From Planctomycetota bacterium (GTDB lineage: Bacteria > Planctomycetota > UBA1135 > JADKAF01): a stretch of 64,000 nucleotides of DNA. The stretch is from the NCBI GenBank assembly GCA_016793245.1, contig JAEUHW010000057.1:1-64000 (forward strand). The letters are read 5' to 3'. Shown here piece by piece: positions 1 to 64,000 of this stretch. Numbering within the stretch: position 1 is the stretch's first letter; the number at the start of each line of letters is the position of its first letter. Below the pieces are notes generated by a model, which saw only the letters and a list, made by a program, of their open reading frames with translations, did no database searches and was not told the DNA's origin. The position numbers and the translations under genes were made by a program.

Positions 1-258
1 GCTTCGATCTCGGAGGCCCACCGAAGGTCGCGGAAGCGATGCAAGCGACCGGCACCGAAGGCCCTTCGGAACGACAGCAGAAACGACAGCACTCGGCGCA
101 CGATTCGGCGCTTTCGGCAGCGAGCCCGCGCGACAGCGCCGCCGAGATCGAAGAGCAGGTTGCGCAGTCGCTCGCGAGCTCCAAGCCATTGAACGATGCG
201 GACTTGCGCGATAGCTTGCGGCTCGGCGCGACGCAGCGCGCGACGGAAGACGATGTTC
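1..258. other. Left edge, no confident gene
   Basis: No reading frame here has convincing protein composition. One minus-strand frame stays open across most of it but is Arg-rich and shows no motif. It could be the 5' part of a gene running off the left edge, but I cannot support that. The stretch ends directly at the tRNA gene, so it may hold the tRNA promoter; I see no clear -35/-10 pair. Confidence 0.3.
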
Positions 259-344
259 GGAGGCGTGGCGGAATCGGCAGACGCAGCGGACTTAAAATCC
301 GCGGGGCCTCACGGCTCATGGGGGTTCGAGTCCCCCCGCCTCTA
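259..344 (+). tRNA. tRNA-Leu (anticodon UAA)
   Basis: The cloverleaf is readable by eye. The acceptor arm GGAGGCG (259-265) pairs with CGCCTCT (337-343), the first pair being G-U. The anticodon stem-loop is GCGGA-CTTAAAA-TCCGC, giving anticodon TAA. A long variable arm of the class II type follows, then a T-arm GGGGG-TTCGAGT-CCCCC. The discriminator base is A and CCA is not encoded. The last three bases overlap the stop codon of the opposite-strand gene, so the two genes converge with no spacer. The size and long variable arm fit tRNA-Leu. Confidence 0.95.
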
Positions 345-2438
345 TCTCACCGTGCGCGAGACCTTGGAGCGCGGTCGGAGCGGGCACGGCAGACAACGCC
401 CCGCGAGCGCGAAGTCGTTCCACCAACGCTCCTCCCGCAGCGCGCCGTCGCGCGCGCCGCGCGATTCCAAGAGCTCGCGCGCGCGTCCGCCGAGTGCCTC
501 GTCGTCGCAGAGGAGCGCGAGGAGCTCCAGGCCGCGCAGCGCATAGCTCTCGGGCACACCGCTCAAGAAGCCCGAGCGCTGCGGGCCCGAGAAGCTCGGT
601 CGCACGCGCGCGGCGAAGCGCCGGTCACCCGCGTTCCACGCCTCGCTCCAGAGCGTCGCGAGCAGGCCAGCCGCGGCTTCGCGCGGAGGAATTCCACCGA
701 GCTGCGTCGCCACCGAGGGGCTCGCGTGCGCGAGCGCTTGGAGCGCTTCGCCGAGCAAGCCGGCGCTCAACCAGACGTGCACTTCGCTGACCGGGCCGCC
801 GCGGCGCAAGCGCCCCTCGAAGGCGAAGCGCGCGCTCCCGCGATCGTAGGCGTCGAGCAGTGCCGCGCCGCGCGCGGCGAGCGCCGGCTCGTAGGCCGGA
901 CCGGGCGCTTCGGCGGCCGCCGCCGCGAGCGCGATCACGGGCCAGGCGTAGCTGCGCTCGAGCTCCACTTCACGGCGGGGATCGAAGCGCGCGCGCGCGA
1001 TCGCATCCGCGGCGGCGAACGCGAGGTCGAGGGCGAGCGGATCGCCGCGCACGCGCCCCAGCGCGAGCCAGCCTTCGATCCAGGTATGGCCGAGGTCCTG
1101 CACGCGATCGACGCCGTGATCCGGGCCGTGGCGCCACGGCAAGCCCGCGCGCTCCGCGTCGCCGCCGCAGGCGGGCACGTCCACCGCGAGCGCATGGCGC
1201 AGCGCGGCGTGCGCGAGCTCCAAGCTCTCCGGCGGTGCACCGCACCACCACGCGCGCACGAGTCCGAGCGCGAGATCGAACTCGCCGTTGGACCAGCTCG
1301 TCGGCTCGCCCTCCGCCGCGCGCTCGAGCGGCGTATCCCCGTCGTCTCGACGGCCGCCGTTCGCCGCGGCACACCACGCGACGAAGCGCGCGAACGAGCG
1401 GCCCGCGATCGAGCGCTCGTACGAGCTTCTCTCGGCACGCGACGGCACGCGGCGCGGCGCGGCGAAGAGCGCGCCGGTGAGCGCGATCTCGCGCGGGAGG
1501 AGTGCCACTTCGAGCGCGAAGTCGATCGCGCCGCCGCGCTCGAGCGCGGCTCCGCCCTCGATCAACTCGAGCTCTACGCCGCGTTCGTCGAGCGACCAGG
1601 CGCACGGCCAACGGCGCGCGAGGCGCGCGGAGTGGACGCGCAGAGTCTCCGCCCCAAGCTCCACGCAGAGGCGTTCCGGGATCGCGCCGGCGAGCTCGCT
1701 CCCATCGACGCGGGCGACATGCGCCGATCCTTGTCGCGCGATGCGGAACGGCAGCGCGCGCGGAGCTCCGAGCGCGCTCCAATCCACGGCGAGGCGGAGC
1801 GAGACGAGCTCCTCCAGGCTCTCTTCGCGCGCATGCACGCTGCCTTCGAGACGCAGCGCGGCACCGTCCGTGCTGCGCACCAGCGCCGCGCGGGCGACGA
1901 AGGAACCGCCGCCTTCGCCCGCCCCGCGCGCTTCGAGTCGCCGCACCCACGGCCCGCCGGCGCCGGGACCGACGCTGGCCGAGCTCCACTCGCTCCAGGT
2001 CACCGCGCCGCGCTGCGCTCGCGCGCGGAGGCGTCCGACCTTCACGGCCTCTCCAGCGCCGAGCGCGGCGGCGTACCCGTCCGGAGCGGCGGAGCTCCGA
2101 ACCGGATCCGCGGGCGACTCGATCGACGCCGCGCCGCGCGCGCTGGCATCGATGCTGCCGCGCGCTCCGCGCAGGAAGCCCGAGATGCCGATCCAGCGCG
2201 CCGAGCCATCCGCGTGCCGAGCCGCCACCCAGGTCGTGGCTTCGCCCGGGCCGCGAAAGCGCGGCAGGCGATCGGCCGGGACCTCGCCCGGCCGACAGGG
2301 CAAGGCGCCGTGGACCCAGCCGCTCCCGCGAAGCGCGGGCACTTCGAAGCGGATCGCTTGCGCGTGGAGCGGTCGCTCGACGCGAGCGCAGAGCGCGAGC
2401 AGGACGGCGCCGCCGAGCAGGGATCGCGTGCAGTGCAT
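342..2438 (-). CDS. Secreted rhamnogalacturonan-lyase-like (RIFT barrel plus toroid) protein
   Basis: This encodes 698 residues from an ATG at 2438, with a typical signal peptide (MHCTRSLLGGAVLLALCARV) and probable cleavage near ALCARVERPLHAQA. The N-terminal part has the pattern 'VPALRGSGWVHGALP ... WVAARHADGSARWIGISGF', resembling the N-terminal RIFT-barrel domain of YetA/PcRGLX-type exo-rhamnogalacturonan lyases. The middle-to-C-terminal region is alpha-helical, with 'WRHGPDHGVDRVQDLGHTWIEGW', reminiscent of an (alpha/alpha) toroid. The role would be polysaccharide degradation outside the cytoplasm. Family assignment is from pattern only and the substrate is unknown. The upstream neighbour on the same strand is a membrane protein 44 bp away. 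The stop codon lies inside the 3' end of the tRNA-Leu gene. Confidence 0.55.
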   Translation of the reverse strand: MHCTRSLLGGAVLLALCARVERPLHAQAIRFEVPALRGSGWVHGALPCRPGEVPADRLPRFRGPGEATTWVAARHADGSARWIGISGFLRGARGSIDASARGAASIESPADPVRSSAAPDGYAAALGAGEAVKVGRLRARAQRGAVTWSEWSSASVGPGAGGPWVRRLEARGAGEGGGSFVARAALVRSTDGAALRLEGSVHAREESLEELVSLRLAVDWSALGAPRALPFRIARQGSAHVARVDGSELAGAIPERLCVELGAETLRVHSARLARRWPCAWSLDERGVELELIEGGAALERGGAIDFALEVALLPREIALTGALFAAPRRVPSRAERSSYERSIAGRSFARFVAWCAAANGGRRDDGDTPLERAAEGEPTSWSNGEFDLALGLVRAWWCGAPPESLELAHAALRHALAVDVPACGGDAERAGLPWRHGPDHGVDRVQDLGHTWIEGWLALGRVRGDPLALDLAFAAADAIARARFDPRREVELERSYAWPVIALAAAAAEAPGPAYEPALAARGAALLDAYDRGSARFAFEGRLRRGGPVSEVHVWLSAGLLGEALQALAHASPSVATQLGGIPPREAAAGLLATLWSEAWNAGDRRFAARVRPSFSGPQRSGFLSGVPESYALRGLELLALLCDDEALGGRARELLESRGARDGALREERWWNDFALAGRCLPCPLRPRSKVSRTVR

Positions 2439-2482
2439 GCTCGCGTGACGCCGTAGCGCGAACGCGGTCGCGCGCGCCGCCG

Positions 2483-4447
2483 TTATTTCCTGCTCGGCTG
2501 CAGCAGCGGGCCGAAGCTCGGCGTGAAGCGGAGCTCCAGGAGATCGCTCACCGGCCCGTTCGGTGCGCCCTGCTCGTCGAGGCTCTCGGCGAAGATCCAG
2601 CAGCGATCGCCGCCCTTGTCGACGACCTCGAGAGGCACGTAGAGCGCCCCTTCTCCGCTGCTCAGGATGGGCGCCTGTACGAAGAGCTCGAGGACGTGCA
2701 GCGCGGGGCGCGGCTCCGCCGGCAGCGCGATCTCGGCGCTCGCCGAGCCCAACGAGGAGAGGAACGCGAGCCGCACGCGCGGTCCGAAGCCGGGCAGCTC
2801 GAGCGTCGGCAGGGCCGCGAGCTGCACCGCGCGTTCGGCGCCTTGCACCTCGAGCCAGCGCGCGAACCACGCATGCCCCTCTTCGCCCGAGATCGCGGGC
2901 GGATCCCCGACGAGCTGCGTCCAGCCCACGCGCTCCGCGAGAGGCGCCAGCGGCGCGGGAGAGCTCGTCGCGCTCTGCGGCGCGAAGCGCGCCGCGAGCG
3001 CGCGCGGCAGCGGCGGCAGCGGCGACGCCGCGGGGAAGAGCGGGCGATAGGCCGCGATCTCGCACGCGATCGGGGAGAACGGGGGCTGCAGCGCTTCGCG
3101 CAAGCCGAAGGTGAACGCATACGCCGAGCCGACGTTCTTCGGCGCGTTCTCGATCAGCGCCGGTCGGCCGCCGCGCGCCGGCGCGCCGTCGATGAGCTCG
3201 GCTCGCAGCGCCTCCACCGCGCGCGAAGCGTCGACGTGGTCGCGCACGTTCACGATCAAGCCGCTCAGCGCGACGCCGAGGCAAACCAGCCCGCCGAGAC
3301 AGGCCCGCATGCGCGAGAGCTGCGCGAGGGTCGCGGAGAACCCGAGTGCCACCCCGCACCACGCCAACCAATAGGCGCGCGCATTGGTCGCGAACGCCGG
3401 ATCGCTCCAGAGCTGCACCAGCGGAGCGCAGGCGAGGAGCACCCAAGCTCCACTCGCGACGGCGACGCGCGCGCGATGACCTTCCTTGCGCACGCCGACG
3501 AGCACCGCGCCGAGAACTCCGAGGAGCAAGGCGATCCCCGCGGCGGCCGCGACCAAGAGCGGCGCGCGCGAGAGTTCCCCGCGACCCCACGCCAGCGGCC
3601 CCGCGAGCGCTAGATCTCCCAGCGCCGCGAGCAGGTCCAACGTCCGTCGGCCCCAAGAAGCGCCGCCATCGAGCACCCCTGCCCCACCGGCATAGCCGCC
3701 GATCCACGTGCCCAAGCAATGAGCGCGCCACGCGAAGAGCGCGGCGGCGAGGAGCAGCGCGGGGAGCGCCGGCCAGAGCCGCATCGCGAGCCCTCGGCGA
3801 TCGTCGCCTCCTCGAGGGCGCGCCAGCTCCAAGACGCCGAGGATCAGCGGCAGCGCGAAAGCGGTTTCCTTGGTGAGCATGGCGAGCGCGCAGCAGACGA
3901 GCGCTCCGAGACGCGCGCGCAGCCGACGCGGACGCGGAAGGCCTTCGCCCCAGCCTTCCGCGCGCGCATGCAGCGCGAGAAACGCGAGGCCGAAGCCGAA
4001 GAGGTGCGCATCGACGCGCCCGACGACCCAGAGGACGGATCCAGCGCCGAAGGGGAACCACGCCGCGAGCAGGCCCGCGAAGCACGCCGCGCCCGCCCCG
4101 AGACCGAGCCGCCGCGCGAGAGCGCGCAAGGAGAGGCAGCCCACGGCCAGCGCCAGGAGATGCGACAGCTTGAGCAGCAGCGGCGAGAAGCCGAAAAGCC
4201 GCGCCTCCAGCCCCAGAGAGAGGCTGACCCACGGGCGATAGAAGCGGGGCTGCGCGAGCCCGTACTGTGCACCGGAGAGGTCGCTGGCCGCGCGTTCGAG
4301 GTCGTGCGCATAGACCAGCGCGGTGAAGTCCTCGCTGAGGAAGCCGACCTCCGAGAAGCACACCAGATACGGCGCGAGGCAGAGCGCGAGCCAGGCAGTT
4401 GCGAAGAGGCCGCCTCGACGCGGCCGTGCGGTGGAGATCTGGCTCAT
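2483..4447 (-). CDS. GT-C-fold-like multi-pass membrane protein
   Basis: This encodes 654 residues. The N-terminal two thirds contains many hydrophobic segments, beginning with FATAWLALCLAPYLVCF, and a short loop SEDFTALVYAHD after the first helix. That loop is where GT-C glycosyltransferases keep acidic catalytic residues. The phrase 'QPRFYRPWVSLSLGLEARLFGFSPLLLKLSHLLALAVG' resembles the conserved 'YRPL ... H' region of TMTC/PMT-like proteins. The C-terminal 200 residues are soluble, likely periplasmic. The likely role is sugar transfer from a lipid-linked donor, but no donor or acceptor can be inferred. Similar proteins occur at 19325, 21055 and 26327. The start ATG is 84 bp from the divergent gene at 4531. 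Confidence 0.6.
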   Translation of the reverse strand: MSQISTARPRRGGLFATAWLALCLAPYLVCFSEVGFLSEDFTALVYAHDLERAASDLSGAQYGLAQPRFYRPWVSLSLGLEARLFGFSPLLLKLSHLLALAVGCLSLRALARRLGLGAGAACFAGLLAAWFPFGAGSVLWVVGRVDAHLFGFGLAFLALHARAEGWGEGLPRPRRLRARLGALVCCALAMLTKETAFALPLILGVLELARPRGGDDRRGLAMRLWPALPALLLAAALFAWRAHCLGTWIGGYAGGAGVLDGGASWGRRTLDLLAALGDLALAGPLAWGRGELSRAPLLVAAAAGIALLLGVLGAVLVGVRKEGHRARVAVASGAWVLLACAPLVQLWSDPAFATNARAYWLAWCGVALGFSATLAQLSRMRACLGGLVCLGVALSGLIVNVRDHVDASRAVEALRAELIDGAPARGGRPALIENAPKNVGSAYAFTFGLREALQPPFSPIACEIAAYRPLFPAASPLPPLPRALAARFAPQSATSSPAPLAPLAERVGWTQLVGDPPAISGEEGHAWFARWLEVQGAERAVQLAALPTLELPGFGPRVRLAFLSSLGSASAEIALPAEPRPALHVLELFVQAPILSSGEGALYVPLEVVDKGGDRCWIFAESLDEQGAPNGPVSDLLELRFTPSFGPLLQPSRK

Positions 4448-4458
4448 GTTGCGGCGTG

Positions 4459-4465
4459 CTATCCT
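4459..4465 (+). promoter_or_regulatory. Candidate -10 element upstream of 4531
   Basis: The heptamer CTATCCT preceded by GTG lies about 66 bp before the start of the small membrane protein gene, in the divergent intergenic region. Similar GCTA-NN-T boxes recur upstream of other genes in this window. No good -35 box is visible at 17 bp, so this is weak. Confidence 0.25.
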
Positions 4466-4530
4466 ACGATCCAGATGCGCGCATCCAAGTGCGACGGATT
4501 CCGCCCTAACACCGCCCCGGTTTCATCGCC

Positions 4531-4794
4531 ATGAGCCAGAGCAAGCACGTACCCGAGGACCTAGAGGCCCGCCTCGCCGAAGCCAGCGCCGCCTGGAGCA
4601 GCGACGCTGCCGCGACGGCCGCCGCCGATCGTCCGAGCCGCGGTCTCCTCCTCGACTTCCTCGCCGAGAACTGGCTCTGGATCGTGGTGCCGGCGCTGCT
4701 CGTCATCGCGCTGCTCGGCGGAACCGCGCTCTACTTGAGCTGGACCGGCGAAGGCGACTCGACGACGCCGTTCGTGTACGCCACCTACGATTGA
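4531..4794 (+). CDS. Small single-helix membrane protein, DUF5989-like
   Basis: This encodes 87 residues. A charged, Ala-rich N-terminal half is followed by FLAENWLWIVVPALLVIALLGGTALYL, a single strong transmembrane helix, and a short tail ending PFVYATYD. The order (basic residue, FLxExxLW, helix, PF-[IV]-Y-T at the end) resembles DUF5989 family proteins, which often sit near polysaccharide or carbamoyltransferase genes. No function is established. The gene is divergent from the GT-C protein at 2483. It is followed within 20 bp by the 32-bp hairpin array, which may end its transcript. Confidence 0.6.
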   Translation: MSQSKHVPEDLEARLAEASAAWSSDAAATAAADRPSRGLLLDFLAENWLWIVVPALLVIALLGGTALYLSWTGEGDSTTPFVYATYD

Positions 4795-4812
4795 GCGCGA
4801 CGCGAGGTTTTC

Positions 4813-5036
4813 TGGCCCAACACCTGACGGTGTTCGATTCCTGCTGGGCCAACACCTGACGGTGTTCGATGCCTGCTGGCCCAACACCTGACGGTGTTCG
4901 ATTTCTGCTGGCCCAACACCTGACGGTGTTCGATTCCTGCTGGCCCAACACCTGACGGTGTTCGATATCTGCTGGCCCAACACCTGACGGTGTTGGATTC
5001 CTGCTGGCCCAACACCTGACGGTGTCGGAGCGGGCA
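4813..5036. repeat. Seven tandem 32-bp hairpin repeats
   Basis: Copies begin at 4813, 4845, 4877, 4909, 4941, 4973 and 5005. Each has TGGCCC (TGGGCC in copy 2), then the palindrome AACACC-TGAC-GGTGTT, then a 10-base spacer CGATNNCTGC. The hairpin is identical in copies 1-6 and has one change in copy 7 (GGTGTC). Spacer variation is almost confined to two bases (TC, GC, TT, TC, AT, TC) and to C-to-G in copy 6; copy 7 loses the spacer pattern. The array lies between convergent genes ending at 4794 and 5063. A further copy of the core is at 49062. It could be stacked terminators, a protein-binding array or a spreading small repeat. Confidence 0.95.
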
Positions 5037-5062
5037 AGCTCGTCGATGTCAGAGACATGCTC

Positions 5063-6091
5063 TCAGCGGCGCAGCCAGCGCGGGAACCCGCCGCGCACGA
5101 GCGAGGCGAGCTCGCAGGCCGAAGCCCGCTCCTCGAGCGGCCAGCGCTTCAGGCGATAGGGATCGGCCCCGGTCGCGTTCGCGCCTTCGATCATCGTGCA
5201 CGCATAGGCGTGGCCGCTGTGCAGTAGCAGCGCCGCGTCCGACGCGGGCAGATCGGCCTCGCGCCCGAAGGGATAGGCGAAGCCCTCGACGGGATGGCCG
5301 AGGGCCGCCTGCAGGCTCGCGCGCGCGCCTTCGATCTCCGCGCGCTGCGCACCGGCGTCGAGGAGCGCCTGGCGACGGTGGCGCACGCCGTGCGAAGCGA
5401 TCTCGAAGACATCCTCGAGCGCGGGTAACTCTTCCGGCCGGAGGTAGATCGAACGCGCGAGCGCCTCCAGTCCTCCGAGCTCGCGCTGGTGCAGCTCGCG
5501 CAGCGCCGCATCGCGCCGCGGCTCGTCGCACGCGCGATGCAGCGCGCTCTTCAGCTCGTAAGCCGAGCGGCGTGCCGCCTCCAGCAGAGGAGCCTCCGGC
5601 CCGAGCGATGGCGCGAGTGCATCGGCCAAGCGCAACGGCCCGAGCGCCCGCTCGAGCGCGAAGAAGAGATCGGTCCAGGGCAACCAATCGCCGCTCCAGG
5701 TGCCAGTGTGCACGAAGAGCGTCGCGCGGACACCGAGTCTCCGGAGCAGTGGCGCGGCATGCGTGGCGACGCCGCGGTAGGCGTCGTCGAACGAGAACGA
5801 GAGCAACGGCCGGCGCTCTTCCTCGCGCGCGTGCAACGAGAGGCCTTCGCGCACGGAGACCACGCGCCCGCACGCGAGCGCCCAGCGCACGCGCTGCTCC
5901 AGCGCCGCTGTCGAGATGCGCATCGAGGGCGGTAGATGCGGCAGTCCATCGCCGACCTCGTGCCCCGCGAAGATGGTCCAGATCCCGCGCACCGGGCGGA
6001 GCCTTCTCGCGCAGGCGAGCGCGGGCAGCGCCGCGCGGCGCAATGCGAGCCGCGCGCGATGGCGCGCGCTCGGGTGAAGGAACGCGCTCAT
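5063..6091 (-). CDS. Polysaccharide deacetylase (NodB/CE4-like)
   Basis: This encodes 342 residues. The CE4 signature is present: LLSFSFDDAYRGV (Asp102, Asp103), then 'RRLGVRATLFVHTGTW', and later 'IASHGVRHRR', matching the FDD and HxxxH metal-binding motifs. 'GFAYPFGREADL' matches the third motif. The enzyme would remove N-acetyl groups from a polysaccharide. I start at 6091 because this ATG overlaps the stop of the upstream acetyltransferase gene (ATGA), implying translational coupling. Upstream in-frame sequence is Arg-rich shadow of that gene. With the radical SAM and GNAT genes it suggests a small glycan-modification operon. Confidence 0.85.
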   Translation of the reverse strand: MSAFLHPSARHRARLALRRAALPALACARRLRPVRGIWTIFAGHEVGDGLPHLPPSMRISTAALEQRVRWALACGRVVSVREGLSLHAREEERRPLLSFSFDDAYRGVATHAAPLLRRLGVRATLFVHTGTWSGDWLPWTDLFFALERALGPLRLADALAPSLGPEAPLLEAARRSAYELKSALHRACDEPRRDAALRELHQRELGGLEALARSIYLRPEELPALEDVFEIASHGVRHRRQALLDAGAQRAEIEGARASLQAALGHPVEGFAYPFGREADLPASDAALLLHSGHAYACTMIEGANATGADPYRLKRWPLEERASACELASLVRGGFPRWLRR

Positions 6092-7062
6092 GCGACCCCC
6101 TCCGGCGCTGCGGCCGCGCGCAGCAAGAGACCCTCGGCGTCGCGATCGAGGTCGCGGATCCAGAGCTCGCGCCCCGCGAGCGTGGACGCGGTCAGCTCTT
6201 CGCGCAGCGGCTTCCACCAGAACGGTCGCGCCGTGGCTCGTCGCGCGCCGCGGAAGCCCGCGCCCGCGGCTCGCGCTGCGAGAGGCTCGCCCTCCACCAA
6301 CGTGAGCTCCGCGTGCTCGACGCCGCTCGAGCGCAACGCGGCGAGGAGGCCGCGCCAGAGCTCCGGCTCGCGCTGCCAGGCAGCTCCCGGCGCGAGATCG
6401 GCGAGCACCGCGCGCGCCCCGAGGATCTCGACGCACGCCACGGCACCGCTCGCGGAGGCGAAGCCGCGATAGCGCGCCGAGCGCGTGCGCCACGCGAGCC
6501 ACGCCGCATCGCGCTCGCCCGCACCCTGCTCGCGGTCGCGCGAAGCCGCGGCGAGAGCCGCGCCGAGGCGTTCCTTCGCGACGAGCGCGAACTCCGCACG
6601 CGCTCCGCGCGCTCGCCACCACGCGCGCGGCCCGCGGAGCGACGCGCGAGCGCTCCGCGTGCGCCGGAGCTCGCGCCAACCGGCGCGCGCGAACGAATCA
6701 TTCGACCGCGCTCCGCCGAAAGCGCAGAGGAACGCGCCGCCGCGCGAGCGCGCTTCCGTCTCGGCGCTCGCGAGGAGCCTCGCGTAGTGTCCGCGCCGCT
6801 GCGCCGCGGGCGCCGTCATCGCGTCCGCGGCCTGGAACGCGAGCCACGTGCGGCCCGCGCAAGTGACGCGCCGCGGCTGCAGCGCGAAGGCCGCGACGAT
6901 CGCTCCGCCGTCTTCGATCACGTGCTCGATCGACGCCCCGTGCGGGTTCTCGCGGTACTTCCAGCTCCACATGCCCGCGGGAGGCGCGAAGCCGAAGCAG
7001 CGCAAGTGCAGCTCGTCGCGTGCCGGATCGTCGGTCGCATGGGCGGAGCGGAGCAAGACCAT
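6088..7062 (-). CDS. GNAT-family N-acetyltransferase
   Basis: This encodes 324 residues from the ATG at 7062, preceded by GAGGAA at good spacing. A longer in-frame start at 7209 adds an Arg-rich extension overlapping the radical SAM gene and is rejected. The N-terminus 'LRCFGFAPPAGMWSWKYRENPHG' is typical of the GNAT group whose members begin with a W-x-WKY-x-x-NP motif. The region 'AFQAADAMTAPAAQRRGHYARLL' fits the acetyl-CoA loop (Q/R-x-x-G-x-[GH]), although the usual final G/A is His. The acyl acceptor is unknown. Its position between the radical SAM protein and the deacetylase suggests a sugar amine or cell-envelope substrate. Confidence 0.75.
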   Translation of the reverse strand: MVLLRSAHATDDPARDELHLRCFGFAPPAGMWSWKYRENPHGASIEHVIEDGGAIVAAFALQPRRVTCAGRTWLAFQAADAMTAPAAQRRGHYARLLASAETEARSRGGAFLCAFGGARSNDSFARAGWRELRRTRSARASLRGPRAWWRARGARAEFALVAKERLGAALAAASRDREQGAGERDAAWLAWRTRSARYRGFASASGAVACVEILGARAVLADLAPGAAWQREPELWRGLLAALRSSGVEHAELTLVEGEPLAARAAGAGFRGARRATARPFWWKPLREELTASTLAGRELWIRDLDRDAEGLLLRAAAAPEGVA

Positions 7063-7177
7063 CGCGCCGAGTTCCTCAGCGCGCGAGCGACGCTCGCTCG
7101 CGAGCCGACCGCGGCGCCGAGCAGCGCGGCACCGGAAGAAGTCGCAGAGGCGGCCGCATCGAAGCTCGATCGGCCGC

Positions 7178-8557
7178 TCAGAGCGCCGCACGCGGCGCCG
7201 AGAGCGCACGCGCGAGACGCGCGCGACCTTCCACCGGATTCTCGAGGTAGTAGCGCAGGCGCTCGAAGCTGCGCTTCAGCTTCGGCAACGGCCCGTGATA
7301 CCAGCGCTCGTAGCGCTCGATCAGCTCGCGCTTGATACGCTCGAGCTCGTCCTGCGAGAAGTGGTCGTGCGCGTAGGCCGAGCGGTTCGACGAGACGTAG
7401 TTCTCGCTGAGATCCTCGGTGTCGATGTACGCGCGGAGCTGCTCCCACGACGGCGTGCCGACGAGCGGGTTGAAGATCGAGACGCGGATCAGGTCCGGCT
7501 GGGCCAGGCGCAGCAGGCGCTCGGTCTCGCGGATGTCGGCCAAGGTCTCGGTCGGCGAGCCGACGATCAGGAACACCTTGGCCCAGATCCCCGCGCGGCG
7601 CGTCATGTGCGCGGCCTCGACGATCGTCTCGGGGCTCAAGTCCTTTTGCAGCACCTCGAGCACGCGCCGCGAGCCGGATTCCCAGCCGTAGTAGATGCGC
7701 CGGCAGCCGGCTTCGTACATCGCGCGCAGCATGGGGAAGTCCACGCAGTCGGCGCGCGTGTTGCACACCCAGCGCACGTTCAGCTTGCGGCGGCGGATCT
7801 CGTCGCAGAGCTCGTAGATGCGCTTCTTCCGCAGCGTGAAGATCTCGTCGATGAAGAGGATCGAGCCGGGCCGATAACGTCCGACGAGCTCCTCCATCTC
7901 ATCGACGATGTTGGCGATGCCGCGCACGCGATAGCCGCGCCCCGTGAGCTCCTTCTGGCAGAAGGTGCAGCGATACGGACAACCGCGCGTCGTGAACACG
8001 TACGCCAGGCGCTCCTTGTTCGCGCGGAAGTAGCGCTCCATGTCGAGCAGCTCGCGCGCGGGGAACGCGACGGAGTCCAGGTCCTTGATGAGCGCAGGAG
8101 CTTTCTTCACGACGCGCTCGCTGCCGCGGCGGAACGCGATGCCCTCGATCTCCGCGAGCGCCGCTTCATCGCCGTCGAGCACCGCGCGCACGAAGGGCCC
8201 GATCGTCGTCTCGCCTTCCCCCTGCAGCACGTAGTCGAACGCGCCCGAGTCGAGGAAGAGGTCCGGATCGACGGAGGCGTGCGGCCCCCCCATCACGGTG
8301 ATCTTGCCGCGCTCCTTGGCGTAGCGCGCCCAGCGGATCGCGCGGCGCACGTTCGGCGTCAGCGCGGAGAAGCCGCAGATCCGCGAGCGCTCGATCGCCT
8401 CGCGCAGCTCCTGCTCCGAGTAGACGCGCTCGTCGATGAGCTCGACGTCGAAGCCCTGATCGCGCAGTGCCGCGCCGAGGTAGGTGATCCCCAGCACCAT
8501 CGCCAGGGGATCCTCCTGGACGTGCGGCTTCACGTAGGTCAGCAGGATGTCGGACAT
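7178..8557 (-). CDS. B12-binding-domain radical SAM protein (BchE/PhpK-type layout)
   Basis: This encodes 459 residues. The N-terminal 140 residues form a Rossmann-like cobalamin-binding domain ('LGITYLGAALRDQGFDVELID', 'VMGGPHASVDPD', 'VLQGEGETT'). The radical SAM core follows with C193-x3-C197-x2-C200 (RGCPYRCTFC), then 'SILFIDEIFTLRKKRIYELCDEI' and 'YYGWESGSRRVLEVLQKDLS', which are typical downstream core motifs. The enzyme would bind a 4Fe-4S cluster and SAM, probably methylating or rearranging a substrate. The substrate cannot be read from sequence. A TACACT box is about 14 bp before the start codon. Confidence 0.9.
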   Translation of the reverse strand: MSDILLTYVKPHVQEDPLAMVLGITYLGAALRDQGFDVELIDERVYSEQELREAIERSRICGFSALTPNVRRAIRWARYAKERGKITVMGGPHASVDPDLFLDSGAFDYVLQGEGETTIGPFVRAVLDGDEAALAEIEGIAFRRGSERVVKKAPALIKDLDSVAFPARELLDMERYFRANKERLAYVFTTRGCPYRCTFCQKELTGRGYRVRGIANIVDEMEELVGRYRPGSILFIDEIFTLRKKRIYELCDEIRRRKLNVRWVCNTRADCVDFPMLRAMYEAGCRRIYYGWESGSRRVLEVLQKDLSPETIVEAAHMTRRAGIWAKVFLIVGSPTETLADIRETERLLRLAQPDLIRVSIFNPLVGTPSWEQLRAYIDTEDLSENYVSSNRSAYAHDHFSQDELERIKRELIERYERWYHGPLPKLKRSFERLRYYLENPVEGRARLARALSAPRAAL

Positions 8558-8611
8558 GGCGGCACAGTGTACGCGCCGCCGCGCTTCCGGCCACGTCTCG
8601 CCGCGCGCGCT

Positions 8612-8998
8612 TCAGCCGATGGTCGTCGAGGCGACGGCCACGGTCTCGCCGGTCTGCAGGTCGCGGACGAGCACCTCCAGCGAGTAGCCCTTGAAATCGC
8701 GGTCGAGGGTACCGCCGATCAAGCGCAGCGAGGTCGCGCTCGATCCCTGGGGCACGGGCGGGAACGGCAGATTCACGGCCCCGCCGAGCGGGCTCTTCGC
8801 CCGCACGATCACCTCGCGGGCACGGGACGCGTCGCCGCCGAGCTCGATCTCGAGCGGCGATCCGGCGCGCGGCTGCACCGCTCGCACCCAGCCACCGCTC
8901 GCGAACAGCGCGGCCGCGTGCGCGACCCCGCCGCCGCTCGAGCTAGCGACCGTAAACGCTAGCGCGATGGCGCAGGCCTTGGATCGCGGTCCGAGCAT
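8612..8998 (-). CDS. Small secreted protein of unknown function
   Basis: This encodes 128 residues from the ATG at 8998. The N-terminus MLGPRSKACAIALAFTVASS is a convincing signal peptide with an Ala-rich cleavage zone (GVAHAAA). The remainder is beta-rich, with 'PLEIELGGDASRAREVIVRAKSPLG' and 'YSLEVLVRDLQTGETVAVASTTIG', suggesting a small Ig- or barrel-like domain. It has no cysteine after the signal peptide. The first 56 bp overlap the end of the Cys-rich protein gene upstream, and it closes the A2M-pbpC operon. I recognise no family. Confidence 0.6.
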   Translation of the reverse strand: MLGPRSKACAIALAFTVASSSGGGVAHAAALFASGGWVRAVQPRAGSPLEIELGGDASRAREVIVRAKSPLGGAVNLPFPPVPQGSSATSLRLIGGTLDRDFKGYSLEVLVRDLQTGETVAVASTTIG

Positions 8999-9677
8999 CG
9001 TCGGCCACCTCGGAGAATGCGGACTCGTTCGCGATGTGCTCCATGCACAGGATCGCCAGCTCGAGGTAGTCGCGCGCACACGCGTGCAACGCCGAGCCGA
9101 GCGAGGAGGCGACGGCGAGGTCGTTCTCCTGCGCGATCGTGTGCCAAGAGATCTCGGCCAACAGCGGCAGCAGCAACGGATGCGCGGCCTCCGTGCAGAG
9201 CCTCAGGATCTCGAGGCGTTGGGTCCGATTCTGGGTGAGCCAGAAATCGAGGTACGGGCTGCCGGCCGAGCGCTGCGCGGGCTCCGAGAGGAAGCGCTGC
9301 GGATCGGCGTAGAAGGCCGGCAGGGATTCCAACTTCGGCAAGCTGCCCGATCGCAGCGCGGCGAGCAGGGCCGCGCGATCGATGCGCGCGCCGCGCTCCG
9401 CGGCGAGCTCGCTGCGCTCGCTCGCGAGCGCGGCCTCGTGCGTCGTCGCTCCGGCGAAGGCTCCGAGGAGCGCGAAGAGGAGCAGCGCGTGCGAGAAGAG
9501 CGCGCGACGCAGCGCCGGTGAGGCGCAGCGCTGCAGAGCGCTGCGTGTCTCCGGTAGGCGCCAGACGGTCACGTGCGCATGGCACGTGTCGCACTCGAGA
9601 GCGCCACACGGCTGCGCGCGAACGAGCCCGTCGCAGCCATCGACGGCGCACGAGAGGCGGTTCACCTGAGTGTCCAT
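8943..9677 (-). CDS. Membrane-anchored protein with N-terminal Cys-rich (zinc-ribbon-like) segment
   Basis: This encodes 244 residues from the ATG at 9677. Residues 9-32 hold five cysteines (SCAVDGC ... PCGALECDTC) that could bind a metal. A hydrophobic helix (about 63-80, ALFSHALLLFALLGAFAG) is followed by a helical domain of about 160 residues. The gene overlaps the end of pbpC by 16 bp and the next gene by 56 bp, so it is part of the A2M-pbpC operon. No family is recognised. If the Cys segment is cytoplasmic, the C-terminal domain lies outside, an arrangement also seen in anti-sigma-like sensors, but this is speculation. Confidence 0.6.
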   Translation of the reverse strand: MDTQVNRLSCAVDGCDGLVRAQPCGALECDTCHAHVTVWRLPETRSALQRCASPALRRALFSHALLLFALLGAFAGATTHEAALASERSELAAERGARIDRAALLAALRSGSLPKLESLPAFYADPQRFLSEPAQRSAGSPYLDFWLTQNRTQRLEILRLCTEAAHPLLLPLLAEISWHTIAQENDLAVASSLGSALHACARDYLELAILCMEHIANESAFSEVADDARTAIQGLRHRASVYGR

Positions 9678-11872
9678 GGGGGTTGGAACCTCGAGGAGGT
9701 GGGGTCGGCATGCTGCTCCTCCGGCGCGGAGCTTCCAAGCCCCGGTGCCACCGCGGGGGTCGAGAACGCCCCGAAGGGGCTCGCCCCGCCGGGGCGCTCT
9801 TGCCGCGATCGCGGAGGCAAGACATGAAAGTGCGCCTCGCTGGCGCGGCCGAGCTCGTCGGCGACCCGCACGTGATGCCATCCGGGCTCGAGCGACTCCA
9901 CCCACGCGCGCTCGCGCCCTTCCCGCGGGCGACCATCGAGCCACCAGCGGAGTTGGCCATCCTCCTCGAAGAGAGCTTCGAAGCGCACGGGCAAGGCGGC
10001 GGTCCCGGTGCGCTCTTCGCGCGCCGCGGCGTAGATCGCGCCCTCGTGCGGCGTCAGCAAGCGCGGTCCGCCGCTCCGCCGCGGCAGGGCCAGGGTGCGA
10101 TCGAGCGCCGGCAAGCGCGGGAACGCGAGCGACTCCGGCGGCTCCGACGCGGGCGGCAAATGCTCGATCAAGCGCGCGAGGAGCGGGGCAGCGACTGCGC
10201 GCCCGCTGAGCTCCGCGGAGCCCGCGCCGCCCGGGTTGCCCACCCAGACGCCGATCGTCCACGTCGTCGTGGTCGCGAGGCACCACGCATCGCGCCCGCC
10301 GCTCGAGGTCCCCGTCTTCACCGCGAAGCGCCGCGCGTGTGCGCCGCGCTCCGCGAGCGGCGACCAACGCGGATCGGAGAGCGCCGCGCGCACGATCTCC
10401 ACGGCCGCCGGATCGAGCACGCGCTGGGGCGCCAGGAGCGGCTCGTCGCGGCGCATGCGCAGCGGCAGATGAACGCCACCACGCCCCAGCATGGCATACG
10501 CCGCGACGAGATCGCGGAGGCGCAGCTCGCAGGTGCCGAGCGCCAGCGCGAGCCCGTGGCCCTCGAGTGCGCGCGCATCTTCGGAGAGCCCGCAGCGCAC
10601 GAGCAACGCGGCGAAGCTCGCGACGCCGACGCGATCGAGCAGCTCGATCGCCGGCGCGTTCAGCGAACGCGCGAGCGCTTCGCCGAGCGGCACGCGCTCG
10701 CCGTGCGCGCCGAAGCGGCCGTCGAAGTTCTGCGGCAGATAAGCGCCGTAACGCCGGGGGCGATCGGCGAGCAGCTCGTCCGCTCCGCAGAGCCCTTGCT
10801 CGAGCGCCAAGGCGTAGAGGAACGGCTTCAAGGTGGAGCCGGGGCTGCGGCGCGCCGAGCCGACATCGACTTGCTGTCCCGAGCTCGCCGCGAGCGGCGC
10901 GAGCGAACCGCAATGAGCGCGCACCTCCGCGCTCGCGTTCTCGACGATCAGCACCGCGACGCTGCTCGCGCCATGGGCCCGCACCTCGCCCCGGAGAGAC
11001 TCCAGGGTCTCCTCGACGCGCCGCTGCAGCGCCGCATCCAACGCGAGCGCGATCGACGTCTCGTCGGCTCCGCGCTCCCGCAGCGCGCGCCGCGCGGCGT
11101 GCGGCGCGTGCCTCGGCCAGCGATCTTCGGTGAGCCCGAGCGGAAGGGAACGCGCGCGGATCTCCGCTTCCGCGTCGATCCACTCCAGCTCGCGCAGCCG
11201 CGCCAGTACGCGATCCCGTCGCGCGCGCGCCGCCTCGGGATGGCGGTCGGGGCGCAATCGCTCCGGCGACTGCGGCAACCCCGCGAGCAGCGCCGCCTCG
11301 TGGAGCTCCAAGTCGAAGGCGTGCTTGCCGAACCAGCGCAGGCTCGCCGCTTCGCAGCCGACGACGTCGCCGCCGAACGACGCGTGGTTGAGCCACGCCT
11401 CCAGGATCGCGCGCTTGTCGTGGTGCCGCGCGAGCGCGAGCGCCGTCGCCGCTTGCAAGAACTTGCCCCCGAAGCTGCGATCGATGCCGCCGCAGAGGCG
11501 CGCGACCTGCATCTCCAGCGTCGAGGCCCCCGAGACGCGCCGCCCCGCGAAGAGGTTGTCGCGCAGCGCGCGCAACGCGGCGAGCCCATCGACGCCGCCG
11601 TGCTCGTGGAAGCGCTCGTCCTCGATGGCGATCGCGCTGCGCGCGAGCCACGGCGAGATGCGCGCGAGCGGCACGGGGAACGACATCGCATCGCTCGGCG
11701 CGCGCTCCGCCCAGAGCAAGGTCCCCGAGCGATCGAAGACGAGCGCGCCTCCGCGCGCATCGAGCGCGGGGAGCGGGACGAGCAGCGACGCGACCTGCAG
11801 CGCGAGCGCCGGCAGCGCCGCGAGCAGCGCGCCCGCGAGCACGGCGCGCACGAGCACGCGCTTCCAACGCAC
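9662..11872 (-). CDS. pbpC: Penicillin-binding protein 1C
   Basis: This encodes 736 residues from a GTG at 11872. An N-terminal membrane anchor (about 7-34) is followed by the GT51 transglycosylase domain, with the catalytic motif EDERF at 84-88 and 'RRVSGASTLEMQVARL' after it. The transpeptidase domain has SxxK at 346-349 (SPGSTLKPF), SLN at 403-405 and KTG at 519-521. The C-terminal 150 residues match the PBP1C-specific beta domain ('WWLDGRP ... PGWHHVRVAD'). It builds peptidoglycan strands in the periplasm. It begins 11 bp after the alpha-2-macroglobulin gene, the conserved yfhM-pbpC pairing. No ATG lies near the domain start, so the GTG is chosen for fit; no strong Shine-Dalgarno sequence is visible. 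Confidence 0.92.
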   Translation of the reverse strand: MRWKRVLVRAVLAGALLAALPALALQVASLLVPLPALDARGGALVFDRSGTLLWAERAPSDAMSFPVPLARISPWLARSAIAIEDERFHEHGGVDGLAALRALRDNLFAGRRVSGASTLEMQVARLCGGIDRSFGGKFLQAATALALARHHDKRAILEAWLNHASFGGDVVGCEAASLRWFGKHAFDLELHEAALLAGLPQSPERLRPDRHPEAARARRDRVLARLRELEWIDAEAEIRARSLPLGLTEDRWPRHAPHAARRALRERGADETSIALALDAALQRRVEETLESLRGEVRAHGASSVAVLIVENASAEVRAHCGSLAPLAASSGQQVDVGSARRSPGSTLKPFLYALALEQGLCGADELLADRPRRYGAYLPQNFDGRFGAHGERVPLGEALARSLNAPAIELLDRVGVASFAALLVRCGLSEDARALEGHGLALALGTCELRLRDLVAAYAMLGRGGVHLPLRMRRDEPLLAPQRVLDPAAVEIVRAALSDPRWSPLAERGAHARRFAVKTGTSSGGRDAWCLATTTTWTIGVWVGNPGGAGSAELSGRAVAAPLLARLIEHLPPASEPPESLAFPRLPALDRTLALPRRSGGPRLLTPHEGAIYAAAREERTGTAALPVRFEALFEEDGQLRWWLDGRPREGRERAWVESLEPGWHHVRVADELGRASEAHFHVLPPRSRQERPGGASPFGAFSTPAVAPGLGSSAPEEQHADPTSSRFQPPWTLR

Positions 11873-11883
11873 GAAGAAGAGAC

Positions 11884-14800
11884 TCAGCGGCGCACCTCGA
11901 CGCGCCCGCTCGCGCTGCGTCCGCCGTAACGCGCATCGTACGCCGCCTGCACCTCGAGCGGCGCCTGCGCGAAATGGCCCGGCTGTACCGCGCGCACGAG
12001 ATAGCGGTAGGTGCTCTTCCCGATCGGAAGATCGGCGAAGAGCGCCAAGCGATCGGCGAGGCGCTCGATCCGCTGCGGAGCGAGCTCGCTGCCCGCACTT
12101 CCGCGCGGCGCTTCTGTCAGCCCGTGGTCGCGCGTGGCGAAGCGCGGGTTCTCGATCTCGAAGCCCGCGGGCAGCGGATCGATCGCGATCGCGTTCTCGC
12201 AGCGCTCCGCGCTCTCGAAGCAGAGCTCGACGAGGATCAGGTCCCCCGCCGCGATCCCGCCTTCTCGCTCCGCGCCGTTCGGCGCGAGCCAGCGCCGCGC
12301 GACGCGCACGCCGTCCGCGCGCTCGACGGTGCTCGCGGTGCGCGGGAACCCGCGCAACGTCCAAGCGGCGTACGCGACGCCCCCTTCCGCGGCGAGCTCG
12401 AGGACCGCGTCCCGAGGCAGATCGAGCGCCACGCGCTCCACGCGTCCCGGCGCGAGCACGAACAGGCGCGGCTCTGCCCCCGGCACGCGCAGCGCGACGC
12501 GCGTGCTCGCGCTCGGCGCCGGTGCCGCGGACGCGGCGCGCGCGATCGCGCGCAACACCCACGCGCTGTCCTGCGTGGACTGCAGCTCGCCTTGACGCAC
12601 CGCGGCGCAAAGCGCGAGCAAGGCGCCGGAGGACGCCGCGGGCGCGCGCTCGAGCTCGACGGACGCGAGCAACCACTGCGCCGTCGCGCGCAGATCGCTG
12701 CGCAGGGCCCCGCCGCGCTCGCGCACGCCGCGCGGTGAGGGAGGCTCGGCGGACAGCAAGCCGCGTCCTTCGTCGGCGCGGCCGACGACGGCGAAGGCTC
12801 GCGCGAGGATCGCGCGGGCCTCTGGCTCGAGCTCGTCGCGGCGCGCGCTCAAGGACTCCAACCAGCGCTGCGGCGCGCGCCCCGCGCGCGCGAGCACCTC
12901 GACGGCCGCGCAGCGCAGGAGCAGATCGGCGCGCGACGCCGCGAACCGCTCGCACCACGCGACGAGCTCGCGCACGAGCGGCTCGTCGATCGCGTGCCCG
13001 CTCGCGCGTGCTCGCAAGGCGAAGTCGAGCGCGGCCAGCGAACCCCACGCGTAGCTCTCGCGCGCCCCGGGCCAGAGGGCGAGACCGCCGTCCTCGGCTC
13101 GATAATCGCGCAAGCGCTCGAGCGTGCTCTGCACGATCGAACGCGCGCGCGCGGTGTCGAACTCGCCGAGCGCGCCCAGCGCCGCGAAGGCCTCGAGCTC
13201 GAGCAGCGGTTGCGCGCGCGAGAGCCGCTGTTCGAGGCAACCCCAGGGGTACGCGATGAGCTCGCGCAGCGCGCCGTCGAGCCCGATCCACGGCGCGCTC
13301 GCGAGCTCGAGCTCGAAGCCGCCCGCGAGCGGATCGAGCTCGTCGGCCGGTGCGCAGCGCGCCGTGCCTTCGATGCGCAGAGCGCCGCGGCGCGACTGCG
13401 GTGCTTCGGCGCGGCGCACGACGCACGCGACACGCGCCTCGCGCACGAGGCCGCCGACTTCGACGCGCGCGTGGAGAGCTCCCGGGTTCGCGCTGGCCTC
13501 CGCCGGATCCGATCGCGCCTCCACGGCGCACCAGAGCACGGCTTCGCCATCTCGCGCGATCCGGCCTTCGAGACGCGCGGGCCCGCGCAGAGCGAGGGCT
13601 CCGTCGCCGTGCAGCTCCACGGTGAAGGAGCCTTCGCTCGCGAGCTCGCGCGCGCGCAGCGTGAGCGGGACTTCGACGCGATCACCCGGAGCGAGCGCTC
13701 CGGGCAGCGCGAGCTCGAGCTCCAACTCGTCGCGCACGAGCACGGCGCTCTCCGCGCGCGCGAAGTCGCTGCGCGTCGCGAGCAACGCGACCAAGCGCAT
13801 TCCACCCGTCCGCACCGACGCCGGCAGCGCGACGCGCGCGCGTCCCGCGGCATCGAGCTCGAGCCGACCGATCCACGCTCCGAGCAAGCTCTCGCGCTCG
13901 GGACGCGCGCGGGTCTGCAGCAGATCGGCACCGGGGAGATCATCGTCCCCGCCGACCGCGGCGTTCGCGCGCGGCACCTCGTCGCCGAGCTCGGGCAGCA
14001 GGCGTGCGAACGGATCGCGAGTCTCGAACAGCCCGCGCCGCGCCCCGAAGAAGTAGCCGCGCGGATCGGGCAAGCCCGCCGCGCTCAGCGCGAGCACCGC
14101 TTCGTCGATCGCCCACAGCGCGACTTCATCTCCGGCGGCGGCGCCGCGCGCGCGCACTTCGACTTCGAGCACCTCGAGGGGGCGCACGCGCTCGACATGC
14201 ACGAGCTCGAGCTCGGGCGCTCCGTCGGGCAGCACCGCGAGCTTCGCTCGACCGATCGCCCGCGCGGAAGTGCCTCCGCTCGGATAGCCGCGCACGACGC
14301 TGAGCGCCGCGTGCACCGTCGGCCGCCACCGCGCCTCGAGCCGCAGCGGGATCCGGCTCTCGCCGCTCGGCAGCTCGAGCACGCGCGCCTCGTGGAAACC
14401 AGCACCTTCCAGAGTGAGCAGCGCCGTGCCGCCGAACGGCGTCCGACAGCGCAGCTCGACCTCGGCACCCGGCGCGCAGATCGCGGGCTCGAACGCGAGC
14501 TCCGCGGCTTCCGGCGCGGCTTCGTCGTTCCCGCCTCCGAGCTCGATCTCGCCGCTCGCGCCGACGACTTCGGTGCGGCTGGGCGCGACGAGGCTCCAAC
14601 GCACGCGCCCGAAGAGCTCCGCACCTGGAACGATCGCCCGCGCACGACCATCGACGAGGCTCACGCGCTGCACATGGCGCGAGAGGACTTGGTCGATGCG
14701 CTCCCACACGGCGCCGCTCGCGCCGCGCCGCAGCACCCACGCGTGCTGCAAGCGCTCGATCGCGAACTCCGCTTCGGACAGCGCGGCGGCGGAGCCATCG

Positions 14801-17295
14801 CGCGCGAAGCAGGCGATCTCGACTTCGCGGTCCGCTCGCGGGGCTCCGCCCGGGGGCCACGCGCAGGCGAGATAGGGTCCCTTCGGCGCGACCGTCGCGC
14901 GCGCGGTGCTCGTCACCGCGCGACCACCCGGTTCGAACGCGGTCGCGACGACCGCGATCTCGATCGGCTGCGTCGGCAGCTCGCTCTCGGCGAGCTCCAG
15001 CGCGAAGCGCGCGAAGCCGCTCTCGTCCGTCTGCGCGTCCTCCAATTCACGCGCCGCAGGCAAGGTGCTCGCCTCGAGCGGCGGAGCGAAGGCGAAGCGC
15101 GGCTCCGCGGGCGGACGAAACGCGCTCGGCCGGTACTCGACTCGCGCGTTCATGCGCAGTCCCGGCGCAGCTCCCCCGCTCAAGCGCTCGACGCGCGCCA
15201 GAGCGTGGAGCTCGAGCTCGTCGGGCTCGAGCAGCGGCGCCGGCAAGCTCAGCGCGACGCGCAGGCGATCCGGTCGGAAGTCCTCGACGGCGAGCTCGGT
15301 CGCGCCGAGCTCGTGGCCGCCCTGATCGAAGACGCGGAGTCGATACCGCCCCGTCGGTGCATCCAACTCGAGCGGCACGCGCCCTTCGAACCAGCCCTGC
15401 GCACCGACCTCCAGCGCCGCGCGCGCGACGAGCCGACCGTCGGGACGCTCGCAGCGCGCCTCGAGCGCGAGCGAGGAGCACACGGCGCCCAGCTCGTCGC
15501 GGAGCCAACCGCCGAAGCGCAGCTCTTCGCCGGGTCGCAGCAGCGCGCGCTCGGCGAAGACGAACGCATCCGCGCCCTCGCGCCACGGTCGCCCGAGGGG
15601 ATCCTGCGCGCTCGCGACTCCGTGCTCTTCGAGCTCGAGGAAGGCGAGATCATCGCCTCGACGCGCGAAGGCGATCCACGCTCCAGAGCCCTCGCGCGCA
15701 TCGAGGCCCGCAAGCAGCGCCTTGCCTTGCGCGTCGGTGCGCCCGCGCGCGAGCACTTGATCGCTCGCCGTGCGGATCTCGACCTCGACCTCGGCGGCAG
15801 GGCGACCGGACGCGAGCTCCGTCACCCAGAGCAGCGCTTCGCGCGCGCTGCGCCGCGCCGTGATCGCGAGATCGGTCGCGGTGACGACGCGCGAGGTCGC
15901 GCGCCAGGAGTTCGGATCGCGCAGCGTCACGAAGTAGGTACCGCGAACGTCGCCGTCCGCGGCGCGCGCCGAGAGCCAGCTCGAGAGCCCGACCGCGAGG
16001 CGCGTCGGCTGGTTCCGCACCAGCGCCGGTCGCAACACGAGCTCTCCCGCGGGCTCCCCGAGGTAGTCGGAGAACGCGTCCTCGTCGTGATCGCGCGACC
16101 AGTTCGCGATCTGGTTCGGGAAGAGGCGCCAAGCGCGCAGCTCGACCTCCGGCGTGTTGCAGAGGTCCAGCTCGAGCTCCTTCTTGCCGGAGGCGAGCAG
16201 CACCGCACCGCTGCTGGCGAACGCGAGGCTCGGCTCGAGATCGGGCAGGTCGAACCCATCGTCGACGGCGGAGAGCAGCGCGCGCCCATCGATCCCGGGC
16301 AAGCCCGCGGCGAAGCGCAAGTGCACGCGCTCGCCCGGCGCGAACGCGCCGCGCACCACGAGTCCGTCCCACGCCTGCGCGAGCATGAGCTCGCGCGGCG
16401 GATCGCATCGCACGTGCTCGCGCGCGAGCTCGGGATCGATCTCGCCGCCGAAGCGCGCGTGGAACGCGAAGCGCTCGCCCTCCTGGAAGACCGTGGTGCC
16501 GCCGTAGGCGAGTTGGGTATCGAGGCGCAGCGAGAGTCCGCTCTCTTCACCGGAGACGCTGCCCGAGAGCGGAGCGACTCCGGAGCGCACGCGCAGGCGA
16601 TAGCGCTGCTCCGCGCCGTTCGAGAGTGGCGGCAGCTCGAAGAGCGCGTGCGGTCGTTCCGTCGTGCGCCCTTCCAAGCCGAGCTCGAGCAAGCGAGCGA
16701 ACCCGTCGGCACCGTGCACCAGCTCGAGACGCGAGCGCAAGCTCTCGAGCTCGACCGGCTGATCGAACTGCAGCGCCAAGCGCACGCGGCGCCCGTCGAT
16801 CACGCGCGACGAGCAGCGCTCCAGTCGGGGCCCGGACGTAGAGCAAACGACCGAGAGCTCGCCGACGGAGGCGCCTTCCACATCGGTCCAGCCGGAGCCG
16901 AGGCGCACGCGATACGCGGTCGCCGGAGCGGCTTCGCGCTCGGCGCGGAAGCGCAGGAGGCGCGCGCCGCGCTGGAACCACTGCCCCTCGAGCGCCGGTT
17001 CGAGCTGCGGAGCCGAGCGGCGCTCCAGCGCGAGCTCTCCACCGCGCGCGCGCGCGTCCTGCGGAGGACGCAGCGAGGCGCCGAGGGTCCACTCGAGCTC
17101 GGTCGGCGACACCCAGCGAGCGCTTCCCCCGAGCCCCAGCTCACCGGCGTGGACCTCGGAGCCGCTCCCGAGCCACGGCGCGAAGAGCGCCGATCGCCCA
17201 ACGAAGTAGCAATTGAAGAGGAGCGAGAAACCGAGCAGCGCGAGCAGAGCGGGGCGGCGGAGCGCCGCAGCGCGCGCCGAAAGGGAACGAAGCAT
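11884..17295 (-). CDS. Bacterial alpha-2-macroglobulin with thioester
   Basis: This encodes 1803 residues. An N-terminal hydrophobic anchor (LLALLGFSLLFNCYFVG) has a Cys but no clean lipobox. Many MG-type beta domains follow, and the thioester motif is present as YPWGCLEQ with Cys1353, in the helical thioester domain ('SYAWGSLAALDFALRARASGH'). The C-terminal receptor-like domain includes 'IDPLPAGFEIENPRF'. It would trap foreign proteases in the periplasm, protecting the envelope, and is normally paired with PBP1C to monitor breaches, as here. A strong GAGGAGGTG ribosome-binding site precedes the start. At 1803 residues it is slightly longer than E. coli YfhM. Confidence 0.92.
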   Translation of the reverse strand: MLRSLSARAAALRRPALLALLGFSLLFNCYFVGRSALFAPWLGSGSEVHAGELGLGGSARWVSPTELEWTLGASLRPPQDARARGGELALERRSAPQLEPALEGQWFQRGARLLRFRAEREAAPATAYRVRLGSGWTDVEGASVGELSVVCSTSGPRLERCSSRVIDGRRVRLALQFDQPVELESLRSRLELVHGADGFARLLELGLEGRTTERPHALFELPPLSNGAEQRYRLRVRSGVAPLSGSVSGEESGLSLRLDTQLAYGGTTVFQEGERFAFHARFGGEIDPELAREHVRCDPPRELMLAQAWDGLVVRGAFAPGERVHLRFAAGLPGIDGRALLSAVDDGFDLPDLEPSLAFASSGAVLLASGKKELELDLCNTPEVELRAWRLFPNQIANWSRDHDEDAFSDYLGEPAGELVLRPALVRNQPTRLAVGLSSWLSARAADGDVRGTYFVTLRDPNSWRATSRVVTATDLAITARRSAREALLWVTELASGRPAAEVEVEIRTASDQVLARGRTDAQGKALLAGLDAREGSGAWIAFARRGDDLAFLELEEHGVASAQDPLGRPWREGADAFVFAERALLRPGEELRFGGWLRDELGAVCSSLALEARCERPDGRLVARAALEVGAQGWFEGRVPLELDAPTGRYRLRVFDQGGHELGATELAVEDFRPDRLRVALSLPAPLLEPDELELHALARVERLSGGAAPGLRMNARVEYRPSAFRPPAEPRFAFAPPLEASTLPAARELEDAQTDESGFARFALELAESELPTQPIEIAVVATAFEPGGRAVTSTARATVAPKGPYLACAWPPGGAPRADREVEIACFARDGSAAALSEAEFAIERLQHAWVLRRGASGAVWERIDQVLSRHVQRVSLVDGRARAIVPGAELFGRVRWSLVAPSRTEVVGASGEIELGGGNDEAAPEAAELAFEPAICAPGAEVELRCRTPFGGTALLTLEGAGFHEARVLELPSGESRIPLRLEARWRPTVHAALSVVRGYPSGGTSARAIGRAKLAVLPDGAPELELVHVERVRPLEVLEVEVRARGAAAGDEVALWAIDEAVLALSAAGLPDPRGYFFGARRGLFETRDPFARLLPELGDEVPRANAAVGGDDDLPGADLLQTRARPERESLLGAWIGRLELDAAGRARVALPASVRTGGMRLVALLATRSDFARAESAVLVRDELELELALPGALAPGDRVEVPLTLRARELASEGSFTVELHGDGALALRGPARLEGRIARDGEAVLWCAVEARSDPAEASANPGALHARVEVGGLVREARVACVVRRAEAPQSRRGALRIEGTARCAPADELDPLAGGFELELASAPWIGLDGALRELIAYPWGCLEQRLSRAQPLLELEAFAALGALGEFDTARARSIVQSTLERLRDYRAEDGGLALWPGARESYAWGSLAALDFALRARASGHAIDEPLVRELVAWCERFAASRADLLLRCAAVEVLARAGRAPQRWLESLSARRDELEPEARAILARAFAVVGRADEGRGLLSAEPPSPRGVRERGGALRSDLRATAQWLLASVELERAPAASSGALLALCAAVRQGELQSTQDSAWVLRAIARAASAAPAPSASTRVALRVPGAEPRLFVLAPGRVERVALDLPRDAVLELAAEGGVAYAAWTLRGFPRTASTVERADGVRVARRWLAPNGAEREGGIAAGDLILVELCFESAERCENAIAIDPLPAGFEIENPRFATRDHGLTEAPRGSAGSELAPQRIERLADRLALFADLPIGKSTYRYLVRAVQPGHFAQAPLEVQAAYDARYGGRSASGRVEVRR

Positions 17296-17929
17296 CTACA
17301 CCTCCTCTCGTCCGCGCCGAAAGCCTGTGGAGCGAGTGCTTCGAGTTTGGAGACGCGGCGATGGGCGTCTCGCCGCGGCGCGGGAACGAATGCGGAAGCG
17401 GGGGCTTCGCGAGGTTCCGGCGTCGGAGGCGGGGTGAGCGGAGCTCGTTCTCCAGTCCGAAGGACTCTGGCAGCAGGCGGTCAGCGGAGCGGGGCGAGAA
17501 GGTCGGAGGTCTCGGGACGGAAGAAGTAGAGGACGAAGCGCGGCTGAGGCGAGGAGAGCGCGAGTCCCGTCGGTTCCATTCCTAGGGGTCGAGCGCCAGA
17601 GCGCCCCCCAGATCTTGTGCGCACTGTGCCGCGCCGACGAGCGCGCCGCAAGAGGGCGAGCGCCTCGCGCCTCGATCCCCTCTTCCGCCGTCCGCCACGA
17701 CCGGATCGCGCACCGAGCCCGAGGGCTCTCGTCCCGGCGACCCAATGGTGGAACCGCCCGGGCGGACCCGCGAGCCGAGCGCGACCTCTGTCTCGTTCTC
17801 CGACGCGCGCTCTCCGCGAGGCGGCTCTCGACGTAGAGGCTCGCGCGAGAGACTCTGTTGCAGCCTCGCCTGCCGAGCCTCCGATCGCACCGTCCTCCGC
17901 TCTTCCGTATCCCTCCAGAGAACGAAGCC
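17296..17929. other. Divergent intergenic region, no gene seen
   Basis: This lies between the divergent A2M and TPR genes. Frames that stay open are Arg/Ser-rich and show no motif. The plus strand is purine-rich around 17400-17570. A 12-bp palindrome CCGCCCGGGCGG is at 17754-17765. It presumably carries both promoters, but I cannot point to clear boxes. Confidence 0.4.
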
Positions 17930-18895
17930 ATGGAACGCAGCGCCGCATCCTCGAAGCTCCTCCTCCCCCTGGTCCTCCTCGCCGTCGGCGGACTCGCCTC
18001 CCCGCGCGCCGTCGCTCAGGATCCCGCACCGGCGCCGACGCCCGCGCCGGCCGCGGCCGCGCAGGAGCAGCTCTCGCCTCTGGAAGCCCTGAAGAAGGCC
18101 ACCCCCGAGGAGTTGCCGAAGGCGCTGCGCGCGTTCGTCGAGGACCAGATCTCCTCGAACGCCCTCTTCGCCGGCCAATACGCGGCGCTGAAGTCCGTCA
18201 CCGGTTGCGAAGCCCTGATCCACGAGTGGATCTCGAGGCCGCCCAGCGGAACCTCGCGCACGCCGTTCCGCACCGCCTGCGTGCGCGCCACGCGCGACCT
18301 GACGGAGAAGGCGAGCGAAGAGCTGGCGGCGAAGCTGAACAAGATCGCCGCGGCGAGCTATGAAGCGGCGGATCTCCGCAAGGAATGCGCCTACGCGCTC
18401 GCGCAGTTCGGACAGCGTCAGATCGTCGAGGCGCGCCTCGCGGAGATCGAGAAGGCGACGCAGAGCGAAGAAGCCACGCAGCGCGCCATCGGCTTCCAAG
18501 AGCTCGCCGACGTGCGCTACAACCTGCGCGAGTTCCCCGCCGCAGCGGCGGCGCACGAGAGCTTCCTCGCGATCATCGAGGGCGGCAAGTTCCCGATCGA
18601 TCCCGCGGCGCAGCCGACGCTCTTCTACAACGCCGCCTGCTCCCACGCGCTCGCGGGCGACAAGGAGAAGGCGCTCGCGCGCCTGACGAACGCGCTCGAC
18701 GCGTGGAAGAAGGAAGGCGCGATCCCGCGGCGCTTGATCGAGACCGACATGGATCTCCGCAGCCTGCGCGAGGACGCGAAGTTCAAGGAGCTGCTCGCGA
18801 CCTACCTCGCGCCCAGCAAGAAAGCCGAGCCGGCGAAGGACGCGGCCGGATCGACGGGCGCCGGGCCCGGCAAGGGCGACGGCGGCGGGCGCTGA
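17930..18895 (+). CDS. Secreted TPR protein with end-of-group segment
   Basis: This encodes 321 residues. A signal peptide (SSKLLLPLVLLAVGGLASPRAVAQ) is followed by a Pro/Ala linker and a helical region with 'LADVRYNLREFPAAAAAHESFLAII'. The last third, 'LFYNAACSHALAGDKEKALARLTNAL ... DMDLRSLREDAKFKELLA', matches the C-terminal segment that ends TPR groups (Y-N-x-A-C, then a D-x-DL-x-x-LR-x-x-x-x-F box). It is probably a protein-binding scaffold in the periplasm. The start ATG at 17930 is preceded by AGAGAA. A Gly/Lys-rich tail of about 25 residues ends the protein. The binding partner is unknown. Confidence 0.75.
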   Translation: MERSAASSKLLLPLVLLAVGGLASPRAVAQDPAPAPTPAPAAAAQEQLSPLEALKKATPEELPKALRAFVEDQISSNALFAGQYAALKSVTGCEALIHEWISRPPSGTSRTPFRTACVRATRDLTEKASEELAAKLNKIAAASYEAADLRKECAYALAQFGQRQIVEARLAEIEKATQSEEATQRAIGFQELADVRYNLREFPAAAAAHESFLAIIEGGKFPIDPAAQPTLFYNAACSHALAGDKEKALARLTNALDAWKKEGAIPRRLIETDMDLRSLREDAKFKELLATYLAPSKKAEPAKDAAGSTGAGPGKGDGGGR

Positions 18896-19324
18896 ACGCC
18901 CGGCGCTGAGGCGCGCGCACGCCGCGCGAGCGCGCCGCGACGGGCGCGGAGCGGCGGCGGCGCGTTCGTCGCGCTCATCGTCGAGGGCCGGTCGCCGAGG
19001 GGGCTTCGGCTTGGCGCGGGACCACGCGCCCAACGGCTCGAGAGCCGACCGCGCTCGGGCTCGGTGGGCCGCGCGACTTTCTCGTACGGTCGGCGCGCGC
19101 GCCGACCGAAGCCTCGCTGAGCGCCGCGCGTCGGCGCGCCGTTCGCTCATAGGCTTCCTCGCGCCGCCGCGGAACCGCGAAGGAGCCGCTCTCGGCTCGC
19201 GCTGGACCGAAGTTGCGTTCGGTGTCGCGCCGCGCGCCATGCGAAGATCCGCCGCGAGGCTTCGAACGAGCTTCCGCGCCCTACCCCGAGATCGCACTCC
19301 CGTGCGCCGCCCCCTCTCCCCCGC
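18896..19324. other. Intergenic region with a 22-bp palindrome, no gene seen
   Basis: No coding frame is convincing. A perfect 22-bp palindrome sits at 19087-19108 (CGGTCGGCGCG and its complement), which could form a hairpin and terminate the TPR transcript or bind a regulator. There is no T-run beside it. Confidence 0.4.
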
Positions 19325-21058
19325 ATGAACCGCCGTCGCGCCATCGCCTGGCTCGGAGCCGTGCTGGCGGCGTTCTGGTTCTTCGGCGCGATGGGCGCGG
19401 GTCGCTTCGTCGACTGCTTCCAACCCGGCGACTACGTGTGGCTGCTCGCGGGCCGCGAGATGCTGGAGGACCCCGCCTCCGCGTGGGACGCGCCTTGGGT
19501 CGGCTATTGGCGCCCCGTCACCAAGGCGTTCTTCGCGGGCGCGAGCTGGCTCTTCGGCGGCGATGCGGCCTCCTATGTCTCGTTGGCGTTGCTGCTGCAC
19601 GTCCTGAACGGGCTGCTCATCGCGGACATCGCGCTCAAGTTCCGCGCCGGTCCGATCGCCGCGGCGGTGGGCTCGCTCTGCTTCCTGCTCGGTCGGCATC
19701 ACATGGTGGTGCTGGACTCGGTAGCGGGCCTGAGCGTGCTCTTCCCGGCGTTCCTCGGGCTCTTGGGGCTCAGGCTCTCGATCGCGCGCGGCACCGGCTC
19801 CCACATCGCCGCGATCTTCGTGCTCGCCGCCGCGCTCTGGGCGCGGGAATCCTATGCCGCGCTGCCGCTCGTCGTGATCTTGCTCCTGCCGGGCGAAGAG
19901 CGCGGCTGGGCGCATCTCACGCCGCGCTTCGCGCTCAGCTTGGCCATCCTCTCGGCGGGCTACATCTGCATTCGCCTCTTCTGGCAAGGCCGCGTCCCCG
20001 AGAGCGCGCAGGCAGAGCTGGAGCGCGCGGTCGATGGCAGCGCCTCCGGTCTGCTGACGAACCTGTGGGCGCTGCTGCGGGTCGCGACGATCCCTCCGCG
20101 CCACGTGAATCCCGACGGCTTCTGGGTCGCGCTTCTCTTCCTCTTGATGCTGCTCTCCTTCAGCACGCATCTCAAGATCTCGCGCCATCGCATCCTGCGT
20201 CTGCTCTTCGGAGCGCTGCTCGTCTTCCTGCCCTCCGCGCTGCTGCGGCCGCAAGGCGCGCACGAGGCCATCGCGTTCGCCGAGCCGCATCATCTCTATG
20301 CGCCCGCGAGCTTCGTGGCGCTCGCCGTCTGCTTGCTCATCACGCTGCGTCCGACGGACCAGCGCGCGGATGGCGAAGGCTACGAAGAGACGTGCATGCG
20401 CGCGATCGGCGAGCTCCTGACGCTGACGCTCTTGCTCGTGCTCGCGATCCGCAATGCCGATGCGCACCTGGCCCGCGCCGAGACGAATCGGATCAACGCG
20501 CGCGCGACGGCGGATCAGCTCCAAGCGCTCGTGCCATGGATCGAGGCCTCCGAGCCCGGCCGGCCTCTGCTCCTCGTGCGGCAGCGGCGCGAAGGCAGCT
20601 TGACGCTGCCCGGTGATGCGCGCGCCCTCGGTCATTTCGCGGAGTGGACCCGCGCGGGCCGCGGCGCGGATCTCAGCGTCTTGGAGACGCTCGAGGCGCC
20701 GCGCTTGCGCGAGCTCGACCGCTTGCCGCGGCGTCAGTGGATCGCATCGCTGCGCCCGGGGATCCAGGAGCTCGCGCCGTTCTTCTGGAGCGCGCGAGAG
20801 AAGGCCTACCTCGGCTCCGTGCCGTCGAACGGGCGCTGGATGGCGCTGGCCCCCGCCTCCGCCGATGCGGCCGCGGCCGAGTTCGAGCTGCAGGGCCGCG
20901 AGCATTGGCTGGATTGGTCGCCGCGCGAAGCCTACGGATCGGAGCTCGCGGTGGCCCTCGAGCCGACCGAGCTGGTGGCGGAGCCGGAGGCGCGCATCGC
21001 GCCGCGCCAAGCGGGACTCGTGCCACCGTCCGAGCTGCTGCTCTTGCTGAAGCCGTGA
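19325..21058 (+). CDS. GT-C-like multi-pass membrane protein
   Basis: This encodes 577 residues. Hydrophobic helices run from residue 6 to about 350, starting IAWLGAVLAAFWFFGAMGAG. Two acidic residues follow in the first loop (FVDCFQPGDYVWLL), where GT-C enzymes keep catalytic Asp. 'YWRPVTKAFFAGASWLFGGDAASYVSLALLLHVLNG' resembles the conserved 'YRPV ... H' element of this group. The C-terminal 200 residues are soluble. The gene's stop overlaps the GTG start of the next membrane protein (GTGA), so the two are co-translated. It probably transfers a sugar to an envelope molecule; donor and acceptor are unknown. Confidence 0.6.
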   Translation: MNRRRAIAWLGAVLAAFWFFGAMGAGRFVDCFQPGDYVWLLAGREMLEDPASAWDAPWVGYWRPVTKAFFAGASWLFGGDAASYVSLALLLHVLNGLLIADIALKFRAGPIAAAVGSLCFLLGRHHMVVLDSVAGLSVLFPAFLGLLGLRLSIARGTGSHIAAIFVLAAALWARESYAALPLVVILLLPGEERGWAHLTPRFALSLAILSAGYICIRLFWQGRVPESAQAELERAVDGSASGLLTNLWALLRVATIPPRHVNPDGFWVALLFLLMLLSFSTHLKISRHRILRLLFGALLVFLPSALLRPQGAHEAIAFAEPHHLYAPASFVALAVCLLITLRPTDQRADGEGYEETCMRAIGELLTLTLLLVLAIRNADAHLARAETNRINARATADQLQALVPWIEASEPGRPLLLVRQRREGSLTLPGDARALGHFAEWTRAGRGADLSVLETLEAPRLRELDRLPRRQWIASLRPGIQELAPFFWSAREKAYLGSVPSNGRWMALAPASADAAAAEFELQGREHWLDWSPREAYGSELAVALEPTELVAEPEARIAPRQAGLVPPSELLLLLKP

Positions 21059-22917
21059 GCGCGCGTCGCCTCCTCGTGCGCGCGGCGCCGTTCGCGATCC
21101 TGCTCCCCGCGCTCGGCTTCCTGCTGCTGCAGCTCGCGCAGAACCACGGGCTCGGGCTGCCGCTCGACGACGCGTGGATCCACGCCGCCTACGCGTGCTC
21201 GGTCGCCGAAGGCGATCCGTTCCGCCTGCACGCGGGGGACGAGATCTCGCCGGGCTCCTCGGCGCCGCTGTGGACGCTGCTGCTCGCGCCGTTGCACCTG
21301 CTGCTCGCGGCTCTCGGCGTCGAGTCGCACGCGCTCGCCGTGACCGCGGCCCTCCTCCTCGGACTTGCCTGCGCGATCGCGGCCGCGTTCGCCTTCGAGC
21401 GCCTGTTGCGCGCGCTCGGACTCAGTCCGGCGCTCCGCGGCGCGCTGCTCTTCGTCTTCGCCTGCACGCCGCGCTGGGTCTGGGGCGCGCTGTCGGGGCT
21501 CGAGGTCGCGCTCTACACCGCGCTCGTGCTCGGAGCCCTCGCGGCGCACGTGCGCGCGAAGGCCGCGGGGCGCAGCTCGTCGCTCGCGCTGCCGCTCGCG
21601 GCGCTCGCGGGCTGGAGCCGCCCCGAGTGCTTCGTGCTGCCGGCGCTGCTCGTGCTCGACGCGTGGCTGCTGCCGGTGCGCGCGTCCGCGAATGGTGCCG
21701 GAGAGCCGCGCGCCGCGCGCGCGGTGAGCACGCGCGGCTTGATCCTTGGTCTCGCCGTCGCCGCGCTCTATCTCGGAGGCCACTACGCGCTCTACGGGCG
21801 ACCGCTGCCGACGACTTTCTACGTGAAGGCCGAGTTCGCTTCGCCGTCGAGCGCGCTCGCCGCGGGCGAGCTCGGGCTCGCGTGCTCGCGCGCGCTCGAT
21901 CAAGCGGGACGGCAGCTCCTCGCGGCCTTCGCGTTCTTCCCCGCGCAGATCGCGCTGCTCGCGCCGTGGATCCTCTGCGGCGCGCTCGCGGCGCTGCGCT
22001 CGCGCACGAGAGCGGGCTCCGTGCTCGTGCTCTACGCCGTGCTCTTCCCGCTGCTGCAGGGCGCGGTGAAGTTCCACTATCCCGAGAACCAGGTCGGGCG
22101 CTATCTCTGGCATCTGCTGGTGCCCTATCTGGCACTCGCGGCTCTCGGCCTGCAGAGCGCGCTCGCCGCCGCGCGCGAGCGCTCGCGCTGCGTTCCGTTC
22201 CTGCTCGGCAGCGCGGCGATCGCGCTCGCGTCGATCGCCGGGCTGCGCGAGCTCCTCGCGGAAGTTCCGGACGGCGCGCTGCTCGCGACAACCCGCTTCG
22301 TGCTCTGGAACGACATCGATCCGCAGTACCTGCAGGCTTCGTTCGGCTTCTACACGCGCACGAGCGGCGCGCTCGCGGCGCTCGCGCTCGGGCTCGCGCT
22401 CGTCGGCCTGCTGGCCTCGGCCACGCTCTCCGGCAGCGCGCAGCGCCGCGCCGCGCAGCTCGCGATCTCTCTCGCAATGATCGCCTCACCCCTGAGCTGC
22501 ATCCCGCTCGCGCGGCTCGCCGCGCGCAACGTCGCCGAGACCGAGGCCATCTCGGTCGCGAGCGCGCGCTGGCTCGCCGAGCACGCGCGCGAGGACGACC
22601 TCGTCGCGTTGCACGACCTCGGCGCCATCGCCTACTTCGCGCGCTGCCGCATCCTCGACCTCCAAGGCATCGGCTCGCCGCGCGTGCTCGCGCTGCCGCG
22701 CGGCACCGATGGACGTCGCGTGCTCGCGCCGCTGCTCATCGCAGAGCAACCCCGCTTCTACGCCGGCTTCCCCGACTGGCATCAGCAGGACTTGATCGCG
22801 ATCTTGCCGGCGCTGCGCGAGCCGCTCGGAGCGCAGCATCTCCGCACGAGCTTCCAGCTCTCCGAGACCGTGACGCTCGGCGGCACGTTCTTCGTCGTGC
22901 TGGAGCTGCCCTGGTAG
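21055..22917 (+). CDS. GT-C-like membrane glycosyltransferase (DDxWI type)
   Basis: This encodes 620 residues from a GTG at 21055 that shares GTGA with the previous stop. The first periplasmic loop has 'GLPLDDAWIHAAYACSVAEGDPFRLHAGDEISPGSSAPLWTLLLAP'. The Asp-Asp-x-Trp-Ile-x-x-x-Y and G-x-S-x-P-L-W motifs define a known group of GT-C-fold bacterial proteins, giving a clearer assignment than for the neighbour. Around ten hydrophobic segments follow. The C-terminal soluble part contains 'LVALHDLGAIAYFARCRILDLQGIGSP', also typical of the group. It would use a lipid-linked sugar and act on the periplasmic side. Confidence 0.7.
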   Translation: MSARRLLVRAAPFAILLPALGFLLLQLAQNHGLGLPLDDAWIHAAYACSVAEGDPFRLHAGDEISPGSSAPLWTLLLAPLHLLLAALGVESHALAVTAALLLGLACAIAAAFAFERLLRALGLSPALRGALLFVFACTPRWVWGALSGLEVALYTALVLGALAAHVRAKAAGRSSSLALPLAALAGWSRPECFVLPALLVLDAWLLPVRASANGAGEPRAARAVSTRGLILGLAVAALYLGGHYALYGRPLPTTFYVKAEFASPSSALAAGELGLACSRALDQAGRQLLAAFAFFPAQIALLAPWILCGALAALRSRTRAGSVLVLYAVLFPLLQGAVKFHYPENQVGRYLWHLLVPYLALAALGLQSALAAARERSRCVPFLLGSAAIALASIAGLRELLAEVPDGALLATTRFVLWNDIDPQYLQASFGFYTRTSGALAALALGLALVGLLASATLSGSAQRRAAQLAISLAMIASPLSCIPLARLAARNVAETEAISVASARWLAEHAREDDLVALHDLGAIAYFARCRILDLQGIGSPRVLALPRGTDGRRVLAPLLIAEQPRFYAGFPDWHQQDLIAILPALREPLGAQHLRTSFQLSETVTLGGTFFVVLELPW

Positions 22918-23425
22918 AGCGGTACGTTCCACCGGGGTGGTTCCGAGCACGGAGTTCTCCTGGAACGCCGCGGCGCGAACGCCGAACGCCATCGAGCGCT
23001 GGAGTCCTTGGGGCGCGAAGGTCGTTGATCTTGGATCAAGCGCCGAACCTGAGGACGGCTCGATCTCGCGGCGCAGGCGCGATCGCGAAAGCGACGAGCG
23101 AGCGAACGCAAGACCGCGAAGGCGCTACGCCCGGCCCTCCGGCGAAGCAAGCGCCGCGCCCGACGCGCGTGGTCCACGTCGATGGAGCTCGAAAGTCGAC
23201 GCGCGTTCGACGCGAGCGAGAAACGCGGAGCCTCTGCGTCGTTCACGTCGCTTGCTGCGCCTCCGGGCGCGGCTTCGCTTCGTCGATGGACCTCGTGCGC
23301 CGTTTCGGAGCCCGCTGAAGGCGGGGGCTCCGAAACTCATGCTACGGGAGACATCGGACGTCGAAGCCACAACGACGTCGATGGACACGGGGTTCCACGC
23401 CCGCGCGGCGGTAGGGCGAAGAGCT

Positions 23426-24187
23426 TCAGCGCGAGGATGGTCGTCGACTTGATTGCGCGAGGTTCGCTCGCGGTCGGGTGGCGTGCTTGTCGCGCAGCGG
23501 CAGCTCGCGAATGTCGAGCAGACCGTGGCGGCGCCAGCCGGTGGTGAGCAGCCAGGTCGAGGCTGGCGCGACGGCGGCTATCACTGGCGCTGCTGAGATC
23601 GACGCAATCGATGGGCGCTCCATCCAGCCATCGAACACGGGCGCGCTCGAGCAGAGATCCATCGAGCTGATCGCCACGACGCCGTGCTTCTTGCCGTTCT
23701 GCAGCACGTAGCGCAGCGCGTTGCGCGCCTGCGTCGGCGTCGAGATCACCTCGTCGTGATAGCGCTCGGGGAACGCCTGGCCCCGGCGGCCCCAGCGCTT
23801 GTTCAACGCGCGGGCGAGCGGCCTGAGCAGCGCATTCATGCCGCGGGCGACGCAGGTGCGATCGTCGGCCTCGACCAGGAGGTGAAGATGGTCCTTCTGA
23901 ATCGAGTAGTGAACGATCCGCATTCCGTGGCGATCGCTGCTCGCGCTGAGCGCCGCGAGCACGATCCTCAGCGCACCACCGCGGCGAAGCGATGGCAGGC
24001 CGTCGGCGAGTCGCGCGGTGATGTGCAGCGGCTCGCCGCGCTTCTTCCTCGCGCGCTGACGGTGCGGCATGCCGGGCTCAGCGCTCTTCGGCTTCCGTCC
24101 TGCGCTCTTCCGCTTGCCGCCATGCTGATGGAAGTCGAACTCGATGTGTCTATCCTTGTGGTGCAGAAGGAGCCTCGTGGGTTTCAT
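23426..24187 (-). CDS. REP-associated tyrosine transposase (RAYT), IS200-like
   Basis: This encodes 253 residues. A basic N-terminus 'HGGKRKSAGRKPKSAEPGMPHR' is followed by the Y1 HUH fold. The metal-binding HxH is at 100-102 (DHLHLLVEA) and the presumed catalytic Tyr at 160, in 'NALRYVLQNGKKHGV', with the usual N/K/H spacing after it. It would nick and rejoin single-stranded DNA at hairpin sites; family members act on REP palindromes, and hairpins of that kind sit in the flanking arms. It reads toward the left arm. A near-identical but broken copy is at 24980-25736. Confidence 0.85.
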   Translation of the reverse strand: MKPTRLLLHHKDRHIEFDFHQHGGKRKSAGRKPKSAEPGMPHRQRARKKRGEPLHITARLADGLPSLRRGGALRIVLAALSASSDRHGMRIVHYSIQKDHLHLLVEADDRTCVARGMNALLRPLARALNKRWGRRGQAFPERYHDEVISTPTQARNALRYVLQNGKKHGVVAISSMDLCSSAPVFDGWMERPSIASISAAPVIAAVAPASTWLLTTGWRRHGLLDIRELPLRDKHATRPRANLAQSSRRPSSR

Positions 24188-24339
24188 AGCAAGTCGGAAT
24201 CTTGATTGCGCGACGTTGCTCGCTGTCCGAGCTCAGCTGTGCAGATGAGCCGCGCTGTCGCCCTACTGCCGCGCGGGCGACGAACCGATGTCTATCGACG
24301 CGGTTCTCGCATCGATGTCCGTTCTCTCCCGTAGCATGA

Positions 24340-24374
24340 GTCTCGGAGCCCCCGCCTCCCGCGGGCTCCGAGAC
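24340..24374. repeat. REP-like hairpin (element 1, right arm)
   Basis: The stem GTCTCGGAGCCC pairs with GGGCTCCGAGAC around a C/G-rich centre. GTAG lies at 24331-24334, just 5' of it. Equivalent hairpins are at 23302-23336, 24850-24884 and 25889-25923. They are oriented as mirror images in each element. Confidence 0.8.
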
Positions 24375-24639
24375 GGCGCACGATGTCTTTCGACGTAGCG
24401 GAGCAGCATCCGGAGGCGACGCGAGCGACGTGACCGCCGCGCTCGCTCACGAATCGCGTTCGACGTCGTGCACGCCTCGACGCGCGCTGTCGTTCGAGGT
24501 CGTTCTCGCGCGGCGGGCGCGGCGCTTGCTTCGCCGGAGGGCTGGCGGAGCGGTCGTCGCGGTCCTCGCGTGCGAACGTTCGCGCACGTCACGAGTTCGG
24601 CCGTCGTTCTCGCGTCGACGAGCCGAGGCGATACGTGAG

Positions 24640-26150
24640 CGCGAGACGACGAGCGTAAGACCGCGCATGCGCTGCGCCCGGCCCTACGGCGAAGCAAGCG
24701 CCGCGCCCGACGCGCGCGTTCCGCGTCGATGGTGATCGAGAGTCGACGCGTGAACGATGCGAGCGAGAAACGCGGAGCCTCGCGCGTCGTGCACGTCGCT
24801 TGCTGCGCCTCCGGGCGCGGCTTCGCTTCGTCGATAGACGTCGTGCGCCGTTTCGGAGCCCGCTGGAGGCGGGGGCTCCGAAACTCATGCTATTGGGAGC
24901 GACCGGAAGTCGACGCGAGAACGACGTCGATGGACACGGGGTTCCACGCCCGCGCGGCGGCAGGCCGAGCGCGTCAGCGCGTGGTTGCTCGGTGGCTTGA
25001 ATAGGCGGGGTTCCGGCGCGATCGGCCGGCGTGCTTCCTGTGCTGCGGCAGCTCGCGAATTTCGAGCAGACCGTGGCGGCGCCAGCCGGCGGTGAGCAGC
25101 CAGGTCGAGGCGGGCGCAACGGTCGCCACCACCGGCGCGGTCGGAATCGAGGCGATCGAAGGGCGCTCCAGTCAACCATCGAACACGGGAGCGCTCGAGC
25201 AGAGATCGATCGACGATGGCGGCACGACGCCGTGCTTCTTGCCGTTCTGCAGCACGTAGCGCAGTGCATTGCGAGCCTGCGTCGGCGTCGAGATCACCTC
25301 GTCGTGATAGCGCCCCGGGAACGCCTGGCCCCAGCGGCCCCAGCGCTTGTTCAAAGCGCGGGCGAGCGGACTGAGCAGCGCAATCATGCCGCGGGCGACG
25401 CAGGTGCGATCGTCGGCCTCGACGAGGAGGTGAAGATGGTCCTTCTGAATCGAGTAGTGAACGATCCGTCGTTCCGTGGCGATCGCTGCTCGCGCTGAGC
25501 GCCGCGAGCACGATCCTCAGTGCACCACCGCGGCGAAGCGATGGCAGGCCGTCGGCGAGTCGCGCGGTGATGTGCAGCGGCTCGCCGCGCTTCTTCCTCG
25601 CGCGCTGACGGTGCGGCATGCCGGGCTCGGCGTTCTTCGGCTTCCGTCCTGCGCCCTTCCGCTTGCCGCCATGCTGATGGAAGTCGAACTCGAGCTGTCG
25701 ATCCTTGCGGCGCAGAAGGAGCCTCGTGGGTTTCATAGCAAGTCGGAATCTTGATTGCGCGACGTTGTTCGCTGTCCGAGATCAGCTGTCCAGATGAGCC
25801 GCGCTGTCGCCCTACCGCCGCGCGGGCGACGAACCGCTGTCTCTCGACGCGGTTCTCGCGTCGATGTCCGATCTCTCCCGTAGCATGAGTCTCGGAGCCC
25901 CCGCCTCCCGCGGGCTCCGAGACGGCGCACGATGTCTTTCGACGTAGCGGAGCCGCATCCGGAGGCGACGCGAGCGACGTGACCGCCGCGCTCGCGCTCG
26001 AATCGCATCCGACGTCGAGCACGCTTCGACGCGCGATGTCGTTCGACGTCGTTCACGCGCGGCGGGCGCGGCGCTTGCTTCGCCGGAGGGCTGGCGGAGC
26101 GGTCGTCGCGCTCCTCGCGTTCGAAGGATCGCGCGCGTCTTGGTCATGAG
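24640..26150. mobile_element. RAYT element 2 (diverged copy, broken gene)
   Basis: This is the same organisation as element 1, with arms near 24650-24975 and 25800-26140. The 28-bp arm stretch is at 24682-24709 (one change, CCCTACGG) and 26063-26090. GTAG precedes the right hairpin at 25880-25883; at the left hairpin the equivalent is ATAG on the minus strand. The two elements sit as a tandem direct repeat, with roughly 1.6 kb spacing. Divergence is highest in the non-coding arms and in the 3' part of the gene. Confidence 0.7.
24980..25736 (-). pseudogene. RAYT pseudogene, frameshifted with an internal stop
   Basis: The first 88 residues closely match the intact copy at 23426, with a handful of substitutions (for example HH to RR in LLLHHKDRH and S to G in KRKSAGRK). 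After DRHG an extra base (GATCCGTCGTTCC against GATCCGCATTCC) shifts the frame. Downstream, the correct frame again reads 'LARALNKRWGRWGQAFPGRYHDEVISTPTQARNALRYVLQNGKKHGV', then meets a TGA after VFDG. The tyrosine and flanking residues are therefore intact but cannot be joined to the N-terminus. The left end of the homology is approximate. Confidence 0.8.
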
Positions 26151-26184
26151 TACCGATCTCGCGTCGACGACTCCCAGCTTCCGT

Positions 26185-26243
26185 GGCGTGAGCCGTTGAG
26201 CCAGCGAGAGCTTCAACGGCGTAAGCCGTTGAGCCAGCGAAAG
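26185..26243. repeat. Two-copy 33-bp direct repeat
   Basis: The segment GGCGTGAGCCGTTGAGCCAG (26185 on) recurs at 26218 with one change in its first 20 bases (GTAAGCC), 33 bp apart. It lies between RAYT element 2 and the 3' end of the gene at 26327. Its meaning is unclear. Confidence 0.7.
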
Positions 26244-26326
26244 TGCCGCCGGCCTCAGCCGCAACGCCGCCAGGAAGGGCGAGAGGCCCATGAACCTGCC
26301 CCGCAGGTGTGAATCAGACCCCTACC

Positions 26327-28579
26327 TCAGCGCGCGCGCCGCTCCACTTCGAGCTCGAACCAATCGAGCTTCGAGCGCCGAGAGAAGCGCGCGCTGCCGT
26401 CGCGCGGACGCTCTTCGAAGTAGAACCAGAAGATCAGCGAGCGAGAGAGCTGCGCGATCTGCCGCAGATCGCGCGTGGCGACCTCTCCGAAGCGCACACG
26501 CCCATCCTCGCCGACGGGGATGCGCAGCGCGGCGTGCGGTCCGAGCAGCACGAGATCGAGCGCCGCCTTCCGCGCGACCTCGGCGGGAGCGCGCAGCACC
26601 AAGTCCTCGCCGCCGAGCGGCACGCGCGCGCCCCCCAGCGGTGTCGGGCGCAGGAGCTCGGGCACGCGCCGCACGAGCTCGACCGAGCGCACCGCGCTCG
26701 GATCCAGCGGCGGGTCGAACGCGAGCTCGAAGCCGCGGATGCCGCCGATCAGCAGATCGTGCGCGAAGAAGAAGAGCGAGCTCGAGAGATCGATCTCGAA
26801 GACGCTCTCCGTGCCTTCGGCGCGCCCCGCGCCGAAGGAGAGCGCCAGCGGATCGATATCCGCCGCGAGCTGGGTCTTGAGCTGGCCCAGCTCCTCGGCC
26901 GTGAGCGGCGAGAGCCAGCGCACGCTGCCGCCGCGCGGCGCGCCGTCGACGCGCACGGCGAGACCTTCGATCCAGCTCGGCGCCACGGTCTCGAAACCGA
27001 GGCGCGCGGCGAACTCGAAGCGCAACGCGCCGGAGCCGAGCGCGATCGTGCGCGGCAGCGCCGCTTCCGCGGCGGGATCGCGGCGGTGCTCGCGCAGCGC
27101 ATCGCCCGCGGGCAGCAGCAGCGGGATCCCGAGCTCGCTCACCGCGCGCAGCGGCGTCGCATCGCCGAAGAAGCTCTCCGAGTGCAGCACCTCTTCGAAG
27201 GTGCAGCCGAGCCCGAGGAACGGCGCGTCGCGCTCGGCGATCGGGAGCTGCGCCAGCGGGAAGAGCGCGTTCGCGTTCCACACCGGAACCCCCTGCTCGC
27301 GCAGCGAGGTCGCGATCAGCGCGAGCGGGTGCACCTCGTTCGCCTGCGGAACGCGCGCTGCGAGCGCGCTCTGCAATGCCGCCACGCGCGACCAACCCGC
27401 GCGATAGTCGCCGAGCTTCTCGTTCGTGGTCGCCGCACCCGAGGCGAGCACGAGCAGCGCCGCCGCGCCGAACGCGTTGCGCGCGAACGCTCCGCGCAGC
27501 TCCCCGAAGGCGATCGCCCAGAGCAAGGAGAGCGGCGCCGCGGCTTCGTAGAGCAAGCGGAGGCCCCCTTCCTCCAAGCTCGCGACGAAGCGCCACGAAG
27601 GCGCCGCGACGGCTAGCGACCAGAGCAGAGCGCCGATCGACGCGAGACGCGCCCGCGTGCTGCGACCGCAGGCCCACGCGAGCGGCAAGAGCACGGCGAG
27701 CGGCAAGAGCAGCGCACCTGCGTCGCCGAGCCAGCGCGGCGTCGGCCCCCCCACGGCGCGCGCCTTGTCCAGCAGCAGGGGCCAACCGGAGAACGTGCCT
27801 CCCGCGCTCTCGGGATCCCCGACGAGGGTCCCGAGGATCGCGTAGCGCAGCGCGAAGTAGCCGATCCAGAGCGGCAGGAAGCCCAAATGCCGCGCGAGGC
27901 GCAGAGTCCAAGGCGCGGCCCGTCCGGCCATCAGCTCGAGCGCCACGAACGCGACCGGCAGCGCGACCGCGCCTTCCTTCGCGCCGAGCGCGAGCGCCGA
28001 CGCGACGGCCGCGCACGCCCAAGCCGCGCCGCTCGACGTCCGCAGATGGCGGAGGAACGCCGCGCACGCGAGCAGCGAGAAGAGCACCTGCGTTCCGGAG
28101 ACGCGCCCGGCGATCCACGCCGCGGTCTCGACGCTCGTCGGATGGAGCGCGAAGAAGGCCCCGGCGAGGAGGGCCGCGCGCGCTGGCGCGGTCGGCACGA
28201 GACCAGCGGCGAGGAGGGCGACGAGCGCGCTGCAGAGCGCGTGTGCGACGAGGTTGCTGAGATGCAGCGCCGCCGCCGGATCGTCGAGGCCCCGAGCGAG
28301 ATCGAACGCATAGTGCAGCGAGATCAGCGGCCGATAGGTCGCGCCGCCCTCGGCGCCGAGCCAAGGGCGCGCGAAGTCCGCGAGCACGTTGTCCACATCG
28401 AGCCGCGGCGTCGCCTCGCGCGGCGAGAGGAAGTAGTTGAGCTGCAGGTCATCCGAGAGATAGCCGCCGCGGAGCGCGGGTGCGAGCGAGACGAATGCCA
28501 GCAACGCGGCGCCGAGCGCGGCACAGAGCACGGCGAGGGCGGCGCGGCGCGGCTCGATTGGGGATCGCACGGGCGGCAT
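26327..28579 (-). CDS. GT-C-like multi-pass membrane protein (TMTC-like)
   Basis: This encodes 750 residues with about twelve hydrophobic segments in the first two thirds. The first periplasmic loop has 'GGYLSDDLQLNYFLSP' (Asp-Asp). It is followed by 'TYRPLISLHYAFDLARGLDDPAAALHLSNLVAHALCSAL', the 'YRPL ... HL.N...H' element of TMTC-like proteins, and by 'FALHPTSVETAAWIAGRVSG', which fits the H-P-x-x-x-E-x-x-x-W-x-x-x-R box. The C-terminal region is soluble and beta-rich. It is probably a membrane glycosyltransferase. It is divergent from the YfhO-like gene at 28660. Confidence 0.75.
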   Translation of the reverse strand: MPPVRSPIEPRRAALAVLCAALGAALLAFVSLAPALRGGYLSDDLQLNYFLSPREATPRLDVDNVLADFARPWLGAEGGATYRPLISLHYAFDLARGLDDPAAALHLSNLVAHALCSALVALLAAGLVPTAPARAALLAGAFFALHPTSVETAAWIAGRVSGTQVLFSLLACAAFLRHLRTSSGAAWACAAVASALALGAKEGAVALPVAFVALELMAGRAAPWTLRLARHLGFLPLWIGYFALRYAILGTLVGDPESAGGTFSGWPLLLDKARAVGGPTPRWLGDAGALLLPLAVLLPLAWACGRSTRARLASIGALLWSLAVAAPSWRFVASLEEGGLRLLYEAAAPLSLLWAIAFGELRGAFARNAFGAAALLVLASGAATTNEKLGDYRAGWSRVAALQSALAARVPQANEVHPLALIATSLREQGVPVWNANALFPLAQLPIAERDAPFLGLGCTFEEVLHSESFFGDATPLRAVSELGIPLLLPAGDALREHRRDPAAEAALPRTIALGSGALRFEFAARLGFETVAPSWIEGLAVRVDGAPRGGSVRWLSPLTAEELGQLKTQLAADIDPLALSFGAGRAEGTESVFEIDLSSSLFFFAHDLLIGGIRGFELAFDPPLDPSAVRSVELVRRVPELLRPTPLGGARVPLGGEDLVLRAPAEVARKAALDLVLLGPHAALRIPVGEDGRVRFGEVATRDLRQIAQLSRSLIFWFYFEERPRDGSARFSRRSKLDWFELEVERRAR

Positions 28580-28659
28580 GGGGCGAGCATGGCCGCGGAA
28601 TGCGCGCGCTTCAAGCGCGCGCGCTCACTGGATGGACGCTCCGCGCGGGCTCCGGCATC

Positions 28660-31386
28660 ATGCCGGCGATGCGCACGCGTACGGCCTTGGCCCTTCTCCT
28701 GCTCGCGCCGCTGCTCCTGGTGGCGCCCCGGCTCTGGCCTGGTCAGGCCGTGTGGCCGATGGCGACGACCTTGCTCGAGCCGTGGGCCTCCGAGCTCCCG
28801 CCGGAAGAACGCGCGGCGCTTGCCGAGCGCGCCGTGGGCTCGCAGCTCGACAAGCTGGTGCAGCACCACTACTACAACCGCTCCGTGCGAGAAGGGCTCG
28901 CGCAGGGCGAGTTTCCGTGGTGGCAACCGAACAGCCACGGCGGCTTGCCTCTGCTCGGCTCGGCGCTGCCCGGCGTCCTCTATCCGCTGCACTGGCCGTT
29001 CTTCGTGCTCGCGGACGAGTACGCGTGGTACGCGTGGCATCTTGCGCTGCATCTCGCGATCGCGGGTGCCGGGCTCTTCGCCCTGCTGCGCCGCCTCGGC
29101 ACGAGCAACCCCGCGGCGCTGCTCGGCGGGATCTGCTTCGCGTTCTCCGGCTGGATGGCCGCGCGCACGCACTTCCCGATGCTCGTCTCCGCGGCGGCAT
29201 GGGCGCCGTGGATGCTCTGGGCCGTGGAAGGTCTCGTGCGCGATCGCCGCTGGCGCGATGTCGCCGCACTCGCGCTCGCGACCGGGCTCTCGCTCTTGGG
29301 CGGCATGCCGGGCGTGACCTTGGTCGCGCTGCAGCTCGCGGCGTTCCTCGGCGCCGTGCGGCTCGCGTTCGCTTGGAGGCGGAGCGGGTGGAGGCCGAGC
29401 GCGCAGCGGGGCGCCCTCGCCGCGCTCGGCGTGGTGCTCGGGCTCGCGATCGCGGCCCCGCAGCTCGTCTCGGGCGCGATCTACGCCGAGCGCTTCGCGC
29501 GCGAGAAGGTCACGCCCGAGAGCTGGGCCGAGCTCTCGCTCGAAGGGCCTCAGCTCGAGACCCTCGTGCGTCCGACGGCGTTCGCCGAAGTGCGCGGGAA
29601 CGTGCCGCGCGCGCACGACGCGACCCCCGAGCCGCGGCACTTGCATCGCCTGGCGGCACTCAGCTCGCCGGATCCGCGTGGCGCGCGCGCCGCCGACGGC
29701 AGCGAGCTGCCCGGCACGCTGACGCGCGGGAGCTTCGCCGAGAACCTCGCGGAGATGACCGGCTACCTCGGCGTGCTGCCGCTGCTGCTCGGCGCATCAC
29801 TGCTCTTCCTCGGCACGAGCGGCTGCGGATGGATCTACTTCGGGCTCGCGCTGCTCTCCTTGGCGATCGGCTACGGTCAGAGCTACGTGCTGGAGGCGCT
29901 CCGCCGCTTGCCCGGCGCCGACATCGGTCCGCCGGTGCGCTTCCTCTTCGGCTACTCCCTCGCAGCGAGCGTGTTCGCCGGCTTGCAACTCGAGCGCTGG
30001 CTCCGCGCTCCGGCGACGCGCACGCGTGCGCTCGCCACCGGAGCGCTGCTCTGCTCCGCCGCGGCGCTGCTCACGCTGCATTCCCTCGCGACGCGCGATC
30101 CGGAGACCTTCGGCCGTGAACTCTACCGCGACGCGCTGATCGAGCGCGCAAAGCTCGAGAGCGCGGAAGGCAAGTTCACACCCGACGCCGCGCTCGCCTA
30201 CGTCGACGGCATCCGCGCGGACGAGTATGCGCTCGCCGCCGAGCGCTTCGTCGCGGGCTGGAAACGCTTCGCTCTGCTCGCGTTGCTCTCGGCCGCGGCG
30301 CTGCTCTGCGCCGCCGGCGCGCAGCGCGCGCTGCTGCTCGCCGCCCCCGCCTTCTTCGTCGCGTGCGATACGGGGCTCTTCTTCTTCGAATGGCTTCCGC
30401 CCTCGCACGAGAAGGAACGCGTGGTGGACCATCCCGTGCTGCACGCGCTGCGGAGCTACCACGCGCGCGCGATCGGCGACGGCGACCGACCGCACATCGT
30501 GCGCGTGGGCAGCTTCCCCGTGACCGGGGCCACCGGCGATTTCCTCTTCCCGACGAACCTGCCGAGCACGGTGGGCTTCGACGATGCGCAGGGCTACTTC
30601 GTCGCGACCAAGGGCTGGGAAGAGCTCCTCGATCACATCGAGCTGCACGACCCAGGCGCGCGCCGCTACGGCACGGGAGTCTGGGCGCCGCGCTCGCTGC
30701 GTGCCCTCGCGCATCCTCTGCTCGATCTGCTCGGCACGCGCTACGCGCTCGTGCCGCAGCCTCTCGGCCCCGCGGAAGACGAGGCGCTGCACGCAGCGGG
30801 CTGGAAGCGCCTCGATGGCGCGGTCGACGCCGCCTTCGCACGCTCCGATTTCTCCGTGCTGGAGAACACGCAGGTCTTCCCGCGCGCGTGGTTCGTGGAT
30901 CGCGCGGTCGTCGCGCGCGACGCCGCGGCGCTGGACCTGCTCTCCGAGCCGCGCTTCGACGCCGCGCGCGCGGCGGTGATCGAAGCACCGATCGACGGAC
31001 TGCGCGTCTCGCCGCAGGACGAGCTGCTCGTCGAGGCGCGCAGCGCACCGCGCGCGGCGCGCGTCATCTACCGCAGCCTGAATCGCGTCGAGCTCGAGCT
31101 CGAGCTCGGCGCGAACGAGTCGGGCTTGCTCGTCGTCGGCGAGGGCTGGGCCGCGGATTGGCACGCCACCGTCGATGGCGCGGAGCGCGCAGTACATCGC
31201 GTGAACCACGATCTCCGCGGCGTCGTGGTCTCGGGTGCAGGAGTGCATCGCGTGAAGCTGAAGTACGTCGAGGAGCTGCCGAAGCTCTTGATCGCGCCGG
31301 CGGCCGGCATCGCCCTGCTCTGCGCCGCGCTCTTCCTCGTCGGGACCATCGCCGCTCTGCGCGCACCGCGCGCGCCCCGCTCATGA
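28660..31386 (+). CDS. YfhO-like membrane protein
   Basis: This encodes 908 residues (ATG at 28660; a second ATG at 28669 is equally possible). Hydrophobic segments fill residues 6-570. The first loop holds 'GEFPWWQPNSHGGLPLLGSALPGVLYPLHW', the 'WN...GGxPxLA....PLYPL' element of YfhO-family proteins. The C-terminus is a beta-rich domain ending 'RVIYRSLNRVELELEL', 'LVVGEGWAADWHATVDGAERAVHRVNHDLRGV' (typical of YfhO tails) and one last helix. Family members are linked to lipoteichoic or envelope glycosylation. The stop overlaps the next paralogue's start (ATGA). Confidence 0.75.
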   Translation: MPAMRTRTALALLLLAPLLLVAPRLWPGQAVWPMATTLLEPWASELPPEERAALAERAVGSQLDKLVQHHYYNRSVREGLAQGEFPWWQPNSHGGLPLLGSALPGVLYPLHWPFFVLADEYAWYAWHLALHLAIAGAGLFALLRRLGTSNPAALLGGICFAFSGWMAARTHFPMLVSAAAWAPWMLWAVEGLVRDRRWRDVAALALATGLSLLGGMPGVTLVALQLAAFLGAVRLAFAWRRSGWRPSAQRGALAALGVVLGLAIAAPQLVSGAIYAERFAREKVTPESWAELSLEGPQLETLVRPTAFAEVRGNVPRAHDATPEPRHLHRLAALSSPDPRGARAADGSELPGTLTRGSFAENLAEMTGYLGVLPLLLGASLLFLGTSGCGWIYFGLALLSLAIGYGQSYVLEALRRLPGADIGPPVRFLFGYSLAASVFAGLQLERWLRAPATRTRALATGALLCSAAALLTLHSLATRDPETFGRELYRDALIERAKLESAEGKFTPDAALAYVDGIRADEYALAAERFVAGWKRFALLALLSAAALLCAAGAQRALLLAAPAFFVACDTGLFFFEWLPPSHEKERVVDHPVLHALRSYHARAIGDGDRPHIVRVGSFPVTGATGDFLFPTNLPSTVGFDDAQGYFVATKGWEELLDHIELHDPGARRYGTGVWAPRSLRALAHPLLDLLGTRYALVPQPLGPAEDEALHAAGWKRLDGAVDAAFARSDFSVLENTQVFPRAWFVDRAVVARDAAALDLLSEPRFDAARAAVIEAPIDGLRVSPQDELLVEARSAPRAARVIYRSLNRVELELELGANESGLLVVGEGWAADWHATVDGAERAVHRVNHDLRGVVVSGAGVHRVKLKYVEELPKLLIAPAAGIALLCAALFLVGTIAALRAPRAPRS

Positions 31387-34064
31387 GCCGCCGGTCCCGT
31401 CTGCTTCTGCTCGCGACGTTGCTCATCGCCCCGCTCGCGCTGCTCTTCCCTGCGCTGCGCCCCGGCTACGTCTTCCTGCCGATGCACACGACGCAGGACG
31501 CTCCGCTCACGCTGTGGGAGGAGAGCCTCGAGCTGCGCCAGCGCTTCGCAGGCCCCGATCAGAGCTGGAACGGCGACGTCGTCGACAAGCTCTATCCGAT
31601 CCTCACCGACGCGCGCGCCATGCGCGAGGACGGCCTGCTCTGGTCGAACCGCTGGTGCGGCGGCGCCCCCGTGCTCGCGCAGGGCCTCGCGGGCCTGCTC
31701 TATCCGCCGAACCTGCTCTTCCACGTGCTCGATCCGCTCGACGCGTATGCGTGGCTCGCCTGGATCACGCTGGCGCTCGGCTCCTTGCTCGCCTACGCCT
31801 TCCTGCGCGATCACGCGCTGCACCCGCTCGCATGCGCGCTCGGTTCCCTCGCGTTCGGCCTCTCGCTCTACTCGACGGCGAGCTTGCACTACTACATGCG
31901 CGTCGACGCGGCCGTCTGGCTGCCGCTCGCCCTCCTCGCGGTGCGCCGCTCGGCGAACGGCGGCGGCGCGCGCTGGAGCTTCTTGCTCGCGCTCTCGCTC
32001 GGGCTCTCCTTCCTCGCGGGGTTCCCGCAGATCAGCTTCTTCGTCGCGTACGCGGCGGGGATCTATGCGCTCGTGCTCACGCGCAGCGTCGCGCGCCGCG
32101 AAGGCCGCAAAGGCGCGCTCGCGTTCTTCGCCGCGCGCGCCGCGTGCATCGCGCTCGGCGCCTGCCTCGCCGGACCGCAGCTCCTGCCGCAGCGCGAAGC
32201 CTCCGATCAGTCGCTGCGCGAAGCCTCGAGCAGCCTCGACCCGCGCGTCGCGTGGGCGAACGTCGAGACCTGGCGCGATGGCGCGATGGAGCCGGCTTGC
32301 CTCGCGACCGCGGTGGCGCCGTTCCTCCTCGGCTCGCCCTCGGATGCATTGAACCTCGACGACCCGCTGCCGTGGCTCCTGCTCGAGCGCCCCTTCCGCG
32401 AACGCCACACCAACCAAGCCGCGGGCTACAACTTCACCGAGCATCAGGTCTACTTCGGCTTCCTGCCGTTCCTGGCTGCTCTGCTGGCACTCCTGCTGCG
32501 TCCGCGCGCCGCCCTCGGTCCTTGGCTCGCGTTGCTCGCGGCTCTGAGCTTCGCCGTCGTCGTGCTGCCGCCCGGCGTGCTCGGCGTGCCCTTCCGCGCG
32601 ATCTACTCGCTGCCGTTCGCGCAGATCGGCGCGCCCTCGCGCGCGATCGCGGTGGCGCTCTTCTTCGGCGCGTGGGCCGCGGCGATCGGCTTCGATGCGG
32701 TGCTGCGCGGCGGCGCGCGCGCGCGCGCCACGGCCGGTGCGCTGCTCGCGGGAGTGGCGCTCCTCGGCTCCGCGGTGTGGCCCGAGACGGAGACGCAGCG
32801 CCTCGCCGAGCGCAGTGCGAGCGAGCTCACGGCGCGGCGCGCCGCGGGCGCCGAACGCGTGCCGACGCTCGCGCTCGAAGCGATGAGCTACGCCGAGGAC
32901 GGAGCGCTCTCGCAACCCGAGCTCGCGCGCGTCGCGCGGCGCGTGCGCACCGATGTGGAACGCGCGCTGCTGCTCGCCGTACTCGGCGCGCTGGCGCTCC
33001 TGCTCAGCGCGTTCGGCGTCTCGCCCGCGGCGTGCGCCGCGCTGCTCGTGCTCGCGGTGATCGGCGATCTCGCGCTCGTCGGCCGCGTGCCCGCGAACGC
33101 GATGCCGAGGGAAGGGCTCTTCGCGCGACCGCCGCCGGTGCGAGCGCTCACCGACGCCGTGGCCGCCGATGGCCCAGCACCCCACCGCATCGCGCGCGCG
33201 CAGCTCGCGTTCGGCGAGGTGTTCTCGCTGCTGCGCCCGAACCTGCCGGGCGTCTACGGCATCCCCGACATCTCGGGCTACATCGTCGCCGCCTCGAAGC
33301 GCTTGGCCGAGGTCTTCGCCGCGCTCGATCCCGCGACGCGCTACGACCGCTGGGTCGCGTATCTCCCGCTGCGCTTGCAGGCGGGACCGAACGAAGTGCA
33401 ATGGCTCACGCACCGCTTGCCCGATGCCGCGGGGATCGGCTGGCTGCTCTCCGTGCATCCGCTGCACGAGCATCCGGACCCCGCCGTGCGCGCGAGCGTC
33501 GAGCTCGTCTACCGCGACGATCCGAAGCCCATCGCGCTGCCCGAGGGCGCGCCGCGCTTCCACGTCTATCGCCGCACGCAGGCTTTGCCGCGCGCGTTCC
33601 TCTCGAAGCGCCTGCGCCTCGGCGAGGAGCCGAAGGACCTGGTCCCCTCACTCGCGAACCCCGCGTGGGATCCGCGAGAGGAGCTCGTGATGCTCGCGCG
33701 CGATCTGCCGAGCGGCGTCGATGCTGCCGCTGTCGGCAGCGGTAACGCCGAGCTCGCGATCACGCGTTACGAGCCGACGAGCGTCCGCCTCGAGAAACGC
33801 GGCGCGGGATCCGGCTGGGCCTATCTCTCCGACGTGTACTGGCCGGGCTGGACCGCGCGCGTCGACGGCGTCGAGCGCGCGATCGTGCCCGCGAACCACG
33901 CGTTCCGCGCGGTGTGGATGAACGAGGGCGATTCGGTGCTCGAGATGCGCTACGAGCCCGTTTCCCTGCGGAACGGGCTCGCGCTGGCGCTCCTGGCACT
34001 CGTCGCGCTGCTGCCGCTCGCGTGGATCGAGCGGCGGCAGCGCGCGAGCCGAACGAGCGCGTAG
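31383..34064 (+). CDS. YfhO-like membrane protein, second copy
   Basis: This encodes 893 residues, co-translated with the preceding paralogue through an ATGA overlap. The layout is the same: a first helix (RLLLLATLLIAPLALLFPAL), a loop with 'LWSNRWCGGAPVLAQGLAGLLYPPNLLFH', multiple helices, then a beta-rich C-terminus with 'WAYLSDVYWPGWTARVDGVERAIVPANHAFRAVWMNEGDSVLEMRYEP' and one final helix. The pair may work together as a heteromer or be a recent duplication; the overlap suggests tight co-expression. The substrate is unknown. Confidence 0.75.
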   Translation: MSRRSRLLLLATLLIAPLALLFPALRPGYVFLPMHTTQDAPLTLWEESLELRQRFAGPDQSWNGDVVDKLYPILTDARAMREDGLLWSNRWCGGAPVLAQGLAGLLYPPNLLFHVLDPLDAYAWLAWITLALGSLLAYAFLRDHALHPLACALGSLAFGLSLYSTASLHYYMRVDAAVWLPLALLAVRRSANGGGARWSFLLALSLGLSFLAGFPQISFFVAYAAGIYALVLTRSVARREGRKGALAFFAARAACIALGACLAGPQLLPQREASDQSLREASSSLDPRVAWANVETWRDGAMEPACLATAVAPFLLGSPSDALNLDDPLPWLLLERPFRERHTNQAAGYNFTEHQVYFGFLPFLAALLALLLRPRAALGPWLALLAALSFAVVVLPPGVLGVPFRAIYSLPFAQIGAPSRAIAVALFFGAWAAAIGFDAVLRGGARARATAGALLAGVALLGSAVWPETETQRLAERSASELTARRAAGAERVPTLALEAMSYAEDGALSQPELARVARRVRTDVERALLLAVLGALALLLSAFGVSPAACAALLVLAVIGDLALVGRVPANAMPREGLFARPPPVRALTDAVAADGPAPHRIARAQLAFGEVFSLLRPNLPGVYGIPDISGYIVAASKRLAEVFAALDPATRYDRWVAYLPLRLQAGPNEVQWLTHRLPDAAGIGWLLSVHPLHEHPDPAVRASVELVYRDDPKPIALPEGAPRFHVYRRTQALPRAFLSKRLRLGEEPKDLVPSLANPAWDPREELVMLARDLPSGVDAAAVGSGNAELAITRYEPTSVRLEKRGAGSGWAYLSDVYWPGWTARVDGVERAIVPANHAFRAVWMNEGDSVLEMRYEPVSLRNGLALALLALVALLPLAWIERRQRASRTSA

Positions 34065-34090
34065 CGTTCGCTCGGCTCGCGCGAGGGCAC

Positions 34091-37000
34091 TCAGCGCCGA
34101 ATCGGATCCGCGGGGCGCTGCGGCAGCTTCTTCGGGTTCTCCGCGACGCGCTGGGTCAGGACCTGCAGGCCCTTCTCGAGCTGGAGGTCGCGGCCGGCGA
34201 TCACGCTCGCGGGATCGTTCTCGACGACGATGTCGGGATCGACGCCATAGCCTTCGATGACCCAGCCCTGGTCGACGCCGCCGCTGTTGCCGAACTCGGG
34301 CACGTTCACCGTTCCGCCGTCCTGGAGCGGGCCGCGGTCGGTGATGCCGATGATGCCGCCCCACGAGCGCTTGCCGATGAGCGGGCCTAGCTTCGCCGCG
34401 CGGAACATCGCGGGGAAGATGTCTCCGTCGCTCGCGGAGTTCTCGTTCAGCAAGCACACCAGCGAGCCGTGGAAGCAGTTGTTGGGATAGGTATCGAAGC
34501 CGCTCGTGCGGCCGAACTCACCCATCAGCAGCTCGCGGCGCAGGCGCTCGATCAGCATCTGCGAGACGTTGCCCCCGCCGTTGTTGCGCACGTCGATCAC
34601 GAGCCCTTCCTTCCGGATCTGCCCGTAGAACATGCGCGTGAACGCGGCGATGCCCTCCTCGCCCATGTCGGGCACGTGGAGGTAGCCGAAGCGACCGCCG
34701 CTCTGCTCCTCGACCCAGCGACGGTTCTTCTCGATCCACGCGTAGTAGATGAGCGAGGTCTCGCTCGTCAGCGGGCGGAAGGAGACCTCGCGCGCGCCTT
34801 CGCGCGTCGGGGCCGCGTTCAGCGTGAAGCGCACCATGCCGCCGGCCTTGCCGCGCAGCAGGCGGTAGGGATCGTCCCCGGCCGTGAGCTCGACGCCGTC
34901 GATCGCGAGCACGTAGTCGCCCTCCTTCGCATCGACGCCCACCTCCGTGAGCGGCGAGCGGAACTCCGGCTGATCGTTCTGCCCGCGGAAGATGCGTGCG
35001 ATGCGGTAGCGCCCCGCCGCGGCGTCGAGCGCGAAACGCGCGCCAGGTAGGGCAACAGACACGCGCGCGGGCTGCTCGTAGTCGCCGCCGGCGATGTACG
35101 CGTGCCCGACGTTCAGCTCGGCGATGAGCTCGCCGATCACGTAGTTGAGATCGGAGCGATGCGCGACTTGCGCGACGAGCGGACGGTACTGGTCGCCCAG
35201 CGCCTTCCAGTCGTGGCCGTGCATGTTCTCGACGTAGAAGAAGTCGCGGTAGCGCCGCCAGACCTCGTCGTAGACCTGCGCCCACTCCTGTGCGGGCACG
35301 CGGTCCATGGTGAGCCCGGCCGTGGAGACGGTCTTCTTCTCCTTGCCGGGTGAACCTACCTCGGTGCGCGCGAAGCTCCGCCCATCCCGGAGCAGCAGGA
35401 ACTTGCCGTCGTCGCTGAGCGCCCAGCCGCCGATCGTCCCGGGGAAAGTGTGCTCTTTCCGTTCGGCGAGGTCGTAGGCGTGGAGCTCCGACTCGCGATC
35501 GCTCTCGCGGCCGTAGTAGAAGGCGCCGCCGCGCGCGAAGAGGAGGAAGCCGTTCGCCGCGGAGAGCCCGCGGTAGTTCTCGAAGGGCACATCGACGCGC
35601 TCGACGCGCTGCGCGAGGCCGTCCAGGTCGATCGCGATCGCGACGCCGGGCTTCACACCATCGGTCTTCTTCTCTTCGGGCTTCTTCTCGTCGGCTTTCT
35701 GCCCCTCGGCGTGCTTCTCCTCGGCAGGCGGCGTCTCCGCAGACTTCTCGCCCTCGGCCTTCGGCTCCTCCGCGAACTTCACTTCATCGGAGCGCGCGGG
35801 GAAGAGCGGCGGCAAGTCCTTCCGCAGCGCCAGCGCGAAGATGCCGGTCTGCCGGTCCAGCTGGTAGTTCCACTCGACGTTGCCGATCCGCGGCGCAAAC
35901 GAGCGGTCGGCGAGGAAGAAGAGCCGCTCGCCCTTCGGATCCCAGGCCGGAGAGAACTCGTTCCAGAGCTCGTCGGTGACGCGCTGCAGCGTCCCCTTCT
36001 CGCGGCTCCAGAGCCAGAGCGAGCGGTAGCCGTTGGCGTCGCTCAGCGAGAACGCGATCCACATGCCGCACGGCGACCAACCGTAGTCGCGGAGCTGCCC
36101 GCGCTCCTCGTCGGCGATCTGCGTCGCGCTACCGGTCGCGACCTCCACGACGTAGAGCTTGCCGTCCTTGTCCGCGATCGCGATCGCCTTGCCGTCCGCG
36201 GCCCAGTCCGGCGCATAGAGCATGCCGGTGAAGGTGCGCGTGAGCTGCGTCGCCGGCGCGCTGCCGTCCTGCGCGACGAGCCAGATCTGCTCCTCGCCGC
36301 TCGCATCGGAGACGAAGGCGATCCGGCGCCCGTCGGGCGACCACGCCGGGTGCTTGTCGTGCGCGCTCGAGCTGTTGGTGAGGTTCCGCGTCGGGCCGTG
36401 CTCGATCGGCGCGGTGAAGATGTCGCCGCGCGCCGAGAAGAGCGCGCGCTCGCCCTTCGGGCTCAACGCGTAGTCGCGCACCTGATCGCCGACGGAGATG
36501 CGCGCGGGGCGTCGCGCGAGGTCGTCGGTGGGCACGTGGATCTGGATCGGCGTCGAGGTCTTCGTGCGCGGATCGAAGATCACGAGCTCGCCGCCGAGCT
36601 CATAGACGATGCGTCCATCGGCCGACACGCTCGGCCAGCGCACGTCCCACTGCGTGCTCTGGGTCCCCTGCTCCAGCGCCTTGGTCGCGGGGTCGTAGCG
36701 GAAGAGATTGAGCGTTCCCGTGCGATCGGAAGCAAACCAGACCGAGGAGCCGACCCACATTGGATCGCGGTCGGTGCGCACGTGGTTCGTGAAGTTCTCC
36801 GCCGTGCCCTGCGCGAGATCGAAGAGCCAGAGATCCTGCGCCCAGCCGCCTTGGTAGCGTTTCCAGGTGCGGAAGTCGCGCGTCAGCGGCGAGTACGCGA
36901 CGTGCTTGCCGTCCGGCGAGAGCGCGCCGCCGCCCGAGACCGGCATCGGCAGCGGCGTCGGCAGGCCGCCGTCCAAGCTCACGGTGTAGAGGCGCGTGTC

Positions 37001-37423
37001 GGTGAGATCGAAGCCGTCGCGCATCGAGCGGAAGAGCACTTGCTTCCCGTCGGGCGTCCAGCCGTAGACCTGGTTGTCGTAGCCCCAACGCGGCGGGAGG
37101 GGTCCGCGCGCGGGATAGTGCGTGAGCTGCTTCGGGGCTCCGCCCTCCGCGGGCATCACGTACACCTGCTCATCGCCGTCGATCTGCCCCGTGAACGCGA
37201 TCCAACGCCCATCGGGCGAATAGCGCGGGAAGAGCTCGAGGCCAGCGTGAGCCGTGAGCCGCACCGCCGTTCCGCCGACCGACGGCGCGCTCCAGAGATC
37301 GCCGCCGTAGCAGAAGACGACCCGCTCGCCGTGCAGCGCGGGGTAACGCAGGAGGCGCGTCTGCGCCTCCGCCTCGGCAGCGCCGAGCGCCGCCACCAAG
37401 ATCATCGGACCAAGCGAGCGCAT
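34091..37423 (-). CDS. Tricorn-type S41 protease, secreted
   Basis: This encodes 1110 residues from the ATG at 37423, preceded by GGAGCTGAGG. A signal peptide ([18 protein letters not shown]) is followed by beta-propeller repeats with PD40-type units ('[12 protein letters not shown]', '[13 protein letters not shown]', '[12 protein letters not shown]'). A PDZ-like region follows ('[23 protein letters not shown]'), then the S41 catalytic domain. '[13 protein letters not shown]' supplies His, '[10 protein letters not shown]' the oxyanion region, and 'NENSASDGD' the nucleophile (Ser998 by position). A charged low-complexity insert rich in Lys and Glu lies between the second propeller and the C-terminal domains. 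It would degrade peptides outside the cytoplasm. Confidence 0.88.
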
Positions 37424-37510
37424 CACGTACCTCAGCTCCTTCCTTCCGGACGAGAGAACGAAGCGCCGCGCGGATGCCCGCGGGCGGTCGGGATTGTTCC
37501 CAGCCGATCC

Positions 37511-37556
37511 GTTCAAAGCAAACGCCCGCTCTCTCCTGTCGGAGAGAGCGGGCGCT
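37511..37556 (-). terminator. Rho-independent terminator after the PKD/LamG gene
   Basis: A 14-bp perfect stem (37523-37536 with 37541-37554) with a four-base loop is followed on the minus strand by a T-rich run (TTTGCTTT). It sits 50-100 bp after the stop at 37608 and before the tricorn-type gene, so it separates the two transcripts. Confidence 0.85.
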
Positions 37557-37607
37557 GCATCGTTCGCCGCGATCGCCGCGGCAGAAGCGCGTCGAAAGCT
37601 CAACGGC

Positions 37608-39920
37608 TCATTGGAACGAGACGTCGAGCCCCTTCGTCACCGCGCCGCTGCTCCCGAGGATGATCACCTGGGCGTAGGCGTGACGCCCGCGCACGGAAGG
37701 ACCACCCGGCAACGGGGACGCGATGCTGAAGCTTCCCGTGCCGCTCGTGACCGCGCTTACCTGCACCTCGAGCGTGGTCTCGAGACCGCAGTTCGCACCG
37801 AGGAAAGGCAGAGGGAACGGCAGCGGGACGATGCCCGGCACCAGATCGCGCTGGAAGAGCCCGATCACCATCAGCGCCGGGCGGCCGGCCTCGGCGTTGG
37901 TGAGCTCGAGCGCGAAGTTCGGGTTCGGGACGAACGGCGCCGTGTTCGAGCTGAGTCGAGGCGCTCCGGCGGGACCCGCGCAATCGGCTCCGTACGGCGT
38001 CGCGGTCGGAGCTTCGGCCACGCCGGCGGCCACGATCTCCGCGGTCGTCAGCGCTCGGCCGTACAGACGGAAGTCATCCATCTCGAAGAAGGCCGTGTAC
38101 GTGCCGCTCGTGGTTCCGGCGCGCGAGCCGATCAGGAAGCTCGAACCTTCCAAGATGCGATTCGTCCCCGGCGTGAAGGGCTTCGGACCGGTGTCCGGCA
38201 CGCCGTCCGCGTACCAGCGCGCCAAGCCGTTCGCGTCATCGACGACGAGCGCGACATGCACCCACACCCCGCCCAAGTTGGTGATGAGGTCTTGGCTGCC
38301 CTGGACATCGCCGAAGGGCGAGCCCTCGAGCAACATGCTGTTGCCCGCGACGCTGCCGATGTGCGCGCCGAAGAGACCGACGCCAGCGACGCCCGACCCG
38401 AACGCATAGGTGCGGATCGTCGAGGGATCGGCGCCCGTGGCCAAGCGCTGCCACCACATCACGGTGTACGAGCCTTCGAGGTCCGTCGGCCATCCCGTGC
38501 TGAGCACAGGGCCGTTGGCGCGGAACGGCATGAACTTCACGCAGCCCGCGCCGGGCTCGTTGCCCTTGAAGCGCAAACGACCCGGGTCCGCCTGCCAACC
38601 GGACATCGACCACGTGGCCGAGGCCGGAGCGAGCGGAGTGGAAGCGGCGTTCGCGGACACGTTGCCCCGCGACTCGTTCATCGAGAAGTGCAGGATCTCC
38701 GCCGAGCGGGTGTTGTTCGTCGGCGCCGTGACGATGACGTGATTGCTCTTGGTGACCGATCCCGTGCCGCCGATGTTCGTCGCGCGCAGGGTGATGTTGT
38801 AGCTCCCCGGCGTGCCGTACACGTGCGTCGGGTTCTGCACGGTCGAGTCGACGACGTTGTCGCCATCGAAGTCCCAGGTCCAAGAGACCGGGTTGTTCGT
38901 CGAGGTGTCGCGGAAGCTCACCGTCAGCGGCGCTGCGCCGCGGTTGGCGCTCGTGCCGAACGACGCCACCGGGATCGGATCCACGACGATGTAGTTCGCC
39001 TTGGTCCGCTGCGCTTGGCCGAGCCCGGACTCCGTCACGGTGAGGCTCACGTTGTAGCTCCCCGGGACGCTGTAGATGAAGCTCGGGTTCTGCAGGTTGG
39101 AGTCGATGACGCTATCGCCGTTGAAGTCCCAGGCCCATGCGGAGACCGCGAAGCCCGAGGTCGCGGAGCGATCCGTGAACTGCACGTTGAGCGGAGAAGC
39201 ACCGACGGTCGGCGTCGCACTGAAGTCGGCGATGAGTCCCGTGGCCGGCAGGAACTCGATCTCGAGGATCGGAGCCGCTTCCGCGCTCGAGACGTTCCAC
39301 GTGGTCGAGGTGGCCGACGAGTTGCGACCGTAGCGCGAAGCGCGGATGCCGCCGCCGGTGTGCGCATCCATCGACCAGAGCGCCTGGGTCGGCGCGGTCG
39401 GGATGCGGAGCTGCACGAAGAGATCGCGCCCTTGGGAAGGGTCGTAGACGAAGCCACCCGTGGGATTCGCGATCGAGAGATCGAACTGGTTCGGGGCCGC
39501 GCCGCCGGCTCCGCCCTGGATGGTCAGCGGGCCGTTGAAGAAGGTGACCTCGTCGCCGGAGTAGTTGTTCGCGTAGGCCGGGTCGTAGGTGCCGTTCGCC
39601 CAGTCGTTGCGCGAAGAGCCGAGCACGAGCTCCACCGCGGGATAGGTCGTGCCCTGGTAGGTCCCGCCGATCGTACGATCGGGACGCCAGGAGACCTTCG
39701 TGATGCGGATCGGCTGCTGGTAGACGAAGTTCGTCGTGTCGTAGACGAAGTGCCACATCGGCGTCGTCGTGACGCCCCAGGGGTTCAAGAAGGCGGTGTT
39801 ACCTTCTCGAGTTTCGAAATTGATGGGCAGCGTCTGGCGCAGGACCGACTGCGCTGGCAGAGCAGCCGCGCAGCCGAAGAGCGCGCCGAGCGCGCCGAAG
39901 GCGATGCGTAGGTTCGTCAT
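37608..39920 (-). CDS. Secreted protein with two PKD domains and a LamG domain
   Basis: This encodes 770 residues. The signal peptide is at 1-23. Residues 25-230 are a beta-rich region of unknown family. Two PKD domains follow (about 230-315 and 317-400), each with 'WAWDFNGDSVIDS' or 'WTWDFDGDNVVDS' and the Y-x-x-x-G-x-Y-x-V/I end motif. A LamG/concanavalin-type domain (about 405-600) includes 'WVHVALVVDDANGLARWYADG' and 'MDDFRLYGRALTTAEI'. A C-terminal block begins 'YGADCAGPAGAPRL', a tail seen in many secreted proteins of related genomes, probably a surface-sorting or structural domain. It is likely a cell-surface binding protein. Confidence 0.85.
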   Translation of the reverse strand: MTNLRIAFGALGALFGCAAALPAQSVLRQTLPINFETREGNTAFLNPWGVTTTPMWHFVYDTTNFVYQQPIRITKVSWRPDRTIGGTYQGTTYPAVELVLGSSRNDWANGTYDPAYANNYSGDEVTFFNGPLTIQGGAGGAAPNQFDLSIANPTGGFVYDPSQGRDLFVQLRIPTAPTQALWSMDAHTGGGIRASRYGRNSSATSTTWNVSSAEAAPILEIEFLPATGLIADFSATPTVGASPLNVQFTDRSATSGFAVSAWAWDFNGDSVIDSNLQNPSFIYSVPGSYNVSLTVTESGLGQAQRTKANYIVVDPIPVASFGTSANRGAAPLTVSFRDTSTNNPVSWTWDFDGDNVVDSTVQNPTHVYGTPGSYNITLRATNIGGTGSVTKSNHVIVTAPTNNTRSAEILHFSMNESRGNVSANAASTPLAPASATWSMSGWQADPGRLRFKGNEPGAGCVKFMPFRANGPVLSTGWPTDLEGSYTVMWWQRLATGADPSTIRTYAFGSGVAGVGLFGAHIGSVAGNSMLLEGSPFGDVQGSQDLITNLGGVWVHVALVVDDANGLARWYADGVPDTGPKPFTPGTNRILEGSSFLIGSRAGTTSGTYTAFFEMDDFRLYGRALTTAEIVAAGVAEAPTATPYGADCAGPAGAPRLSSNTAPFVPNPNFALELTNAEAGRPALMVIGLFQRDLVPGIVPLPFPLPFLGANCGLETTLEVQVSAVTSGTGSFSIASPLPGGPSVRGRHAYAQVIILGSSGAVTKGLDVSFQ

Positions 39921-40008
39921 GGGGACTTCTTCCGATGAGGAGAACGGGCGTACATGGAGGACGCCCCGCGAGAGGAGACGAGCGAGCCGGGACCGGGCCC
40001 GCGGATCC

Positions 40009-40014
40009 AAGATA
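40009..40014 (-). promoter_or_regulatory. Candidate -10 (TATCTT) for the PKD/LamG gene
   Basis: On the minus strand GC-TATCTT lies about 90 bp before the start at 39920, matching the GCTA-NN-T type seen at other starts. No clear -35 is visible. Confidence 0.25.
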
Positions 40015-40054
40015 GCGCTGCTACCCCACGGCGGATACGGGGAGGCGCCTCGAC

Positions 40055-40903
40055 TCAGGCCGGAGGTTCCTGCCGCGCTCCCCGCAGATAAGGGGAGATC
40101 CACATCTCGAGCAGCATCGCCAGCATGGCGAGACCGAGGCAGCCGCCGAAAACCGCCCCCCCGCCCGGGATGAGCGCGAGATAAGCGCGATCGACGCGCG
40201 AGAGCCACATGCCCGCGAAGTCGGCCGCGAGCCCGAGGAACGCGAGGGCAAAGAGCCCGTGCCGCAGGAAGCGCGGCCAGCCGGTGAGGAGCAGGAGCCC
40301 GAAGACCAGCAGCGCGAAAGTCGGGATGGAGAGGAAGTGCGTATGCGAAGAGACGGCCAGGATCTCCGGGCTCAGCGGTTCGAGCTTCTTGCGGTACGCG
40401 AAGCGCTTCACCGACGGGAAGTCGTGCAGCGGAATCTGATTGCCGACGCCGCCGCCTTGCGCAGCGCCGGGCGCATGGCAGCTCAGGCAACGCGCCTTCA
40501 GGATGTCGTAGGGCAACAGGCCGGCTTCTTCGGCCGCCTCGTACTGCGGCCCATCGGCGACGTAGTCGGCTTCCACCGCGTCGCCGCCGCCGATCCGCTC
40601 CCCTTGGTCCCCGCCGCGCAGCCACTTCACGAGCGCTTCGTGCTCCGCCTCGCTGGTCAGGTACGCGCGGTGCTCTGGCCGCTCCAGCACGGTCAGCATC
40701 TCGGCCGGCTTGTCGACGCCGTGATACGTAGCCTCGAGGTCGAGCCAGGAGAGCCCGGGCTCGCCGTCCTTCTGTCCTACGTGATGGACGATGTACCAAG
40801 CTCCGGCGCCGTAGCCGGCCGCGATCATCGCGAGGAATACGGTGAGGCCGACCCGGACGCCGAAGCCGAGCTGGCCCAAGCGCAAATGCGAGAGATCGAT
40901 CAC
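40055..40903 (-). CDS. Membrane c-type cytochrome-like protein
   Basis: This encodes 282 residues from a GTG at 40903, 16 bp after the upstream stop and preceded by GAGGG. A longer ATG start at 40960 would overlap the previous gene and is rejected. One helix (LGQLGFGVRVGLTVFLAMIA) precedes a periplasmic domain with the haem-attachment motif CLSCH ('KARCLSCHAPGAAQGGG'). Three more helices close the protein ('IPTFALLVFGLLLLTGW', 'ALAFLGLAADFAGMWL', 'GCLGLAMLAMLLEMW'). It would carry electrons at the outer face of the membrane. It is the last gene of the oxidoreductase operon, which suggests a link to that redox chemistry. Confidence 0.65.
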   Translation of the reverse strand: MIDLSHLRLGQLGFGVRVGLTVFLAMIAAGYGAGAWYIVHHVGQKDGEPGLSWLDLEATYHGVDKPAEMLTVLERPEHRAYLTSEAEHEALVKWLRGGDQGERIGGGDAVEADYVADGPQYEAAEEAGLLPYDILKARCLSCHAPGAAQGGGVGNQIPLHDFPSVKRFAYRKKLEPLSPEILAVSSHTHFLSIPTFALLVFGLLLLTGWPRFLRHGLFALAFLGLAADFAGMWLSRVDRAYLALIPGGGAVFGGCLGLAMLAMLLEMWISPYLRGARQEPPA

Positions 40904-40919
40904 GTGGCGGCCCTCGGGC

Positions 40920-42155
40920 TCAGACTTGGTAGAGAGCGGCGGGGATCTCGACGCGCGCACCGGTGCGGATCGCTTCGGCGGCCTTCGCGGCGAGCATGAC
41001 GGTCACGTAGCCGCTCAGCGCATCGCAGGCGGCGGGCTTGCTCTCGCGGATCGAGAGGAGGAACGACTCGAGCGCGTAGCGCAGCGGATCGTGCGGCAGC
41101 CCGATGCCTTCCTTCAGCTTGCCCTGGCTCGCGAGCTTCGTGGCGTCGGCGATGAGCGTGATGCCCTGCTCCTGGTGGAAGGTCTCGCGCGAGGCGTAGA
41201 CCTCCCAGCCCTGGACGTCGGCGTCGGCTTCCTTGAACAGCCAACCGAAGCGCTGCGCCATCTTGATCGTGCCCATCGTCCCCGCGAACTGCTCGTAGGA
41301 CCTCTCGTAGGAGTTCGCGAGCGTCGCTTCGTAGCTCAAGCGGATCCCCTTCTCGAGCTCGAAGGTGCAGAGCTCCGTGTCCGGCATCTCGCGACCGTCG
41401 GCGTGCAGCGCGATGGCGCCGCTGCCGCTCACCGCCGCAGGGCGGAGCTCGGTGAACCAGAGGAACGCGTCGAGTTGGTGACTGCCGAGCTCGCCGACCA
41501 AGCCGAGCGAAGAGTCGCGGTAGAGGCGCCAGTTCACCGCGCGATCGTCGAAGCCCTCGCGGCTCGGCAGGCGGAGCGAGTTCTTCTCGTGATGCTGCAG
41601 GCGCGCGTGGATCAGGTCCTTCACCGATCCCGAGCGGTAGAACGAACGCGCGAGATCGTAGACGGGATTGGTGCGCGCGGTGTGGCCGACGTGGAACACC
41701 GTCTTCGATGCGCGCGACGCCAACACGAGCGCCTTCGCGTCCTCGATCGAGCCCGCGAGCGGCGCCTCGCAGAAGACGTGCTTGCCGGCGGCCATCAGCT
41801 TCTCCGCGATCGCGCGATGCGTCGGCGTCGGCGTGGCGACGATCCAAGCCGTGATGCTCGGCTGTGCCGATAGCGCCTCGTCGAGCTTCTCGTAGGCCTG
41901 CGCTCCACCGGCGAGGCGGCCGCCGCGGCGCAACGCCGCGCCGTACACGTCGACCAGCGCCTTCACCTGGACCTCGGGCAAGGAACCGAGCTCGTTCAGG
42001 ATGTCGCGACCGCGCTTGCCGATGCCGATCACCCCGATCTCGATCGGGGCCGCGCCGCTCGGCGTGCGGCCCGCGCTCGCGAGGGCTTCGGGGACGAAGG
42101 CGAAAGCGGCGGCGAGGCCCGAGCTCTGCTGCAGGAAGGCGCGTCGATCGTTCAT
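40920..42155 (-). CDS. Tat-exported Gfo/Idh/MocA-family oxidoreductase (1)
   Basis: This encodes 411 residues. The N-terminus MNDRRAFLQQSSGLAAAFAFVP has a twin-Arg motif and hydrophobic stretch, so the protein is probably exported folded. The Rossmann motif is 'IEIGVIGIGKRG'. The family's usual EKP triad is replaced by 'GKHVFCEAPLAGS', an EAP. The C-terminal domain contains 'GLVGELGSHQLDAFLWF' (with the conserved GxHxxD) and 'IRLSYEATL'. It would oxidise or reduce a sugar or cyclitol with a bound nicotinamide cofactor. It lies 19 bp downstream of apbE. Confidence 0.85.
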   Translation of the reverse strand: MNDRRAFLQQSSGLAAAFAFVPEALASAGRTPSGAAPIEIGVIGIGKRGRDILNELGSLPEVQVKALVDVYGAALRRGGRLAGGAQAYEKLDEALSAQPSITAWIVATPTPTHRAIAEKLMAAGKHVFCEAPLAGSIEDAKALVLASRASKTVFHVGHTARTNPVYDLARSFYRSGSVKDLIHARLQHHEKNSLRLPSREGFDDRAVNWRLYRDSSLGLVGELGSHQLDAFLWFTELRPAAVSGSGAIALHADGREMPDTELCTFELEKGIRLSYEATLANSYERSYEQFAGTMGTIKMAQRFGWLFKEADADVQGWEVYASRETFHQEQGITLIADATKLASQGKLKEGIGLPHDPLRYALESFLLSIRESKPAACDALSGYVTVMLAAKAAEAIRTGARVEIPAALYQV

Positions 42156-42174
42156 GGACGGCGGTCGTCGAGGC

Positions 42175-43095
42175 TCAAGGAAAGACGAAGAGCTCCGCGC
42201 GGGGACCGCGGCGGAGCGGCTGCGCGCCCGAGTGCGGCAGCCAGAGACACGTCGGCTCCTCGCCGTGCCACGGCGAGAGCGGGGCGGCGATGCTATCCGC
42301 GTCGCCGGGCTTTTCCCACGCGCGAGACGCGCGCACGAGCAACGCCGTCGACCACGCATCGGCGATCGCCGCGGAGGGATGCAGCGCGCAGGCGAACGGC
42401 GCCTCGGCCGAGCGCCCGTCGAGCGGATCGAGCACATGCCCGCGCCCCGCCGCGTCGCGTCGCCCGTGCGGCGCGGAGACCCCGAGCGCGAGATCGCGGA
42501 GCTCGACGCGCGCGAGCGGTTCGGCATCGACGCCGCGCGAAGGATCGCGCAACGCCACCCGCCAACCCGCACCGCCCGGAGGCGCGCCCAGCGCCACCAC
42601 CGAGCTCGTGCCGCCGTGCAGCAGCGCGCGGGTGACGCCAGCTTCCTGCAGCACCGCGGCGGCGTGGTCCAGCGCCCAGCCCTTCGCCACGGCACCGAAA
42701 TCGAGCGCGGGCTCGACGCCGAGGAAGCGCAAGCGGCGCGCAGCGGGATCGAGGTCCCACGCAGCCGAGCCTTCGCGCAACGCGGGATCGAAGGCTCCAC
42801 CGCTCGCGCGCGCGAGCTCGCGACAGAGAGAGAGGAGCGCCGCGAAGTCCGCTCCGAGCAAGGTGCCCTCTGCTCGCGGGGCTTCGCGCAGAACGCGCGA
42901 GCGCTCGCTGTCGCGGCGAAACGCGCTATAGCGCGCATCGCACGCGCGGATCTCGTCCAGCGCTTGCTCCCCCGCCGCGCGCAGCTCGGCGCTCGGTCGC
43001 GCGCCGTCGTCGACGAGCACGAGCTCGAAGCGCGTGCCCATCGCCTCCAGCGCGAGCTTCAGGGGAACGCCCCGGTCTTCGAGCGAAGTGCTCAT
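42175..43095 (-). CDS. apbE: ApbE, FAD:protein FMN transferase
   Basis: This encodes 306 residues. 'MGTRFELVLVDDG' at the N-terminus matches the ApbE opening. The core has 'LDFGAVAKGWALDHAAAVL' (GxxAKG), 'ALLHGGTSSVVALG' (G-G), 'GHVLDPLDGRSA' (the H-[VI]-x-[DN]-P motif) and 'SAAIADAWSTALLV' (the ADA-x-STA motif that binds metal). It attaches FMN covalently to a Thr or Ser in a partner protein outside the cytoplasm. No obvious lipobox is seen. Between two Tat oxidoreductases and a cytochrome, it probably flavinylates an electron carrier, but none of the neighbours shows the usual DGAT/SGAT target. Confidence 0.88.
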   Translation of the reverse strand: MSTSLEDRGVPLKLALEAMGTRFELVLVDDGARPSAELRAAGEQALDEIRACDARYSAFRRDSERSRVLREAPRAEGTLLGADFAALLSLCRELARASGGAFDPALREGSAAWDLDPAARRLRFLGVEPALDFGAVAKGWALDHAAAVLQEAGVTRALLHGGTSSVVALGAPPGGAGWRVALRDPSRGVDAEPLARVELRDLALGVSAPHGRRDAAGRGHVLDPLDGRSAEAPFACALHPSAAIADAWSTALLVRASRAWEKPGDADSIAAPLSPWHGEEPTCLWLPHSGAQPLRRGPRAELFVFP

Positions 43096-43123
43096 GGCCG
43101 GGGCGCTCGCCGATGAGGATCGC

Positions 43124-44407
43124 TCAACGCGCGGAGAACTTGCGCGTCTGCGGGTCGTACTCGTAGGTCTTGCCTTCCCACATCGAGCGCGCGGCGAGGT
43201 CGACGATGACCATGATCTGCACGCCGAGCTCGACCGGGCTCTTCGGCGTGCGCCGTTCGCGGACGCAGCCCAGGAAGTCCAAGCGGAGATCGTCGTGCGA
43301 GGCCCCCGGCAGCTTGTCGGTGGTCTCGTCCATCTCGTCGGCGTAGGGCTGCTCGGGCGTCACGCGGACGTTGTTGCCGCTGAGCTCGATCACGGCCTTG
43401 TTGCCGCGCACCATCGGCGCGGGCGTGCGCGCGTTGTTGGTGGCGCCCCAGACGACCATCGTGTGCTCCTTCTCGAACTGGATCGTGAGGTTCACCTGGT
43501 CGTGGTTCTCCATGTCCTTGTCGACGTAGTGCCCGCCGATGCCGCTCACGCGGGTCGCCCAGCCCATGTCGAGCGCGTGGACGAGCGGCGTCATCATGTG
43601 CACGAGGAGATCGCCCACGATGCCGGTCGAGTACTTGCGATAGCGGCGCCAGCGGTGGAAGACCTTCGTGTCGAAGGGGGCCTCGCCGAGCGGACCGCAC
43701 CAGCGCTGCCAGTCGAGCATCTCGCCCGGCTTCACACGCTCGTCGATGCCGTAGTAGTTCCACTCACCCGCCGGCGTATTGCGGCAGTAGCCGGTGATGC
43801 TCGAGACCGCCTTGCCGATCGCGCCCGAGGCGATGAGTTCCTTCGTACGCAGGTACTTGGGCTCCATCACGTACTGCGTGCCGACCTCGACGATGCGATC
43901 CGAGGCCTTGGCGACGTCCCAGAGCTGCAGCGCTTGCGGCAGATCGAGCGTCATCGGCTTCTCGACGTAGACGTCCTTGCCGGCCTTGATCGCGTCGATC
44001 GACATCTGCGCGTGCCAGTGCTCGGGGCTCGCGATCCAGACCGCGTCGATGTCCTTGCGAGCCAAGAGCTCGGTGTAGTCGCGATAGGCGTGCACCTCGC
44101 CGCCCTGCGCGGTCTGCGCCTTCGCCTGAGCGCCGTCCAGGCGCGGCTTGCAGACGTCGGAGACGGCGACGACGCGGAGGTTCTCCTTGCCGTTCTTGTG
44201 CAGGTTCAGCAGCGCGTCCAGGTGACCGGAGCCCATGCCACCGACGCCGATGACACCGATGCCCAGCGTCTCGTTCGAGCTGCGCGAGACGGGAGCCGCG
44301 GCCGCGAGCGGCGTCGCGATCGAGATGCCGAGAGGGGCGCTCACCGCGGCGGCCCCCGCATGGCGCAGGAAGTCGCGGCGAGAAGATGCAGAACTCAGAT
44401 CGCTCAT
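43124..44407 (-). CDS. Tat-exported Gfo/Idh/MocA-family oxidoreductase (2)
   Basis: This encodes 427 residues. The Tat signal is strong: SSRRDFLRHAGAAAVSAPLG. The nucleotide-binding loop is 'LGIGVIGVGGMGSGHL'. The catalytic EKP is intact ('GKDVYVEKPMTLD'). 'GIVGDLLVHMMTPLVHALD' and 'HGASHD'-type loops (KLPGASHDDL) complete the family pattern. It is the first gene of the operon and is exported, so its substrate is probably a periplasmic sugar. It shares only the family fold with the second enzyme (1). Confidence 0.88.
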   Translation of the reverse strand: MSDLSSASSRRDFLRHAGAAAVSAPLGISIATPLAAAAPVSRSSNETLGIGVIGVGGMGSGHLDALLNLHKNGKENLRVVAVSDVCKPRLDGAQAKAQTAQGGEVHAYRDYTELLARKDIDAVWIASPEHWHAQMSIDAIKAGKDVYVEKPMTLDLPQALQLWDVAKASDRIVEVGTQYVMEPKYLRTKELIASGAIGKAVSSITGYCRNTPAGEWNYYGIDERVKPGEMLDWQRWCGPLGEAPFDTKVFHRWRRYRKYSTGIVGDLLVHMMTPLVHALDMGWATRVSGIGGHYVDKDMENHDQVNLTIQFEKEHTMVVWGATNNARTPAPMVRGNKAVIELSGNNVRVTPEQPYADEMDETTDKLPGASHDDLRLDFLGCVRERRTPKSPVELGVQIMVIVDLAARSMWEGKTYEYDPQTRKFSAR

Positions 44408-44688
44408 GGGATCGGCTGCTCCGGTGGCTCGGCGCGAAGACCTCGGGGAGAGGCGCGCGCGGGGACGGGGATCGGGAGAAGGAGCGCGATCCTAGGCAGC
44501 GCGGCGCCGTCGGGGAAGCGCGGAGCCGGACGAGCGCGCCGCTCGCGCCGCAAGGACGCCGCGCGAGCCGATCTTTGCGCCGCGCTCGTAGGTCGCCGCG
44601 GGGCGGCGGCGCGCTGGCGGATGCGCAGCAGGGCGCGCGGGCAGGTCGCGAAGGCTCGCCGGTCCGGCGCGAGGGTCGGCAGGGCCCG
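44408..44688. other. Intergenic region before the hairpin array, no gene seen
   Basis: Very GC-rich sequence between the start of the oxidoreductase operon and the 37-bp array. It probably contains the operon promoter. I see no frame with real protein character. Confidence 0.4.
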
Positions 44689-44910
44689 CGGTGTTCACGG
44701 GGCGGCGCAGCACGACGCTGCGATCGCGGTGTTCACGGACGGCGCAGCGCGACGCTGCGCCCACGGTGTTCACGAGCGGCGCAGCGCAACGCTGCGCCCG
44801 CGGTGTTCACGGACGGCGCAGCGCAACGCTGCGCCCGCGGTGTTTACGGGCGGCGCAGCGCAACGCTGCGCCCGCTGTGTTTACGGGCGGCGCAGCGCAA
44901 CGCTGCGCCC
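44689..44910. repeat. Six tandem 37-bp hairpin repeats
   Basis: Copies begin near 44689, 44727, 44765, 44802, 44839 and 44876. Each has a GGTGTT(C/T)ACG start, then the palindrome GGCGCAGCG-CAA-CGCTGCGCC (9-bp stem, three-base loop) in copies 3-6. Copies 1 and 2 are degraded (for example CACGACGCTGCGATCG in copy 1). Homogeneity increases towards the 45-kb side. The last copy is read as the C-terminus of the Hsp33-like protein. It is unrelated in sequence to the 32-bp array at 4813, although the architecture is the same. Confidence 0.9.
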
Positions 44911-45726
44911 GCAGCGAGGGCACTCGACTTCGATCTCGGCTTCGTTGCCGAAGACGGCCGGGATGCTGTCGCCGGCGGCGGAGAGCACGACCTTGCGGAT
45001 GCGCTCGGGCGTGCAGCCGCAGAGGTACTGCAGGAACTGCGGATCGTGGATCGGCCGGCGCTCCGGAAGGTGCGGCTCGGGGATGAGCTGTCCTTCGGGA
45101 ATCCCGTCGAGCGCGCGCAGCCACGCGAGGTCGTGATCCGCGACCGCGACGAGGAGCTGCGCGATCTCCTGGCTCGGATCGTAGAAGAGCCGGCCCGGGT
45201 TCTGCTGCGAGCGCGCGAAGAACTCGGCGACGAGTCCCACGGCCGTCGTCCCGCTCGGATCGATCGTGCTCTGCTGCACCGGCGCGCCGCGGCGGCGGAG
45301 CTGGGAGTGGAAGAGCGGATGCTCGGGCCCGCCGCTGGGAGGGTACGGGCTCCAGCGCGCGATGCAGGTGCGCTCGCTCGTGTCGGCGGCGACGAAGATC
45401 TTCCAGCGCACGTCGGGCAGCGCGAAGGTCCACGCGATCATGCTGTCGTTCGGCTGGAAGGTGGCCCAGGTGCACGCCGCGGCGAGCAAGCCGCAGACGA
45501 CTTCCCTGGCTTCGCCGTCGGGTCGCGGTAGGTCGTTCTCCAGCACCCAGGCATCGAAGCCCTCGAAGAGCGGTCGCCCGTAGAGCTCCATCAAGAGGAA
45601 CTCGGCGCCCGGGAGATAGGAGCGCTTGACGATGACGGAGTACGGCGGGAGCTCGAAGCTCGGTTCCAAGGGGCATCTCGCGCGAGGTCGGCGGCGCAGG
45701 GTACCACGGCGAGCCGGTCCAGGCAT
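44881..45726 (-). CDS. Hsp33-like redox chaperone, divergent
   Basis: This encodes 281 residues from the ATG at 45726. The C-terminus has the Hsp33 zinc motif: CGC (in QYLCGCTPERI), 30 residues, then CPRC, which would bind Zn when reduced and be released on oxidation to activate holdase function. 'NPGRLFYDPSQEIAQLLVAV' resembles no classical Hsp33 N-terminal motif, so the fold of the first 200 residues is uncertain. The end is odd: after CPRC the protein reads GRSVALRRP and stops, and these codons lie in the last 37-bp repeat, whereas Hsp33 usually continues for around 10-20 residues. The start is chosen to stay clear of the divergent gene at 45810. Confidence 0.6.
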   Translation of the reverse strand: MPGPARRGTLRRRPRARCPLEPSFELPPYSVIVKRSYLPGAEFLLMELYGRPLFEGFDAWVLENDLPRPDGEAREVVCGLLAAACTWATFQPNDSMIAWTFALPDVRWKIFVAADTSERTCIARWSPYPPSGGPEHPLFHSQLRRRGAPVQQSTIDPSGTTAVGLVAEFFARSQQNPGRLFYDPSQEIAQLLVAVADHDLAWLRALDGIPEGQLIPEPHLPERRPIHDPQFLQYLCGCTPERIRKVVLSAAGDSIPAVFGNEAEIEVECPRCGRSVALRRP

Positions 45727-45747
45727 CGCCACGGCCGCGCGGATGGC

Positions 45748-45753
45748 TACAAT
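45748..45753 (+). promoter_or_regulatory. Candidate -10 (TACAAT) for the aminotransferase operon
   Basis: GC-TACAAT lies 57 bp before the GTG at 45810 in a region that is otherwise GC-rich. It matches the GCTA-NN-T pattern. No good -35 is visible. Confidence 0.35.
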
Positions 45754-45809
45754 CCCCGCCTCGCGGCGCCGTCGAGCGCCGCCTCTGCACTCGCCGCCCC
45801 GGACCCTCC

Positions 45810-47027
45810 GTGACTCCCACGATCCGCCCTTCCGCGCGCACGAAGAACGTCCATTACGCCGTGCGCGACATCCTGAAAGTCGCCGACGAAGCGCGCCGCG
45901 CCGGGCGCGAGATGCTTTACCTGAACATCGGCGACCCGTGCCCGTTCGGCTTCGCGCCACCTCCGGCCCTGCTCGCCGCGACGCAGGAGGCGATGCGCCA
46001 GAACAAGAACGGCTACGCGCCGAGCGACGGCATCCCCGCCGCGCTGAAGTCGATCCGGGCCGACGCCGAGCGCCGCGGCATCCGCGACATCGTGCACACC
46101 TGCGTCGGCAGCGGCGGCTCCGAGGTGATCGAGATGGCTCTCGCGGCGCTGCTCGACCCGGGCGAGAACGTGCTCACCCCGTCGCCGGGCTACCCGCTCT
46201 ACACGGCGGTGATGGCGAAGCTCGGCGCCGAGAACCGCCCCTACTTCCTCGACGAGGAGAACGGCTGGCAGCCGGACCTCGCCGATCTGCGCTCGAAGGT
46301 CGACGCGAAGACGCGCGCCATCGTGCTGATCAACCCGAACAACCCGACCGGCTCGGTCTGCACGCGCGAGACGCTGCAGAGCATCGTCGATCTCTGCGCC
46401 GAGCGCGGCCTCGTCCTCTTCGCCGACGAGATCTACGACCGCCTGCTCTTCGATGGCCTGCAGCACGTCTCGGCCGCGAGCCTCTCGCGCGACGCAGCGG
46501 TGATCACGATCTGCGGGCTCTCGAAGAACTGGGTCGTCCCCGGCTGGCGCATCGGCTGGGGTGTCATCTCCGGTCCGAGCGCCGCGCTCGGCCCGTGGGT
46601 CGAGGCGATCGAGAAGCTCGAGCGCTCGCGCCTCTCGGCGAACCACCCCGAGCAGTACGCGATCCCCGTGGCTCTCGACGGTCCGAACGATCACCTGCCG
46701 GGCCTGGTGAAGGAGCTCGAGCTGCGCCGCGACAAGACGGTGGAGATGCTGAGCGCGATCGAGGGCATCAGCATCACGCCGCCGCGCGCCGCGTTCTACG
46801 CGTTCCCGCGCCTGCACATCGACGAGCCCGACGAGCTCTTCATCGCCGATCTCATCCGTGCGACGGGCGTCGTCGTGGTGCCGGGCTCGGGCTTCGGCCA
46901 GCGGCCGGGTACCAAGCACTTCCGCATCGTGACGCTGCCCCCGGTCGATCAGCTCGCCGAGGCCTACCGCCGCATCGAAGCCTTCCTCTACGCGCGGAAG
47001 TCGGGCCGCGTGGTGCAGCCGTCATGA
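45810..47027 (+). CDS. PLP-dependent aminotransferase, class I/II (AlaA-like)
   Basis: This encodes 405 residues from a GTG at 45810. Motifs are 'LNIGDPCPFGF' near the N-terminus, 'INPNNPTGSV' at 174-183, 'FADEIYDRLLFDG' (Asp206 contacts the PLP nitrogen), and 'ICGLSKNWVVPGWRIGW' with the Schiff-base Lys239. The C-terminal 'FRIVTLPP' carries the carboxylate-binding Arg. This is close to alanine-producing aminotransferases that pair pyruvate and glutamate. Its stop overlaps the next start (ATGA), making it the first gene of a four-gene unit. Confidence 0.9.
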   Translation: MTPTIRPSARTKNVHYAVRDILKVADEARRAGREMLYLNIGDPCPFGFAPPPALLAATQEAMRQNKNGYAPSDGIPAALKSIRADAERRGIRDIVHTCVGSGGSEVIEMALAALLDPGENVLTPSPGYPLYTAVMAKLGAENRPYFLDEENGWQPDLADLRSKVDAKTRAIVLINPNNPTGSVCTRETLQSIVDLCAERGLVLFADEIYDRLLFDGLQHVSAASLSRDAAVITICGLSKNWVVPGWRIGWGVISGPSAALGPWVEAIEKLERSRLSANHPEQYAIPVALDGPNDHLPGLVKELELRRDKTVEMLSAIEGISITPPRAAFYAFPRLHIDEPDELFIADLIRATGVVVVPGSGFGQRPGTKHFRIVTLPPVDQLAEAYRRIEAFLYARKSGRVVQPS

Positions 47028-47872
47028 GCACACCGAACGATCCCGCCGCGCGCCGCCGCGGCGACGAGTACCTGGTCCTCCCCGAGGAGATCGAGACCTT
47101 TCGCCGCGAAGGCTGGGTGCATCTGCGCGGTGTCCTGTCGCTGGATGAACTCCGCGAGATCGAGGCCACGTACATGGCCTTCCTGCGCCGCGAGCTCGCG
47201 GTGCCGGGCAAGGACTACTGCGACATGTCGGGCGACTACCATCGCGCGATCGAGGACTACGACGTCCTGAACGTGATGCTGCCGACGCGCTATCACCCGC
47301 AGTGGAGCAAGAACCTCTACGAGCGCAGAGCGGCGTCGATCGCGCGGCAGATCCAGGGCGCGGGCCTCGCCCTCGACTACGACCAGCTCCTCGCGAAGCC
47401 CCCCGGCAAGCCCGCCGCCGTCTTCGCCTGGCACCAGGACTCGGCGTATTGGCCCGACACGCCGGATCCGCGCACCGCCACCGTGTGGATGGCGCTCGAC
47501 GACTCGCTGCGCGAGAACGGCTGCATGCGCTTCGTCAGCGGCTCGCAGAAGGAGCCGAAGCTGCGCGCGCATCGGCCGCTGCACGGCGACCGCGAAAAGT
47601 CGCACACCCTCGTCGCCGACGTCGATGAGGCGAAGGACCGCGTCGAGTACGCCGAGATCCGCCGCGGCGACGTGACCGTCCACGACGAGCGCGTCGCGCA
47701 CGGCTCCGGCGGCAATCCGTCCGCGCGCTGGCGCCGCGCGTACATCGTCGCGTTCCGCTCGCACGCCACGATCGCGGCTGAGCGCGCGATGGGTTTCACG
47801 CACTCGCACAACGATCCCATCGAGGTCCTGGAGCGCGTGGGCTACGCGGCGGCGGAGAAGCGCGCGCGATGA
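47024..47872 (+). CDS. Phytanoyl-CoA dioxygenase-family protein
   Basis: This encodes 282 residues. The Fe(II) ligands are clear: H137-Q-D139 (AWHQDSAYWPD) and the distal His226 in 'VTVHDERVAHGSGGN'. Arg237 or Arg238 ('ARWRRAYIVAF') would bind 2-oxoglutarate. 'NGCMRFVSGSQK' is the usual family middle motif. It would hydroxylate an unknown substrate. It is co-translated with the aminotransferase (ATGA) and with ytxJ (ATGA), so a shared amino-acid or small-molecule pathway is plausible, but this is inference. Confidence 0.88.
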   Translation: MSTPNDPAARRRGDEYLVLPEEIETFRREGWVHLRGVLSLDELREIEATYMAFLRRELAVPGKDYCDMSGDYHRAIEDYDVLNVMLPTRYHPQWSKNLYERRAASIARQIQGAGLALDYDQLLAKPPGKPAAVFAWHQDSAYWPDTPDPRTATVWMALDDSLRENGCMRFVSGSQKEPKLRAHRPLHGDREKSHTLVADVDEAKDRVEYAEIRRGDVTVHDERVAHGSGGNPSARWRRAYIVAFRSHATIAAERAMGFTHSHNDPIEVLERVGYAAAEKRAR

Positions 47873-48195
47873 ACACGCTCCTCGCGCTGGACTCGCTGGA
47901 GACGCTGGAGCAGCTCCTCGGAGCGAAGGAGCGCGTCGTCTTCTTCAAGCACTCGACGCGCTGCCCGGTCTCGGCGTGGGCCGAGGAGCGCGTCTCCGAC
48001 TACGTGCGTCAGCACGGTTCGGTGATCCACCTCGTCGATGTGCTGCGCTCGCGTCCGCTCTCGAACCTGCTCGCCGAGCGCCTCCGCGTGCGCCACGAGA
48101 GCCCGCAGCTTCTGGTCGTCGAGGGCGGGCGCTGCCTCGCGCACGCCTCGCACGACGGCATCGACGAGGCGTTCCTCGCGCGGCATGTCGGCTGA
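47869..48195 (+). CDS. ytxJ: YtxJ-like monothiol thioredoxin-fold protein
   Basis: This encodes 108 residues. The active site is 'VVFFKHSTRCPVSAWAEERV' with a single Cys32, matching the KHSTxCPxS motif of the YtxJ/DUF2847 family. In Firmicutes these are linked to the bacillithiol system as de-thiolating enzymes. The start overlaps the dioxygenase stop (ATGA). Whether this organism makes bacillithiol cannot be seen here. Confidence 0.88.
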   Translation: MNTLLALDSLETLEQLLGAKERVVFFKHSTRCPVSAWAEERVSDYVRQHGSVIHLVDVLRSRPLSNLLAERLRVRHESPQLLVVEGGRCLAHASHDGIDEAFLARHVG

Positions 48196-48231
48196 GAGCT
48201 CGGCTGAGAAAGACGTCCACGGAGCCATCGC

Positions 48232-49002
48232 TTGAAGATCGTCACCTGGAACGTGAACTCGGTGCGCGCGCGCCTGCCGCGCGTCCTGCCCTGGCTCGAG
48301 ATCGAGCAGCCCGAGGTCGTCTGCCTGCAGGAGACGAAGGTTCAGGACGGCGATTTCCCCGCCGACGCGTTCCGCGCGCTGGGCTACGAAGTCGCGTTCC
48401 ACGGCCAGAAGTCCTACAACGGGGTCGCGATCCTCTCGAAGCTGCCGATGACGGACATCGAGAAGGGCTTCCCCGGCGATCCGGTGCCGCAAGAAGCGCG
48501 CGCCATCGCCGCGACGATCGGCGGCCTCCGCGTCGTGAACCTCTACGTCGTGAACGGCGAGGCCGTCGGCTCCGAGAAGTACGCGAAGAAACTCGCCTGG
48601 CTGCGCGCGCTCGCCGAGCACGTCGAGGGCTTCGGCGCCTCCCGCACGCGCACCGTGCTCACCGGCGACTTCAACATCACCTTCGATGATCGCGACGTCT
48701 ACGATCCGAAGGGCTGGCACGAGAAGATCCTCTGCTCGACGCCCGAGCGCGAAGCGCTGGCGCAGCTGATGCAGGGCGAGCTCCACGACGGCCTGCGCCA
48801 CCTCGATCCGGGTGCGGGCATCTACACGTGGTGGGACTTCCGCCTCCCGAAGAGCGTGGAGCGGAACCTGGGCCTCCGCATCGACCACTTCCTCGTCGGC
48901 GCGGAAGCACGCGAGCGACTGCGCCGCGTCGCCGTCGACGTCGTCGAGCGCGCGCGAGAGAAGCCGAGCGATCACGCGCCGGTGGTGGCGAGCTTCGATT
49001 GA
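48232..49002 (+). CDS. xthA: Exodeoxyribonuclease III
   Basis: This encodes 256 residues from a TTG at 48232, preceded by GGAG; no other start lies close to the conserved N-terminus. It begins KIVTWNVNSVRARL, with the metal-binding 'CLQETKVQDGDFP' (Glu34), 'SYNGVAILSK', 'VNLYVVNGEAVGSEKYAKKLAW', 'LTGDFNITFDDRDVYDP' (Asp and Asn), 'YTWWDFR', 'NLGLRIDHFLV' and 'KPSDHAPVVASF' (Asp-His). This is the full set of catalytic motifs for AP-site cleavage and 3'-5' exonuclease action. It starts 36 bp after ytxJ and so ends the operon. Confidence 0.95.
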   Translation: MKIVTWNVNSVRARLPRVLPWLEIEQPEVVCLQETKVQDGDFPADAFRALGYEVAFHGQKSYNGVAILSKLPMTDIEKGFPGDPVPQEARAIAATIGGLRVVNLYVVNGEAVGSEKYAKKLAWLRALAEHVEGFGASRTRTVLTGDFNITFDDRDVYDPKGWHEKILCSTPEREALAQLMQGELHDGLRHLDPGAGIYTWWDFRLPKSVERNLGLRIDHFLVGAEARERLRRVAVDVVERAREKPSDHAPVVASFD

Positions 49003-49014
49003 GACCGAGAGATC

Positions 49015-49051
49015 GCAGAGCCGGTCGGAGAGCATCTCCGACAGGCTCTGC
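49015..49051 (+). terminator. Nested hairpin after xthA
   Basis: An outer 8-bp stem GCAGAGCC/GGCTCTGC (49015-49022 with 49044-49051) encloses an inner 7-bp stem TCGGAGA-GCA-TCTCCGA (49025-49041). It lies 12 bp after the stop at 49002. There is no T-run, so it may work with the next two hairpins. Confidence 0.6.
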
Positions 49052-49060
49052 GTTGCCTGC

Positions 49061-49082
49061 CGGCCCAACACCTGACGGTGTT
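49061..49082. repeat. Solitary copy of the 32-bp repeat core
   Basis: CGGCCC followed by the same AACACC-TGAC-GGTGTT palindrome as in the array at 4813-5036, 44 kb away. It lies between convergent genes, as does that array. A third hairpin, TGTCGAT-TC-ATCGACA, begins near 49096 and is flanked by GAGC and GCTC; the array's right end has the same GAGC/GCTC frame around ATGTC-AGA-GACAT. Confidence 0.9.
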
Positions 49083-49134
49083 GGCGCCGCGAGCGTGTCG
49101 ATTCATCGACAAGCTCTCAGGCGTGCGGCCGGAG

Positions 49135-50523
49135 CTACTTCTTCCACCACTCGCGCCAAGCGCGCAGCGCCTCGGCGTTCCGCGCATCGTCCCGCCGGCG
49201 GTTCGGGACGAAGCCGAAGTCCTCGCCGGTGATCGCGCGCAGCAAGTGGTCCGCGCAGCGACGGATCAATTGCTCCTGATGCTCGAGCTGCTCGAGGAGG
49301 ATCGGGACCGCGACCTTCTGCTGGAGGCGCAGCATCTCGGCGAGCTCGTCCCAGCTCGCCGACGGCGGGAGTGCGGATGCGGCGCCGAGGCGGCGGCGCA
49401 GCGCGAGCTCGAGCTCGGCCGGCGTCGGCAGCACGCGCGCGTGGAGGGCGAGCACCGCCGAGGCCGTGTCGTCGAAATCGAACGCGATCTGGATCGCGAC
49501 GCCGCGCTGTCCCGCCGCGGTGGGCATCCCGCCGCCGCCCATCACGTCGTTCATGCTCGCCGAGCGATTCCAGCCGGCATCGAGGAGCTGGAACTCGGCG
49601 AGGAACAAGTCGCGATCGTGCGACGCGGAGCGCGTCGGATCCGCCGGCCAGAGCAGGATCTTCGTCGCGCGCGCGTGATCGACGAGCCACGCGAAGGCGT
49701 CGGCGCGGGCGCCGGGGTTCTGATCGAAGCGGTCGCTCGCTCGCAGCCAGCGCTCCGCCCGATCGATGGCGCGCAGCAGCTTCTCGCGTCGCGCGCTGTC
49801 TGGCGTCGAAGCCGCGCAGCGCATCCAGATCGCCGCGGAGGCCGCGGTCGCGGCGCCGTTCGACGCACCGCTCGCGCCGACACCGCCATCCGCGCGCTGC
49901 GCGCGCAGCAAGTAGTCGAGCGCGCGCTGCTCGACCGCCGCCTCGAGCTGAGGTCCTAAGCCGCCCTTCAGCGCCCAGAGCGCTCGTGCGGTGAGCGCCG
50001 CGTCATCCACCCGCAGGTCCTTCTCGATCTGTCGTGAGGCCGGGAAGGCGCCATCCTCGGCTTGGCGCGAGAGGAGGTCGTTCGCGCGCGTGCGCAGCTC
50101 CGCGATCGAGCTCCCGACCAAGCGCGCGAGCTCCAAGCGCTCGACCGCTTCCTCCACGTCGGCGGAGCTCGCGACGGCTCGCTGGGCTTCGACGACGCGG
50201 TCGACGCCGATGGCATTCGCAGCTCCGCCGCTCTCGAGCCACGCGCGGAGCCCTCGCAGCGCGCGCGCGCTCGCGAGCTCTTCCGGCGGGAGCTTCGTCA
50301 GCATGTCGCCGGCGCGCGCGCTGCCGCGCGCACGTGCATCGGCGATACGCGCGGCGCGGCGCGCGATCTTCGAGGCATCGCCTCGATCCTGCGGGCTGGC
50401 GTTCGCCACCGAGGGCCACGCGAACGCCAGGAGCAGAGCGAGGGCGCGAGCGTTGGCGCACGCGCTCGAGAACGCGTGGCGAGCATACGGCGAACCTAGG
50501 CGAGGGGCAGGGCGCAGCGACAT
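49135..50523 (-). CDS. Exported alpha-toroid-like (prenyltransferase/squalene-cyclase-like) protein A
   Basis: This encodes 462 residues. A long signal region ends near LLLAFAWPSVANASP. The middle carries repeats of the toroid type: 'ALDYLLRAQRADGGVGASGASNGAATAASAAIWM' and 'AFAWLVDHARATKILLWPA'. The D-G-G-V-G and W/Q motifs are those of prenyltransferase-like repeats rather than active cyclases. The C-terminus has 'CADHLLRAITGEDFGFVPNRRR ... ALRAWREWWKK', a block it shares with the upstream paralogue. I cannot tell if it is an enzyme. It is followed by the convergent junction with xthA. Confidence 0.6.
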   Translation of the reverse strand: MSLRPAPRLGSPYARHAFSSACANARALALLLAFAWPSVANASPQDRGDASKIARRAARIADARARGSARAGDMLTKLPPEELASARALRGLRAWLESGGAANAIGVDRVVEAQRAVASSADVEEAVERLELARLVGSSIAELRTRANDLLSRQAEDGAFPASRQIEKDLRVDDAALTARALWALKGGLGPQLEAAVEQRALDYLLRAQRADGGVGASGASNGAATAASAAIWMRCAASTPDSARREKLLRAIDRAERWLRASDRFDQNPGARADAFAWLVDHARATKILLWPADPTRSASHDRDLFLAEFQLLDAGWNRSASMNDVMGGGGMPTAAGQRGVAIQIAFDFDDTASAVLALHARVLPTPAELELALRRRLGAASALPPSASWDELAEMLRLQQKVAVPILLEQLEHQEQLIRRCADHLLRAITGEDFGFVPNRRRDDARNAEALRAWREWWKK

Positions 50524-50576
50524 GCCGGCATCTCCGCTGGAAGGCCGGCTCTACGTAGCCCCCCTCGCCGCGGAAG

Positions 50577-51995
50577 TCACCGTCCCGCGCGCGTTCGCCC
50601 CTCGGTCATCCACCAATGGCGCCAGGCCTCGAGGGCTTTCTGATTGGAGGGCTCGCCCGGGGACTTCGCCGGATCGAAGCCCAGGTCCGCGCCGCTCAGC
50701 GCGCGCAGACATCGCAACGCCCACGCGCGACACGGAGCATCGGCGGCGGAGAGCCCGGCGATCAGCTCCGGTATCACCACGGCGAAGTGCTCGCGCAAGA
50801 GAGCCAGGAAGGCCTCGAAGCGGTCGGCGCTCGGCAGGGCGCGCGGCGAAGCGAGTCGACGCTGCAGCGCGAAGCGCAGCTCGGCCTCGCTCGCGCGAGT
50901 TCCGCCGGCGAGCGCCAGCGTCGCCGAAGCGGTGTCGTACGGGTCGTAGACCACTTGCGGCACGGCGCCGAGCCCGCGCGGGAGCTGTGGCGGGCCGACG
51001 CCCGCGCCGGCGCCGGCACCCGAAGGAACGCTGCCCGCGGGGCCCATCACGTCCTGCAAGCTCGCTCGGCTGTTCCAGCCCCAATCGGGGAGTTGGTATC
51101 CCGCGAGGTAGCCGTCGCGCCGCTTCTGACGCCGCTTCGCGCTCTCGGGCGCGATGAGGAGCAGCGTCTCCGCTCGTTCGAGATCCACGAGCCAGGCGAG
51201 GTCTTCGCCGTGGCCGCCGGGATTCCTCTCGACGGTCCATTCCTCGAGCAACCAGGCTTCGGCGCGCTGCATGGCTTCGGCACAGCGCGCCTTCCGCGCC
51301 GCGTCCGCGTCGCGAGCAGCCAGCGTCGCCCACGCGGCGAGCGCGCCCGCCGTCGCGGCCCCGTTCGAACGAGCTTTGCGCCCCGGCCCACCGACGCCTC
51401 CATCGCGCTGCCGGCGCGAGAGGAGGAACTCCCCCGTCGCGGCCCAGCGTTCGAGATCGAAGGGCACTCCGGCATTCTCGGCGGCGCGCGCGGCGAGCAG
51501 CGCACGCGCGGAGACGGCGGCGGCATCGGGCCCCTCGCGCTCCTCCTCGACGGCGAAGCTCCCGTCCTTGCGCTGCAGCTCGAGCAGGCGCGCGAGCGCG
51601 CGCGTCAGCGCCTCGCGATGGCTCGCGTTCGCTGCGGCGAAGAGCTCGACGCGCTCCAAGGCCTCGACGGCCGTGGCTGCCGGCGCGGCATCGGCATGGG
51701 CTTTGCAAATCGGCTCGCAATTCGCGATCGCCGCGGCATCGCCCGTCGCGAACAGCGCGCGCGCCGCGCGCGCCGCGGCGACTCCCGCGCGCTCGGCCGC
51801 CGGAATGCCGAGCAGGGCATCGACCGTGCGCAGTCGTCCTCGGCGCAGCTTCTCCTCCACTTCGGTGCGCAACTCGCGCGCGCGCTCCGCTTCGCGGGGA
51901 TCCACATGCTGCGCGCGCACCGCGAGAGCGCTCACCGCGAGAGCCAGGAACGCAAGGCTGCCCACACGCCGTCGCCGTCCCGTCGATTCCTTCAT
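50577..51995 (-). CDS. Exported alpha-toroid-like protein B
   Basis: This encodes 472 residues from the ATG at 51995. A signal peptide (RVGSLAFLALAVSALAVRAQ) is followed by helical segments with 'GEFLLSRRQRDGGVGG' and 'AEAWLLEEWTVERNPGGHGEDLAWLVDLERAETLLLIAPESAKR', parallel to protein A. Shared features with A include 'RSNGAATAGALAAW', 'LPDWGWNSRASLQDVMG' against 'LDAGWNRSASMNDVMG', and the C-terminal 'LRALSGADLGFDP ... ALEAWRHWWM'. It lies 53 bp upstream of protein A on the same strand, so the two are probably an operon and likely partners. Confidence 0.6.
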   Translation of the reverse strand: MKESTGRRRRVGSLAFLALAVSALAVRAQHVDPREAERARELRTEVEEKLRRGRLRTVDALLGIPAAERAGVAAARAARALFATGDAAAIANCEPICKAHADAAPAATAVEALERVELFAAANASHREALTRALARLLELQRKDGSFAVEEEREGPDAAAVSARALLAARAAENAGVPFDLERWAATGEFLLSRRQRDGGVGGPGRKARSNGAATAGALAAWATLAARDADAARKARCAEAMQRAEAWLLEEWTVERNPGGHGEDLAWLVDLERAETLLLIAPESAKRRQKRRDGYLAGYQLPDWGWNSRASLQDVMGPAGSVPSGAGAGAGVGPPQLPRGLGAVPQVVYDPYDTASATLALAGGTRASEAELRFALQRRLASPRALPSADRFEAFLALLREHFAVVIPELIAGLSAADAPCRAWALRCLRALSGADLGFDPAKSPGEPSNQKALEAWRHWWMTEGRTRAGR

Positions 51996-52153
51996 GCGAG
52001 CTCGGGCGGGGGAACCGCCTCCTCCTGCCGCTTGGATTGCCTGCGCGAGATCCGTACGCTGCCCTCGCGCGCAGGCTCCCGGCCCGCGCGCCGAGACGCT
52101 ACCACTTCCGCCGCGCACGAGAAGTGCGCCGCTCGCGCCTCGCGCGCCCGCCC

Positions 52154-53353
52154 ATGAAGATCCTCTTCCTCAGCCAACGCGTTCCCTACCCCCCGGACCG
52201 CGGCGACAAGATCACGACCTACCACGTGCTGCGCCATCTCCGCGAGCGGCACGAGGTGATCTCGGGCTGCTTCCTGGAAGAGCCCAAGGAAGAGGGCTAC
52301 GCGGCGAAGCTGCACGAGCTGGGGGTCCGCGTGCACGGCTTCCCCATCCGTCCGCGCGCGCGGAAGCTCTGGGCGCTCCGCGCGCTGCTCACGACGCAGC
52401 CGATCACGCTGCCGTACTTCTACGATCGGCGCCTCGCGGATGCGGTCGCGAGCGAAGTGGCGCAGGGCGTCGATCTCCTGCTCGCGTACTCCTCGTCGAT
52501 GGGCCAGTACTTCGCGCCCTATCCCGCGCTGCCGAAGATCCAGATCTTCGCCGAGCTCGATTCGGACAAGTGGCTGCAGTACGCGCGCAACCACTCGTTC
52601 CCGGGCTCGTGGATCTACGGACGCGAGCATCGGCGCTTGCTGCGCTTCGAGCGCGAGCTCGCGTACGCGGTGGATGCCTGCACGGTGGTCTCGGAGGTCG
52701 AGCGCGAGCTCTTCCTGAAGCACATCCCGGGCGCGAACGTCGCGATCCTGCCGAACGGCGTCGACCTCGAGGCCTTTCGCCCCGGCCCCGAAAGCGCGCG
52801 CGAGCCGGCGACGCTGCTCTTCACCGGGGTCATGGACTACGGCGCGAACGTGGACGGCGTGCTCTGGTTCCATCGGGAGATCTGGCCACGCGTGAAGCTG
52901 GCCGTGCCGCGAGCGAAGCTCCTGATCGTCGGCTCGCGGCCCGTTCCGGCGATCCGCGCCCTCGCCGCGGGCGACGTCGAGGTCACCGGCTTCGTCGAGT
53001 CGACGCGCCCCTACTTCGAACGCGCGACGGTGGCGATCGCGCCCCTGCGCATCGCGCGTGGGATCCAGAACAAAGTGCTCGAAGCGATGGCCTCGGGTCT
53101 GCCGACCGTCTCCTCGCCGTCGGCGTTCTCGGGCATCGACGCCTTGCCGGGTCGCGACTTGCTCGTGGCCGACGAGCCGGCGGCCTGGGTCGACACGCTC
53201 GTCGGTCTGCTCGGGGATCGCGCCCGTCGCGAGGCACTCGGCCGAGCGGCGCGCGCGCGCATGGAGACGGCGTACCGCTGGGACGCGATCCTGGGTCAGC
53301 TCGACCACTTGATCGCCGACGCGCGCCGCCGCGCGACCGCCCGAGCGAGGTAG
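52154..53353 (+). CDS. GT4-type sugar transferase, PEP-CTERM/EpsH1-associated group
   Basis: This encodes 399 residues. The N-terminus 'KILFLSQRVPYPPDRGDKITTYHVLRHL' is characteristic of the sugar transferase associated with PEP-CTERM/EpsH1 exosortase loci. The C-terminal GT-B domain has 'LLFTGVMDYGANVDGVLWF', 'VEVTGFVESTRPYFERATVAIAPLRIARGIQNKVLEAMASGLPTV', matching that group's GxQNKxLEAMA motif. It would use a nucleotide sugar in exopolysaccharide synthesis. No exosortase gene is within the window; the deacetylase at 5063 is the only other gene of that type. Confidence 0.85.
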   Translation: MKILFLSQRVPYPPDRGDKITTYHVLRHLRERHEVISGCFLEEPKEEGYAAKLHELGVRVHGFPIRPRARKLWALRALLTTQPITLPYFYDRRLADAVASEVAQGVDLLLAYSSSMGQYFAPYPALPKIQIFAELDSDKWLQYARNHSFPGSWIYGREHRRLLRFERELAYAVDACTVVSEVERELFLKHIPGANVAILPNGVDLEAFRPGPESAREPATLLFTGVMDYGANVDGVLWFHREIWPRVKLAVPRAKLLIVGSRPVPAIRALAAGDVEVTGFVESTRPYFERATVAIAPLRIARGIQNKVLEAMASGLPTVSSPSAFSGIDALPGRDLLVADEPAAWVDTLVGLLGDRARREALGRAARARMETAYRWDAILGQLDHLIADARRRATARAR

Positions 53354-53383
53354 TTCGCCCGGCGGCCTCCGGAACTCGCGAGC

Positions 53384-53410
53384 TTGTGTTTCGGGAGCCG
53401 CGGCTATACT
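53384..53410 (+). promoter_or_regulatory. Candidate promoter for the peroxiredoxin-like gene
   Basis: TTGTGT at 53384-53389 and TATACT at 53405-53410, preceded by GGC; spacing is 15 bp, shorter than the optimum. It lies 50 bp before the GTG at 53460. This is the best -10 match seen in the window. Confidence 0.4.
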
Positions 53411-53459
53411 CGGCTCGCCGCCTGGCTCGATCCCTCCTGCCCGGAGCTCGCCAAAGGCC

Positions 53460-54200
53460 GTGTTGACCTTAGCTCACCGCTCCTCCGGAGCGGCTCGTCC
53501 GGCCGCCGCGCGCCCACGCGGTGCGGCTGTCTTGCTGCTCGCGCTCGGCGCCGCCTTCGGCTCCGCGAACGCGCAGTCGCTGAACTGCGTCGCGCCCGCG
53601 ACGCCAGCGCCGAGCAGCTCGAGCGCGACCCCCGAGACCGCGAAGGCGAAGCCCCGCGCGCTCGGCGTCGGTCAGGCGGCGCCCGAGTTCTCGCTGCTCG
53701 ATCAAACGGGCCGCGAGCGCGCGCTCGCGGATCTCCTCGCCGAGGTCGAGCCCGAGCAGAGCGCGTTGATCCTGCTCTTCTACGGTAAGGACTTCGCTCC
53801 GGCGGCGACGGGGCTGCTGCGCGCCTGGAAAGAGCGCCTCTCGCAGATCGACGGCACGCCGCCCCGCGTGCTCGGGATCTCCAGCGACGACGCCGAACGG
53901 AACGCGCGCTTTCACGCGTTCCTCGAGCTGCCCTTCGATCTGCTGAGCGATCCAGACCAGCGCGTCGCCAAGCTCTACGGGGCGGGCTCGGCCTCGAGCG
54001 CCGGCGCTCCGGTAGGTGAAGGCGCTCCGCACGCCGTGTTCGTCGTCGGCTCGAAGGGCCACGTGACCTACCTCGACCGCGACTTTCGCTCGGCGCCCGC
54101 CGACGACTTCCGCGCGCTGCTCCGCGCGTTGCTGCTGCAGGCGACGCGGCCGACGCAGCCGACCGCGGCGAGCGGCGCGACCGAAGCGGAGCAGGGCTGA
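53460..54200 (+). CDS. Peroxiredoxin-fold protein lacking the peroxidatic Cys
   Basis: This encodes 246 residues from a GTG at 53460. A signal peptide ends near SANAQ, followed by a Pro/Ser linker. The AhpC/TSA fold is visible in 'LGVGQAAPEFSLLDQTGRERALADLL', 'LILLFYGKDFAPAATGLLRAW', 'RVLGISSDDAERNARFHAFLELPFDLLSDPDQRVAKLYG' and 'HAVFVVGSKGHVTYLDRDF'. In the active-site motif the usual Thr and Cys (T-P-x-C) are Ala113 and Ala116, so classical peroxide reduction is unlikely. The only Cys left is near the N-terminus (Cys43). It may be a binding protein or a relic. Confidence 0.75.
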   Translation: MLTLAHRSSGAARPAAARPRGAAVLLLALGAAFGSANAQSLNCVAPATPAPSSSSATPETAKAKPRALGVGQAAPEFSLLDQTGRERALADLLAEVEPEQSALILLFYGKDFAPAATGLLRAWKERLSQIDGTPPRVLGISSDDAERNARFHAFLELPFDLLSDPDQRVAKLYGAGSASSAGAPVGEGAPHAVFVVGSKGHVTYLDRDFRSAPADDFRALLRALLLQATRPTQPTAASGATEAEQG

Positions 54201-54320
54201 GAGCCGTTCTCGCCTCTGTCTCGGAGCAGGCGCGGGCTATCCACGCCGGGCCAGCTTGGCGATGATCCTCCTTCCGCTCGCGGCGCTCAGGCGCCGCGCC
54301 TCGCAGTCCCCGGAGGAAAC

Positions 54321-55805
54321 ATGCGCCGTCATCTCGATCTCGCCGCGCGCCTCGGCGCGCTGATGCTGCTCCTCGCTGGCTCAGCACTCGCTCAGCGCAA
54401 CCTATACGTCGACCCGGTGAACGGGAGCGACTCGAACTTCGGCACCGCCGCGCAGCCGGTGAAGTCGGTGATCTACGCCCTGCGCTTCCTCGCCAACGAC
54501 GGCGACAGCATCCATTGCGCGCCGGGCCGCTACTCGCCGTCGACCAACGGCGACTTCCTCGATCCCTCGACCGGCCTCTTCGCCGCGTGGGTCATCGGCC
54601 AAGCACAGAACGGCGTCCCGCAGCGCATCAACCTGATCGGCGCCGGCGCGGATCGCTGCATCGTCGATCCCGAAGGACAGCAGACCTCGTTCTTCTTCGC
54701 GCGCGTCCTCTTCACCGGGGCCGGCACCAAGATCAAGGGCTTCACCTTCCAGAACCCGGGGCAGCCGGCCGGGCGCTGGAACTGCGCATGGCGCCTCGGA
54801 TCGACCTCCACGGGCTTCACCGTCGATGACGTCGACATCTCGGAGTGCGTCTTCCGCGACCTGCCTTACGCGTACGTATCGTTCGGCGCGAGTCTGCGCA
54901 CGCGCTTCCACGACAACGTGGTGATCAACTGCGCGGACGGCATCGGCGTCACCAACTTCTCCGCGGTGAGCGGCGACATCGGCTACATCTACAACAACAC
55001 CTTCCAGAACATCACGACCTCGGGGATCGAGATCCTCGCCGACCCGAGCAGCACCTCGACCGTGTTCCTGTTCAACAACAGCTTCGTGAACGTCGGCGGG
55101 AACGCGATCTGGTTCGACACCGGCTTCGGCACGCCGGTGGTCTACTCCGACGCCAACAACTTCTGGCAGGTCGGCGCGAGCTATGGCTCGGGACTGAGCG
55201 CCGGCAGCGGCGACACCTTCGCCGATCCGCAGCTCGTCTCTCCGACCGACTACCGCTTGCAGCGCAGCTCACCGCTCGTCGACAGCGGCTCCAACCTGGC
55301 GCCCGTGGGCATGCCGCTGCCGGCGGGAATCTACCCGCCCTACGGCAACGACGTGCAGGGCGGCATGCGCTTGATCGACGGCGATCTCGACGGCGCGATC
55401 GAGATCGATCGCGGCGCGGAGGAAGTCTCCTCCATCGCGGTCGCGGGCTTCGGACCGGTCGCGCTCGGCTCGACGGCGACGGTCTCGGTCTTCGATGAGC
55501 GCGGCGACTTCGCGGCCAATCCCATCGACCCGACCTACCTCCTCTTCGGCGCCGCCGGCACGGGCGCGCTGCAGTTCGCGATCGAGCCCTTCGGCTTGCT
55601 CGCGCTCGATCTCGCGACCTTCAGCTATCTCACGACCGGCTCCATGCCGCCCGTGAATGGCCAAGCGCGCGCCGATCTCTCCTTCGCGCTGCCGATCGAT
55701 CCGTTCCTGATCGGGCGCCGAGCGCCGGTGCAGTTCCTCGTCGCGCAGATCCAGACGAGCGGGCTCCGCGGCGAGCTGACCGCCATCGCCGAGCTCGCGT
55801 TCTGA
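54321..55805 (+). CDS. Secreted parallel beta-helix protein
   Basis: This encodes 494 residues, with a strong GGAGGAAAC ribosome-binding site and a signal peptide (LGALMLLLAGSALAQ). The opening 'NLYVDPVNGSDSNFGTAAQPVKSVIYAL' is the DUF1565-type start of right-handed beta-helix proteins. Helix rungs follow with Asn-rich turns ('IYNNTFQNITTSGIEIL', 'VFLFNNSFVNVGGNAIWF'), and a 'DPQLVSPTDYRLQRSSPLVDSGS' end. The last 130 residues form a separate beta domain. It is probably surface-attached; no catalytic residues are evident. Confidence 0.85.
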   Translation: MRRHLDLAARLGALMLLLAGSALAQRNLYVDPVNGSDSNFGTAAQPVKSVIYALRFLANDGDSIHCAPGRYSPSTNGDFLDPSTGLFAAWVIGQAQNGVPQRINLIGAGADRCIVDPEGQQTSFFFARVLFTGAGTKIKGFTFQNPGQPAGRWNCAWRLGSTSTGFTVDDVDISECVFRDLPYAYVSFGASLRTRFHDNVVINCADGIGVTNFSAVSGDIGYIYNNTFQNITTSGIEILADPSSTSTVFLFNNSFVNVGGNAIWFDTGFGTPVVYSDANNFWQVGASYGSGLSAGSGDTFADPQLVSPTDYRLQRSSPLVDSGSNLAPVGMPLPAGIYPPYGNDVQGGMRLIDGDLDGAIEIDRGAEEVSSIAVAGFGPVALGSTATVSVFDERGDFAANPIDPTYLLFGAAGTGALQFAIEPFGLLALDLATFSYLTTGSMPPVNGQARADLSFALPIDPFLIGRRAPVQFLVAQIQTSGLRGELTAIAELAF

Positions 55806-55834
55806 TCCGCGAGCGAACACGAGCGCCAAAGCAT

Positions 55835-55868
55835 GCGGGCCGCGGCTCCTCTCGGAGCTGCGGCCCGC
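55835..55868. terminator. Bidirectional terminator between convergent genes
   Basis: A 15-bp stem with one G-T pair (55835-55849 with 55854-55868) and a TCTC loop. It lies between the stop of the beta-helix gene at 55805 and that of the actin-like gene at 55908. There is no T-run. Confidence 0.65.
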
Positions 55869-55907
55869 GCGCGTTCGTCGCCGGAGCGACCAGGATCCGG
55901 GTGCTGC

Positions 55908-56942
55908 TTACTCGGAGATCGCGGCCGCGACGAGGCAGCCCTTCGCGACCGTGTTCAGCGGCTCGGAGGCGTGGCGGATCTCGCGGACCTGGATCGGGAA
56001 GGAGATCTTGGCGAACTCCTCGCGGAAGGCCTTGATGAAGCCGCCGACCATCGAGGTGCCGCCGGAGCAGACGATCGAGACCGGCTTGCTGAACGAAGGC
56101 ATGTTGCGCTGGTTGGCGAAGCGCGCCTTGATGTTCTGGATCGTGTAGGAGATCAGATTGCGATAGTAGATCGCGATCGCCTCTTCCTCACGCCCCTGCG
56201 GGTTCGTGATGTCGACGCCCTTCTCCTTGATCATCGTCGCCTTCGAGCGATTGATGCCGAGCACGCCGGCGACGTTCTTGTCGATCCAGTCGCCGCCGCG
56301 GGCGACCGAGAACGAGATCGTCGGGATCGTGCGGTAGCAGACGCAGGCGTTCACCATGCCGCCGCCGAACGAGATGCCGATGCCCGTGAAGTCCTCTTCG
56401 GCGAGGTCGGAGAAGACCACCGCGTGGCCTTCGTTGATCGCGCGGGGCGTGTAGCCCATCTTGCGCAGCATGCCTTCGAAGAGGCCCTGGTGATAGACGA
56501 TGTTGTTGTCGCAGTCGACCGACTCGGCCGGCACGGAGAAGCAGACCGTCTCGCCCTGCTTCGTGGGCTTGCCGAGGCACTTCTCGATGATGAGCTGGAT
56601 CATCGGCAGCGCATCGACTTCGTTCGGGCTGATCAGACCGTCGCACATCGGGCGACGCGTCTCGCGGCCGAAGATGTTCGCGAGCTCGAACGCCGACTCT
56701 CCGATCACGACGATCTTCTCGCCGTGAACGACGTAGGGCACGCCGAGCTTCGTCAGCATGTCCTTGCTGTAGATATCGGAGTCGATGTCGAGGAACGCGT
56801 TCCGCTCGAGCTTGATCTTGACTCCCGTACGCGCGTCCTGGAGACCCGCGACGATGTTGGCCGTGCCGACGTCGAGGCCCTTGCCGAGCAGCAGGCTCTG
56901 GCCCTGGGTCGTCGTCGCCGTGGAAGAGGTTCCTTCGCTCAC
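55908..56942 (-). CDS. Actin-like ATPase (MreB/ParM-type)
   Basis: This encodes 344 residues from a GTG at 56942, preceded by AGGAG. Actin motifs are in order: phosphate-1 'GLDVGTANI' (22-30), 'CFSVPAESVD' (134-143), connect-1-like 'INEGHAVVFSDL' (169-180), phosphate-2 'GIGISFGGGMVN' (187-198), adenosine motif 'VCSGGTSMVGGF' (291-302), and 'EPLNTVAKGCLVAA' (327-340). It has the length of MreB, but the sequence differs from classical MreB in the first motif (T-A-N-I) and at the C-terminus. It would form ATP-driven filaments. The coiled-coil protein gene lies just upstream, 164 bp away, so the two may form one system. Confidence 0.85.
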   Translation of the reverse strand: MSEGTSSTATTTQGQSLLLGKGLDVGTANIVAGLQDARTGVKIKLERNAFLDIDSDIYSKDMLTKLGVPYVVHGEKIVVIGESAFELANIFGRETRRPMCDGLISPNEVDALPMIQLIIEKCLGKPTKQGETVCFSVPAESVDCDNNIVYHQGLFEGMLRKMGYTPRAINEGHAVVFSDLAEEDFTGIGISFGGGMVNACVCYRTIPTISFSVARGGDWIDKNVAGVLGINRSKATMIKEKGVDITNPQGREEEAIAIYYRNLISYTIQNIKARFANQRNMPSFSKPVSIVCSGGTSMVGGFIKAFREEFAKISFPIQVREIRHASEPLNTVAKGCLVAAAISE

Positions 56943-57106
56943 CGCAGCACTCCTTTGCTTGGCTTCGCTCGCCGGTGCGGCTCAGGCCGCCGCGGCGCCA
57001 TCCGATTCACTCTCTGGTCGCGGGGTCTACCGAGCTCCGCGACCTTATTCTTCGGCGCGACCTCGCGCGCGCCTGTAGGCGCGCGGGGAGCCGCGCATGT
57101 TCTGCC

Positions 57107-58471
57107 CTAGCTCTCGCCCTGGCTCGCCTTCAAGCGCATGGCCTTCATGCGCGCCACGGCGTCCTGGATGCTCCCGCTCTCGCGCTCCTTCACCTCGACT
57201 TGCCCGAGGTTGGACTCCATGCTCGAGCTCGAGGCGAAGAGACCGTCGAAGCTGATGCCCGAGCCGACCTCGGGACCGGAGCTCATGCCGAGCTTGCGGC
57301 CCAGCTTGTCGAGCTTCTTCTCCATCGCCTCGCCGAGGCTCTCCATCATCTTGGAAGCGTCCATCGCGGGCGCTTGCGCCGCGGCAGGAGGCGCCTTCTC
57401 GACGGTGTCCTTCAGTTGGCGCAGCTCGGCCAGGATCGTGCTCATGGCTTGGTTGCTCGCCGCTTCGGCGCCGCGCAAGGCGTTCTGCTGGGAGCCCATC
57501 TCGTGGCGCTGGCTCTCGAGGTCCGCGCGCTCGCGCTGGAGCGCGCGCCGCGCGTCCTCGAGCTCGCCTCTCGCCGCGGCGAGCTCCTGCTCCAGTCGAC
57601 CGCGGTCCTCGAGCTCGCGCGCAACCTCGCCGGCGGTGCCGCCGCGCGAGATCGTCTCGGCGCGGCGCTGCCCCTTGCTGCGCTCATGTTCGACGAATCG
57701 GCGCAGCACGTTCTCGAGATCCTCGAGCGTGGGCGAACTCAGCACGCGCTGCAGCTCTCCCCGCGCTTGCTGGATGGTGTCCTCGAGCGCGCGCTTCTCC
57801 CCGACTTCCTGGCGCAGCGTCTCGCGTTCGTGCTCCAGCGCCTTCGCTGCCGAGTCGCGTTCCGCCTTCAGCGCAGCGAGCTCGGCCTCGGCGCGCTGCT
57901 GCGCGCGCCGAGCATCGTCGCGCTCGCGCGACGCTTGCTCCAAGCGCTGAGCCAGCTCGCGCGACTGCGCGTCGAGCTCTTCCAGCTCGCGATGCAGCGC
58001 TTCGGCGCGCTGCGCCTCCTCGCTGCGTTCGCGCTCGGAGAAGCCGCGCAGCACCTGCTCCAGGTCCTCGAGCGCCGGCGATCCGAGCACGCGCTGCAGC
58101 TCTTCGCGCGCGCGCTGCACCGTCTCTTCGAGCGCCTGCTTCTCGGCAACCTCCGAGCGCAGCGCTTCGCGCTCCTGCTCGACGGCGGCCTTCTCGGCGC
58201 GGACCTCGCGCAGCTCCTGCTCGCGCTCGGCGACGAGGTTCTGGAACTCGACGCGCGAGGCCTCGATGAGGGCGTTCGTGTCCACGGTCGAGGAGTTGCG
58301 CCGCGCTTCGATGGCGCGCGCCACTGCCTCTTCGATCAACGCGGAGATCTGCTTCGCGTTGATCACCTTCACGCGGCTCCGCCCCTGCGAGCGCAGCTCG
58401 TCGACGCTGGTGGTGGTGCAGTTGCGCTCGAGCACCCCGCGCACGTCGATCACCTTGTCTTGCTGCTGCAT
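57107..58471 (-). CDS. Coiled-coil protein with duplicated segment, actin neighbour
   Basis: This encodes 454 residues from the ATG at 58471, preceded by GAGAGGGAAC. Residues 1-55 form a small N-terminal domain ('VIDVRGVLERNCTTTSVDELRSQG'). About 55-350 is a long, highly charged coiled coil, with a tandem duplication. One copy reads 'VAEKQALEETVQRAREELQRVLGSPALEDLEQVLRGF', the other 'VGEKRALEDTIQQARGELQRVLSSPTLEDLENVLRRF'. The C-terminus is Ser/Met-rich and ends in 'VARMKAMRLKASQGES'. No family is recognised. It could be a filament partner or membrane-linked scaffold for the actin-like ATPase; there is no helix that would cross the membrane. Confidence 0.75.
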   Translation of the reverse strand: MQQQDKVIDVRGVLERNCTTTSVDELRSQGRSRVKVINAKQISALIEEAVARAIEARRNSSTVDTNALIEASRVEFQNLVAEREQELREVRAEKAAVEQEREALRSEVAEKQALEETVQRAREELQRVLGSPALEDLEQVLRGFSERERSEEAQRAEALHRELEELDAQSRELAQRLEQASRERDDARRAQQRAEAELAALKAERDSAAKALEHERETLRQEVGEKRALEDTIQQARGELQRVLSSPTLEDLENVLRRFVEHERSKGQRRAETISRGGTAGEVARELEDRGRLEQELAAARGELEDARRALQRERADLESQRHEMGSQQNALRGAEAASNQAMSTILAELRQLKDTVEKAPPAAAQAPAMDASKMMESLGEAMEKKLDKLGRKLGMSSGPEVGSGISFDGLFASSSSMESNLGQVEVKERESGSIQDAVARMKAMRLKASQGES

Positions 58472-58584
58472 GTTCCCTCTCGCGCCGATCCGAGCCCGGG
58501 CGGGGGATCCCCGCCGCACACCCTTCTTCGGTCGCGAGGCTCCCTCGAGCTTGAGCGCGGATCCCCCCTCGCGCGCGGAGGGAG

Positions 58585-58635
58585 AAAAAACAGCCCGGGC
58601 TCCGCTCGACCGCTGCGGTCGTTCGGAGCCCGGGC
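58585..58635 (-). terminator. Rho-independent terminator after ssb
   Basis: A 12-bp perfect stem (58593-58604 with 58624-58635) has an inner short hairpin (GACCGC/GCGGTC) in its loop. On the minus strand it is followed by TGTTTTTT. It ends the ssb transcript at about 90 bp after the stop, so the coiled-coil and actin genes are separately transcribed. Confidence 0.9.
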
Positions 58636-58725
58636 GCTGCTTGCCTCGGCGGGCGAGCGGATCAGGACAGTGCCGGCTCGGAAAGGGGCCGGCTCGGAAA
58701 GGGGCCGGCTCGAAAAGCGGCCGGA

Positions 58726-59226
58726 TCAGAACGGCACGTTGTCGTCCGGCGGCGGGAACTCGCCCTCGGTCGGGAAATCGTCATAGCCGCCGCTCGGCGG
58801 TGCATCCTCGAAGCGCTGCGGGGCGCGCGCCGGCGCCGCGGCGCGCTGCGGGCGATAGCCACCTTCGCCGCCGCCACCCCCGCCGCCGCCGTCGGTCTTC
58901 GAGTCGACGAACGACCAGTTGTCGCAGACGACGTCGAGCTTCGAGCGCTTCTGCCCTTGCGGGTCCTCCCACGAGCGGAAGTTGAGGCGCCCCTCGATGA
59001 AGACGGGCCGCCCCTTCTTGAAGAAGCGCGCGAAGCTCTCCGCTCGCGTTCCCCAGATCGTCACATCGACGAAGGTGGTCTCCTCGCGAGTCTCACCGTT
59101 CTGACCCTGGAAGCGGCGGTTCACCGCCAAGCCGACCTTGCAGAGGGATTGGCCGCTCTGCGTCTTGCTGAGCTCCGGATCACGCGTCAGGTTGCCGATC
59201 AGCAGCACCTTGTTGAGGGAAGCCAT
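58726..59226 (-). CDS. ssb: Single-stranded DNA-binding protein
   Basis: This encodes 166 residues from the ATG at 59226, with AGGAAGGAG upstream. The OB fold is intact: 'NKVLLIGNLTRDPELSKTQSG', 'FVDVTIWGTRAESFARFFKKGRPVFIEGRLNFRSWEDPQGQKRSKLDVVCDN'. A Gly-run linker (about 114-125) leads to an acidic tip, DDNVPF, which recruits partner proteins. The length is typical. It is a housekeeping gene in replication and repair. It lies in a minus-strand block with prmC. Confidence 0.96.
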   Translation of the reverse strand: MASLNKVLLIGNLTRDPELSKTQSGQSLCKVGLAVNRRFQGQNGETREETTFVDVTIWGTRAESFARFFKKGRPVFIEGRLNFRSWEDPQGQKRSKLDVVCDNWSFVDSKTDGGGGGGGGEGGYRPQRAAAPARAPQRFEDAPPSGGYDDFPTEGEFPPPDDNVPF

Positions 59227-59271
59227 GCGTTTGCTCCTTCCTGAGCGCCCGGTCCGGGCGCGGGGCGGCGG

Positions 59272-59277
59272 ACTATA
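59272..59277 (-). promoter_or_regulatory. Candidate -10 (TATAGT) for ssb
   Basis: On the minus strand GC-TATAGT lies 46 bp before the ssb start and overlaps the prmC stop. It matches the GCTA-NN-T pattern. No good -35 is seen. Confidence 0.35.
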
Positions 59278-60133
59278 GCACGGCCCCCACGGCACGCGGT
59301 ACGCCGCCCCAGTCCGCGCGCACCGCGATCGCACGCGGTCCATGCGCGCGCAGGAGCCCTTCTACGGCGTCCGCGCGGCCGGCCCCCACTTCACAGACGA
59401 GCGCCGTCCCGCGCGCACTCGCGGCCCAGCGTGCGACGAGCGGCCGATACGCCGCGAGCGGATCCGCTTCCGGCGCGAGCAGCGCGAGGCGCGGCTCCCA
59501 CGTGCGCACCTCGGGCTCGCAGGCGGCGAGCTCGCTCGGCGTCACGTAGGGCGGATTCGAGATCAGAAGGTCGAAGCGCGCGCGCGGACACAGCGCACCC
59601 AGCGAGTCTCCGCGCCAGAGCGAGAGCCGCGACTCGAGCGCGTGACGCCTCGCGTTCTCGCGCGTGCAGTGGAGCGCCAGCGGGTCGAGATCGACGCCGA
59701 AGCCGCACCATGTCGGTCGCTCGACCAGCAGCGTCGCGATCAAGCAGCCGCTGCCGACGCCGACCTCGACGACGGAGCGGGCGCCGGCGGGTGCGAGCTC
59801 GAGCGCGAGCTCGATCAGCGCCGCGCTGTCCTCGCGCGGCACGAGCACGCCGGGCTCGACGTGGAAGCTGCGCCCGAAGAAGCTCGCTTCGCCGAGCACG
59901 TAGGCCAACGGCTCGCGCTGCACGCGGCGCGCCAGCAGCGCCTCGGCACGCAGGAGTGCCGCGGACTCCAAGCGGCGCTCGGGGTGCGCCCACCAGCTGA
60001 GGAAGCTCGCGCCGCTCGCGTGCTCCAGCAGCAAGCGCGCTTCGCGTTCCGCGGTGACGCTGAGCCCCGCGATCTCGAGACGAGCGCGCGCCGCCCACAG
60101 CCACTCGCGTGACGTAGGCGGCGCGTCGTTCAT
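59273..60133 (-). CDS. prmC: Peptide chain release factor glutamine methyltransferase
   Basis: This encodes 286 residues from the ATG at 60133. SAM-binding motif I is 'VVEVGVGSGCLIATLL' (121-136), and the substrate Gln motif NPPY is at 193-196 ('ISNPPYVTPSELAACEPEV'). 'EPLAYVLGEASFFGRSFHVEPGVLVPREDS' is the conserved HemK/PrmC stretch. It methylates the Gln of the GGQ loop in release factors. prfA, encoding its substrate, is two genes upstream, so the functional link is preserved despite one inserted gene. Confidence 0.92.
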   Translation of the reverse strand: MNDAPPTSREWLWAARARLEIAGLSVTAEREARLLLEHASGASFLSWWAHPERRLESAALLRAEALLARRVQREPLAYVLGEASFFGRSFHVEPGVLVPREDSAALIELALELAPAGARSVVEVGVGSGCLIATLLVERPTWCGFGVDLDPLALHCTRENARRHALESRLSLWRGDSLGALCPRARFDLLISNPPYVTPSELAACEPEVRTWEPRLALLAPEADPLAAYRPLVARWAASARGTALVCEVGAGRADAVEGLLRAHGPRAIAVRADWGGVPRAVGAVL

Positions 60134-60191
60134 GCTCGCAGGCGGAGAGAGCTCGAGGTTCGCACGGCGCTCGCACGCCGCTGCGACGATC

Positions 60192-61070
60192 TCAGAGCTT
60201 CGGAGCTTCTCCGCTCGTCGGAGCGGCCGGAGCGGCGCTCGCGGCTCCCGGTGCGGCTTCCGCCGGCGTGCGCGGCGCGCGCGCGCCTCCAGCGCCTGCA
60301 CCAGCGCCGCCCGCGGGGCGACGACCGCCGGAGGGCTGACCGCCGCGCGACGGACCGCCAGCGGGAGCGGGCCCCTTCTTCTTGCTCATCACGCCGAAGA
60401 TCGAGCCCAGGAACACCCACACCACGTAGATCGAGCCGAACGCCGTGATCACGCGACCCGGGCCGAAGCCGTTCAGGTTGTGCTGGACGGTGTAGAGGTC
60501 GTGGTCATCGCTGAAGGCGCCCGCGAGCGAAGGGAACATGCCCTTCTCGACGTTCTCGGTGGGCTTGCCCGCCGCCTTCGCCTCGCGCGCCGCGACCTCG
60601 GGGTCGAGCACGTGCTTCCACTCGGAGTTCAGCGCGAGGATCTGGAAGAGGCCCCAGAAGAACACGAGGAAGTTCAAGCCGACCGGGCCGAGCGTGAACT
60701 TGTTCGTGACCATCGCGAGCCAGAGGCGCCACATGCCGTAGAGGCCGACCACGAGGATCAGCGCGCCGATCGGCGTGTAGTAGCCGAGCTTGTAGCCGCC
60801 GAGCTCGCTCTCCGCGGCCCACGGCATCAAGCAGCCGATGGTCATCAGCAGGAAGCCGAAGAAGAACTTCGTGTACGCCTTGTCCGCCTGCGCGGCGCGC
60901 AGGAAGAAGTTGTCCCCTCCTCCGCCGGGGAACATCCGCGGAGCCATCGCCTGCGGAGCGGCCTCGGGCGCGGTCGCAGCGGCGGGGGCCGGCGCGGGGG
61001 CCGACTCGAGGATCGGCTCCAGATCGGCGCCGTCGAGGTAGTTCTCCGGGGTCTTCGGGCTGTCGGTCAC
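60192..61070 (-). CDS. Membrane protein of unknown function between prfA and prmC
   Basis: This encodes 292 residues from a GTG at 61070, with GAGG upstream (an ATG at 61112 would lengthen it by 14). It has an Ala/Pro-rich cytoplasmic lead, then four hydrophobic segments ('TKFFFGFLLMTIGCLMPWAA', 'YYTPIGALILVVGLYGMWRLWLAMV', 'VGLNFLVFFWGLFQILAL', 'AFGSIYVVWVFLGSIFGVM'), and a Gly/Ala/Pro-rich tail. No family is recognised. Its place in the block of genes for translation termination is unexpected. Confidence 0.75.
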   Translation of the reverse strand: MTDSPKTPENYLDGADLEPILESAPAPAPAAATAPEAAPQAMAPRMFPGGGGDNFFLRAAQADKAYTKFFFGFLLMTIGCLMPWAAESELGGYKLGYYTPIGALILVVGLYGMWRLWLAMVTNKFTLGPVGLNFLVFFWGLFQILALNSEWKHVLDPEVAAREAKAAGKPTENVEKGMFPSLAGAFSDDHDLYTVQHNLNGFGPGRVITAFGSIYVVWVFLGSIFGVMSKKKGPAPAGGPSRGGQPSGGRRPAGGAGAGAGGARAPRTPAEAAPGAASAAPAAPTSGEAPKL

Positions 61071-61196
61071 GAGGCTCACCTCTAGAGCTAGGCGCGCGAG
61101 ACGGCTCGACACGCAGCGGCGGGTCAGGGGACGGGTTGGGTCGGGAACGGGGAACGAAGGTCGATCGAGAAGGCGAGGTCTGCATCGAGCGCGCGC

Positions 61197-62270
61197 TCAG
61201 AGCATACCGAGGCGCTCCTCGCGATCGAATTCGATCAAGGCCTGCGTCATCGGCTCGAGCCGCCCTTCGATGACCGTCTCCAGGGAGAAGTCCTCGTTGA
61301 TGCGGTGGTCGGTGACGCGGTTCTGGGGGAAGTTGTAAGTGCGGATGCGCTGAGAGCGATCGCCGGAGCCCAGCATGCTCTTCCGCGCCTGATTGTGTTC
61401 GCGTTGGCGCTTCTCCTCCTCCATCTGAAAGAGCTTGGCGCGCAACATGCGCAGGGCTTCCTTGCGGTTCTGGTGCTGCGACTTCTCGCGGCAAACGACG
61501 ACGACGCCCGACGGTTTGTGCGTCATGCGCACGGCGCTCGAAGTCTTGTTCTGGTGCTGGCCGCCGGGGCCCCCGGCGCGCATGGTGTCGACCTCGAGGT
61601 CTTCTTCGCGGATCTCGATCTCGACGTCTTCGACCTCGGGCAGGACCGCGACCGTCGCCGCCGAGGTGTGGATGCGCCCCTTGGCCTCGGTCTCGGGCAC
61701 GCGCTGCACGCGATGGCCGCCGGCCTCGAAGCGGAAGCGCCTCCAGACTTCGGGGTTACCCGACACGCGAAAGTCGACTTCCTTGAAGCCGCGGCCGCCG
61801 GTCCCTTCCGAGGACGAGAGCAGCTCGACCTTCCACCCCTTCGCCTCGGCGTAGCGCGAGTACATGCGGAAGAGGTCTCCGGCCCAGAGCCCGGCTTCAT
61901 CGCCGCCGGTGCCGGCGCGGATCTCCACGATCACCGAATCGCGCTCGGCTTCCTCGTCGGCGATCAGCGCGTCCTTCACCGCGCGCTCCAGCTCGACCGC
62001 GCGCGCCTCGGATCGCGCGAGCTCTTCCCGCCCCATCTCGGCGAGCTCCGCATCGGGGCTCTCGGCCCAGGAAGCGGCTTCGGCTCGATCGCTCTCCAAG
62101 CGGCGCAGCTCGTCGGCCAGCTTCGCGATCGCGCGCAGCTTGCCTTCCTCGCGCTGGATCTGCGCGCTGCGGCGGTGATCGTTCGCGATCGAGGGGCTCT
62201 CGAGCTCGGCGCGCAGCATGTCGTGCCGCGCGGCCATTTCGAAGAGCTTGGAGCGGATGTTCTCCTTCAT
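61197..62270 (-). CDS. prfA: Peptide chain release factor 1
   Basis: This encodes 357 residues, against 360 for E. coli RF1. The PxT codon-recognition tripeptide is PET at 192-194 (VPETEAKGRIHTSAATVAVL). GGQ is at 236-238 (RAGGPGGQHQNKTSS). It ends translation at UAA and UAG. The GGQ Gln is the target of the nearby PrmC. The start ATG at 62270 has AAGGAG-free but purine-rich upstream sequence. Confidence 0.95.
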   Translation of the reverse strand: MKENIRSKLFEMAARHDMLRAELESPSIANDHRRSAQIQREEGKLRAIAKLADELRRLESDRAEAASWAESPDAELAEMGREELARSEARAVELERAVKDALIADEEAERDSVIVEIRAGTGGDEAGLWAGDLFRMYSRYAEAKGWKVELLSSSEGTGGRGFKEVDFRVSGNPEVWRRFRFEAGGHRVQRVPETEAKGRIHTSAATVAVLPEVEDVEIEIREEDLEVDTMRAGGPGGQHQNKTSSAVRMTHKPSGVVVVCREKSQHQNRKEALRMLRAKLFQMEEEKRQREHNQARKSMLGSGDRSQRIRTYNFPQNRVTDHRINEDFSLETVIEGRLEPMTQALIEFDREERLGML

Positions 62271-62353
62271 CGGGGAGCTCGAATGCGAATGCGAAACCCT
62301 ACGAGCCCTTCCCGGCGCCGCGGGGCGGAAATGCTAGCCGGTCGAAACGGCGG

Positions 62354-62965
62354 CTACAAGGAAGGGGCCAGCGCCGCGCGCAGGCGCGGCTCGAGCTCCT
62401 CCATCGGGAGCCCGATCACGTTGCTCTTCGAGCCGCGGAGCTCGGCCACGAAGGCTCCGCCTTCGGCTTGGATGCCATAGGCCCCGGCCTTGTCGGACCA
62501 ACGCGCGGGCACGGCGAGATAGGCCTCGATCTCCGCGCTCGCGAGCTCGCGGAAGCGCACCTTGGTGAGGACCGCGAGCTCCTCCATCGCGCCTGCGGGT
62601 CCGGCGAGCACCACGCCGGTCCAGACCTCGTGCCAGCCGCCGGAGAGCGCTTGCAACATCTCTCGGGCATCGTCCCGATCTTCGGGCTTGCCGTAGACCA
62701 CGCCGTCGCGCACGACCAGCGTGTCCGCTCCGATGACCCAGGCTTCGGGGTGGCTAGCCCAGATCTCGAGCGCCTTCCGCGCGGCGAGCTCGCGCACGCA
62801 CGCTTCGGGGCCGGCGTCCTCGGCATCGCCTTCTTCGCCGTCTTCGAACAGCGCCTCCAGGTCCTCGTCGATCTCCGCCGGCTCGACGTCGAACGCGAAG
62901 CCCGCCGCCGCGAGCAGCTCGCGCCGACGAGGCGATGCAGAGGCGAGGATCAACCGTGCGGGCAA
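62354..62965 (-). CDS. maf: Maf-family nucleotide pyrophosphatase
   Basis: This encodes 203 residues. 'LILASASPRRRELLAAAGFAFDV' is the Maf opening (S-x-S-P-R-R), 'WVIGADTLVV' carries the metal Asp, and 'DKAGAYGIQAEGGAFVAELRGSKSNVIGLP' the C-terminal motif. An acidic insert (about 38-55: EALFEDGEEGDAEDAGPEAC) is longer than in the E. coli proteins. Members hydrolyse non-canonical nucleoside triphosphates. It starts 7 bp after the stop of the next gene upstream. Confidence 0.92.
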   Translation of the reverse strand: MPARLILASASPRRRELLAAAGFAFDVEPAEIDEDLEALFEDGEEGDAEDAGPEACVRELAARKALEIWASHPEAWVIGADTLVVRDGVVYGKPEDRDDAREMLQALSGGWHEVWTGVVLAGPAGAMEELAVLTKVRFRELASAEIEAYLAVPARWSDKAGAYGIQAEGGAFVAELRGSKSNVIGLPMEELEPRLRAALAPSL

Positions 62966-62972
62966 GCGGACC

Positions 62973-64000
62973 TCAGCGCTTCTTCGACCCGGACTTCTTC
63001 GAGCCCGAGGGCTTCTTCGCGGCGTCGGTCTTCTTCGCCGCCTTCGCCGGCGCCGACTTCCGCTCGGCCGCCTTCTTCTCGGCGGGCTTCTTCGCCTCGG
63101 CCTTCTTCTCCGCGGCGCGCTTCTCGGCAGCCTGCTTGTCCGCGGCCTTCTTCGCGGCCTTCGCGGCGGCGGCTTCCTTCGCCTTCTCCTCGCGAGCCTT
63201 GGCCTCGGCCTTCTTCTTCTCCGCGGCGGCCTTGGCCTTCTCCTCCGCGGCCTGCTTGTCCGCCTTCGCCTTCTCGACGGCCTTCAGCTTCTCCTGCTTC
63301 GCGTGCTCGGCATCGGCCTTGGCCTTCTCCTTCGCGGCGATCGCGGCTTCCTTCGCGGCGATCTTCTCGGCCTTCTCGCGCTCCCGCACCGCGGCCTTCT
63401 CGGCGGCGAGCCGCGCGGCTTCCGCCGCGCGCTCCTCCGCGGCGCGCTGCTCGGCGGCCTTCTTCTCGGCTTGCTTCTTGTCGGCGATCACCTTCTCCGA
63501 CATCGGACAGAAGGACGCGAGCTTGCAGAGATCGCACGCGGGGTTGCGCGCATCGCAGGTCTCGATGCCGATGCGGATCAAGCCGAGCTGGAGCTGCAGC
63601 CGATCGAGCTCGGCCCCGAGATCCTCCAGATCCTTCACGGTCTTCTTGGAGGAGCTGCTCTTGCCGATCAAGCCGAGTCGCTGAGCCACGCGGGCGAGAT
63701 CGACCTGATGAGCGATCGTCCCGACCGGTTCACGCGAGAGCGTGAGGTAGTGGATCATCGACGCATCGAGCGTCGGGACGGCGCTCCAGAAGCGCTCTCG
63801 CTCCTCGGCACCCATCTCGTTCAGGAACTCGGGCTCGAGATCGTTGCGCTGGAGGTGGAAACCCACCAACGCATCGCGAACCGCCTGCGACGGCGCATGC
63901 ACGTCCTCGAGCTCGAGCCGCTGGAGCACGGGCTCGATCTCGGTCACATGGCTCACGCGGAGCTCGTTCCAATCGACGAACTCTTGCCGGAACGCCTGGA
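62973..64000 (-). CDS. Endonuclease III-like protein with Lys/Ala-rich tail (5' end missing)
   Basis: The gene is cut by the right edge; the frame is open to 64000 ('AFRQEFVDWNELRVSHVTE' precedes a possible GTG at 63956). Numbered from that GTG, the cluster is Cys134-x6-Cys141-x2-Cys144-x5-Cys150, exactly the endonuclease III 4Fe-4S spacing. The helix-hairpin-helix is not clear in the visible part. The remaining 177 residues are nearly all Lys, Ala, Glu and Arg ('EKKAAEQRAAEERAAEAARL', 'KPAEKKAAERKSAPAKAAKK'), like a histone H1 tail. It is presumably a DNA glycosylase or lyase with extra DNA-binding tail. Confidence 0.8.
   Translation of the reverse strand, partial: QAFRQEFVDWNELRVSHVTEIEPVLQRLELEDVHAPSQAVRDALVGFHLQRNDLEPEFLNEMGAEERERFWSAVPTLDASMIHYLTLSREPVGTIAHQVDLARVAQRLGLIGKSSSSKKTVKDLEDLGAELDRLQLQLGLIRIGIETCDARNPACDLCKLASFCPMSEKVIADKKQAEKKAAEQRAAEERAAEAARLAAEKAAVREREKAEKIAAKEAAIAAKEKAKADAEHAKQEKLKAVEKAKADKQAAEEKAKAAAEKKKAEAKAREEKAKEAAAAKAAKKAADKQAAEKRAAEKKAEAKKPAEKKAAERKSAPAKAAKKTDAAKKPSGSKKSGSKKR

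Follow-up and report, generated by a model that had tools for sequence, protein, structure and literature searches.

The window, a stretch of 64,000 nucleotides (contig C264, positions 1-64000) from a planctomycete genome of 7.57 Mb in 458 contigs, encodes an actin-like protein of the Volactin family and a coiled-coil adaptor. The two probably form a two-gene filament module in which the C-terminal tail of the adaptor binds the actin; any specific cellular role for this module is proposed with much less confidence. Both open reading frames lie on the minus strand, the adaptor gene 164 nt upstream of the actin gene (Table 1), and they constitute a conserved pair, as the initial annotation of this DNA had supposed. 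Volactin has so far been described only in salt-loving archaea. Here it was common in Planctomycetota and was also found in Omnitrophota and in phages.

Table 1. Features of the volactin-adaptor locus, in window positions.
Feature	Position	Strand	Basis
Volactin-family actin-like protein, 344 aa, GTG start	55908..56942	-	Pfam PF25216; haloarchaeal identity; actin fold of a homologue
Adaptor (N-terminal domain, coiled coil, C-terminal tail), 454 aa, ATG at 58471	57107..58471	-	Upstream of volactin in relatives
Predicted volactin-binding C-terminal tail (MESNLGQVEVKERESGSIQDAVARMKAMR...)	57110..57220	-	Tail profile matches; raised pLDDT in a homologous pair
Coil repeat, copy 2, offset 115 residues	57650..57874	-	Repeat comparison
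Coil repeat, copy 1	57995..58219	-	43/75 identities to copy 2
Adaptor N-terminal domain, common to the paralogous adaptor of a second actin	58220..58459	-	Profile A3 match, 1.4e-26
Intrinsic-terminator-like hairpin and T run, between ssb and the adaptor gene	58585..58635	-	Read by eye from the sequence

The actin-like gene matched the Pfam Volactin profile at E 2.8e-88 and 297 bits (cut-off 35), the match spanning positions 3-321 of the 321 in the profile. A tblastn search retrieved plasmid-borne homologues from Natrinema and Haloarcula, 41.5% and 40.9% identical over 94% of the query. A search of the genome with the MreB_Mbl profile (PF06723) gave no match at this gene; it placed a canonical MreB on contig C422 and detected further MreB-like genes. 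Only one volactin copy is present in the genome. The protein had been noted to differ from typical MreB, and an identity as MreB was rejected, since PF06723 misses the gene, a serine stands at phosphate 2 and the neighbouring genes are ssb and a gene for a beta-helix protein. By its sequence, the window actin is a bacterial member of the Volactin family and not an MreB. The initial annotation had also credited it with all nucleotide motifs, which stood only in part. The window protein retains the phosphate-1 Asp and the putative catalytic Glu, as do 118 and 117, respectively, of the 119 volactin-family proteins compared. At phosphate 2, where actins and MreB have Asp, the window protein and 118 of the 119 have Ser in its place. 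Because of this replacement, ATP turnover may be altered in volactin.

An AlphaFold2 model of a close homologue (the L042 pair, described below) had the actin fold, with pLDDT mostly above 90 in the volactin core. With this model, Foldseek retrieved MreB (E 4e-14) and a MamK filament (5.5e-12) at about 18% identity. The MamK structures were the nearest solved sequences, and the profile reached MamK at 3.4e-7 only. In a tree of 128 volactin-family proteins and MreB, built by a quick method and with some long branches, the window protein fell within a large clade of planctomycete proteins. The haloarchaeal, Omnitrophota and phage members formed separate branches inside the volactin family, the haloarchaeal ones being placed among those of planctomycetes.

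The mechanical open reading frame of the adaptor gene begins at 58519. Its N-terminal domain, of about 80 residues, has the consensus ..TLDELxxxGRxRVRVIRAxxIAxMIxEAVxxA.. and is predicted to be helical up to the coil, except for an extended stretch at the VRVI motif. No known structure or profile was matched to this domain in fold and sequence searches. The coil contains 14 Gly and Pro in 285 residues. The two-fold repeat described in it earlier is real, its diagonal scoring 142, whereas none of 200 shuffled coils exceeded 65. No comparable repeat was found in the other family members examined (next scores 83 and 79, at short offsets), and it looks like a recent local duplication private to the window genome. 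Matches of the coil to SMC, intermediate-filament and similar proteins were dismissed as compositional and far below cut-offs (PF00038, 16.5 bits; cut-off 40). In the tail, an ESN..(I/V)EVK segment leads into a basic, amphipathic helix that finishes at about LxxLKxLKGG. The tail consensus is about ESN(L/M)DN(I/V)EVK..GGIAANLARLKKLKGG or, in a longer form, about LESNLDNVEVKEKxAGGIAANLARLKKLKGG.

The identified neighbours of the pair are ssb, which is the next gene upstream, and the beta-helix protein. No ParR-like domain was matched, and the locus is neither a standard mreBCD nor a standard parMR cassette, in agreement with the initial annotation. The terminator-like hairpin between ssb and the adaptor gene suggests that the adaptor and volactin genes are a unit of their own. 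A tandem repeat (16 bp x 3.3, 58672-58724) also lies between ssb and the adaptor gene; no comparable repeat was conserved upstream in relatives.

Volactin was detected in 30 of the 61 genomes of the window genome's order, and the adaptor N-terminal domain in 36. Two of the 30 were set aside, one (G027) because the locus was cut by a contig end and the other (G057) because its copy was divergent and had a partner of phage type. In the latter (L145 / L033, contig G057:C252) the volactin was 44% identical to that of the window and followed a partner of huge-phage type; this contig probably belongs to a phage and was co-binned with the genome. In each of the 28 testable genomes the adaptor gene lay directly upstream on the same strand. 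Loss or displacement of the adaptor gene in most relatives had been named beforehand as the outcome that would count against the pair, and the reverse was found. Families f4 and f8 of the order lacked a cellular volactin pair, and several f8 genomes kept the second adaptor only. Among Planctomycetota, volactin scored above cut-off in 112 of 294 genomes, and a partner with both N-terminal domain and tail occurred in at least 23 GTDB families.

The upstream partner was classified at 159 volactin loci with room upstream, a redundant set. It had both N-terminal domain and tail at 100 loci, the tail only at 6, the N-terminal domain only at 1, and neither at 52. The coil spacer between N-terminal domain and tail ranged from 73 to 489 residues, and the tail ended 0-6 residues from the C-terminus in 89 of the 100 partners that had both. 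Conserved ends and a free middle are expected of a tether with two binding ends, and we infer that the adaptor may be such a tether.

The 52 loci with neither element are mostly accounted for by other arrangements, namely second tandem volactin copies, Omnitrophota, haloarchaea, phages, families f30 and f32, and loci of a second subfamily. All 15 volactins read in family f30 had long in-frame N-terminal extensions and no separate partner; the extensions were coil-rich in L140, L152 and L158. The volactin relatives in family f32 (L107, L110, L123, L125, L127-L134) are degenerate, and the phosphate-1 Asp is missing from some of them. Their genes begin within, or almost directly next to, the gene for a large SLBB-type protein. 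These SLBB-type proteins usually have a mid-protein transmembrane helix and often LLERALLAM-like terminal helices. The second subfamily (subfamily B; L137-L139, L141) lies downstream of a protein that starts with MWIVKN..LRG and consists of a beta-rich domain followed by helices; the L139 copy had no match at Pfam cut-offs and no PHROGs family. We propose no adaptor-type tail for the SLBB-type and MWIVKN-type neighbours, in which the tail profile was not significant.

Contact between tail and actin was examined in the L042 pair, in which both genes lie in the same frame and can be translated as one artificial chain of tail, linker and volactin, with Gly at the stops. This read-through chain was modelled with AlphaFold2 from an alignment of 65 rows, one phage-record row being left out. 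Tail residues 61-90 had mean pLDDT of 84/74/65, with a strand at 70-74 and a helix at 78-87; pLDDT was mostly below 50 in the linker (91-126) and in residues 31-42. The model hints that the tail packs on volactin. The tail profile scored 21.5 bits in G275/L106 and 9.4 bits in G125/L079, with 0 of 1000 shuffles as good in either case. In Omnitrophota, the protein encoded just after two tandem volactins has an adaptor-like tail (E 1.9e-6 and 6e-8), which, like the matches in G275/L106 and G125/L079, gives independent support for the link between tail and volactin. The Omnitrophota loci (L071, L072) encode a ParA-like ATPase, a coiled-coil protein, a volactin, a second, N-extended volactin and the tail protein, together with another coiled-coil protein, whose N-terminal part includes a hydrophobic segment. 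Conservation and structure prediction together favour the earlier suggestion that the C-terminal tail is the part that would touch the actin.

The window genome has a second copy of the N-terminal domain (C264:154809-155018, profile 1.9e-15) in an adaptor encoded directly upstream of a MreB/MamK-like actin (C264:153182-154171, Pfam MreB_Mbl 63 bits; locus L002). Among 20 further second-copy loci that were fetched, such an actin lay directly downstream in 15 and was absent nearby in five, all from f8. The second-copy adaptors share a different tail, GIASIYR.VQGLD...KK.LM..IFEANL.LQ. Since the paralogous adaptor combines a different tail with a different actin, the N-terminal domain and coil are the common part and the tail goes with the actin, which suggests that each adaptor tail matches its actin. 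The paralogous pair further suggests that one adaptor scaffold was re-tailed for two different actins in one cell.

In Natrinema and Haloarcula, a membrane protein with DUF7139 is encoded upstream of volactin, and its soluble tail contains two related segments, SSGVDQQVAGLKGLKGG and SSTVDDQTAKLKELR. A first tail scan placed Natrinema at E about 20 among 16,489 frames. Against shuffled sequences, a better though moderate measure, 0 of 1000 were as good for the Natrinema protein and 12 of 1000 for that of Haloarcula, so an adaptor-type tail on the haloarchaeal protein is weakly supported. Among the control genomes, DUF7139 and Volactin exceeded their cut-offs in Haloferax volcanii alone. According to the available part of the volactin paper (PMC10869688), H. 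volcanii volactin forms dynamic filaments in vivo with a role in cell shape, and the filament tips bind the membrane by factors given there as unknown; that part of the paper names no volactin-binding factor. This tip binding would be accounted for by a membrane protein that bears a volactin tail. The volactin literature searched, in the parts available, describes neither bacterial volactins nor a volactin partner, and the literature searched makes no mention of DUF7139, PF23600 or PF25216.

Volactins with 43% and 34% identity to the window protein are encoded by two huge phages (L168, LR745208.1; L169, LR756511.1), whose genomes are 485 and 595 kb long. In L168 the genes around volactin probably encode virion proteins, and the protein that precedes it has 207 aa and a C-terminus weakly resembling the tail. 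In IMG/VR, 91 of 102 candidate stretches encoded relatives of the volactin of marine T4-like phages, and 80 loci were kept. In these phages (L170-L172, L193-L272) the volactin gene is part of the head-gene cluster and close to those of gp23-like major head proteins; the major head protein motif was present in 70 of the 82 IMG/VR contigs analysed, and PHROGs identified the head protein in L171. The phage volactins tested against PHROGs matched no family. In 23 of the IMG/VR contigs analysed, a single-pass membrane protein ending in KTQKxKLRxLR is encoded upstream of volactin. In shuffle tests, the tail of this protein came closer to the volactin tail than 99.4-99.9% of the shuffled sequences, which is no more than suggestive of a volactin-type tail on the phage membrane protein.

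In the mechanism that we propose, volactin is predicted to bind ATP and to polymerise in the cytoplasm. The adaptor is predicted to self-associate through its coil, to be multivalent and to hold volactin directly by its conserved C-terminal tail, and its N-terminal domain would attach the filament to a cargo or anchor. The coil would be a spacer of freely changing length, lengthened in the window genome by the internal duplication. Candidate roles are cytoplasmic organisation, cell shape or cargo positioning. A broader reading, which we advance tentatively and without favouring it, is that the volactins of bacteria, archaea and phages share a recognition code, a short C-terminal tail on an adjacent adaptor whose N-terminal part has been swapped by lineage. 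That part would be a coiled-coil domain in Planctomycetota, a DUF7139 multi-pass membrane protein in haloarchaea, a single-pass membrane protein in marine T4-like phages and a fusion in one planctomycete family. If the code is indeed shared, volactin filaments in haloarchaea would be anchored to the membrane at their tips by the DUF7139 protein. With a partner and a binding tail now proposed, the question of what binds volactin becomes testable.

The layout of the adaptor, with a folded N-terminus and a C-terminal actin-binding tail, is that of ParR, and the pair could accordingly segregate DNA, the N-terminal domain binding a centromere-like site and the tail a filament end, so that DNA is pushed apart. 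A ParA-like gene heads the Omnitrophota cluster, and the 16-bp tandem repeat upstream of the window adaptor gene would fit such a site. However, upstream repeats of that kind are not conserved in relatives, the model of the N-terminal domain matched no ribbon-helix-helix fold, and the volactin-adaptor pairs were all found in planctomycete genome assemblies, plasmid matches being haloarchaeal only. A ParR-like N-terminal domain with centromere iterons was rejected for lack of a fold or profile match and of conserved repeats, and we consider DNA segregation unlikely.

We rate as improbable that the module replaces FtsZ or serves envelope growth, as an alternative divisome or elongasome. FtsZ and tubulin were absent from all 61 genomes of the order, and the presence of a canonical MreB would leave other actins free for other roles. 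Yet families f4 and f8 also lack FtsZ and have no cellular-type volactin, so volactin is not needed for division without FtsZ; the genes identified next to the window pair include none for the cell wall or for division. A role as FtsZ substitute was rejected because, throughout the order, FtsZ is missing from genomes with and without volactin alike. Very improbable, in our view, is a crescentin-like reading, with the coiled-coil protein as an independent, intermediate-filament-like scaffold whose gene is merely co-transcribed with that of the actin. The coil is long and has low-level similarity to intermediate-filament and SMC coils, but this is compositional and below all cut-offs, and it is in the length and sequence of its coil that the protein is least conserved, while its tail is well kept. 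Strict adjacency, and an N-terminal domain that pairs with two different actins and has actin-specific tails, also argue against independence and for a joint volactin-adaptor module.

The pair resembles MreB-RodZ in its actin fold, MreB being among the nearest fold matches in the PDB, but it lacks mreC and mreD, its actin lacks the phosphate-2 Asp, and the canonical MreB is encoded elsewhere. ParM-ParR consists of an actin-like ATPase and an adjacent adaptor with a C-terminal tail that contacts the actin. The layout of adjacent actin and adaptor is common to ParM-ParR, Alp7A/Alp7R, AlfA/AlfB and the window pair. Unlike ParM-ParR, the window pair has an actin of a different family, is not on plasmids, has no conserved centromere-like repeats and has no recognised ribbon-helix-helix domain. 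Magnetotactic actin-like proteins work with Mad coiled-coil proteins, and contact between Mad25 and Mad28 was found by two-hybrid analysis (PMC12748827, PMC12713370). MamK and Mad28 resemble the window pair as actin-like proteins that work with coiled-coil proteins, but they are magnetosome-specific, and this system is not known to share the N-terminal domain or the tail of the adaptor. The sequence comparison covered MamK; no magnetosome gene was recognised among the neighbours of the pair. The closest counterpart is volactin itself. VolA of Haloferax volcanii (HVO_2015; Nat Commun 2024, PMC10869688) belongs to PF25216, which the window protein matches over its full length, and the Natrinema and Haloarcula volactins share the Ser of the window protein at phosphate 2. 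In contrast to the haloarchaeal system, that of the window is bacterial, and its partner is a soluble coiled-coil adaptor in place of the DUF7139 membrane protein.
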